Below, one piece after another: positions 1 to 28,351 of a stretch of DNA of 28,351 bases (within the stretch, counting starts at the first letter, position 1; the number at the start of each line of letters is the position of its first letter). The position numbers and the translations under genes were made by a program. Source of the stretch: a virus; the IMG/VR virus record IMGVR_UViG_3300027782_000016, positions 1-28,351 of that record; one strand, given 5' to 3'. Below the pieces are notes generated by a model. The model searched no databases, had not been told where the DNA came from, and saw nothing but the letters and a program-made list of their open reading frames with translations.

Positions 1-127
1 AGAGCAATTAGCAAATAGGCTAGAGAAACTCTTGAAAGCGTTTAAAGGTGGTCGTTTCACAGATGAGACCTTTGCGTTGATGGAGATTGAAATAAAAAGG
101 ATTCAATCAGAATTATTAGAAATTGAA
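1..127. repeat. Terminal direct repeat, left copy (contig closure)
   Basis: These 127 bases are identical to 28225-28351. The protease reading frame continues without interruption from the right end into the left end when the two copies are merged, so the repeat marks circular closure of the sequence. A length of 127 equals a common maximum assembler k-mer, which suggests an assembly overlap rather than a biological terminal repeat. The true length is then 28,224 bp. Confidence 0.95.
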
Positions 128-247
128 ATCGTTAAAGAAATCACTCAGACCGAGCAATCACCTGAGCCGATTATCGAAGAAATTAAAAACAATGATGAAC
201 AAGTCCTGAAGGCAATTAAAGAATTTAATAAAATATTAAAAAAGTAA
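1..247 (+). CDS. HK97-type prohead protease, C-terminal part (gene starts at 27716)
   Basis: This is the 3' end of the prohead protease gene that begins at ATG 27716 and crosses the join; merged, it encodes 251 residues. The frame enters as codon GAG at position 2 and ends at TAA 245-247. The part here is a charged, Glu/Lys-rich helical tail outside the catalytic core, which lies in the right-hand segment. Such tails often act as scaffold-like or self-cleaved regions, but that role is inferred. A TTG at 32 could be taken as a start if the contig were treated as linear, but it is internal. The capsid gene starts 2 nt downstream. Confidence 0.9.
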   Translation, partial: EQLANRLEKLLKAFKGGRFTDETFALMEIEIKRIQSELLEIEIVKEITQTEQSPEPIIEEIKNNDEQVLKAIKEFNKILKK

Positions 248-249
248 AA

Positions 250-1338
250 ATGGAAAACGTAATTAACGAAATGGCTGAGAACCTTAAAGGTTTTCAAGCA
301 AACATCGAAGCTAAGTTAGAAGAAACTAAGTCTGAGATAAGAGTTGTAAGAGATGAAGCACAAAAACAATTTGATGCTCAAGCTGCTGCAACAAAAAAAG
401 CTGCAAAGCGTGAAGTAAAACATCTTGATGAGGTTATCATTGAGAAGTTAGATGGCAAATTGGATGATATGGAAAAACAAATGAAGTCTAACGGAAAATT
501 CCGTTTAGATTTATCTGATGTTAAGTCTATGACTTTATCTGCAAGTTTAACTGGAGATGCTCAAGCATCTTATGCTCTTAATGCATCTATCTTACCAAGT
601 CAAGCAATCAACTTCCGTGATTTAGTACCAACTGTAAGAAGTGAGTCAGGTCTTTATGTATTCTACAAAGAGACTGCTACTGCTAACAACATTGCTGCTC
701 AAACTGAAGGTTCTAACAAAGGTGAGAATAGCTACGCATTAAGCGAGGTTAAAGTTGTAAATGACTACATAGCTGGTTTTTCAACTTTCTCTAAGCAAAT
801 GGCTAGAAGTTTACCTTTCTTGAGTACAACTTTACCAAGAATGTTAACTAGAGATTTCTACAAAGCTGAGAATGCTGCGTTTTTCTCTACTGTATCTGCT
901 GCTGCAACTGGTTCTACTACAACTGCTGAAACTGTTGATTTAAAGCAATTAGTTGACTATATCGCAAATCAAAAGAGTGCAAACTTTGTATCTTCTGTTG
1001 CTTTAGTAAGCCCTGCTCAATTAGGTCGCTTATTGAAAGAAACTATTGCTGCTGGTTATTATGCTGGTGCTGGTAGTGTTATTGTTAATCCTAATGGTGG
1101 CATCACAATATGGGGTACTCCTGTAATTGCTGCTTCTTGGGTTACTGATGATAAAGTACTTATTTTAGATAACAACTTCGTAGAAAGAATTGAGGTTGAA
1201 GGAATGGCTATTGAGTTCTCTTATGAGAATGCTAGTAACTTCCAACAAAATATGGTTACTGCTCGTATCGAGTGTTATGAAGATATTAACTTAATGCAAC
1301 CAACTTCAGCAATTTATGCTGACTTAGGAAACGTATAG
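250..1338 (+). CDS. Major capsid protein, HK97 fold
   Basis: This 362-residue protein forms the icosahedral shell. Residues about 1-80 are highly charged with heptad-like spacing (repeated Glu/Lys, few aromatics) and look like the coiled-coil delta/scaffold domain that HK97-type prohead proteases remove during maturation. The remainder (from about residue 85) is the mixed alpha/beta, Ala/Thr/Ser-rich part expected of the HK97 shell domain, ending in a segment with paired acidic residues. It directly follows the prohead protease gene by 2 nt, the usual order portal-protease-capsid. An intrinsic terminator lies 26 nt after the stop, consistent with a very highly expressed gene. The family call rests on gene order and general sequence character; the exact protease cleavage site is not evident. 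Confidence 0.92.
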   Translation: MENVINEMAENLKGFQANIEAKLEETKSEIRVVRDEAQKQFDAQAAATKKAAKREVKHLDEVIIEKLDGKLDDMEKQMKSNGKFRLDLSDVKSMTLSASLTGDAQASYALNASILPSQAINFRDLVPTVRSESGLYVFYKETATANNIAAQTEGSNKGENSYALSEVKVVNDYIAGFSTFSKQMARSLPFLSTTLPRMLTRDFYKAENAAFFSTVSAAATGSTTTAETVDLKQLVDYIANQKSANFVSSVALVSPAQLGRLLKETIAAGYYAGAGSVIVNPNGGITIWGTPVIAASWVTDDKVLILDNNFVERIEVEGMAIEFSYENASNFQQNMVTARIECYEDINLMQPTSAIYADLGNV

Positions 1339-1363
1339 TTCTAATCTTACATAGATATAAAGA

Positions 1364-1391
1364 CCCCTTACTTAATAGTAGGGGGTTTTTT
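1364..1391 (+). terminator. Rho-independent terminator after capsid gene
   Basis: The stem CCCCTTACT (1364-1372) pairs with AGTAGGGGG (1377-1385) over 9 bp with one G-U pair. The loop is TAAT and six T follow (1386-1391). It sits between the capsid and the connector genes, so it probably limits read-through into the less abundant neck proteins. Confidence 0.9.
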
Positions 1392-1404
1392 ATTATAAAT
1401 AATG

Positions 1405-1412
1405 TAAATTTG
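1405..1412 (+). promoter_or_regulatory. Bacteroidota -7 box TAAATTTG
   Basis: The box matches the consensus TAnnTTTG and lies 12 nt before the connector ATG and just after the capsid terminator. That is a sensible place to restart transcription. No TTTG -33 element is visible at 19-21 nt upstream (the place is taken by the terminator G and T runs), so the promoter may be weak. Confidence 0.5.
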
Positions 1413-1424
1413 TAAAAAAGATGT

Positions 1425-1958
1425 ATGGCATATTCTAATTTTATTATAGATTATACTTTAACCGATACTGCTCCAGTTGTTGAACCTGTTACACTTGCAG
1501 AGGCTAAATTGTATTGCAGAGTAAGTAGTTCTATTGATGATACTCAAATCTCTTTAATGATTAAACAAGCAAGAGAAGCCATTGAAGTAGGCACAGGTTT
1601 GAGTTTAATTCCTAAGACTGCAGTTGTTTGGTTTACTAATTTTGATGGCAATTTTAACCTTCCTTATGGTCCAGTAAATAGTTTTACTTCATTAATTGAC
1701 CAAAATAATAATACAATTGTAGCTGCTGATTATACTTTAGTAGGTGGTAAGTTTCCACAATTACAAAGACCTGCTTTTAGAAATTTAAAGGCTACTTACA
1801 CAGTTGGATATGCAACTATCCCAAATGACCTAAAGATTGCTATTTTAGATCAAGTGTCTTACGATTACGAGAATAGAGGATTAGATTCAGATACAGGTAT
1901 TTGTGAAAAGTCTTGGAAAGCCTGTCAACGCTGGACAAGAATAAGCCCAATATTATGA
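1425..1958 (+). CDS. Head-tail connector (HK97 gp6-like adaptor)
   Basis: This 177-residue protein resembles the phage connector family that binds under the portal and forms the first ring of the neck. The N-terminal segment has PVTLAEAKLYCRV, typical of these adaptors, followed by DDTQISLMIKQAREAIE. A C-terminal helix follows YTVGYATIPNDLKIAI and ends near YDYENRG, a common arrangement in gp6-like proteins. It starts the neck gene series after the capsid terminator and overlaps the next gene by 4 nt (ATGA at 1955-1958), indicating translational coupling. The assignment is from motif recognition and position. Confidence 0.85.
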   Translation: MAYSNFIIDYTLTDTAPVVEPVTLAEAKLYCRVSSSIDDTQISLMIKQAREAIEVGTGLSLIPKTAVVWFTNFDGNFNLPYGPVNSFTSLIDQNNNTIVAADYTLVGGKFPQLQRPAFRNLKATYTVGYATIPNDLKIAILDQVSYDYENRGLDSDTGICEKSWKACQRWTRISPIL

Positions 1959-2296
1959 GATTAGGAAGCAAGAAAGGAATTTATGTGGATGCCAATACAA
2001 TGTACTCTGAAATAGGCTTATATGTGCCTACAAGGACTGCTGATGGGCAAGGTGGCTTTACGACTACTTTTGCCTTACAAGGTACTGTATTTGGTGATTT
2101 TAGACCTGAAAACCAAAATAGAGCTTTATTGGAGGCACAATTGAGTTTTACTCGTTCTGCTAAGTTATTTATTAGGTGCGATGTAACAATTAACAATAAT
2201 TACCAAATAGAGGTAGAAGGCGATAGATATACAATACACTCTATTAAGGATGTAGAGGACCAATTTAGATTTTATGAAATATTAATGTACTTCTAA
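1955..2296 (+). CDS. Head-tail joining / head closure protein
   Basis: This 113-residue protein is read from ATG 1955, which overlaps the previous stop as ATGA. A longer frame opens at 1913 but would overlap the connector gene by 46 nt, so the 1955 start is preferred. The sequence has the beta-rich pattern of SPP1 gp16-type joining proteins: an early IGLYVPTRTADGQGGF stretch, a central FGDFRPENQNR turn, and the ending YTIHSIKDVEDQFRFYEI, close to the usual motif in which the protein must report its sequence deviation around a conserved R/Y core. It would close the head after DNA packaging and seat the tail. It overlaps the next gene by 1 nt (TAATG). Confidence 0.78.
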   Translation: MRLGSKKGIYVDANTMYSEIGLYVPTRTADGQGGFTTTFALQGTVFGDFRPENQNRALLEAQLSFTRSAKLFIRCDVTINNNYQIEVEGDRYTIHSIKDVEDQFRFYEILMYF

Positions 2297-2820
2297 TGGC
2301 ATTTGCAGTAAGTTTAAGTGGAATTAAAGAACTTGAAGGAAAGTTAAATAAATTAACTACTGCGTTAAAAGAAGATGTAAGTAATGAAATAAACGCATCT
2401 GCTCTTAAGATTGAGAATCAAGCTAAAAGATTAGCACCAGTAAATTTTGGTCAATTAAGGAACCAAATAGCATTAACTAAGGATAGTGAATTAACATATA
2501 CAGTTGCAGCAAACGCTTCATATTCTGCTTATGTTGAATTTGGTACTGGACCACAAGTAAATGTTCCAGCTGACTTTACATCTTATGCTCAACAATTTAA
2601 AGGAAAAAGTGGTGGCAAGTTTAAAGATATGGTTGAAGCCTTAACTTTGTGGGTAAAAAGAAAGGGTATTGGTAATGGCAGAAATGATAAAAGTTTAGCT
2701 TATGTAATAGCTTTAAGCATACTAAGAAAAGGTATGAGACCTCAACCATTCTTAATACCAGCCTATGAAATGGAAAAACCTAAACTTATACAAAGACTAA
2801 ATAAATTATTAAATGCTTAA
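2296..2820 (+). CDS. HK97 gp10-like tail completion/morphogenesis protein
   Basis: This 174-residue protein belongs to the HK97-gp10-like neck/tail completion family. Visible hallmarks are the helical N-terminus, the LKIENQAKRLAPVNFGQLRNQI segment region (residues about 36-56), then alternating strands with ASYSAYVEFGTGPQ, where the YxxYVEFGTG signature is strongly conserved in the family. The C-terminus has RPQPFLIPAYE, also typical. It lies between the head closure protein and the tail terminator, its usual place. The start ATG overlaps the previous stop (TAATG) and its end overlaps the next gene by 8 nt. Confidence 0.88.
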   Translation: MAFAVSLSGIKELEGKLNKLTTALKEDVSNEINASALKIENQAKRLAPVNFGQLRNQIALTKDSELTYTVAANASYSAYVEFGTGPQVNVPADFTSYAQQFKGKSGGKFKDMVEALTLWVKRKGIGNGRNDKSLAYVIALSILRKGMRPQPFLIPAYEMEKPKLIQRLNKLLNA

Positions 2821-3220
2821 TCCTAATATAGAAATAAAGAAGTGGTTTTATACTAACTTGACAAGCTCAAGTGCATTGCCTGTTTACGATGGTATTGCAC
2901 CTGATAATGCACCTAATGAGTATATCATTATGAGTGGCAGAACTTCTAATCAGGATCAAGGTAAAATCAGCTATACTAACTCGGTTACACTTGATGTTGA
3001 CATTGTCATAAAAAATAGTAACTTTGGTTATAAAAGAGCCGAAACGATAAGCGATTTAATACTAAATGCAATCAATTCAGACACGGATATTACCCTTGCA
3101 AATGGGTTTTATGCTTCAAGTTTGGTGGTAGGTGCAATTAGAAATTTAGATGGTTTAAACCCTTTGGACAACGTATTTAGAACAATAATAACTTATAATT
3201 TAATAATAACTCAAAATTAA
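2813..3220 (+). CDS. Tail terminator/completion protein (DUF3168-like)
   Basis: This 135-residue protein probably caps the growing tail tube and joins it to the head. The region PVYDGIAPDNAPNEYIIMSG matches the typical N-terminal pattern (P.Y....P.....PYI..g) of DUF3168-like tail completion proteins. It is followed by strands with VTLDVDIVIKN and a helix for which AETISDLILNAI is characteristic. The C-terminal strands NVFRTIITYNLII fit the last conserved segment. It sits immediately before the tail tube gene, as expected. Confidence 0.78.
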   Translation: MLNPNIEIKKWFYTNLTSSSALPVYDGIAPDNAPNEYIIMSGRTSNQDQGKISYTNSVTLDVDIVIKNSNFGYKRAETISDLILNAINSDTDITLANGFYASSLVVGAIRNLDGLNPLDNVFRTIITYNLIITQN

Positions 3221-3226
3221 AATAAA

Positions 3227-3676
3227 ATGGCAGAAACAAAAGTAAGCGGTAGGGATTATATCCTTTTAGCTGACATAGACAACGATGGTACTTTTAAACC
3301 AGTTGCTTGTCTAACTACAAACTCATTGACATCAACTAACGACACTATTGATGCAACTTCTAAGTGTGGTAATCAATACCAACCTAGTCCAGTATTTTCT
3401 CAATCTTTTGATTGTGAAGGATTTGCGATTGATGAAACAGGTACTCCAAGTAAAGATAGCTACCAACAATTGTATGCTGCTCACGCTGCTAAGACTTTGT
3501 TTGCTATTAAAATGGGTAAAGCAACTCCAACTTCTGGAGATATTACTTATGGTGGTGTTGGTTCATTAGTATTTATTAGTGATTTTGGAGTACAAGCAGA
3601 TGATGCAGATGATGTTAAATTTACTGCAACATTCGTAGTAAGTGTTCCACCAATTACACAAACTGAAACTGTATAA
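3227..3676 (+). CDS. Major tail (tube) protein
   Basis: This 149-residue protein forms the stacked rings of the tail tube. It resembles TP901-1-type major tail proteins: an N-terminal strand GRDYILLADIDNDG, then a segment from CLTTNSLTSTNDTIDATSKC with the conserved switch from a beta strand to a D/T-rich loop, and a C-terminal strand pair VKFTATFVVSV. The position between tail terminator and tail chaperones supports the call. A related tube-like domain occurs a second time in the gene at 8018. Confidence 0.85.
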   Translation: MAETKVSGRDYILLADIDNDGTFKPVACLTTNSLTSTNDTIDATSKCGNQYQPSPVFSQSFDCEGFAIDETGTPSKDSYQQLYAAHAAKTLFAIKMGKATPTSGDITYGGVGSLVFISDFGVQADDADDVKFTATFVVSVPPITQTETV

Positions 3677-3686
3677 CCAATAACCT

Positions 3687-4052
3687 ATGTTTGAATTAAG
3701 ACTGAACAACAACACAACAATCCCTTTAAAATGGGGTACTTGGGCGATGAAAAGATTTTGCGAATTAGAGAATAAATCTCTTTTAGACTTAATCAATATT
3801 TTATCAAGTGGGGCTTTTGAATTAGGAACAATAGTGCATATAATCCAAGCATCTGCCGAAAGTGGATGCAAAACACTAAATCAACCAATTGAGTTTAACG
3901 ATGTAATCGTTTGCGACTGGATAGATGAAGTAGGAGGATTATCTGCAAAAGATGGTCAGCTAATAGAGTTTATTAAATTTATGCAGACATCAATGGTTCC
4001 TGAAACAAAAGAAACTGCCGAAGTAACAAAGGATAAAGGAAAAAAAAAATAG
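3687..4052 (+). CDS. Tail assembly chaperone, short form (lambda gpG analogue)
   Basis: This 121-residue protein lies between tail tube and tape measure, the position of the tail assembly chaperone that holds the tape measure before tube polymerisation. It begins with FELRLNNNTTIPLKWGTWAMKRFCELE, a pattern common in chaperones of Bacteroidota phages, and ends with a Lys run encoded by an A10 tract directly before the TAG stop. A -1 slip on that tract joins it to the downstream frame and gives a second, longer product of about 223 residues. Confidence 0.82.
   Translation: MFELRLNNNTTIPLKWGTWAMKRFCELENKSLLDLINILSSGAFELGTIVHIIQASAESGCKTLNQPIEFNDVIVCDWIDEVGGLSAKDGQLIEFIKFMQTSMVPETKETAEVTKDKGKKK
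4040..4052 (+). promoter_or_regulatory. Programmed -1 frameshift site (A10 run before TAG)
   Basis: Ten A residues (4040-4049) immediately precede the TAG of the short chaperone. The -1 frame has a TAA at 4034-4036 and is open from 4037 onward, so the only window in which a switch gives a longer protein is 4037-4052, exactly the A run. After the slip the frame reads IGIYSWDSIIILAIEVG and continues into the 4100-4357 frame with no stop. No ATG precedes that frame. This is the G/GT arrangement known from lambda. Confidence 0.85.
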
Positions 4053-4099
4053 GAATTTATAGCTGGGATTCAATAATTATTCTCGCAATAGAAGTTGGC

Positions 4100-4357
4100 T
4101 TGACAATTAATGAGTTTTGGCAACTTACTTGGCGGGAATTTTTATTATATAAAAAGGCTTACGAGAATCAGCAGATAAAGGAGTGGGAAAGAACAAGAAC
4201 TTTAGCTTATATGATTTATAGGTCTAATTCAACGGATAAAAATCCTAAGAGTATAAAGTCTTTCTTTCCTTTGCCTAGTGATGAAGTAGAAGAGGAAAAG
4301 CCAAAACTAACGCAAGAACAACTAGCAAGAACATTAAAGTTGTACGGAGTAAAATAA
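4100..4357 (+). CDS. Tail chaperone T-domain, made as -1 frameshift extension
   Basis: This frame encodes the C-terminal half of the long tail chaperone (lambda gpT analogue). Taken alone it could begin at TTG 4100 (85 residues), but the frame is open back to 4037 and lacks an ATG, so the natural product is the fusion starting at 3687 and shifting at the A10 run. The sequence contains TINEFWQLTWREFLLYKKAY and an arginine-rich helix RTRTLAYMIYRSN, as in gpT-like proteins of Bacteroidota phages, then a short acidic tail. The tape measure gene begins 4 nt after its stop. Confidence 0.82.
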   Translation: MTINEFWQLTWREFLLYKKAYENQQIKEWERTRTLAYMIYRSNSTDKNPKSIKSFFPLPSDEVEEEKPKLTQEQLARTLKLYGVK

Positions 4358-4361
4358 TAAA

Positions 4362-6047
4362 ATGGCACAAGAAACATTAAAAATTACGATAACGGCTGAC
4401 AATAAACAAGCCGTTCAAAATATACAGGAAACTGTTACTGCTACAACTCAATTAGGTGCTGCATTTAAAAGAGTAACACCAATAACTAATCAAGTTAATC
4501 AGTCTTTAGTCAATGTTTCAAGGGTTGCTCAGGATGCTCCTTATGGTTTTATCGGTATTGCGAATAACTTAAACCCTTTATTAGAATCATTCCAAAGTTT
4601 AAAACAAACAACTGGGTCAGCAAGTAGTGCTTTAAAGGAGATGGCTAAGGGCTTAATGGGACCAGCAGGTATTGGTCTTGCATTAGGTGTCGTTTCCTCT
4701 TTAATAGTCGCATTTGGTCCTAAAATAGCAAAATTTATTAATGGTACAGATGAAGCTAGTGAAGCACAAGATAAGTTTGCAGAAAGTTTAAATAAGGCAA
4801 GAGCAAGTGCAAGTGAAAGTGGAATAAAATTACAAGCATATATAAATATAGCAGATGATGCTACAATAGCAGATGATAAAAGAGCAAATGCTTTAAAGTT
4901 TGTTATTGATGAATTAGGTAAAGTAAATAAAGCCTATGCATCAACAATCAAAACAACAGATCAAGCAAAAGCAGCAGTAGTTTTATATACACAGGCTTTA
5001 GTTGCTCAAGCTATTACTTCAAGATATGTAGATGAAATTGCTGATAAAACAATTAAGTTAGCAGATGCTAATAAAAAAGCAATAGCAGCAGCAGAAGAGT
5101 ATAATAAGACTATTGAAAGGTCTAAGACAATGACTAATGGTTATGTTGATGCTTCAGTAACACAAGCTGCAACAATAAACACAGCTGAAAAAGCATATGT
5201 CGGTGCTGCAAATGAAGCAGTTAATCTTAATAATTCAATACAAGATTTAAACAAATCATTAATTGAAACAATTAAAGGTGCTGCAGTAAATCCATTTAAT
5301 ACAGTTACTAACGGAGCAAAAGAATTAGATAAAACTATTATAAATGTTAATAAGAACTATAAAGAGTTTAAGAAATTAACTCCAGAACAAGTTGGAACAT
5401 TTATTCCACAGGAAAGAAATGCTTTACCAACACTATTAGCACCTCAATCTCCTTTAACTAAAGGTCCATCTCAAGCTATTTTAGATGCACAAGCAATTGC
5501 ATTAGCAGCTACCGAACAAGCTAAATTTAATTATTTATTAAATGAGGCTGAAGTAACATCTAAATTCCTTGCTGAAGGTCTTGGAAATGTATTTCAAGCA
5601 TTGCAAAGTGGTGATAACATTGGAGAATCAGTTTTAAATGTATTTAAGGATATGGTTTTTCAACTTGCACAAATGGTAGTACAAGCCTTAATATTTAAAG
5701 GAATTATGACTGCTTTAGGAATGGGTGGAGCAGCTGGAACAACTAATGGCTTAACTGGAGGATTACTTGGTGGGTTAGGTAAGTTATTAGGATTTACTCC
5801 AATGGCTGAAGGTGGAATAGTAAGCAAACCTACATTTGCTATGGTTGGAGAGGGTGGAGAAAGTGAAGCAGTTATGCCTTTGTCAAAATTAGATACTATG
5901 TTAGGTAATGCTTTTTCAAGTGGAACAAAGAGTGGTAATTCTATTACTGGAGGTCAATTTGTATTAAGAGGTCAAGATTTACTACTTGCAGTAAATAGAA
6001 GTCAAAAGGCATCAAGTATTAAAGGACAATCAATCAGTTTAGCATAA
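4362..6047 (+). CDS. Tail tape measure protein
   Basis: This 561-residue protein sets tail length. It shows long Ala/Lys/Glu-rich helical stretches, a hydrophobic segment at about residues 95-120 (GIGLALGVVSSLIVAFG) that may enter the host membrane, a second hydrophobic stretch near residues 430-460, and the typical C-terminal tape measure motif PMAEGGIVSKPTFAMVGEGG followed by SEAVMPLSKL. By the rule of about 0.15 nm per residue the tail would be roughly 80 nm, which is short to medium for a siphovirus (inferred). The stop overlaps the ATG of the tail tip gene (TAATG). Confidence 0.9.
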   Translation: MAQETLKITITADNKQAVQNIQETVTATTQLGAAFKRVTPITNQVNQSLVNVSRVAQDAPYGFIGIANNLNPLLESFQSLKQTTGSASSALKEMAKGLMGPAGIGLALGVVSSLIVAFGPKIAKFINGTDEASEAQDKFAESLNKARASASESGIKLQAYINIADDATIADDKRANALKFVIDELGKVNKAYASTIKTTDQAKAAVVLYTQALVAQAITSRYVDEIADKTIKLADANKKAIAAAEEYNKTIERSKTMTNGYVDASVTQAATINTAEKAYVGAANEAVNLNNSIQDLNKSLIETIKGAAVNPFNTVTNGAKELDKTIINVNKNYKEFKKLTPEQVGTFIPQERNALPTLLAPQSPLTKGPSQAILDAQAIALAATEQAKFNYLLNEAEVTSKFLAEGLGNVFQALQSGDNIGESVLNVFKDMVFQLAQMVVQALIFKGIMTALGMGGAAGTTNGLTGGLLGGLGKLLGFTPMAEGGIVSKPTFAMVGEGGESEAVMPLSKLDTMLGNAFSSGTKSGNSITGGQFVLRGQDLLLAVNRSQKASSIKGQSISLA

Positions 6048-8008
6048 TGCCTTACGGATTAAGATATACAATAACTCAAATCTTAAGGAATGGTACTAAT
6101 CAAGTACTTGAGATTTATGAGAAAGATTATGTTGCTGGGATAGTTAAAACCTATAAGCCAGTATCAATAATAGTTCAGCCTAACTCAAATGAGGAATATC
6201 CATATCCTACAATAATATCTACTCAGCTTAACTTTTCTATATTATTAGAAACGCAAGATGATTATGACCAATTCCCTAATGTACTTAGTCAAGATGATAG
6301 GAAATATTATGTAGTACTTAAAGAGAGTACAAACGTAATGTGGAGAGGTTATATGTTTAATGATTATACCCAAATGGGTTTTTCAACAGGCATAACTCAA
6401 GCAGACTTTACTTGTATTGATGGTATCTCTTTTATACAAAATATTGAATATGTAAGAGATGATAGTATTAATCAATTAGACACTCAATTAAATGTAATTA
6501 GTGATGGCTTAAAGTTATTAGCTTATCCAGATGTATTAAATCTAGTTGTCGCTTGTTCATATTTTGCAGAAGGAATGGCTAATAGATCAGCAAATACAAA
6601 TAATGAGCCATTTAGCCAAATCTACCAATATAGAAGGGATTTTATGAATGAGTCTTATTATGATATTATTGGAAAAATAATGACATCATTTAATTGTAGA
6701 ATGTTTCAAGCTAATGGAGATTGGTGGATATGCTCAATGAATGAAATGGCATCTGCTACAAATTATTATACTAAATATAATATTTTATCTACTCCTACAA
6801 TTACAAGTAGTGGTGTTTTAAGTAATACAGTTAACATTTTACCTTATGCAGATGGAAATGTGCATTTTATAAATAATAGTCAAATAAAGCTATATAAGAA
6901 AGGATTTTATAATATACAAGGCAGAGGTGCTTATGAATCAGCTTTAAACTATTGCGACAATGCAAACTTAAAGTTAAATGCTTTCCCAACTAATACTGCA
7001 ACTGGGTTTATTTTAGGTGCAACAGGTACTTCAACGGCTACAATAGTTCCAGATACGGCAGGTCAATTTGATAGAGTTTCTTTAGTAAGAAATGCAAGTG
7101 GATTAGCTAGTCTTGAGAATGGAAATTTAGCTGCTCCAAATTATTACCTTCCTTACATTGGTGAAGTTCCTTTTAAGTTAAGTTTTGAACATACAACTTC
7201 AACAGGTGCTAAATTGCAAATTACACTCAATACATCAGGAGGACTTAGATATTTAGATACTAATGGACAATGGCAATCTTCGGTACGAAATTTAACAATA
7301 GACCCATCTGAAAATTTTACTACATATACTAGAGACATTCCACCATATATTGTTACTGGTAGTCCAGTTTTTGGGTATTTAAAGTTTAAGATAATATGTG
7401 ATGCATCAGGTCAATCATCCCTATTACAAAACTTTATTATACAAAGAGGGGATAGTGAAGTTAAATTTATACAAGCTAATTTTAATCCGAATAATTTAGA
7501 TCAATCTACTTTAAAAGTATTTGAGCAACCTTATGGGAATAACTATCCTACTTTGACTAATTATTCATCAAATAAAGGTGTTTTATGTGCTTCAGATGGC
7601 ACATTTTTAAAGAATTGGTATTCATCATCTACAATGGGTACTCCTAACTTTGCAATTGATTTAATTACTTATATGACTTATCAAAATATAAGAAACTTAA
7701 ATAAGAATGTGGCAACTGTTGAATGTGATCTAGGAGAGCATATAAGTAGTGGTAATTTTGTTTATTTAGATAAGGTATTTACTACAACTGATACAGTTAC
7801 AGGCAATTTGTCTTATAATGGCAAGAAGTTCATTATGAATAGAGTTAGCCAAAATTCTTATGTAAATGAACTAAATTCAGTTCAATTAATAGAAGTAAGT
7901 AATGCTCAAATATATGAACCTCCATTCTTTATTATGCCAACATATATAACAGATATAGGTCAACTTGGTCCATTTTGGAACTTACAATTAAATATTAATA
8001 TAGTTTAA
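6047..8008 (+). CDS. Putative tail tip/hub structural protein
   Basis: This 653-residue protein follows the tape measure, the place of distal tail and hub proteins. The N-terminal 150 residues form a beta-rich block with TYKPVSIIVQPNSNEEYPYP and VVLKESTNVMWRGYMFNDYTQ, like the first domain of tail tip proteins. Residues about 200-235 read YYDIIGKIMTSFNCRMFQ followed by NGDWWICSMNE, a pattern shared by hub-like proteins in Bacteroidota phages. Residues about 330-480 look like a separate beta-sandwich, perhaps carbohydrate-binding. I do not recognise a catalytic motif, so the precise role is unknown. Its stop codon is the TAA of the -7 box for the next gene. Confidence 0.65.
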   Translation: MPYGLRYTITQILRNGTNQVLEIYEKDYVAGIVKTYKPVSIIVQPNSNEEYPYPTIISTQLNFSILLETQDDYDQFPNVLSQDDRKYYVVLKESTNVMWRGYMFNDYTQMGFSTGITQADFTCIDGISFIQNIEYVRDDSINQLDTQLNVISDGLKLLAYPDVLNLVVACSYFAEGMANRSANTNNEPFSQIYQYRRDFMNESYYDIIGKIMTSFNCRMFQANGDWWICSMNEMASATNYYTKYNILSTPTITSSGVLSNTVNILPYADGNVHFINNSQIKLYKKGFYNIQGRGAYESALNYCDNANLKLNAFPTNTATGFILGATGTSTATIVPDTAGQFDRVSLVRNASGLASLENGNLAAPNYYLPYIGEVPFKLSFEHTTSTGAKLQITLNTSGGLRYLDTNGQWQSSVRNLTIDPSENFTTYTRDIPPYIVTGSPVFGYLKFKIICDASGQSSLLQNFIIQRGDSEVKFIQANFNPNNLDQSTLKVFEQPYGNNYPTLTNYSSNKGVLCASDGTFLKNWYSSSTMGTPNFAIDLITYMTYQNIRNLNKNVATVECDLGEHISSGNFVYLDKVFTTTDTVTGNLSYNGKKFIMNRVSQNSYVNELNSVQLIEVSNAQIYEPPFFIMPTYITDIGQLGPFWNLQLNINIV

Positions 8009-8013
8009 CTTTG
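8006..8013 (+). promoter_or_regulatory. Bacteroidota -7 box TAACTTTG
   Basis: This exact TAnnTTTG box uses the stop codon of the preceding gene and ends 4 nt before ATG 8018. Since transcription starts about 4-7 nt after such boxes, the message would be nearly leaderless. No clear -33 TTTG is present at the right distance (one lies 28 nt upstream). Confidence 0.42.
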
Positions 8014-8017
8014 CAAT

Positions 8018-9178
8018 ATGGCAGATAAAGTACAAGGTAATAATATGATTCTTTATTGGCAAAATCCCAATGGACAATTCTATTTAAACGGAGGAGTGTC
8101 AAAAGGCACAATAGGTGGTAATTCATACTATCAATTAAGTTCTACTGAAAATGTAGGTGCTAGTGCTGACTTTTCTGCCACAGGAGACAATGTTTTAGCT
8201 AGGTTTATCACGGATGTAAATAAGCCTAATATGACTACTATTCCTGCTGGAACTTGGACTTTTAGTTCTTATGTTTCAATTACATTTAGTTTAACTTATT
8301 CCCCAGCTTTCTATTTTGTGGTTTCTAAGTACAACGGAACTACATTTACAACTATTGCAACAAGTTCTAGCACAATATTAACTTCAACAAATAAGACTTT
8401 ATATACTACGTCATTGACATTCCCAGCTACTTCACTTGATGCAACTGATAGAATAGTAGTAACTGTTTACACTCAAAACGTAGGTGCAAGAGATATTACT
8501 TTATACACTCAGGGAAGTAATGTGGCTAAGGTAACGACTACAATGCCAACCGATATTCCTTTTGCTTGTTCTACAAATTGTTCTTTCTCGGTTAATGTAG
8601 ATCAAAAAGAGGTAACAAGTCAAACAAGTGCTTGGTATAGAGAGTTTAAGAATGACATAGCTAACTGGAGTGTAAACTGCGATGGCTTAATAACTTTGGA
8701 TAATTACGGATATTTATACCTATTACAAACGCAACAAAATAGAACACAAATAGCAATTAAATTTGCTATTGACAATGGGGTAAATGGCTTAGTAATAATA
8801 GCAGGAAATTGTAATCTTACGAGTTTACAAATAAATGCTCCTTATAAGGACATAGGCACTTATTCGGTTAGTTTACAAGGTTCTGGTCCTTATTCTACAA
8901 CAGGAACTTCAATAAATCAAAATGGTGTGATAGTAATAGCAAATGGTCAAGTGTATATGAAGTTTGCAACGGCAGCAGGAGGAGAGACTACTATTACTTG
9001 GGCAGATATGATAGGAAAGAGTTGTTTAGGTTTTACAAGAGGTGGAGTAGAGGTAAGAGAGATACTTACAACAGGAACTCCTACAAACGACCAGATTAAG
9101 TTTAATAGTGCGAGTGGGGTGGTTACTTTCGGTAGGGCATTAGAAGTAGATGAATTTATTAGAGGAATATTTCAATAA
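8018..9178 (+). CDS. Tail protein: tube-like domain with inserted adhesin domain
   Basis: This 386-residue protein appears to be a tail-tube-like fold split by an insertion. Residues 1-14 (MADKVQGNNMILYW) match the start of a tube-like protein, and residues about 179-293 resume it with PFACSTNCSFSVNVDQ, NDIANWSVNCDGLI and a strand ending SVSLQGSGPY, the pattern of TP901-1-type tail proteins. Residues about 20-178 are a beta-sandwich that is paralogous to residues 58-215 of the next protein (shared QGTIGG/KGTIGG, YxxYDGTTF-like, ATDRIVVTVY/ITDRLAIRIY segments). The C-terminus (RGGVEVREILTTGTP to FIRGIFQ) is a further small domain. It may be a tip or fibre-anchoring ring; function is inferred. 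Confidence 0.65.
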   Translation: MADKVQGNNMILYWQNPNGQFYLNGGVSKGTIGGNSYYQLSSTENVGASADFSATGDNVLARFITDVNKPNMTTIPAGTWTFSSYVSITFSLTYSPAFYFVVSKYNGTTFTTIATSSSTILTSTNKTLYTTSLTFPATSLDATDRIVVTVYTQNVGARDITLYTQGSNVAKVTTTMPTDIPFACSTNCSFSVNVDQKEVTSQTSAWYREFKNDIANWSVNCDGLITLDNYGYLYLLQTQQNRTQIAIKFAIDNGVNGLVIIAGNCNLTSLQINAPYKDIGTYSVSLQGSGPYSTTGTSINQNGVIVIANGQVYMKFATAAGGETTITWADMIGKSCLGFTRGGVEVREILTTGTPTNDQIKFNSASGVVTFGRALEVDEFIRGIFQ

Positions 9179-9183
9179 TTAAT

Positions 9184-12100
9184 ATGAGCAATCAATTACA
9201 AGTTACAGGAGCAGCAAAGATTAGGAACATACAAGGTCCAGTAGTGGCTAATAGTGGTGTAATAAGTGCCTTAAATGGTGCTGCTTCTCAATATGTTAGA
9301 GGAGATGGTACTTTAGCTGATTTCCCTACATCAACAGGTGGAGGTAGTTCGGTTTCTTATTATCTTAACTCAAGTGTAAGTCAAGGAACAATAGGTGGGG
9401 TTGCATATAGACAATTAAGTAAAGTTCCTATTAGTGGTGCTGGAACTGATATTACGGCTTCAAGTAATGGTTACATAGCAAGTTATTTAACTGATGCTAA
9501 TGATCCTTCTTTATTAGAAGTACCTGCTGGAAACTTTAATTGTGAGTTTTATTTTAGTGTAAACTCTAATGCTCATAATCCTTATGTTTATGCAGAACTT
9601 TACAAGTACGATGGAACAACTTTTACTTTATTAGGCTCAAATCAAGCTATACCAGAGTATTTAACTAATGGAACTACATTAAGTGCTTATTATTTTGCTA
9701 TTCCTGTGGCTATTGCTGCTTTGAATATTACAGATAGATTAGCAATTAGAATCTATGTAAATGTAGATGGTAGAACAGTTACTTTACATACTGAGAATAA
9801 TCATTTGTGTCAAGTAGTTACGACATTTTCTAAAGGATTAATTTCTTTAAATAGTTTAACAAGACAAAATCAATTCTTTCAGACAGGAACAAGTGGAAGT
9901 GATTTTAATATCTCAAGTTCAACTGCAACGCATACTTTTAATATTCCAGATGCAAGTGCAAGTGCAAGAGGATTGATTACAACAGGAATACAAACGATTG
10001 CAGGAAATAAAACATTTAGTGGTTTAAATATATTTACTGAAAATCTAAAATTAGATGGTAATGGATCAAATGCAGGAACTTTATTATTAAAAAATAATAC
10101 AACATTCCCAGTTGCTGCTGGTTATTCTGCTATAAATTCAAATGCTAATATAATAAATTTAACCACTTTTGTAAGTGCTTCAAAAACTGCTTCTTTGGAT
10201 TTAAGTAGTTTGTCAGATAATATACCAAGAACTTTTACATTTCCTAATGCAAGTGGCACAATAGCATTAACAAGTAATTTAAGTTCTTATGTGCCTTACA
10301 CAGGAGCAACAACAAATGTTAACTTAGGTAACAATAGTTTGTCATTAGGTACTGCTGGTACTGCTGGTTCATCTATTACTTTGTCAGGTACACTTAATGA
10401 TTATATTGTTGCTGCAACTGTAGGATGTCAGCTTAGACTTTTACCTGATAGATTAAAACTTATAGACAATCAATTTGGTGGTTCACTAAGTTTATATTTT
10501 AGAGCAACTGGATTAAATACTGGAATTGATAGATTAATAGCATTACCAAATGCAGATGGTACAGTAGCTTTAACAAGTGATATACCTAGCTTAGCTGGTT
10601 ATGTGCCTTATACTGGTGCAACTACAAATGTTAATTTAGGTGCTTTTGGAATAACTGCATCAGGTTTAGTAGTATCAAATAATTCTACATTTAATAGCAA
10701 TTTATTAATAAAAAAGGTAGGCTTAGAAGTAACAACCCCAACTTATGTTACACAATTTGCTGCATCTTCAGGCGTTGGTATTGGTTATTCTGATGGTACA
10801 GGTGGTGCAAACTTTATATTACAAACTGCTGCTATTTATGATTATACTTATCCAGCAGCCACAGGTACTTTAGCTTTATTAGAAAGTACTCAAACTTTTA
10901 GTGGTGATATAACTTTTTCAAATGATTTATTAGTTGATGGAGTTAGAGTTGGTAATGGTTCTGGTGGTTCAAATAATGCAAGATTTGGTGCTTTAAGTTA
11001 TATGTCTAATACAACAGGTTCATATAATACTGCAATAGGTACTTATACATTAAACGCAAATACAACAGGTTCATATAATACTGCACTTGGGAATTCTGCT
11101 TTATATAATAATACTACTGCTTCTAACAATACTGCAATTGGTGGTAATGCTTTAGCAAATAATACTACTTCTAGTAATAATACAGCAGTTGGTTTTGTTT
11201 CTTTAGGGCAAAATACAATTGGAACTCAAAATAGTGCTTTAGGTTCAAATTCTTTAACTCTAAATACAATAGGTAGTAATAATATTGCAATTGGTTATAC
11301 TTCTTTAAATGCAAATACAACTGGTAGTCAAAATACTTCAATTGGAGTTGCTGCTTTATCTTTACATACAACTGGTACTTATAATACTGCAATAGGATAT
11401 GGTGCAGGAGGTTCTATTACAACAGGTTCTAATAATACAATTGTAGGTTATTATGTTGGAACTGCTACAATGTCAAACAACATCGTCTTAGCAGATGGAG
11501 CAGGTAATGTTAAATACCAATGGGATGGTAGTTCAAATAATTTTGATGGTATTTTAAAATCATCTGGTGCATTATGGGTTAACACAAGTGCTGGTTCTCC
11601 AAATAGTATGATTATTTTAGCACAAGTAGCAGGAACACAACCTCCTACTTTAGGTAATTCAAGTATTGGTGTAAATACTACTGATTTTAGATTTACTGCA
11701 ACAACAACTTCTACTAACTTTAAAAGTTTTAGTTTTAGTACATCTACATTAACTAATAATTCTGTTAGGACTTATTCAATGCCTGATGCTTCAGGAACTT
11801 TAGCATTAACATCTGATATTTCAGGTTACCTTCCTTTAACAGGAGGTACTTTAACAGGAGGTTTATACATTAACCCTACTAATACAGGAGTTGTAGGATT
11901 AGATGTAGCAAGTAATACAACAAGATTTAGAAGTGATAATCTAGAAGGATTTAAAAGGCAATTAGAAATAACTATGGGTAGTGGTACTCTAGTGCAAATG
12001 GTTGCTAAGGGATTTGGTGGAAACTATGGTACTGATATGGCTTTTTATACTGCTACTACAAGTGGAGTAAATGGTACTCCAGCAATGTATATTACAGGAA

Positions 12101-13002
12101 CTAATAATAGAATAGGTGTAAAAACAGGAACTCCATCTTATGATTTAGATGTAAATGGTAGTGGAAGATTTGTAGGAACTTTAACAGCAGGTCTATCAAA
12201 TGGTAATATTAGATTAACTGGTTCATCAGATGGATTTGTTGGTTCAGGTGCTTCTGATGATACATTATATTTAACAGATTGGGTAACAGGAGCAAAAGGT
12301 TTAAAAATTTCACTTTCAACAGGTGCATCTAAATTTACAAGTAGGTTAACTATCAATGGACCAAATGATGATACAGATATAGCTTTACAAGTTCAAGCTC
12401 CAACTGGTTCTGGTAAATATATAATGTTTGGTAGAAATGGAGCTGGTTCAGCAGTAATGGCTATTTCAGCTGAAGGTCTTTTAAGTGCTGTTACTGGTGT
12501 ATTTACTGCAAGTAAAGCTGGAGAAGTAGTTCAAATTAATAATACTAGAAATAATGCTAGTGGTGATTATGGTATGGTTACTTCATTAGGTGCAAATGCT
12601 AATAACACATCAAGCTATCATTATATAGCAGCAACAGGTGGTGCAGATAAATTCTATGTATATGGTAACGGAACTATTTTAACTTTATCTGATAAAAGAT
12701 TAAAGAAAAATATTAATAAAGTAACTGATACCTATTTAGATAAAGTATTAGGATTAAATATAGTAACTTATAATTGGAATGACCAACAAGATGGTAGTGC
12801 ATTAGAATTTGGTATGATTGCACAAGAGGTAGAAGAATGTATCCCTGATATTGTAAATGAAAGTAGAAAGCAAAAAGATGGAGAAATATATAAAGGAATT
12901 CAAGTTTCAGTTTTGCCATATATACTTATTAAAGCAATTCAAGAGCAACAATATCAAATAGATGAATTAAAAACACAAATTCAAACATTATTAAGTAAAT
13001 AA
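9184..13002 (+). CDS. Tail fibre with 17-residue repeats and C-terminal S74 chaperone
   Basis: This 1272-residue protein is the likely receptor-binding fibre. Residues 58-215 repeat the adhesin-like domain of the preceding protein. Four copies of a P-x-A-x-GT-x-AL motif (for example FPNASGTIALTS) and two copies of YVPYTGATTNVNLG follow. Residues about 610-762 hold nine tandem 17-residue repeats of the type TTGSYNTAIGxxxLxxN, like the head repeats of YadA-type trimeric adhesins, predicting a trimeric beta-roll. The C-terminal 104 residues start SDKRLKKNI (Ser about 1169) and form an intramolecular chaperone of endosialidase (peptidase S74) that normally cleaves itself off after trimer folding. 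A short coiled coil ends the protein. Confidence 0.92.
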   Translation: MSNQLQVTGAAKIRNIQGPVVANSGVISALNGAASQYVRGDGTLADFPTSTGGGSSVSYYLNSSVSQGTIGGVAYRQLSKVPISGAGTDITASSNGYIASYLTDANDPSLLEVPAGNFNCEFYFSVNSNAHNPYVYAELYKYDGTTFTLLGSNQAIPEYLTNGTTLSAYYFAIPVAIAALNITDRLAIRIYVNVDGRTVTLHTENNHLCQVVTTFSKGLISLNSLTRQNQFFQTGTSGSDFNISSSTATHTFNIPDASASARGLITTGIQTIAGNKTFSGLNIFTENLKLDGNGSNAGTLLLKNNTTFPVAAGYSAINSNANIINLTTFVSASKTASLDLSSLSDNIPRTFTFPNASGTIALTSNLSSYVPYTGATTNVNLGNNSLSLGTAGTAGSSITLSGTLNDYIVAATVGCQLRLLPDRLKLIDNQFGGSLSLYFRATGLNTGIDRLIALPNADGTVALTSDIPSLAGYVPYTGATTNVNLGAFGITASGLVVSNNSTFNSNLLIKKVGLEVTTPTYVTQFAASSGVGIGYSDGTGGANFILQTAAIYDYTYPAATGTLALLESTQTFSGDITFSNDLLVDGVRVGNGSGGSNNARFGALSYMSNTTGSYNTAIGTYTLNANTTGSYNTALGNSALYNNTTASNNTAIGGNALANNTTSSNNTAVGFVSLGQNTIGTQNSALGSNSLTLNTIGSNNIAIGYTSLNANTTGSQNTSIGVAALSLHTTGTYNTAIGYGAGGSITTGSNNTIVGYYVGTATMSNNIVLADGAGNVKYQWDGSSNNFDGILKSSGALWVNTSAGSPNSMIILAQVAGTQPPTLGNSSIGVNTTDFRFTATTTSTNFKSFSFSTSTLTNNSVRTYSMPDASGTLALTSDISGYLPLTGGTLTGGLYINPTNTGVVGLDVASNTTRFRSDNLEGFKRQLEITMGSGTLVQMVAKGFGGNYGTDMAFYTATTSGVNGTPAMYITGTNNRIGVKTGTPSYDLDVNGSGRFVGTLTAGLSNGNIRLTGSSDGFVGSGASDDTLYLTDWVTGAKGLKISLSTGASKFTSRLTINGPNDDTDIALQVQAPTGSGKYIMFGRNGAGSAVMAISAEGLLSAVTGVFTASKAGEVVQINNTRNNASGDYGMVTSLGANANNTSSYHYIAATGGADKFYVYGNGTILTLSDKRLKKNINKVTDTYLDKVLGLNIVTYNWNDQQDGSALEFGMIAQEVEECIPDIVNESRKQKDGEIYKGIQVSVLPYILIKAIQEQQYQIDELKTQIQTLLSK
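11011..11469 (+). repeat. Nine tandem 51-bp units encoding 17-residue repeats
   Basis: The fibre gene holds nine consecutive in-frame units of 51 bp. The consensus is T-[TI]-G-S-x-N-T-A-[IVL]-G-x-x-x-L-x-x-N. The protein pattern is stricter than the DNA pattern, which indicates selection on the fold. Unequal recombination could change the copy number and so the fibre length. Confidence 0.88.
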
Positions 13003-13003
13003 T

Positions 13004-13309
13004 ATGAAAATAATACAACCTGTATCTATATGGTACAACGGCAAAATAGAATCAGCTACGCTATTTAACTTGACAAGTACAAGCGACAACTTAGTAGATA
13101 GTGCTATATTCTATTTCCAATTATATGTAAATCCTAATTTCCAAGTAGCAGACGGAAGTATAACAATGGCTGGGGTAGAATATGCAAGTTATTGTAGTAG
13201 TGCTGATTCAAACTCTTATGCTTACGAATGGGCAGCAACTCAACTAGGGTTAACAATCATAGGAGATTATGTTCCTCCAGTTACGGAAATTTCAAATGTA
13301 TCTGAATAA
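13004..13309 (+). CDS. Unknown protein after tail fibre
   Basis: This 101-residue protein starts 1 nt after the fibre stop and so is co-transcribed with it. It has no signal peptide or membrane segment. The sequence is beta-rich, with many Ser/Tyr/Asn, and includes QPVSIWYNGKIESATLFNLT and a central FYFQLYVNPNFQVADGSI. I do not recognise a family. A position directly behind the fibre suggests a fibre-associated part or assembly factor. Confidence 0.7.
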   Translation: MKIIQPVSIWYNGKIESATLFNLTSTSDNLVDSAIFYFQLYVNPNFQVADGSITMAGVEYASYCSSADSNSYAYEWAATQLGLTIIGDYVPPVTEISNVSE

Positions 13310-13321
13310 TACTTATATTTG
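13290..13321 (+). promoter_or_regulatory. Promoter candidate for lysis genes (TTTC-N20-TATATTTG)
   Basis: The -7 box TATATTTG (13314-13321) matches the consensus and lies 15 nt before ATG 13337. A TTTC 20 nt upstream (13290-13293) differs from the -33 consensus TTTG by one base. It would let the lysis block be transcribed separately from the fibre. Confidence 0.5.
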
Positions 13322-13336
13322 TAAAAAATCAATATT

Positions 13337-13483
13337 ATGATAACAATCAACGAGCAACAAATCAAAGAATTAGAAGCATTTATTAACACGATTCCTACTG
13401 CTTATGGCTTACCATTATTGCAGTTTTTAGGTAAATTGAATGCAGAACAAAATCCTCAAGTAGAGGAAGCAAAAGTGGACTAA
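13337..13483 (+). CDS. Small unknown protein (48 aa) before lysis genes
   Basis: The frame from ATG 13337 encodes 48 residues beginning MITINEQQIKELEAFINTIP and ending in an acidic tail. It is preceded by a good -7 box and its TAA overlaps the next ATG (TAATG at 13481-13485). It is soluble and helical, with no recognised domain. Short proteins of this type often precede holin/spanin genes in Bacteroidota phages, but the role is unknown. Confidence 0.65.
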   Translation: MITINEQQIKELEAFINTIPTAYGLPLLQFLGKLNAEQNPQVEEAKVD

Positions 13484-13698
13484 TGCAATCAGTAGTCATT
13501 TTTATAGCAGGACAAGCCATATTTATCCTTATTGGATTAGTAAGTATTTATGTTAAGGTTAGCCTTAAACTAAAAGAACTAGAAGTAAGGGTAAGTATGG
13601 TTGAGAAACAAGATGATATTATTGCTAAGAAACTTGACCAGATACAAGCTACTTTAAATGCCTTGTCTATTGATTTACAAAATAAACAAGACAGATAA
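13483..13698 (+). CDS. Small membrane protein with coiled coil (lysis region)
   Basis: This 71-residue protein has one N-terminal membrane segment (about residues 4-25, VVIFIAGQAIFILIGLVSIYV) and a C-terminal coiled coil (about 30-68, heptads around KLKELEVRVSMVEKQ). It is coupled to both neighbours by 1-nt TAATG overlaps. The layout recalls XhlA-like or Rz-like lysis accessories, but the order of parts (membrane, then coil) leaves holin accessory, i-spanin analogue or other membrane anchor open. Confidence 0.7.
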   Translation: MQSVVIFIAGQAIFILIGLVSIYVKVSLKLKELEVRVSMVEKQDDIIAKKLDQIQATLNALSIDLQNKQDR

Positions 13699-14234
13699 TG
13701 AGAGACATTGTAATTACTTTGGTGATTGCAGTAGTTCTTATCTTCATATTTAACGGAAGATACATCGGAAATGAGCCTACAATAGTAACGCATATCGATA
13801 CTATTTATAAGCACGACATAACGAAGAAATATATTAAAGGGGATTCTATCCCTTTTGTCGTTTTAGGTATTGATACGACCATTGTACACGATACTGTACG
13901 TATAGTTCAAGATTATGCGTACGTACGAGCATACTCGGACACGATTAAGATAGATTCAAGCACTTTTATTATTAACGATACCATCTCCAAAAATAGGGTT
14001 CAAAATAGGGGGTTTTACGCAGACATAAGTCAAAAAACGATAAAATTGGAAACCATTAGGACAATACCATCCAAAAATGAGCTTTATTGGGGTGTATTAG
14101 CCGATTTAAGGACATTTGACAATAAAGTGGGGATAGGAGTTGGCTTAGGATTTAAAGTGCCTAAAAAGGGCTTATTTACATTATCGGCTACTACTAATCA
14201 ATATTCAATCGGTTACTATGCGAAACTTTATTAA
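13698..14234 (+). CDS. Membrane-anchored periplasmic protein, spanin candidate
   Basis: This 178-residue protein has an N-terminal membrane segment (about residues 4-20, IVITLVIAVVLIFIFNG) followed by a probably periplasmic domain. The domain has recurring DT[IV] motifs (IDTIYKHD, IDTTIVHDTVRIV, SDTIKIDS, NDTISK) and a C-terminal strand-rich part ending YSIGYYAKLY that looks like outer-membrane or envelope-facing hairpins. Its position in the lysis block makes an envelope-bridging (spanin-like) role plausible. Base use is less AT-rich than its neighbours in the middle (many ACG and GTA/TAC). The next gene overlaps its end by 17 nt. Confidence 0.68.
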   Translation: MRDIVITLVIAVVLIFIFNGRYIGNEPTIVTHIDTIYKHDITKKYIKGDSIPFVVLGIDTTIVHDTVRIVQDYAYVRAYSDTIKIDSSTFIINDTISKNRVQNRGFYADISQKTIKLETIRTIPSKNELYWGVLADLRTFDNKVGIGVGLGFKVPKKGLFTLSATTNQYSIGYYAKLY

Positions 14235-14412
14235 AAATATGTTGGCAGATGAAAGAGGTTCAATCAGCCATAAAAGGATAATTGCGACAATTGGTGCTTT
14301 TATTCTATTTGGTACTTACTTATGGACTAAGGATGTAAAACTAGGAGAGTTGGTATTTTATTTGGTTTGTGCTTGTATGGGATTTGCTACAATAGATAAA
14401 TTTACAAAATGA
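14218..14412 (+). CDS. Putative holin (two membrane segments)
   Basis: This 64-residue protein has a charged N-terminus (MRNFIKNMLADERGSISHKR), two membrane segments (about residues 22-36, IIATIGAFILFGTYL, and 43-58, GELVFYLVCACMGFA) with a short loop between them, and a charged end. Size and topology fit a class II holin, which would permeabilise the inner membrane at the end of infection. It lies 61 nt upstream of the lysozyme start. Its stop overlaps the next ATG (ATGA at 14409-14412). Confidence 0.72.
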   Translation: MRNFIKNMLADERGSISHKRIIATIGAFILFGTYLWTKDVKLGELVFYLVCACMGFATIDKFTK

Positions 14413-14480
14413 AACAACAAACAATCTTAAAGGGTGCTATTATTCTTTGGGTTGTTTTACTAATATTATTTTTATGTTAA
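14409..14480 (+). CDS. 23-residue membrane peptide between holin and lysozyme
   Basis: The frame ATG 14409 to TAA 14480 encodes 23 residues: a short polar start (MKQQTILKG) and a single hydrophobic segment ending in Cys. It overlaps the holin stop as ATGA and the lysozyme start by 7 nt, so it bridges the two genes by coupled translation. It might be a holin modulator, or the peptide itself may not matter and translation may only couple lysozyme to holin. Confidence 0.5.
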   Translation: MKQQTILKGAIILWVVLLILFLC

Positions 14481-15079
14481 GTAAAAAAGCAATAGACCTA
14501 ATTATTCAATTTGAAGTTGGTGGTAGAGCATACTACGACAAGAAATTACAATCTCCTATTTGGGCAGGTGGCGAATCAGGTATCACAATAGGAATGGGTT
14601 ATGATGTTGGCTATGTAAACGAAAAGCAGTTCTTTCAAGACTGGGGGAATAAACTTACTCCTAACTTTTTAGAGCCATTAAGAAAGACTATTGGACTTAA
14701 GGGCATACAAGCTAAGCAAATGCTTAGAGGGGAATTATTACAAGTTAAAATCTCATACAATATTGCATACGAAGTATTCGTTAAGTGTTCGATACCTAAG
14801 TATTTTAAAATGACTAAGGCAATCTACCCAGAACTAGAAACGTTAAATGAGGACACTCAAGGTGCGTTGGTTTCTATGGTTTACAATAGAGGGAACAAAT
14901 TAGAAGGAGATTCAAGAGCTGAAATGAAAGCCATTGTTGAAATGGTTAAGAACAAGGATTATGAAGGAATAGCAGAGGAGATTGAAAAGAGTAAAAGACA
15001 TTGGGAACATAAAAATCTCGATGGGTTGGTAGTGAGAAGGGAAGCAGAGGCAGACTTGATTCGCGATTCGTTAGCATAA
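14474..15079 (+). CDS. Endolysin, T4/pesticin-type lysozyme
   Basis: This 201-residue enzyme probably hydrolyses the glycan strands of peptidoglycan (muramidase). The start ATG 14474 (MLSKKAIDLI) is preferred over a TTG at 14447, because the protein begins directly with the fold and overlaps the upstream peptide by 7 nt. Catalytic elements like those of T4 lysozyme are visible: Glu14 in IIQFEVGG, Asp22 in YYDKK and Thr38 in GITIGMGYD. A C-terminal helix region has LVSMVYNRGN and VVRREAEADLI, as in phage lysozymes. There is no signal peptide, so release depends on the holin. Confidence 0.88.
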   Translation: MLSKKAIDLIIQFEVGGRAYYDKKLQSPIWAGGESGITIGMGYDVGYVNEKQFFQDWGNKLTPNFLEPLRKTIGLKGIQAKQMLRGELLQVKISYNIAYEVFVKCSIPKYFKMTKAIYPELETLNEDTQGALVSMVYNRGNKLEGDSRAEMKAIVEMVKNKDYEGIAEEIEKSKRHWEHKNLDGLVVRREAEADLIRDSLA

Positions 15080-15095
15080 ACCAAAAACCTAAAAT

Positions 15096-16112
15096 ATGGC
15101 TGGAAGTAAAACAACAATGAGTGGTCAAATTGTACTTGACTACTTAGCAAAGTATCCTGCGTGGATGCCTAGCAATACATTAGCTACTTTAATCCTAAAA
15201 GAGAACAAGAATCATTTTACGGACAAAGAGAATATCCGTTATTTAATTCGCTATTATAGAGGCAAGACTGGTCCAGTCAAACAATCCGTAAACAATAAAG
15301 AATACTTAGAAAAGACTAAAAGAGGATGCAGTCATTTTGTTCAACCTGATACTTGGGCAGAGGAAAAGGTTGTATTTGATCTACCATTAGGCATTAAGAA
15401 AATGGGATTTATTAGTGATATTCAAGTACCATTCCACGACCCTAAGGCTATTGATGTTTGCTTTGACTACCTAAATAAGGAGGGGATTGATACTTTATTT
15501 ATCAATGGCGACTTAGTAGATTTCTACCAATTAAGCGACTTCCAAAAAGACCCAAGAGTAAGAAACTTTAGTGATGAATACGAAAGCATATTAGAGATGC
15601 TAGGATTTATTAGAAGATCATTCCCTGATTTAATTATTTATTACAATCTAGATGCAAATCACGAATTTCGCTACGAAAGATATATGAGGACAAAAGCACC
15701 AGAATTGTTAAGTTTGCAACTGTTCGAGTTAGAAGATTTGTTAAAGCTAAATGAATTTGGGATAAAGCCTCTAAAGAACTTAGATCACGTTAAATTTGGC
15801 AAGTTGCCAATAATACACGGAGATACTACTTTTAAAAGAGGAAGTGGTGTAAGCCCTGCTAAGACCCTTTACGATAGGGTTAAGCAATCGGCTATTGCAT
15901 CCCACGTTCATAGGACAAGCGAGTACACGACAAAGAACCAATTTGATGGCGAAATGTTTACTTGTTGGACTACTGGAATGCTAATGCATCCAAACGTTGA
16001 GTATTGTAAGCACGTAGACCAGTATAACGCAGGATTTGCTTTACTAGAGAAAGAGACAAACGGAGATTATAGAGTTCATAATAAGAGAATTACAAAAGGA
16101 AAAGTATTTTAA
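15096..16112 (+). CDS. Calcineurin-like metallophosphoesterase
   Basis: This 338-residue protein has the full metal-binding pattern of metallophosphoesterases: SDIQVPFH (residues 107-114), NGDLVDF (137-143), NHE in DANHE (186-190), IIHGD (239-243) and SHVHR (269-273). The usual GNHE is DANHE here. Residues 1-100 form an N-terminal extension with helices and basic residues, perhaps DNA-binding. The substrate is unknown; phage members have been linked to nucleic acid or nucleotide phosphoester cleavage. It lies 16 nt after lysozyme in the late unit. Confidence 0.88.
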   Translation: MAGSKTTMSGQIVLDYLAKYPAWMPSNTLATLILKENKNHFTDKENIRYLIRYYRGKTGPVKQSVNNKEYLEKTKRGCSHFVQPDTWAEEKVVFDLPLGIKKMGFISDIQVPFHDPKAIDVCFDYLNKEGIDTLFINGDLVDFYQLSDFQKDPRVRNFSDEYESILEMLGFIRRSFPDLIIYYNLDANHEFRYERYMRTKAPELLSLQLFELEDLLKLNEFGIKPLKNLDHVKFGKLPIIHGDTTFKRGSGVSPAKTLYDRVKQSAIASHVHRTSEYTTKNQFDGEMFTCWTTGMLMHPNVEYCKHVDQYNAGFALLEKETNGDYRVHNKRITKGKVF

Positions 16113-16122
16113 ATAATAAACT

Positions 16123-16308
16123 ATGAAGATGCCTAAGAATTGGAATAAACTGAATTTAAGCGAACAGGAAGTTTGGTTAGTAAAGAAGTATCAGGAAATG
16201 GTTAGCGAAGTAGAATCAGTTTCTAAGATGTTAGCCAAGATAAGAGGTGGCAATAGAATCGTAGTAAAGGAGATTGAAAGACCAGATGAAGCCTTACTTA
16301 AATCGTGA
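16123..16308 (+). CDS. Small helical unknown protein
   Basis: This 61-residue protein is charged and helical (NLSEQEVWLVKKYQEMVSEV), without membrane segment or cysteines. A second ATG at 16129 is equally possible. It overlaps the following gene by 4 nt (GTGA at 16305-16308), so the two are coupled. Its function is unknown. Confidence 0.62.
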   Translation: MKMPKNWNKLNLSEQEVWLVKKYQEMVSEVESVSKMLAKIRGGNRIVVKEIERPDEALLKS

Positions 16309-16574
16309 AAATAAAAATAATATATCGCAAACTTGGTAAGGAACAGGCTTATGGTATTTGTTCTAGCGATGGTATTATAGAGATTGATGAAAGGCTTAAA
16401 GGTCGCAAAATGCTTGAGGTATTATTACACGAACTAATGCACTATATTAACCCAATGGATGATGAAAAAACGATAATTCGCAAAAGTGTAACTTTGACTA
16501 AGGTCTTGTGGAAGGAAGGGTATCGCAAAATTGATGATACAATCGACTTGCCTTTACAGGATGGATCAATTTAG
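16305..16574 (+). CDS. Small HExxH zinc metalloprotease-like protein
   Basis: This 89-residue protein uses a GTG start overlapping the previous TGA. It contains LLHELMHYINP (residues about 40-50), the HExxH zinc site of metallopeptidases, preceded by a strand IIEIDERL, as in small SprT/ImmA-like proteases. At 89 residues it is a minimal version and a third zinc ligand is not certain. It is the last late gene; two terminators follow. Confidence 0.75.
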   Translation: MKIKIIYRKLGKEQAYGICSSDGIIEIDERLKGRKMLEVLLHELMHYINPMDDEKTIIRKSVTLTKVLWKEGYRKIDDTIDLPLQDGSI

Positions 16575-16602
16575 GTTGTTTTTTCTTGGTTCATATCAGG
16601 TT

Positions 16603-16633
16603 CTCCCTAGCCCTAAAAAGCTGGGGAGTTTTT
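16603..16633 (+). terminator. Rho-independent terminator ending the late unit
   Basis: CTCCCTAGC (16603-16611) pairs with GCTGGGGAG (16620-16628), 9 bp with one G-U pair. The loop is CCTAAAAA and five T follow (16629-16633). It lies 28 nt after the last late gene. Confidence 0.9.
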
Positions 16634-16635
16634 AT

Positions 16636-16643
16636 TATATTTG
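16636..16643 (+). promoter_or_regulatory. -7 box TATATTTG between two terminators
   Basis: The box matches TAnnTTTG and follows the first terminator by 2 nt. A second terminator starts 23 nt further on. If active, it would yield a terminated transcript of about 45-50 nt. A 16-codon frame (ATG 16659 to TAG 16709, MVTEVRFYVASLFFAL) runs through the second hairpin. No -33 element is visible, so the promoter is uncertain. Confidence 0.38.
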
Positions 16644-16666
16644 TATACAGATATACTAATGGTTAC

Positions 16667-16700
16667 GGAGGTACGTTTCTACGTTGCCTCCCTTTTTTTT
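16667..16700 (+). terminator. Second Rho-independent terminator
   Basis: GGAGG (16667-16671) pairs with CCTCC (16687-16691), extended inward by a U-G pair and by ACGT/ACGT (16673-16676 with 16681-16684) with one bulged T and a TTCT loop. Eight T follow (16693-16700). With the terminator at 16603 it forms a tandem block that insulates the early control region. Confidence 0.88.
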
Positions 16701-16919
16701 GCCCTTTAGTCAATTTATAGCTTTACTACATTATAACATTAGTCAAGTTATAACTTTACTATTGTACTAATTATGGTATAATGTTCCCAATTTGGTTACA
16801 AAAGTTCGCTAATAGTAAACTTTTCCAATCATAAAAGTTACCCAATAAGGCAACTTTGAGCCGTAAATGACCGATAATAGCCTCATTTATGACCGATAAA
16901 AAGAAATTTTAATAATTTA
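16701..16919. promoter_or_regulatory. Early control region with paired operator-like repeats
   Basis: No gene is seen here. Three sets of repeats lie in about 200 bp. (1) Two 23-bp imperfect direct repeats (16706-16728 and 16739-16761, 2 mismatches, period 33) share TTAGTCAA and CTTTACTA; the second contains the perfect palindrome AAGTTATAACTT (16745-16756). (2) Two dyads with AAAGTT/AACTTT arms: 16800-16824 (7-bp arms, 11-bp gap) and 16834-16857 (6-bp arms, 12-bp gap), centres about 33 bp apart. (3) ATGACCGATAA twice (16867-16877 and 16889-16899, period 22). The cluster just upstream of the early promoter suggests operators or an origin; the ribbon-helix-helix protein encoded at 17245 is a possible ligand. 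Confidence 0.6.
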
Positions 16920-16949
16920 TTGTTTGTATTGTAATTGTTTGTATCTTTG
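16920..16949 (+). promoter_or_regulatory. Early promoter, TTG-N19-TATCTTTG
   Basis: This is one of the two best matches to the Bacteroidota consensus in the window: TTG at 16920-16922 and TATCTTTG at 16942-16949, 19 nt apart. It lies 21 nt before ATG 16971 and right after the operator-like repeats. It should drive the early block. Confidence 0.65.
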
Positions 16950-16970
16950 TTGAAACAAAACCAAATTAGT

Positions 16971-17150
16971 ATGAAAACACTATTAAGCCTTAATACAAAC
17001 TTTTATCCCTACAATGGGAACTTTATCCCACAATCAGGGGATAACATTTATTTAGACTATACAATAGAAGATACTAAGTTCTTCGTAGTAAAGTTTAGGA
17101 CTATTGACTTAGTAAACAATCAAATCATTATCTCAATCGAAAAAATCTAA
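16971..17150 (+). CDS. First early gene, small unknown protein (59 aa)
   Basis: The frame from ATG 16971 encodes 59 residues (MKTLLSLNTNFYPYNGNFIP and onward), beta-rich and soluble. A TTG at 16935 in the same frame lies inside the promoter and is rejected. The repeated NxYPYNGN/NFIPQSG character is encoded by two similar DNA segments that both read AACTTT...TATCCC (16998-17015 and 17019-17034), loosely like DnaA boxes. The function is unknown. Confidence 0.68.
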   Translation: MKTLLSLNTNFYPYNGNFIPQSGDNIYLDYTIEDTKFFVVKFRTIDLVNNQIIISIEKI

Positions 17151-17153
17151 ATT

Positions 17154-17240
17154 ATGAACCAAGAACAAAACAGGAACTTCCAAGCAATCGTGATTATCAT
17201 TTTTGCTTTTATCGTAACTGCAATTTTGCAAAACATTTAA
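17154..17240 (+). CDS. 28-residue single-pass membrane peptide
   Basis: ATG 17154 to TAA 17240 encodes a polar start (MNQEQNRNFQ) followed by one membrane segment (AIVIIIFAFIVTAIL). It fits tightly between its neighbours, with 3 nt before it and 4 nt after it. It resembles other tiny membrane peptides of this genome in layout only. The function is unknown. Confidence 0.5.
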   Translation: MNQEQNRNFQAIVIIIFAFIVTAILQNI

Positions 17241-17244
17241 ACCT

Positions 17245-17391
17245 ATGAAAACAGAAAAAAAAGAAGTAGTCTGCATCCGACTACCAGAATCAATTAAAAA
17301 GAAAGTAGATGCTGAAGCTAAAAAGATGTATTTAGCACCAAGCAAATTAGTATCAATTATCGTACAAAAATATTACGAATCTAAAAACTAA
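17245..17391 (+). CDS. Ribbon-helix-helix (Arc/CopG-like) DNA-binding protein
   Basis: ATG 17245 to TAA 17391 encodes 48 residues. The pattern VVCIRLPESIKKKVDAEAKK (residues 8-27) followed by a second helix SKLVSIIVQKYYE fits the ribbon-helix-helix fold: a short strand that reads the DNA major groove, then two helices; such proteins bind as dimers to short repeated sites. It lies about 300 bp downstream of the repeated operator-like region and is transcribed from the early promoter, so it may be an autorepressor controlling early transcription (inferred). Confidence 0.75.
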   Translation: MKTEKKEVVCIRLPESIKKKVDAEAKKMYLAPSKLVSIIVQKYYESKN

Positions 17392-17394
17392 ACT

Positions 17395-17700
17395 ATGCAA
17401 CCATTAATCTATCAAGGAAAACAACTTAAACTACATCAAAGAGCAACTTGCTTACTAGAACTGCTTAAGAAGGCTCAAGCAAGGCAATCTAGCATTGAAT
17501 CAGACCTAACCAAATGGAGGGGAGCAACTTGGGATAATCCAATTAAGCTAATGAACAAATATGAAGATGACTACCTTATTAAGATTGCTAGAATGAATTT
17601 GGTTCAAAAGAGAATCTTAAAGTCTTATCATTTTCTTATACTAGACCTTTATGAGATAACAGAGGATTTTATGTTACCAATAAACCTTTTACATTTTTAG
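17395..17700 (+). CDS. Unknown helical early protein (101 aa)
   Basis: This 101-residue protein is almost wholly helical and basic, with HQRATCLLELLKKAQARQSS near the N-terminus and LVQKRILKSYHFLILDLYE near the C-terminus. There is no membrane segment. It starts 3 nt after the ribbon-helix-helix gene and is followed directly by the next gene. I do not recognise a family. Confidence 0.68.
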   Translation: MQPLIYQGKQLKLHQRATCLLELLKKAQARQSSIESDLTKWRGATWDNPIKLMNKYEDDYLIKIARMNLVQKRILKSYHFLILDLYEITEDFMLPINLLHF

Positions 17701-17701
17701 T

Positions 17702-17884
17702 ATGAGTTACATAGACAATACCAAGTTTGACTTGCAAAGAGAAATCTACATTTTAGAGGTAGAGAATGAGATGCTGAGAAACCAAATTAAAAAACTTAAA
17801 CTAGAAAACAATGAACTACTGGTCAATGCCAAGCCTACGAGAAAGGCAAAAGGCGATGAAAGAAAAGATAAATTATGTAGATAA
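17702..17884 (+). CDS. Small coiled-coil protein
   Basis: This 60-residue protein has a coiled coil at about residues 10-42 (LQREIYILEVENEMLRNQIK then KLKLENNELL) and a basic tail rich in Lys/Arg. Its 3' end overlaps the DnaA-like gene. It may dimerise or associate with that protein. The function is unknown. Confidence 0.62.
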   Translation: MSYIDNTKFDLQREIYILEVENEMLRNQIKKLKLENNELLVNAKPTRKAKGDERKDKLCR

Positions 17885-18167
17885 TATAATTAAGGAGATA
17901 TGCAAATACTACTCTTTGACTTTTGAAGATGTAACAGGCAAGAGCCGAAAGAGAGAAATAGTAAAAGCAAGATTTATATCCATTTATATAATTAGGACCG
18001 AAACAGACTTTAAATTAAGTGCCATTGGAAAGATATTTAATAGAGACCATAGTACGATTTTACACTCTATTAAGATAATTAACAATACTTTAACACTTAA
18101 CTATGATACCGATGTTTCTGATGAATTAGCAGAAATAAAAAAGATTATAAATAATTTGACTTATTAA
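17856..18167 (+). CDS. DnaA domain-IV-like DNA-binding protein
   Basis: From ATG 17856 this encodes 103 residues; the same frame is open to an ATG at 17811, but that would overlap the previous gene by 74 nt. The sequence matches the C-terminal DNA-binding domain of DnaA: a helical start, VTGKSRKREIVKARFISIYIIR, then the helix-turn-helix signature IGKIFNRDHSTILHSIKII (residues 57-75), where RDHSTILH is the DnaA-box-reading motif. The AAA+ ATPase domain is absent, so it can bind DNA but not melt it by itself. It may mark the phage origin or compete with host DnaA. Confidence 0.85.
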   Translation: MKEKINYVDNIIKEICKYYSLTFEDVTGKSRKREIVKARFISIYIIRTETDFKLSAIGKIFNRDHSTILHSIKIINNTLTLNYDTDVSDELAEIKKIINNLTY

Positions 18168-18212
18168 CAAAATAGTCTTAATTTTAATTATTATTTACCA
18201 AAAACCAATAGT

Positions 18213-18767
18213 ATGATTAACTTACAAACAAATTCACTTATCAACATTTACAAGGCTTTAGCATCCTTTCAACAGGATTGCCCTGTAATACACAAGGGAA
18301 CAACTGGTCATAATTACACCTATGCCGACTTCCCTACAATCCTTGAAGTAATCAATCCGATACTCAAGAAACACAATCTAGGATTTACCCAGCTTTTAAT
18401 TGAAGATGGCTTAAAGACAATTATCTTTCACACTATTAGTGGAGAGGCAATTGAATCAAATGCAACGATCCCACAAATTACTCTTAGGGGTATGAATGAG
18501 TATCAATCTTTCGGAAGTGGGATAACCTATTACAGGAGATATGCTTTAAGTGCTGCTCTTGGGTTGGTAACTGATAAAGATACCGATGCCTCTGGAGAGA
18601 AAACTGCCTCAGTATTTATTAAGAAACATAAATCGATACTGGACCTAACATTAGCTATTGATATGTGCGAATCTATTGCTGAATTAACTAAGCTACACGG
18701 CTTAAATAAGGATTTAATGAATGAAGGGATAACTGCATTATTCACTAGCAAAAAAACTAAACTATGA
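18213..18767 (+). CDS. erf: ERF-family single-strand annealing protein
   Basis: This 184-residue protein matches the ERF superfamily of phage annealing recombinases. Conserved parts are the N-terminal helix INIYKALASFQQDCP, the segment YTYADFPTILEVINPILKKH (residues about 35-54), and SFGSGITYYRRYALSAALGL (about 99-118), followed by DKDTDASGE. ERF proteins coat ssDNA and promote strand annealing, which can support replication and genome circularisation. The short C-terminal region after residue 135 differs from longer relatives. A start overlap (ATGA, 18764-18767) couples the next gene. A protein with an SSB-like tail lies 574 nt downstream. Confidence 0.9.
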   Translation: MINLQTNSLINIYKALASFQQDCPVIHKGTTGHNYTYADFPTILEVINPILKKHNLGFTQLLIEDGLKTIIFHTISGEAIESNATIPQITLRGMNEYQSFGSGITYYRRYALSAALGLVTDKDTDASGEKTASVFIKKHKSILDLTLAIDMCESIAELTKLHGLNKDLMNEGITALFTSKKTKL

Positions 18768-18994
18768 TAGATCAAAAACTAATAAAGCTAAGAGATTTGG
18801 TTTCTTATTGGGAATGGAAACATAGTGCTTGTCATAAGTTTTGGATAAATGAAACCTATCAAGAACTTGTAAAAGCCAAACAAAACCTAAAGGAATACAA
18901 GACTAAACATTACTCATCAACCCCATTATTAACCCAGCCTAAGTCATTCTTACGAATGAATGATTGGACTGAACAATACGAAAACTATGAATGA
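18764..18994 (+). CDS. Unknown small early protein (76 aa)
   Basis: This 76-residue protein is coupled to erf by an ATGA overlap. It is helical with several aromatics (LVSYWEWKHSACHKFWINET) and a basic middle. It has no recognised domain. The next gene begins inside its last codons (8-nt overlap), so the cluster is translationally coupled. Confidence 0.62.
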   Translation: MIDQKLIKLRDLVSYWEWKHSACHKFWINETYQELVKAKQNLKEYKTKHYSSTPLLTQPKSFLRMNDWTEQYENYE

Positions 18995-19166
18995 ATTTCC
19001 TAGCATTGACTTAATGATAGGTCAATTAAATAAATCAATTAAGGATATTGAAGCTACAACTATGTCAAGCGAAAACTATGTACTAAGAACATTAAACGCT
19101 GCGTTAAGATTAGCTTTGGATATTAAGAACGAAGAAATAAATTATTTTAAAACTAAAAACAATTAA
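18987..19166 (+). CDS. Unknown small early protein (59 aa)
   Basis: Read from ATG 18987 (MNEFPSIDLMIGQLNKSIKD), it has 59 residues and overlaps the previous gene by 8 nt. A longer frame from 18960 would overlap more and is less likely. It is a helical, soluble protein of unknown role. Confidence 0.6.
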   Translation: MNEFPSIDLMIGQLNKSIKDIEATTMSSENYVLRTLNAALRLALDIKNEEINYFKTKNN

Positions 19167-19167
19167 T

Positions 19168-19338
19168 ATGGCTATAAGTACTTGCTGTGGAGCAGAAACC
19201 GATATGGATGAAATAGGAATTTGTCCTGAATGTATGGAACATTGCGACTGGGAGGAAGAAGATGAAGAAGAAATACAAAAGGATCAAGATGCAGAAAACC
19301 AATTAGAAGAAGAACAAATTAATAAACAAAACAAATAA
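19168..19338 (+). CDS. Small zinc-binding acidic protein (56 aa)
   Basis: ATG 19168 to TAA 19338 encodes 56 residues starting MAISTCCGAETDMDEIGICP. Cysteines at 6, 7, 19, 22 and 26 (CC, CPEC, C) suggest one zinc site. The rest is strongly acidic (long Glu/Asp runs). Small CC...CPxC proteins of this kind are common in Bacteroidota phages. It starts 1 nt after the previous stop and lies 2 nt before the SSB-tail protein. The function is unknown. Confidence 0.68.
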   Translation: MAISTCCGAETDMDEIGICPECMEHCDWEEEDEEEIQKDQDAENQLEEEQINKQNK

Positions 19339-19340
19339 AA

Positions 19341-19577
19341 ATGGAAAAGAAACAAAACTATGGTGCTTGGAAAAAAACAACATCAAAAGGAGAAGTAATT
19401 GAATTTACAATTGAGGACAAACGCTATTCAATGTGGGTAAATCAATTTAAAAAGCCTGAATCAAAAGAACCAGATTACAAAATCTATCCTAATGATTACA
19501 AGCCTAAAGCCGAAACAAAAATGGAGTACGCATCTCCAGTAAACCAACAGGAAAGCGAAGATGACTTGCCGTTTTAA
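19341..19577 (+). CDS. Small protein with SSB-like acidic C-terminal tip
   Basis: This 78-residue protein ends in EDDLPF, close to the E. coli SSB tip DDDIPF that recruits replication and repair proteins. The N-terminal part has WKKTTSKGEVIEFTIEDKRY and YSMWVNQFKKPE, a few strands joined to a Pro/Lys-rich linker with YKIYPNDYKP. It is too short for a full OB fold, so it may bind ssDNA weakly or act mainly as a tail that attracts host SSB partners. It lies between the small zinc protein and the HTH protein, downstream of erf. Confidence 0.65.
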   Translation: MEKKQNYGAWKKTTSKGEVIEFTIEDKRYSMWVNQFKKPESKEPDYKIYPNDYKPKAETKMEYASPVNQQESEDDLPF

Positions 19578-19600
19578 TTAACTATCTAAAAACAAAAACT

Positions 19601-19795
19601 ATGAGCCAAAACAAACAAATAGCAGACTACCTAAACAAAGGTAAAAAGCTAACTACTCTTGATGCATTAACTAAATTCGGATGCTTTAGATTAGCAGCCA
19701 GAATATCTGATCTAAGGAATGATGGAATGAATATAACAACTAAGATTATTAAGCTAGAGAATAACAAGCAGGTTGCACAATATTCAATAAAATGA
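19601..19795 (+). CDS. Small helix-turn-helix protein
   Basis: This 64-residue protein has the pattern LTTLDALTKFGCFRLAARIS followed by DLRNDGMNITTKII, as in phage winged-helix proteins (HTH_39-like), in which the second helix reads DNA. It overlaps the methyltransferase start by 4 nt (ATGA at 19792-19795), so the two are coupled. It might regulate the early genes or act with the methyltransferase. Confidence 0.72.
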   Translation: MSQNKQIADYLNKGKKLTTLDALTKFGCFRLAARISDLRNDGMNITTKIIKLENNKQVAQYSIK

Positions 19796-20823
19796 CACAC
19801 GCATCATTATTTAGTGGAATAGGTGGGTTTGACTTAGCAGCCGAATGGATAGGATGGGATAATATATTTCATTGCGAATGGAATCCTTTTGGTCAAAGAG
19901 TTTTAGCCCACCATTTCCCAAATTCAAAATCTTACAATGACATTACCAAAACAGACTTCTCAATTCACGCAGGGCAAATTGATGTTCTTACAGGCGGGTT
20001 CCCTTGCCAACCCTATTCAAGTGCAGGAAAAAGACTTGGGAAAGCCGATGAAAGACATCTCTTTCCACATATGTTGCGCTGCATTAAAGAAGTCAAACCC
20101 AGATGGGTTATTGGCGAAAATGTTCGTGGACTTGTTAATTGGAATGAAGGGATGGTATTCAACGAGGTGTATGATGACTTGGAAAGGGAAGGATATGAAG
20201 TACAATCGTTTCTTATTCCAGCTGCAGGTGTCAATGCGCCACACCAACGATATAGAATCTGGTTTGTTGCTTACTCCAACTACAATGGAGCAAGTTCAAG
20301 ATTTGAACAAGTTTCAAAAGAGAATGGAAAAGTATCCGAATGGAACAAAAATGCCGAATCTGGCAACGCAAATTCATTCATTACTTCCGACACCAACAAC
20401 AAGAAGCGATACAGGGAGATCAACAACAATGGAGAATGGCAAAATAAAGAACAAAAGTCATACAACTGGAACAAATTACGGAATAACATTGGGTCAACTG
20501 GCAAGAGCAAAGATGTTACCAACTCCGAACAGTTTCGATTGGAACACAGCCAGAAGCGAAGAAACATTACAGAAAGCGAAAGAAAGACACAAGGAAAAGG
20601 GAGTAGTTTTAAAAACCAGTTTGAGACAAATGGCTGGTCAAGGTTTCCAACTCAATCCCCAATTTGTGGGGGAGATGATGGGCTTCCCAGAGAACTGGAC
20701 AACATTACCTTTCCTAAATGGCGAAAAGAATCAATCAAAGCATACGGAAACGCAATAGTTCCTCAGGTAGCTTATGAGATATTTAAAACAGTACAAAGTT
20801 TTGAGGATTTGGTAAATGTTTAG
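19792..20823 (+). CDS. DNA cytosine-5 methyltransferase
   Basis: This 343-residue protein has the ordered C5 methyltransferase motifs: FSGIGGFD (motif I, residues 7-14), GGFPCQPYSSAGK with catalytic Cys72 (motif IV), GENVRGL (VI, 108-114), QRYRIWFVA (VIII, 152-160) and, near the C-terminus, WRKESIKAYGNAIVPQVAYEI (IX/X, ending at 330). It would methylate DNA at C5 of cytosine, perhaps protecting the phage from host restriction. Residues about 166-280, where the target recognition domain should be, are rich in Asn/Ser/Lys and low in hydrophobics. The same stretch of DNA encodes a protein-like product in the +1 frame, which may explain the unusual composition. No cognate restriction enzyme is seen. 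Confidence 0.88.
   Translation: MTHASLFSGIGGFDLAAEWIGWDNIFHCEWNPFGQRVLAHHFPNSKSYNDITKTDFSIHAGQIDVLTGGFPCQPYSSAGKRLGKADERHLFPHMLRCIKEVKPRWVIGENVRGLVNWNEGMVFNEVYDDLEREGYEVQSFLIPAAGVNAPHQRYRIWFVAYSNYNGASSRFEQVSKENGKVSEWNKNAESGNANSFITSDTNNKKRYREINNNGEWQNKEQKSYNWNKLRNNIGSTGKSKDVTNSEQFRLEHSQKRRNITESERKTQGKGSSFKNQFETNGWSRFPTQSPICGGDDGLPRELDNITFPKWRKESIKAYGNAIVPQVAYEIFKTVQSFEDLVNV
19937..20758 (+). CDS. Overlapping +1-frame ORF inside the methyltransferase gene
   Basis: A 273-codon frame lies wholly inside the methyltransferase gene, shifted by +1. It has features of a real protein: WYSTRCMMTWK (residues 73-83), RFLFQLQVSMR (91-101), three spaced repeats LLTPTT (111-116), LLPTPTT (149-155) and MLPTPNS (193-199), each opening a 40-residue block, then LNPQFVGEMMGFPENW (239-254). 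I recognise this motif set from phage proteins often annotated next to or within methyltransferases, where the end reads LNPxxVxxxMGFPxxW. How it is made (own start, frameshift) is unknown; ATG 19937 is only the most upstream candidate, with later ATGs available. It could instead be a chance frame, but 822 nt free of stops is long for AT-rich DNA. Confidence 0.5.
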   Translation: MTLPKQTSQFTQGKLMFLQAGSLANPIQVQEKDLGKPMKDISFHICCAALKKSNPDGLLAKMFVDLLIGMKGWYSTRCMMTWKGKDMKYNRFLFQLQVSMRHTNDIESGLLLTPTTMEQVQDLNKFQKRMEKYPNGTKMPNLATQIHSLLPTPTTRSDTGRSTTMENGKIKNKSHTTGTNYGITLGQLARAKMLPTPNSFDWNTARSEETLQKAKERHKEKGVVLKTSLRQMAGQGFQLNPQFVGEMMGFPENWTTLPFLNGEKNQSKHTETQ

Positions 20824-20831
20824 TAAATTTG
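20800..20831 (+). promoter_or_regulatory. Promoter TTTG-N20-TAAATTTG
   Basis: TTTG (20800-20803) and TAAATTTG (20824-20831) are 20 nt apart, a full match to the Bacteroidota -33/-7 consensus. The -7 box begins directly after the methyltransferase stop codon. Transcription should start near 20835-20838, at the base of the first leader hairpin. Confidence 0.68.
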
Positions 20832-20835
20832 TAAC

Positions 20836-20917
20836 GAGTGTCGGATACTCATTAAGAACTTATTGCCCTTGCGATGAACTACCAATCCGACTGGTAGGGA
20901 TTCAATGGGGCTTTTTT
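20836..20917 (+). ncRNA. Structured leader or small RNA with kissing loops and terminator-like end
   Basis: Hairpin 1 is GAGT/ACTC (20836-20839 with 20847-20850), loop GTCGGAT. Hairpin 2 is CTACCA/TGGTAG (20879-20884 with 20892-20897), loop ATCCGAC. The two 7-nt loops are perfect reverse complements and could kiss. Hairpin 2 is extended below by TGAA/TTCA (20875-20878 with 20901-20904) and GCCC/GGGC plus a T-G pair (20865-20869 with 20907-20911), and six T follow (20912-20917). The whole lies between a consensus promoter and ATG 20923. It could be an attenuator or riboswitch, a put-like antitermination RNA, or an independent small RNA of about 80 nt. I cannot match it to a named family. Confidence 0.62.
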
Positions 20918-20922
20918 ATTTT

Positions 20923-21573
20923 ATGGCTAAAGACCCTGCTTTTTTATTTTACCCCAATGATTACATAGGTGGTACTATGGGTATGACCTTTGAGGAAAAA
21001 GGTGCATACATAGAAATTTTAATGCTTCAGTTTAATCGAGGTCATATGACCTCACATATGATAGGTCAACTCATAGGTCAACTATGGGAATCTATCAGGT
21101 GCAAATTTGTTCAAGATGAGCAAGGTTTATGGTATAATATCCGTTTAGATCAAGAAAAAGATAAAAGAATGTCGTTTACTCAGTCTAGAAGGAATAATAT
21201 TAAAGGACTTAACCAACATACGATAGGTCATATGACCTCACATATGGAAGATGTAAATGAAGATGTAAATAGAAATATAAATAAAGTTAAAATTGTAGAT
21301 ACTCAGTTTGAGGAATTTTGGGATTTATACGATTATAAGAAATCTAGGGATAAAGCAGAAAAGGCTTGGAAAACTTTAAATAAAGAGGAAAAGGCTTTAG
21401 CTTTACAACACGCACCAGTATATGCTCAATCTACCCCTGATAAACAATTCCGTAAACATCCTACAACCTATTTAAACAGTAAATCTTTTAACGATGAAAT
21501 TATTGAACGAACTATTAGTACAAAACTTAGCTACGCAGAACTTGAATGGGAACGACTTAAAAATCTTGGATAA
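20923..21573 (+). CDS. DUF1376-like putative replication protein
   Basis: The preferred start is ATG 20923 (MAKDPAFLFYPNDY, 216 residues); an in-frame ATG at 20905 lies inside the terminator-like stem of the leader. The N-terminal domain (FYPNDYIGGTMGMTFEEKGAYIEI region, residues about 8-40) resembles DUF1376/YdaU-like proteins found at phage replication loci. The C-terminal domain has FEEFWDLYDYKKSRDKAEKAW and a HPTTYLNSKSF motif (about 131-193), as in phage replisome organisers where it may contact DNA or the helicase loader. The middle contains two GHMTSHM repeats encoded by a palindromic DNA repeat. It lacks an ATPase motif. It would direct the host replication machinery to the phage (inferred). 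Confidence 0.72.
   Translation: MAKDPAFLFYPNDYIGGTMGMTFEEKGAYIEILMLQFNRGHMTSHMIGQLIGQLWESIRCKFVQDEQGLWYNIRLDQEKDKRMSFTQSRRNNIKGLNQHTIGHMTSHMEDVNEDVNRNINKVKIVDTQFEEFWDLYDYKKSRDKAEKAWKTLNKEEKALALQHAPVYAQSTPDKQFRKHPTTYLNSKSFNDEIIERTISTKLSYAELEWERLKNLG
21038..21246. repeat. Palindromic repeat cluster inside the replication gene (candidate origin)
   Basis: A 22-bp sequence starting with the palindrome AGGTCATATGACCT and continuing CACATATG occurs identically at 21039-21060 and 21225-21246. The first palindrome extends to 16 bp (GAGGTCATATGACCTC, 21038-21053). Directly after it ATAGGTCAACT is repeated at 21061-21071 and 21073-21083 (period 12). That gives six AGGTCA half-sites in about 200 bp. Iterons inside a replication-initiator gene are the lambda O arrangement, so this is an origin candidate. 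Confidence 0.55.
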
Positions 21574-22195
21574 GGATGAACTAAAGGTTTATAAGGCTAT
21601 GGAATCTATGCACATAGGCAAATGCTCAAGGATAGAAGTAACCGAGCATTTAAAGACTTGTATTGCTTTGAGTGGTATGCAAGTACCAACAAATCAAATA
21701 TTTAATCTATGCGTTTCCTTTACAATAGAATCTTACGGACAATATAAACTAAAGGAATTAGGAGTAGCATTTAAGATGTTTGCAGAGGATAAGTTTACTA
21801 TTGGCAATCATATAAACTTTAGCCCTAAGTTAATTGGCGAGGTAATGAATGCCTATAAAAAGATAGCAGTACAAGTAAGAAACAAAATAGAACCAGAACA
21901 ACCTAAACAAATAGAAATGCAAGTAGATGAAGAACAAGTAATGCGAGAGGAAGCCGAGTATTGGAAAACATCTAAAAAGGACTGGCGATTCCTAAACTAT
22001 CAATGCTTTGATTACCTATGGAAACGGAAGCTACTAAAGATAACCCCTGATAAAGCTGAGTACATAAAATCTAAAGTAAAAGCCTACCATTTGGCACAGG
22101 CTAAGAAGCCAGAGGATATGTTAGTAGATGAGGAAACTATGAGGCAGCAATGTAAAAAATATTCCCTTAAACTTTATTACGATAACGAATTATGA
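21566..22195 (+). CDS. Unknown protein, possible replication partner
   Basis: The frame ends at 22195. TTG 21566 (8-nt overlap with the preceding gene) gives 209 residues and is preferred, because codons between 21574 and 21599 look coding (DELKVYKAM); ATG 21599 or ATG 21494 (80-nt overlap) are alternatives. The protein is helical: residues about 10-100 form a globular part with CSRIEVTEHLKTCIALSG and ESYGQYKLKELGVAFKMFAE, like DUF6633-type proteins of Bacteroidota phages. Residues about 130-200 are charged with EEAEYWKTSKKDWRFLNYQC. Its place after the DUF1376-like gene suggests a helper in replication, but no motif proves it. Confidence 0.65.
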   Translation: MDKDELKVYKAMESMHIGKCSRIEVTEHLKTCIALSGMQVPTNQIFNLCVSFTIESYGQYKLKELGVAFKMFAEDKFTIGNHINFSPKLIGEVMNAYKKIAVQVRNKIEPEQPKQIEMQVDEEQVMREEAEYWKTSKKDWRFLNYQCFDYLWKRKLLKITPDKAEYIKSKVKAYHLAQAKKPEDMLVDEETMRQQCKKYSLKLYYDNEL

Positions 22196-22278
22196 TAGAA
22201 ACTATAATAGTATTTATTATCCTTTGGATTTGGATAATTTACGAAATGATTAACGCACCATTAAACAAAGACAAATGA
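22192..22278 (+). CDS. 28-residue membrane peptide
   Basis: ATG 22192 to TGA 22278 encodes MIETIIVFIILWIWIIYEMI and a short polar tail. It is a single, aromatic-rich membrane segment. It overlaps the upstream stop (ATGA) and the next start (ATGA at 22275-22278), forming a coupled chain. The function is unknown. Confidence 0.52.
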   Translation: MIETIIVFIILWIWIIYEMINAPLNKDK

Positions 22279-22385
22279 AAGAAACTTTAGGAATGATTAA
22301 ATTCTTTTTTATCTCAGTTCCAGTATTCCTATTGGTTTACTGCTCTGTAATGATTTATGTTGAAATAAAAGAACTGTATGAGTAA
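22275..22385 (+). CDS. 36-residue membrane peptide
   Basis: ATG 22275 to TAA 22385 encodes a short start (MKETLGMIKF), one membrane segment (FFISVPVFLLVYCSVMIYV) and a charged end (EIKELYE). It is coupled at both sides: ATGA with the previous gene and an 8-nt overlap with the next. The function is unknown. Confidence 0.52.
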   Translation: MKETLGMIKFFFISVPVFLLVYCSVMIYVEIKELYE

Positions 22386-22584
22386 GATAAGAGGACACGA
22401 GAACGCACAACCAATAAGATTAATATTTATAGATACAAAAGAGGAAATAGAGTTTAAGTCGGTAGCCTACGCAAAAAGAGTAACTGGAGTAAATGAATAC
22501 CAAATAAAGGAAAGCCTAAACCCAGTCAAGAAAAAAAGATTTGAGTACCAAAATAGACAAATAGCGTTCCGTATTAAGAAATAA
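22378..22584 (+). CDS. Small basic unknown protein (68 aa)
   Basis: This 68-residue protein is basic with the pattern PIRLIFIDTKEEIEFKSVAY followed by AKRVTGVNEYQIKESLN, a strand-strand-helix-helix arrangement that recalls NUMOD-like DNA-binding modules of phage nucleases: a segment with S/A-V-x-A-A-x-x-x-G-V, then I-x-x-x-L. As a free module it may bind DNA. Confidence in that reading is low. Confidence 0.62.
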   Translation: MSKIRGHENAQPIRLIFIDTKEEIEFKSVAYAKRVTGVNEYQIKESLNPVKKKRFEYQNRQIAFRIKK

Positions 22585-22586
22585 TC

Positions 22587-22594
22587 TAATTTTG
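22587..22594 (+). promoter_or_regulatory. -7 box TAATTTTG before ninG
   Basis: The box matches TAnnTTTG and ends 4 nt before ATG 22599, so the message would be leaderless or nearly so. No -33 TTTG is visible at the correct distance. Confidence 0.4.
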
Positions 22595-22598
22595 TGCT

Positions 22599-22982
22599 AT
22601 GGCATTACAAACCATTCCAAAACTTACAGGAAAGACACAAACAATTTTTAATCGTTATATACGACAAAGAGATAGTCAAAATGGTTACTTTACTTGCATA
22701 TCGTGTGGCTCTACTAAAGATACCTCCCAAATGGATGCAGGTCATTATGTGCCTGTCAAGAATAGTTCAGCTTTAAGATTTGATGAGTATAATGTAAACG
22801 GAGAGTGCAAGGCTTGTAATGGGTTCGACCAATTTCACCTAATAGGTTATCGAAAAAACCTAATAGATAAAATAGGCGAAAGAATGGTAATACACTTAGA
22901 AAGTCAGTCCAGACTAATTAAGAAATGGACTAGAACAGAGTTAAACGAATTAATAAATAAATATGGCGAAACTAAATCCTAA
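22599..22982 (+). CDS. ninG: NinG-like recombination nuclease
   Basis: This 127-residue protein resembles lambda NinG (Rap), which cuts Holliday and other branched recombination intermediates. Hallmarks are the CISCGS zinc knuckle (residues about 33-38), MDAGHYVPV (about 45-53) with the catalytic-type His, FDEYNVNGECKACNGF (61-76), and a C-terminal helical part with GYRKNLIDKIGERM. The length is shorter than lambda NinG, since the N-terminal extension is missing. It would act with the ERF protein in recombination-dependent replication. The next small gene overlaps its end by 20 nt. Confidence 0.87.
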   Translation: MALQTIPKLTGKTQTIFNRYIRQRDSQNGYFTCISCGSTKDTSQMDAGHYVPVKNSSALRFDEYNVNGECKACNGFDQFHLIGYRKNLIDKIGERMVIHLESQSRLIKKWTRTELNELINKYGETKS

Positions 22983-23082
22983 TGGCAAGGTTTCCTTTGG
23001 GTCAAGAAAAAAAGGAAAGGCTAAAAAGACTTCTGGTCCTAAAGACAAACCTACTAAACCTTATAACCGACAAGGCAGATAA
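22963..23082 (+). CDS. 39-residue strongly basic protein
   Basis: ATG 22963 to TAA 23082 encodes a Lys/Gly/Pro-rich peptide (MAKLNPNGKVSFGSRKKGKA, then a second basic half). It overlaps ninG by 20 nt and the next ATG by 1 nt (TAATG). The composition suggests nucleic acid binding in a disordered state. Similar short basic ORFs occur in other Bacteroidota phages, but no function is known to me. Confidence 0.58.
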   Translation: MAKLNPNGKVSFGSRKKGKAKKTSGPKDKPTKPYNRQGR

Positions 23083-23273
23083 TGAAAAACACATACGGAA
23101 AGAAGCTATATACTTGTAAATGTGGTACAGTTACCGAAGGCTATGTATGGTTCGCTGAGATAAAACAAACTAAATTCAAATGCACTAAATGTGGCAAATC
23201 AGTTGGTTATCACAATTTAGAAAAAAAAGTAGATAGTATAATTTCAATACGAACACCAACAAAAAACAGATAA
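23082..23273 (+). CDS. Small zinc-ribbon protein
   Basis: This 63-residue protein contains two Cys pairs, CKC (residues 12-14) and CTKC (33-36), spaced as in a zinc ribbon, plus an aromatic VWFAEIKQTKF strand between. It overlaps both neighbours by 1 nt. Nucleic acid binding is likely; its role is unknown. Confidence 0.68.
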   Translation: MKNTYGKKLYTCKCGTVTEGYVWFAEIKQTKFKCTKCGKSVGYHNLEKKVDSIISIRTPTKNR

Positions 23274-23701
23274 TGCTAATTACCGAAATAAAATCAAATC
23301 CTAATAACCCTAGATTTATTAAGGACCATAAGTTTAAACAACTTGTAAAGTCTATTCAGGAATTCCCCCAAATGTTAGAACTAAGACCTATTGTTATAGA
23401 TGAGAACAATATAGTTTTAGGTGGCAATATGAGGCTAAAGGCTTGTCTTGAAGCTGGGCTAACGGATGTTCCAGTAATACACGCAAACAATCTAACCGAG
23501 GCACAAAAGAAAGAATTTATTATTAAGGATAACATTTCATTTGGTGAACACGACTGGGATGCTTTAGCTAATGAATGGAACATTATAGAACTTGATGAAT
23601 GGGGTTTAGATATACCAGCTTTTGCTAACAATGATATAGAAGAACCAAAGGATAATGCTAAAGGTGGCAAGACTTGTCCTAATTGTGGAGTAACTTTGTA
23701 A
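23273..23701 (+). CDS. ParB-like N-terminal domain protein
   Basis: This 142-residue protein matches the ParB/sulfiredoxin-like N-terminal domain: EIKSNPNNPRFIKDHKFKQL, then LRPIVIDENNIVLGGNMRLK with the GGNMR motif equivalent to the GERR box, and GLTDVPVI. In phages this domain is often joined to an N6-adenine methyltransferase; here the protein ends after a linker with a CPNC zinc-knuckle half instead. It may be a truncated or regulatory derivative. It lies right before the terminase genes. Confidence 0.82.
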   Translation: MLITEIKSNPNNPRFIKDHKFKQLVKSIQEFPQMLELRPIVIDENNIVLGGNMRLKACLEAGLTDVPVIHANNLTEAQKKEFIIKDNISFGEHDWDALANEWNIIELDEWGLDIPAFANNDIEEPKDNAKGGKTCPNCGVTL

Positions 23702-23725
23702 TAATTAAGAAAGAGATTAGAGAAT

Positions 23726-24073
23726 ATGGCGAACGAACAAAATTTAATACCTGCTCAAAAAGGGGAAATTAGAAACCCTAATGGCAGACCTAAAGGAATA
23801 CCTAATAGCAAGACTAGATTGCTAAGATTATTAGAACTAGTCCAAGTAAAAACTAATCCTATTACAGGAGAGAAAGAAGAGTTTACTGTGGCAGAGCAAT
23901 TAGATATGATGGTACTGCAAAAGGCATTTAAAGGTGATTTAAAGGCTTATCAGGAGATACTTGATAGATTAGAAGGCAGAGCAAAACAAACCAATGAGAT
24001 AGAACTATCTGGAGGACTGCAAGTAAATTGGGAGGAGAAGAAAACTTACGTTGAAAAAACAGGAAGCCTATAA
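23726..24073 (+). CDS. terS: Small terminase subunit candidate (DUF5681-like)
   Basis: This 115-residue protein begins with a basic segment, GEIRNPNGRPKGIPNSKT (residues about 13-30), characteristic of DUF5681 proteins found before large terminases. Helices with a dimer/oligomer pattern follow (TVAEQLDMMVLQKAFKGDL). It should recognise the packaging site and stimulate the large subunit. Its stop overlaps the start of the large subunit gene (TAATG). Confidence 0.75.
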   Translation: MANEQNLIPAQKGEIRNPNGRPKGIPNSKTRLLRLLELVQVKTNPITGEKEEFTVAEQLDMMVLQKAFKGDLKAYQEILDRLEGRAKQTNEIELSGGLQVNWEEKKTYVEKTGSL

Positions 24074-25383
24074 TGGAATTATCCATAAAACAAACAACTG
24101 CTTTAGACCTATTAGAAGATAAAACAACAAATGAGATTCTATTTGGAGGAGGAGCAGGTGGTGGAAAGACTGCCTTAGGTTGCTATTGGCAGCTTAAACA
24201 AAGATTAAAATATCCCAATACAAGAGGACTAATTGGGAGAGCCGTGTTAAAAACCCTAAAAGAAACTACCTTAGTCTCCTTCTTTCAGATAGCTAAAATG
24301 CAAGGATTAGAAGCCAACAAGCATTTTAAATTCAATGCTCAATCTTCTACAATAGAATTTCCTAATGGTTCTACTATCCTACTCAAAGACCTTTACTCCT
24401 ACCCTTCCGACCCTAACTTTGATGAATTAGGTTCACTAGAGATTACCGATGCTTTTATTGATGAGGCTAATCAAGTAGATGACAAGGCTAGAAATATTAT
24501 CAAGTCAAGGATAAGATTCCAACTAGATCAAAACGATTTAGTGCCTAAGATTCTTTACACTTGTAACCCAGCAAAGAACTGGACCTACTCGGAGTTCTAC
24601 AAGCCAGAGCAAGAAGGCACGATATCTAAGAATAAAAGATTTATAACTTCCCTAATAGATGACAATCCTTTTATCTCTAAGCACTACAAAGAGAACTTAT
24701 TAACTTTGGATAGTGTATCAAAGGAGAGGCTTTTGTTTGGTAACTGGGAATACTTGGATGACCCTGCACAACTTATAGACTATGATAAAATACTTGATTC
24801 TTTTACCAATACGTTTGTTCCTATTGGAGATTCTTATATTACTTGCGATGTGGCACGTTTTGGGAATGATAGTACTGTCATTGGTATATGGAGTGGCTTT
24901 CGCGTTAGGTTTTATCAATTCAATGGTAAATCGGTTGTTGAGGTCGCTGAACTTATAAAGAACTTTGCAACAGAACATAAAGTTCCTACATCTAACATTG
25001 TTTGCGATGAAGATGGAGTAGGAGGTGGGGTTGTAGATATTCTTAGGTGCAAAGGATTTGTCAATAATAGTTCTCCATTAGTAAACCCTGTAACAAGACA
25101 AAAGGAAAACTTTGATAACCTAAAGTCTCAATGCTATTTTAAATTAGCAGATATGGTCAACAAAGCAGAACTTTACATTCAGGCAGATGGTAAACAAAAA
25201 CAAACTATTATTCAGGAACTAGAGCAAGTAAAACAAAAGTCGGTAGATAACGATATGAAAAAAGGAGTAATTCCTAAAGATAAAGTTAAAGCAGCAATAG
25301 GTCGTTCTCCTGATTTTAGTGATTGTTTAGCTATGAGAATGTTCTTTGAATATTCACCAAGATTTCAAGTAAGTGTATTTTGA
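24073..25383 (+). CDS. terL: Terminase large subunit
   Basis: This 436-residue motor protein pumps DNA into the prohead and cuts it. The ATPase part shows Walker A FGGGAGGGKT (residues 24-33), Walker B ITDAFIDEAN with Asp130-Glu131, and a coupling motif TCNPA (163-167). The nuclease domain of RNase H fold has acidic residues in YITCDVARFGND (Asp259), IVCDEDGVGGG (Asp312, Asp314) and SPDFSDCLAMR (Asp414, Asp417). All motifs are intact. It follows the small subunit with a 1-nt overlap and precedes the portal gene. Confidence 0.95.
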   Translation: MELSIKQTTALDLLEDKTTNEILFGGGAGGGKTALGCYWQLKQRLKYPNTRGLIGRAVLKTLKETTLVSFFQIAKMQGLEANKHFKFNAQSSTIEFPNGSTILLKDLYSYPSDPNFDELGSLEITDAFIDEANQVDDKARNIIKSRIRFQLDQNDLVPKILYTCNPAKNWTYSEFYKPEQEGTISKNKRFITSLIDDNPFISKHYKENLLTLDSVSKERLLFGNWEYLDDPAQLIDYDKILDSFTNTFVPIGDSYITCDVARFGNDSTVIGIWSGFRVRFYQFNGKSVVEVAELIKNFATEHKVPTSNIVCDEDGVGGGVVDILRCKGFVNNSSPLVNPVTRQKENFDNLKSQCYFKLADMVNKAELYIQADGKQKQTIIQELEQVKQKSVDNDMKKGVIPKDKVKAAIGRSPDFSDCLAMRMFFEYSPRFQVSVF

Positions 25384-25394
25384 TGTAAAAATCA

Positions 25395-25402
25395 TAACTT
25401 TG
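25395..25402 (+). promoter_or_regulatory. -7 box TAACTTTG before portal gene
   Basis: The box matches TAnnTTTG and lies 16 nt before ATG 25419. A TTTG at 25379-25382 is only 12 nt upstream, too close for the consensus spacing. It could give separate control of head genes. Confidence 0.45.
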
Positions 25403-25418
25403 TTTAAATTCTAATAAT

Positions 25419-26804
25419 ATGGCATTTTTCGACTTCTTAACTAAAAAGAAGATAAACACTCTATTACCTAATATTCCTTTTGATACAAGTGTGGCAATTC
25501 AACGTGGAATCGTTACTTGGCAAGGTGGTGATTCAAGAGCATTCGTAAGAGATGGATATATAGCTAACGATATAGTTTACTCAATTGTAAAATTAATTAC
25601 TGATAAAGCAAAACTTGCTCCATTTCATGTATATAAAGTTAAAGATGAAGTATCTGCAAAAAGATACAAGTCATTAATGAAACAACCTGATAAGATTACT
25701 AACTGGCAAGAGGTAAACGATTTACATAAGAAAGCATTTGAGATATATACAGGAGACCAAAGACTTAACGACCTATTAAAATATCCTAATGGAGAAGATA
25801 CTTGGGCAGATTTAGTTGAGCAATGGTGTGGATTTAAGTTAATAACTGGAAATTCATTTATATATGGAAAACTTATTGAAACAGGAAACAATCAAGGTAA
25901 GCCGTTTGAACTATTTGCTTTACCTGCTCAGTATATGGCTATTATTGCAAATATCGAAATGTTCCCACCTACCAGAGTTGGCTACCAATTATACTACGGA
26001 GCAATGTGGTCCTTTGACCCTAAAGAAATATTACACGACAAATACTTCAATCCTGAGTGGACAGTTACAGGTGGTCAATTATACGGACAAAGTCCTTTAC
26101 TTGCAGCTGCAAGAACTTTAACTAGAAGTAACGAAGCTAAGACTGCTGCCGTTGCATCATTCCAAAATGGTGGACCAGCAGGGGTTCTATTTATGAACGA
26201 TGAAAGGTTCGACCCTACAAGTGGACAAGCACAAGCACAAGCACTAAAGAGAGCAGTAAGCGAGAAAGGTGGTGCAGCTAATTTTAACTCTATTGCAGTA
26301 AGTGGTTATAAGGTAGACTGGAAACAAATAGGTTTAAGCCCTGTTGAACTTAATATTATTGAATCAGAGAAATGGGATATGAAGGCACTTTGTAATATTT
26401 ACGGAGTACCATCTCAACTATTAAACGATGCTGATAACAAGACTTACAATAACCAAATAGAGGGAGAGAAGGCATTAACTTTAAGATGTGCTATTCCTTT
26501 ATTAGATTCTTTGACAGATAACTTAAATAGAAAATTACATACTGACTGGGGTTATAGAAATAGTGGATTGTATGTAGGTTACGATATTCAAGTCTATCAA
26601 GAATTAGAGGCAAATAAAACAGAGCAAGTTGCTTGGTTAAATACTGCTTGGTGGATTCCACCTTCTCAAAAGAATGAGATTATGGGTATTAAAACTCCAG
26701 ACTATATTCCACAAGAGGAAATGGAGAAACTTTATATTCCTTCATCTTTGCAACCTACTGACCAATTTCAACCTTTGAATATTCCTGACAACCTAAACCC
26801 ATAA
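25419..26804 (+). CDS. Portal protein, HK97 type
   Basis: This 461-residue protein would form the dodecameric DNA portal at one capsid vertex. Family traits are AFVRDGYIANDIVYSIVKLI with the first helix, PNGEDTWADLVEQWCGFKLI then TGNSFIYG (about residues 126-155), PAQYMAI, and a segment with SPLLAAARTLTRSNEAKTAA and FQNGGPAGVLF (about 226-260), all typical of HK97-like portals. The C-terminal region includes YGVPSQLLNDADNKTYNN, also conserved. It sits between terminase and minor head protein, with 1 nt to the next gene. Confidence 0.93.
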   Translation: MAFFDFLTKKKINTLLPNIPFDTSVAIQRGIVTWQGGDSRAFVRDGYIANDIVYSIVKLITDKAKLAPFHVYKVKDEVSAKRYKSLMKQPDKITNWQEVNDLHKKAFEIYTGDQRLNDLLKYPNGEDTWADLVEQWCGFKLITGNSFIYGKLIETGNNQGKPFELFALPAQYMAIIANIEMFPPTRVGYQLYYGAMWSFDPKEILHDKYFNPEWTVTGGQLYGQSPLLAAARTLTRSNEAKTAAVASFQNGGPAGVLFMNDERFDPTSGQAQAQALKRAVSEKGGAANFNSIAVSGYKVDWKQIGLSPVELNIIESEKWDMKALCNIYGVPSQLLNDADNKTYNNQIEGEKALTLRCAIPLLDSLTDNLNRKLHTDWGYRNSGLYVGYDIQVYQELEANKTEQVAWLNTAWWIPPSQKNEIMGIKTPDYIPQEEMEKLYIPSSLQPTDQFQPLNIPDNLNP

Positions 26805-26805
26805 A

Positions 26806-27690
26806 ATGATTTGGCAAGATTACAGGAAACTCTATGCTAATGCCTTAAAACAATATTCGCCTAAGTTCAAGAAAGAACTGCAAAATCAGGTGAATACATA
26901 TTGCCGTACCCTAGACTACAATAAAATTAGCGATAAAGCCCTAAAAAAGACGATTTATAAGCTCCATTTGGCTATGGGTACTAAGATGGCTCTAATAAGC
27001 GAAAGTGCCGTTAAAAAGTCTGTAAAGGGCGTTTATGTGCCTATGGAGTACAAGTCTGCCAAAACAGATGCTTTTCAGTATGCTATTATCCAAGTCCTAC
27101 AAAACGATGGCTTAGACCAATTAGCAGCAGATATTACCGATACAACCAAAGAACAAATAAGAAGATTCTTAGTTGAGTCTGCTCAAAAGAATTATACTTT
27201 GCCAGAGACAATTGCATTGCTTAGAACTTCAGGCATTACCGATTATAGAGCAGAACTTATTGCTAGAACAGAAACAGGCAGAGCAGCAAACATAGGTTCT
27301 ATGGTAGGTGCAACAAGTACAGGATTAGTAACTATCAAAGAGTGGATTGCAACTAGAGATAACAGAACAAGGAGAGAGCCAAGAGACCACACTGACCATT
27401 TAAGTATGGATGGAACTAAACTACCTATGGAGAAGCAATTTCAAGTTCCTAATAATCAAGTAGGCTTAGGTTATGAACTAATGGACCATCCTTGCGATTC
27501 CAAAGCAAGTGCTGCCAATGTTTGTAATTGCAGATGTACTTTAGGATACGAGGCAGTAAGAGGTGCAAATGGCAAACTTTTAACTTTAGTAGATAACCCT
27601 CCAATGGGTAGAATCGGAGTTATTTGGAATGCCTTGCAAAATGTAATGGGTCAAGCAATATCAAAACTTATAGCATCATTAATAGAATAA
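26806..27690 (+). CDS. Minor head / head morphogenesis protein (SPP1 gp7-like)
   Basis: This 294-residue protein matches the phage Mu F / SPP1 gp7-type head morphogenesis family. Visible are LIARTETGRAANIGSM (about residues 150-165), KEWIATRDNRTRREPRDHTD then HLSMDG (about 185-205), and the C-terminal NVCNCRCTLGYEA with paired Cys. Family members bind the portal and help to assemble or eject DNA. It follows the portal by 1 nt and precedes the protease by 25 nt, with a -7 box in the gap. Confidence 0.9.
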   Translation: MIWQDYRKLYANALKQYSPKFKKELQNQVNTYCRTLDYNKISDKALKKTIYKLHLAMGTKMALISESAVKKSVKGVYVPMEYKSAKTDAFQYAIIQVLQNDGLDQLAADITDTTKEQIRRFLVESAQKNYTLPETIALLRTSGITDYRAELIARTETGRAANIGSMVGATSTGLVTIKEWIATRDNRTRREPRDHTDHLSMDGTKLPMEKQFQVPNNQVGLGYELMDHPCDSKASAANVCNCRCTLGYEAVRGANGKLLTLVDNPPMGRIGVIWNALQNVMGQAISKLIASLIE

Positions 27691-27702
27691 CAAAAAAAAT
27701 AA

Positions 27703-27710
27703 TAACTTTG
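27703..27710 (+). promoter_or_regulatory. -7 box TAACTTTG before protease gene
   Basis: The box matches TAnnTTTG and ends 5 nt before ATG 27716, giving a nearly leaderless message. No -33 box is visible. It would add transcription to the protease and capsid genes, whose products are needed in large amounts. Confidence 0.45.
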
Positions 27711-27715
27711 TCAAT

Positions 27716-28351
27716 ATGAAAACATACGCATCAAAAGATACTATTGTTGAAAAACAAGATATCGGTTACGAAGTAATGGATGTTGATACTGAAACTCGTA
27801 GAGTTAAAGCAGTTTGGGCAAGAACAGGCAACATTGATTTAGATAATGATATTATAGTTCCTGAAGCCTTTACTAAAACTCTAAAAGAAAGAGGTCCATC
27901 AGGTAAAAACTTAATATGGTCTTTAGTAGATCATTGTGCTGAAATGGAAGCCGTAATAGGTAAGCCAGAGCAATTATACATTGAGGGAGATATGCTAATC
28001 GCAATCACTCCAATAGTAGAAACTGAAACAGGAGAAGATATGATTAAGATGTACGATGCAGGTCTTATCAATCAGCACTCAATTGGATTTAGCACAATTA
28101 ATTCAAGCGTAGATAAAAACGGAATAAGAACAATAAGTGAACTTAAACTTTACGAAGGTAGTGCCGTATTATGGGCAGCAAACCCAGAGACACCAACTAT
28201 CTCAGTTAAAAGTGAAGTTAAGAAAGAGCAATTAGCAAATAGGCTAGAGAAACTCTTGAAAGCGTTTAAAGGTGGTCGTTTCACAGATGAGACCTTTGCG
28301 TTGATGGAGATTGAAATAAAAAGGATTCAATCAGAATTATTAGAAATTGAA
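27716..28351 (+). CDS. HK97-type prohead protease, N-terminal part (continues at 1-247)
   Basis: From ATG 27716 the frame runs to the window end and continues at position 2, giving 251 residues. It has the U35-type prohead protease order: AVWARTGNIDLDNDIIVPEAF (an equivalent of the GD-x-I-x-PGAF start), LIWSLVDHCAEMEAVIG with the catalytic-type His, GLINQHSIGFS with the catalytic-type Ser, and LYEGSAVLWAANP, matching the LxExSxVxxPANP ending. It processes capsid precursors in the prohead. It stands between minor head protein and capsid. Confidence 0.92.
   Translation, partial: MKTYASKDTIVEKQDIGYEVMDVDTETRRVKAVWARTGNIDLDNDIIVPEAFTKTLKERGPSGKNLIWSLVDHCAEMEAVIGKPEQLYIEGDMLIAITPIVETETGEDMIKMYDAGLINQHSIGFSTINSSVDKNGIRTISELKLYEGSAVLWAANPETPTISVKSEVKKEQLANRLEKLLKAFKGGRFTDETFALMEIEIKRIQSELLEIE
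28225..28351. repeat. Terminal direct repeat, right copy (contig closure)
   Basis: These 127 bases are identical to 1-127. Merging the two copies restores one uninterrupted protease gene. Confidence 0.95.

Follow-up and report, generated by a model that had tools for sequence, protein, structure and literature searches.

The locus at positions 19792–20823 of a viral genome very probably represents an overprinted, two-subunit C5-cytosine methyltransferase, in which dual-frame coding with separate translation starts, rather than frameshifting, yields a large chain, alpha, and a second chain, beta, that is read in the +1 frame of the same DNA. Both frames are under selection, the start of beta and its +1 linkage to alpha are conserved, and the motif contents of the two products are complementary. 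The locus makes a strong example of extended dual coding on one strand; because its two products probably form halves of a single enzyme, the constraint can be probed with a simple methylation assay. The source record, the entire 28,351 bases of which constitute the window analyzed here, is that of a virus, and the reading of its ORFs gives capsid, tail, terminase and portal genes; a search for RNA families over the same stretch found none. A limited search of the open-access literature turned up no description of either this overprinted layout of phage methyltransferases or a module array in a hidden frame. The features of the locus are the following.

19792–20823, plus strand: alpha, large subunit of the C5-cytosine methyltransferase, 343 aa, motifs I–VIII and X (PF00145, E = 5.7e-50)
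19804–19836, plus strand: alpha motif I (SLFSGIGGFDL), seen in the sequence and conserved in the alignment
19937–20758, plus strand: beta, probable second subunit in the +1 frame, 273 aa, with the ATG at alpha codon 48/49 (phrog_1008, E = 2.4e-22)
19993–20019, plus strand: alpha motif IV including the catalytic PCQ (GGFPCQPYS), seen in the sequence and conserved in two alignments
20113–20130, plus strand: alpha motif VI (GENVRG), seen in the sequence and conserved in alignments
20153–20224, plus strand: conserved segment of beta, WYSTRCMMTWKGKDMKYNRFLFQL, over which the codon choice of alpha is locked (beta W, S, C, W, R and L each in 47 of 47)
20239–20271, plus strand: alpha motif VIII (PHQRYRIWFVA), seen in the sequence and conserved in alignments
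20267–20383, plus strand: beta module 1, class A (LLTPTT...), 39 aa
20284–20631, plus strand: alpha spacer, residues 165–280, low complexity, predicted to be disordered (pLDDT <35; substitution phase that of beta; 0 alpha stops compared with ~430 expected)
20384–20515, plus strand: beta module 2, class E (LPTPTT...), 44 aa
20516–20650, plus strand: beta module 3, class C (LPTPNSFDWN...), 45 aa
20651–20701, plus strand: motif-IX-like segment of beta, LNPQFVGEMMGFPENWT, near-invariant in 133 beta sequences, with the canonical motif IX spacing
20731–20772, plus strand: alpha motif X (SIKAYGNAIVPQVA), seen in the sequence, conserved, and a confident helix in the model

The preliminary description of this region reported a +1 ORF inside the methyltransferase gene, and its coordinates, 19937–20758 (273 aa), are exact. 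The motifs quoted there, namely, WYSTRCMMTWK, RFLFQL, three L-[PT]TP repeats at intervals of about 40 residues and LNPQFVGEMMGFPENW, are all present, and the DNA is indeed less AT-rich than its surroundings, with the GC fraction of 0.39–0.41 over 20001–21000, compared with mostly 0.28–0.37 elsewhere in the window. The Asn/Ser/Lys-rich stretch noticed in alpha (residues ~165–280) was recovered as well, together with predicted disorder.

At the level of sequence, the +1 ORF behaves as a genuine second gene. When the synonymous codons of alpha are redrawn, 20,000 times from the usage of the other genes of the phage and 20,000 times by permuting the codons of alpha itself, the longest +1 open stretch has the median length of 60 codons and the maximum of 186 in the former case, and reaches at most 248 codons in the latter. 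The real +1 frame is open for 283 codons, a length attained in 0 of the 40,000 redraws, and the real +2 frame for only 46. Stops were also counted in 47 non-redundant relatives, with the expectation for the beta frame derived from the alpha protein and the codon usage of the phages. Upstream of the beta start (codons 2–47), the beta frame contains 103 stops vs 90 expected; downstream, there are 0 compared with 82 expected in codons 49–78, 0 compared with 131 in codons 79–110 and 0 compared with 161 in codons 111–160. Over codons 49–160, the +1 frame thus has 0 stops (~374 expected) and the +2 frame has 432. The reciprocal test gives the same picture: given the beta protein, 0 alpha-frame stops are observed in the variable region vs ~430 expected. 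Owing to the shared ancestry of the 47 relatives, these counts do not represent independent trials, the third positions of alpha being nevertheless highly variable there.

The pattern of substitutions points in the same direction. Over codons 161–300 (20272–20691), the substitutions relative to the window sequence peak at alpha position 1, i.e. position 3 of beta, with the rates at alpha positions 1/2/3 of 0.37/0.23/0.17 and 0.29/0.17/0.18; before codon 160 and after the stop of beta, the peak is at alpha codon position 3. Within the conserved segment of beta, the codons of alpha are locked in all 47 relatives: at residue 121, alpha varies between L, M and V, but each codon ends in TG (beta W in 47 of 47); F123 is encoded solely by TTC (beta S), V126 by GTG (beta C) and A144 by GCT (beta L); L130 uses TTG or CTG and no other codon (beta W); and at residue 139, where alpha has P, S or A, every codon ends in CG (beta R). 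The ATG of beta is found in 47 of the 47 relatives, at codon 49 in 42 of these and at codon 48 in the remaining 5, and the asparagine at alpha codon 49 is always encoded by AAT, never by AAC. This conservation of the ATG and of the AAT codon places the start of beta at 19937 and favors separate initiation over frameshifting. No Shine–Dalgarno sequence is evident by eye before 19937, and the same seems to hold for other genes in this phage. The +1 frame stays open even in homologues with 25–35% identity. Collectively, the stops, the phase flip, the locked codons and the redraws indicate selection on both frames and lend strong support to the overprinted gene that the preliminary description had put forward.

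Beta matches PHROG 1008 (‘DNA methyltransferase’; E = 2.4e-22, residues 16–258), with all 73 aligned members matching; searches against Pfam, NCBIfam, PADLOC and PDB sequences yielded no credible match. A tblastn search with beta hits 56 phage records and 3 plasmids, and pattern scans yield 143 such coding regions from IMG/VR and 104 from bacterial genomes, with 80 of each set retained, numbers that, like all family counts given here, rest on pattern-based searches and sampled genomes, with an over-representation of close viral contigs. Among the viral loci, the rule is a beta that lies at +1 of alpha, the N- and C-terminal parts of which share a single open frame; there are three exceptions (L034, L068 and L069). 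Among the 80 genome loci, 58 are at +1 and one is at +2 (L141, where alpha is apparently frame-disrupted), the rest being cut by contig ends or not recognized by the pattern. In phrog_1008 searches of sampled genomes, hits came from 27 of 398 for the phylum to which a Burkholderiaceae bin belongs, from 3 of 296 for that of a Flavobacterium and from 4 of 299 for that of a Bacillota bin; wherever both parts could be placed, the arrangement is +1. A search of 80 viral loci that starts from alpha alone finds the beta-type motif at +1 in 63, at +2 in two and in frame in none. Mycobacterium phage Rialto and Sulfitobacter phage phiGT1 show the +1 layout as well, and the beta homologue in Paenibacillus phage Diva is annotated ‘g49 internal gene’; the searched passages of a paper on 48 P. 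larvae phage genomes do not mention the overlap.

Thus, nearly every assignable beta locus, across Bacteroidota, Bacillota, Pseudomonadota, actinophages and viromes, is at +1 of a C5 methyltransferase. Neither a stand-alone beta nor an in-frame fusion was found in the 80 genome loci, 36 loci from ~990 sampled genomes and the 80 viral loci found through alpha, some of which could not be assigned or end at a contig edge. The preliminary description regarded the absence of stand-alone relatives of the +1 product as refuting the second gene; the absence is real in this sample but does not refute overprinting because homologues exist, each overlapping a methyltransferase. In six Bacteroides loci (L082, L135, L136, L150, L152 and L154, in genomes and a B. 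finegoldii plasmid), alpha has TGA where the relatives have tryptophan (AAE-W-MGW, R-W-RQ), and beta is open; these codons could reflect decaying alpha genes, edited DNA or TGA read as Trp.

Alpha is the predicted catalytic chain. It contains motifs I, IV (PCQ), VI (ENV), VIII and X and matches PF00145 and TIGR00675; its structural model is confident over most of residues 1–160 and the motif X helix, with disorder over ~165–320, and the modeled catalytic domain matches M.HaeIII and M.HhaI over ~165 columns. When the alpha profile is compared with six single-chain phage enzymes, the alignment stops at residue 172 (E = 1.3e-29). Motif IX and the target-recognition domain (TRD) are missing from this chain, as is the small domain; residues 165–280 are, instead, of low complexity, predicted to be disordered, and evolve in the phase of beta. 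This spacer is the unavoidable out-of-frame reading of the DNA for the beta modules, and alpha must stay open across it because motif X lies beyond. The asparagine/serine-rich linker, in the window as well as in related phage methyltransferases, is thereby explained as what results when the DNA for the putative recognition subunit is read out of frame, which suggests that predictions of specificity made from the annotated frame alone would rest on the wrong sequence.

The missing motif IX probably resides in beta. Comparison of the beta profile with the same six single-chain phage enzymes gives one match, an ungapped alignment of 17 columns between QLNPQFVGEMMGFPENW and the canonical motif IX KLTPRECWRLQGFPDWA, the score of which is not statistically significant on its own. 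The segment conforms, with few exceptions, to the consensus L-N/S-P-x-F-V-x-E-M-M-G-F-P-x-x-W-T in 133 distinct beta sequences, and its spacing is that of canonical motif IX. The preliminary description had the methyltransferase frame closed by motifs IX and X; this holds for motif X, but the motif-IX-like segment sits in the +1 frame. In L205, L206 and Streptomyces phage Euratis (L294, gp33/gp34), alpha terminates shortly past motif VIII, and motif X follows motif IX in the beta frame, a position that supports the identity of the segment as motif IX; the overlapping genes of this family, then, come in more than one layout. With the motifs split over two proteins, the set is complete only when alpha and beta are taken together. 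The AlphaFold model of beta is poor (pLDDT 59, pTM 0.26), and with this model, Foldseek and VIA-align found nothing above background, an uninformative outcome that does not speak for a new fold.

Beta carries one to five modules in the interval that separates its conserved segment (WYSTRC...TWK...FLFQL) from motif IX, with the L-x-T-P signature at the start and the median length of 39 residues. The 169 modules in 62 distinct arrays fall into 36 classes at the threshold of 60% identity. The array of the window is A-E-C, three modules, and the relatives have A-B-E-C, A-B-E-G, A-E-G, A-B-G, A-C, E-C, A-B-H, P-Q-B-F or F alone. Different arrays are carried by phages whose alpha catalytic domains are 93–99% identical; conversely, class C modules that are 96% identical are found with alpha domains that are only 78% identical. 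Gains, losses and exchanges of modules all leave both frames open. Judging from these sequence patterns, the modules are putative TRDs. The idea, voiced in the preliminary description, that the +1 frame changes target recognition is plausible, given that this frame carries variable modules and a motif-IX-like segment, but does not hold in the form of a frameshift-made C-terminus. At slightly less than even likelihood, each LPTP module would be a TRD of its own, and the +1 frame would be a combinatorial, cassette-shuffled specificity array, with modules gained, lost and swapped while the frames stay intact, giving rise to multi-target enzymes that track host restriction, and with this dual-frame design present in a large share of the phage C5 methyltransferases for which current annotation covers only a single frame. 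If the modules map to targets, the array would amount to a readable code for C5 methyltransferase specificity.

The two-subunit interpretation stems from the lack of motif IX and the small domain in alpha, the presence in beta of a segment with motif IX spacing, and the +1 linkage, which recurs in phages, in plasmids and across genomes from several phyla. Under this scenario, ribosomes would most likely start on alpha at 19792 and, in a separate initiation event, on beta at the ATG at 19937. Alpha would supply the AdoMet-binding and catalytic domain (motifs I–VIII) and motif X, connected by the disordered spacer, and beta would supply motif IX and the variable LPTP module array, which probably recognizes the target. 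The two chains would join via the surfaces that link the two lobes of a single-chain enzyme, producing the equivalent of an ordinary C5 methyltransferase, and the complex would methylate the phage DNA, most likely as protection from host restriction. We infer, then, that beta is expressed and assembles with alpha, and that target recognition and an anti-restriction role belong to the function of the pair.

Three alternatives were considered. Amino acid and codon bias can produce long spurious frames, so that the +1 frame might be open by chance and make nothing, but with none of the 40,000 redraws as long, 0 stops at +1 against 432 at +2 in the 47 relatives, the flip of the substitution phase and openness kept at 25–35% identity, the probability of this explanation is vanishingly small, and it is refuted at the sequence level. 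A programmed +1 frameshift inside the methyltransferase gene, which would fuse motifs I–VIII to the module array and motif IX and so yield an alternative specificity, has the appeal that the modules start just past motif VIII, such that a shift there gives the canonical order (I–VIII, TRD, IX), and that in a few loci with G-runs (L034, L068 and L069), an indel joins the alpha N-terminus to the beta frame. However, a shift at codon ~120–160 requires no open +1 frame upstream, yet codons 49–110 contain 0 stops against ~213 expected, and the ATG at codon 48/49 is retained in 47 of 47 relatives, far upstream of any useful shift point; furthermore, the window has no long G-run, no conserved slippery site was seen there, and the shifted product would lack motif X. 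The frameshift-made alternative C-terminus envisaged in the preliminary description is therefore unsupported, and as the main explanation, a programmed frameshift, which we consider quite improbable, is rejected by the locked codons and the open upstream +1 frame.

There is similarly little probability that beta, although genuinely overprinted, has a function unrelated to methylation, for example, that of a restriction inhibitor or a regulator. Such a role would fit the lack of a characterized homologue and of Pfam or PDB matches, but in the loci examined, beta never occurs apart from an overlapping C5 methyltransferase, it carries exactly what alpha lacks, some relatives have motif X shifted to the beta frame, and two-chain enzymes have a precedent in the literature (PMC3404938).

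A close parallel to the proposed two-subunit enzyme is M.EcoHK31I, the small chain of which is also encoded out of frame inside the large-chain gene; in the window, likewise, the second chain lies in another frame inside the first gene, here 19937–20758, at +1. Two-chain C5 methyltransferases are represented by M.AquI and M.EcoHK31I, and artificially split enzymes are active as well (PMC3404938). The large chain of M.EcoHK31I (YGGCCR) contains motifs I–VIII and X and the predicted TRD, whereas the small chain contributes only motif IX (PMC3404938). By this description, the window has the same partition, i.e. two chains with motif X in the large one and motif IX, predicted here with a weak profile score, in the small one, but differs in that the variable modules are in the frame of the small chain rather than a predicted TRD in the large chain; a shuffled module array does not figure in that description of M.EcoHK31I. 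Given that the alpha linker is an out-of-frame shadow of the beta modules, the TRD assignment in M.EcoHK31I may deserve a second look. In M.AquI (CYCGRG), the catalytic part and the part with recognition and motif IX are on separate chains (PMC3404938); unlike that enzyme, where the small chain carries both IX and X, the window has motif X in alpha, and it is L205, L206 and phage Euratis, with motif X in the beta frame together with IX, that come closer to M.AquI. The multispecific C5 methyltransferases of Bacillus phages (SPR, phi3T, H2 and others) contain tandem TRDs (PMC8936443) and resemble the locus described here in being phage-borne and in having tandem variable modules (~39 aa and putatively involved in recognition in the present case) before motif IX; in contrast to these single-chain, one-frame enzymes, the array is in an overlapping +1 gene, apart from the catalytic domain. 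The beta homologues in PHROG 1008 and Paenibacillus phage Diva (‘g49 internal gene’) overlap a methyltransferase at +1, are ~28% identical to the beta of the window and are annotated only as ‘DNA methyltransferase’ or hypothetical.

Several loci show additional peculiarities of frame. A run of 9–11 G at alpha codons 117–120 joins the alpha N-terminus to the beta frame in L034 (~1324–1385) and in L068 and L069 (~3174–3235 in both), and several other loci have a G10–12 run at the same codons that is in frame; these runs could reflect phase variation, slippage or assembly error. In L259 (2001–3300), three different frames are occupied, one by motifs I–VIII, one by the WPTP modules together with motif X and one by motif IX, probably due to an indel near a G-run. 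In the window itself, the two ORFs directly downstream of the methyltransferase, 20905–21573 and 21494–22195, share 80 bases in different frames.

Follow-up and report, generated by a model that had tools for sequence, protein, structure and literature searches.

In ColE1, RNA I and RNA II meet through fully paired 7-nt loops, an intermolecular sense-antisense contact in plasmid primer control, and in the purine and guanidine-II riboswitches two hairpins are joined by loop-loop pairing, with ligand pockets and conserved loop sequences. The nearest system by logic to the locus reported here appears to be that of the pT181-type attenuators, in which a leader terminator just before the replication gene repC is governed by a kissing hairpin interaction and in which changes in loop and stem yield independent attenuators among pT181 and its relatives (PMC3753616). 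The put RNA of HK022, ~70 nt long and composed of two stem-loops, with putL located just downstream of PL, binds RNA polymerase and contains a triplex in its first stem (PMC9378689). Furthermore, upstream RNA structure limits or may limit the expression of T4-type homing endonucleases (I-TevI, segB, mobE, seg43), mostly as one gene-specific hairpin sequestering the Shine-Dalgarno site; in seg43 of Aeromonas phage 25, a stable hairpin lies just upstream of the RBS (PMC2988022).

Here we describe a leader in a 28,351-nt stretch of viral DNA (IMG/VR record IMGVR_UViG_3300027782_000016, positions 1 to 28,351; referred to as the window), which comparative analysis identifies as a predicted cis-acting 5' leader RNA, the representative of a new family from Bacteroidota phages that falls outside every family tested. 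Like the pT181 repC attenuator, it has a terminator-like hairpin just before a replication gene and a loop-loop pair that varies, together with the stems, among relatives; unlike pT181, where an antisense RNA supplies the partner loop, the phage leader carries both loops in one RNA, and host, sequence and gene set differ as well. No reverse TAnnTTTG box just 3' of the leader was noticed on reading the window sequence. With putL and putR it shares a short two-hairpin RNA right past an early phage promoter, whereas neither a kissing pair nor a terminator before an ATG is mentioned for put (PMC9378689). The fully paired 7-nt loops are shared with ColE1, where, unlike in the phage leader, the contact is intermolecular, and the two-hairpin loop-loop pairing is shared with the kissing-loop riboswitches, but the leader matches no Rfam model. 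The T4-type leaders differ in that no kissing pair has been described for them and that no single leader family is common to them and to replication genes.

Parts of the leader in the window

The element and its surroundings comprise the following features.

20800-20831, plus strand: promoter of Bacteroidota type, read from the sequence (TTTG 20800-20803, N20, TAAATTTG 20824-20831)
20836-20850, plus strand: hairpin 1, with a 4-bp stem (GAGT 20836-20839 with ACTC 20847-20850)
20840-20846, plus strand: kissing loop 1, GTCGGAT, exact complement of 20885-20891
20851-20864, plus strand: single-stranded linker ATTAAGAACTTATT, containing AACTTATT, which is conserved in the alignments
20865-20911, plus strand: hairpin 2, terminator-like, with outer stem, internal loop and inner stem
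20865-20868 with 20908-20911, plus strand: outer stem of hairpin 2, GCCC with GGGC
20879-20884 with 20892-20897, plus strand: inner stem of hairpin 2, CTACCA with TGGTAG
20885-20891, plus strand: kissing loop 2, ATCCGAC, at the apex of the terminator-like hairpin 2
20912-20922, plus strand: U-tract TTTTTTATTTT, from stem to start codon (T6 20912-20917, ATTTT 20918-20922)
20923-21573, plus strand: downstream gene with ATG at 20923, 216 aa, DUF1376-like / phage replication initiation protein

The promoter, the two hairpins, the loops as exact reverse complements of each other and the terminator-like T6 end are thus present in the sequence as the preliminary description had claimed. Immediately 5' of the promoter, a gene for a C5 DNA methylase ends with its stop codon, and hairpin 1 is located at, or a few nt from, the expected transcription start. 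Within the window, the combination of promoter and kissing pair occurs once. A possible trans partner, the sole other copy of ATCCGAC in the window (17275), lies within a small coding sequence and was rejected. The product of the downstream gene matched PHROG profiles for a primosomal protein (1e-16) and a replication initiation protein (1e-15), and PF07120 with an E of 1e-4, which is under the curated cut-off. By terminase, the nearest named phages are Flavobacterium phage 11b, a distant relative with 54% identity, and Cellulophaga phage phi10:1, and a script found the element absent from both.

The 12 nt before the ATG of the leader contain 10 T. At 25 other starts checked in the window, the corresponding 12 nt hold on average 3.1 T and 6.6 A, and the U-tract is thus atypical of gene starts in this phage. 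Judged from the window alone, the kissing pair is not beyond chance: in shuffled windows ~5 hairpin pairs with complementary 7-nt loops are expected per strand, and the fold energy of the leader is only mildly low compared with shuffles (z -1.4 to -2.1). RNAfold favours a 6-bp triloop for hairpin 1 (GAGUGU CGG AUACUC), yet this alternative is impossible in several variants (e.g., GTACGAG, ATGCGAC) in which the loop complementarity is retained. As the window is not decisive, the case rests on related leaders.

Relatives, loop pairs and covariation

Searching viral contigs with the downstream protein, and thus independently of the leader, retrieved 80 loci, most of which showed the same architecture within 140 nt 5' of the start codon with other complementary loops, namely GTAGGAT/ATCCTAC, GTACGAG/CTCGTAC, GTCGCAT/ATGCGAC and the swapped ATGCGAC/GTCGCAT. 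A second subfamily, termed B, has a longer first hairpin and the loops CTGCGAA, GTACGAA and CTACGAA. The exact pattern GTCGGATACTC...ATCCGAC matched 89 stretches, 84 of which were the leader element; in these 84, conservation begins with hairpin 1, at its first base, and lasts until the start codon, and both the DNA 5' of the promoter and the gene 3' of the leader are variable. Together, the leaders from viral contigs display no fewer than 20 distinct loop pairs, and with few exceptions the two loops are exactly complementary.

Selecting leaders by linker, spacing, U-tract and ATG only, with loop and stem sequence unused, yielded complementary loops in 75 of the 77 distinct leaders (97%) among the loop-blind matches listed. 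By comparison, 5' and 3' halves taken from leaders with different loops pair in 3.4%, and shuffled 5' halves in 3.5%. Chance loop pairing was ruled out by this comparison, and the sequence evidence from related leaders points, far beyond chance, to a leader with kissing loops, the interaction that the preliminary description had considered possible. The two non-pairing leaders are L028, which has an unrelated 5' half, and L284, a probable chance match. In L028 (~935-1023), the 3' half is intact while the 5' half has been swapped for unrelated sequence with loss of the kiss, and this natural broken or chimeric copy is usable as a control.

When the two hairpins were picked independently, 53 of 69 leaders were fully complementary, and 9 of the 23 distinct loop pairs matched fully (permuted mean 0.66, maximum 4). 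Additionally, a separate descriptor scan gave 74 distinct matches, of which the AT-only ones are noise, versus 3 in randomised sequence.

Alignment A1 comprises 20 diverse family-A sequences and 22 pairs (440 cells). Since inclusion was partly by descriptor, the tests with independently picked hairpins and swapped halves matter here. Standard pairs fill 98.9% of the cells and two-sided changes occur in 20 of the 22 pairs, whereas sliding the partner by 1-3 columns lowers pairing to 36-49%. All four helices covary: hairpin 1 is paired in 100% of cells across the 20 sequences and varies on both sides in 4/4 pairs; the 7-bp kissing helix is likewise paired in 100% of cells, with two-sided changes at 5/7 pairs; and in hairpin 2, with 95% of cells paired in the outer and 100% in the inner stem, two-sided changes occur at 11/11 pairs. 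Subfamily B follows the same pattern with fewer changes. The loops change as complementary pairs, and the element thus withstands the refuting observation named in advance in the preliminary description, loop changes that lack compensation. Among the 440 cells there are 15 G-U and 0 A-C pairs, which identifies the plus-strand RNA as the folded molecule and rules out folding of the opposite strand.

Taken in isolation, the loop duplexes have energies of approximately -8 to -9 kcal/mol. With L068 as an exception, the bases flanking the loops in most of family A are U.U and A.A (A1), which are unable to lengthen the kissing helix, so loop-loop pairing fits better than strand exchange. For the internal loop of hairpin 2, a kink-turn was rejected on inspection, as most sequences deviate from its consensus.

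The promoter-proximal position proposed earlier holds across the family, as 108 of the 122 distinct leaders of family A have a TAnnTTTG box ending 1-5 nt 5' of hairpin 1, which places hairpin 1 at the 5' end of the RNA. The GIY-YIG/HNH long-hairpin subfamily has no TAnnTTTG; in L290, L321, L345, L346, L348, L369 and L370, all of this subfamily, it is replaced 5' of the leader by a conserved GATATTTATTATAGAT, which is possibly a phage-specific promoter and the 3' part of which doubles as the 5' arm of the longer hairpin 1. The linker with AACTTATT is conserved in the family-A alignments and in the longer-hairpin subfamilies and is absent from subfamily B. AACUUAUU is the sole strongly conserved unpaired stretch, and the internal loop of hairpin 2 is partly conserved in family A. 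The tail after hairpin 2 is TTTTTTATTTT or a near variant across leaders, with T at +3 and +4 past the stem in 65/65 distinct leaders, and the outer stem of family A is merely 4-5 bp. The element in the window displays the features of the family, i.e., complementary 7-nt loops, TAnnTTTG, the U-tract and 9-12 nt to the start codon, and, as in a terminator, its G+C stem is directly followed by a U-run.

Downstream genes and distribution

Near-identical leaders precede genes for unrelated proteins, and each strong covariance-model match has an ORF behind it. These genes encode replication initiators (DUF1376-like, HTH_36, Lin1244_N, DnaD-like), HNH_3/NUMOD4 and GIY-YIG homing endonucleases and one N6/N4 methylase; with such different genes behind near-identical leaders, the function belongs to the leader. 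Most records carry a single strong copy. One record of 52.7 kb has five leaders, the most per phage, with five different loop pairs, and the genes behind them resemble homing endonucleases of GIY-YIG or HNH type (for one of them a homing-endonuclease PHROG confirms this; the rest were assigned from family matches or reading). Further records have two or three leaders, again with loop pairs never repeated; altogether this applies to at least ten multi-leader records, several of which are related.

The preliminary description had matched the leader to no known motif, which agrees with our searches. In Rfam 15, nothing in the whole window was above the gathering cut-off, nothing meaningful was obtained for the element even at E up to 10, and 20 loci covering all subfamilies gave no match. 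Blastn with the leader returned no relatives among GenBank phages. In 249 genomes of Flavobacterium and 395 of Bacteroidota, a covariance search, coarse although the same model recovers the viral copies, gave no match. The exact linker/U-tract pattern was run against overlapping samples of 395 genomes from Bacteroidota and 398 from Flavobacterium, and on reading none of its matches resembled the element. We found no published description of a matching RNA in a search that covered few subscription journals, so an earlier listing is possible; the family is of the leader/attenuator kind but could not be matched to a described one. It adds a sizeable structured RNA family in an environmentally common phylum for which little is known about phage RNA regulation.

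Attenuation and other readings

An attenuator best fits the arrangement of promoter, 5' hairpin, captured terminator-like hairpin, U-tract and ATG, and we give about an even chance to a transcription attenuator in which the 5' hairpin, via the kissing helix, holds the terminator hairpin. Such a leader would probably throttle the switching-on of replication and homing-endonuclease genes. As RNA polymerase exits the promoter, hairpin 1 would be the first to fold, and its loop would catch the loop of hairpin 2 on emergence, by which the terminator hairpin would be completed and held. Part of the transcripts would end in the U-tract just 5' of the ATG, giving an RNA of ~80-85 nt, while the remaining ones would read through and the gene would be expressed. 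We infer from this layout that termination takes place and that the kiss sets its level, with the kissing helix as the putative control point of the attenuator. The switch is hypothetical: if the kiss were weakened by a protein, a competing RNA or slow transcription, expression would rise, of the replication initiator here and of a homing endonuclease or methylase at other leaders.

Attenuation is favoured by the Carafa-type terminator score, which exceeds 0 for 54 of the 65 distinct leaders, in line with the terminator-like end first described for the window, and by the position of the U-tract directly 3' of the stem, unlike the A-rich other starts. Against it, the score fails in the other 11 leaders (between -10 and 0), and the outer stem of family A is short. 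On inspection, no alternative antiterminator helix and no conserved competing fold was seen in the leaders. Among the functions offered by the preliminary description, the attenuator is nevertheless the best supported. The family gives a direct and testable handle on the timing of replication initiation and on the restraint of homing endonucleases, two unrelated gene classes under one control element.

The distance from the stem end to the ATG is 9-12 nt in 65/65 distinct leaders, a constancy for which attenuation has no need and which may hint at translation. Because this distance is fixed, we keep open a role in translation or stability, in which the kissing-locked RNA would act like a 5' cap and protect the mRNA or position the ribosome, and the U-rich stretch would be a landing site for the ribosome or S1 without any termination. 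This is unlikely but a serious rival, with approximately half the weight of attenuation. The start of hairpin 1 only 1-5 nt past the -7 box, i.e., right at the 5' terminus of the RNA, and the ORF behind all strong covariance-model matches are in agreement with it, whereas the U-tract is contrary to the A-rich starts of the same phage's other genes, and the linker AACUUAUUG has no complement in two Bacteroidota 16S regions.

The remaining readings are considerably less probable. It is doubtful that the leader is a put-like cis antiterminator, which would stay folded on RNA polymerase and make it resist later terminators of the operon: a gene-independent two-hairpin RNA directly past an early-type promoter, with a size near that of HK022 put, would suit this, but the leader ends in a U-tract before the ATG and has a kissing pair, features undescribed for put (PMC9378689), and it is also present before solitary homing endonuclease genes, to which antitermination over a long range would be of little obvious use. 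Similarly improbable is that the terminated RNA of ~82 nt is itself the product, either a trans-acting small RNA whose target is a host defence, an RNA of the host or another leader, or a unit of loop-joined multimers. Promoter, compact structure and terminator do form a complete small-RNA gene, and self-complementary loops could also link separate molecules; however, the loops drift freely as pairs, which implies no fixed outside target, and the free small RNA put forward in the preliminary description leaves unexplained the constant 9-12 nt to the start codon, which such an RNA does not need. We consider it a long shot, too, that terminated leader RNAs loop-pair with other nascent leaders and so lower replication-gene expression as copies rise. 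Such dosage sensing, if true, would be a sense-strand copy control without antisense RNA, and the loop pairs would serve as private addresses between phages and among the leaders of one genome, for which the lack of repeated pairs in the multi-leader records is, on a rough estimate, only suggestive.

Slightly less probable still is a riboswitch or autogenous leader, in which the kissing fold is a binding site for a ligand or for the replication protein encoded downstream. The conserved unpaired AACUUAUU and the partly conserved internal loop of family A speak for it, but the downstream proteins are unrelated, and subfamily B lacks both AACUUAUU and a conserved linker, so that a universal binding pocket is not visible; the alignments show no riboswitch core common to subfamilies A and B, and the riboswitch suggested earlier is thus weakly supported. 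Finally, a recombination hot-spot alone, at which a conserved promoter-plus-hairpin allows swapping of the gene behind it, as is reportedly proposed for the PeSLs of T4-like phages, is very improbable. The near-identical leaders before unrelated genes, with a junction that is sharp and falls at the ATG, would suit it, but homology needs identity and not compensatory changes in four helices, and this covariation contradicts recombination as the sole function; swapping may be a by-product.

Independent of their function, ~20 natural 7-bp loop pairs in one scaffold are useful RNA parts.

Several other elements were seen. In the window, 16603-16697 contains a terminator-like hairpin (16603-16628), TATATTTG (16636-16643) and then a GGAGG...CCTCC hairpin with T8, which resembles an entire small-RNA gene or a further unit of promoter and leader. 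At the centre of L275 (G656:27568-27669) and on the minus strand of L128 (8967-9068), a unit resembling the leader has the same frame, AACTTATAGCCCCC...GGGGGCTTTTTTATTTTATG; it is different inside, has no clear kissing pair and lies ~420 nt from the main element. In many records, a conserved TTGGTTGGTTTTAGAGTTTAAAATTAR...AATAACCAAATTAAA...TTTTTT occurs ~1.8-3.4 kb from the leader and on the strand opposite to it, and has the look of a second structured RNA or of an element resembling CRISPR repeats. Its positions are as follows.

L013 153, L019 979, L020 202, L026 376, L291 7514, L301 5660
L305 4659, L307 5700, L323 235, L326 7702, L355 4901

In addition, an AT-only palindromic stretch, TATAGTAGTAATATTATATTACTATATTAATATACTA, is conserved in L091 (3337), L150 (35), L162 (4), L163 (945) and L314 (7426), and is possibly an origin or end region.
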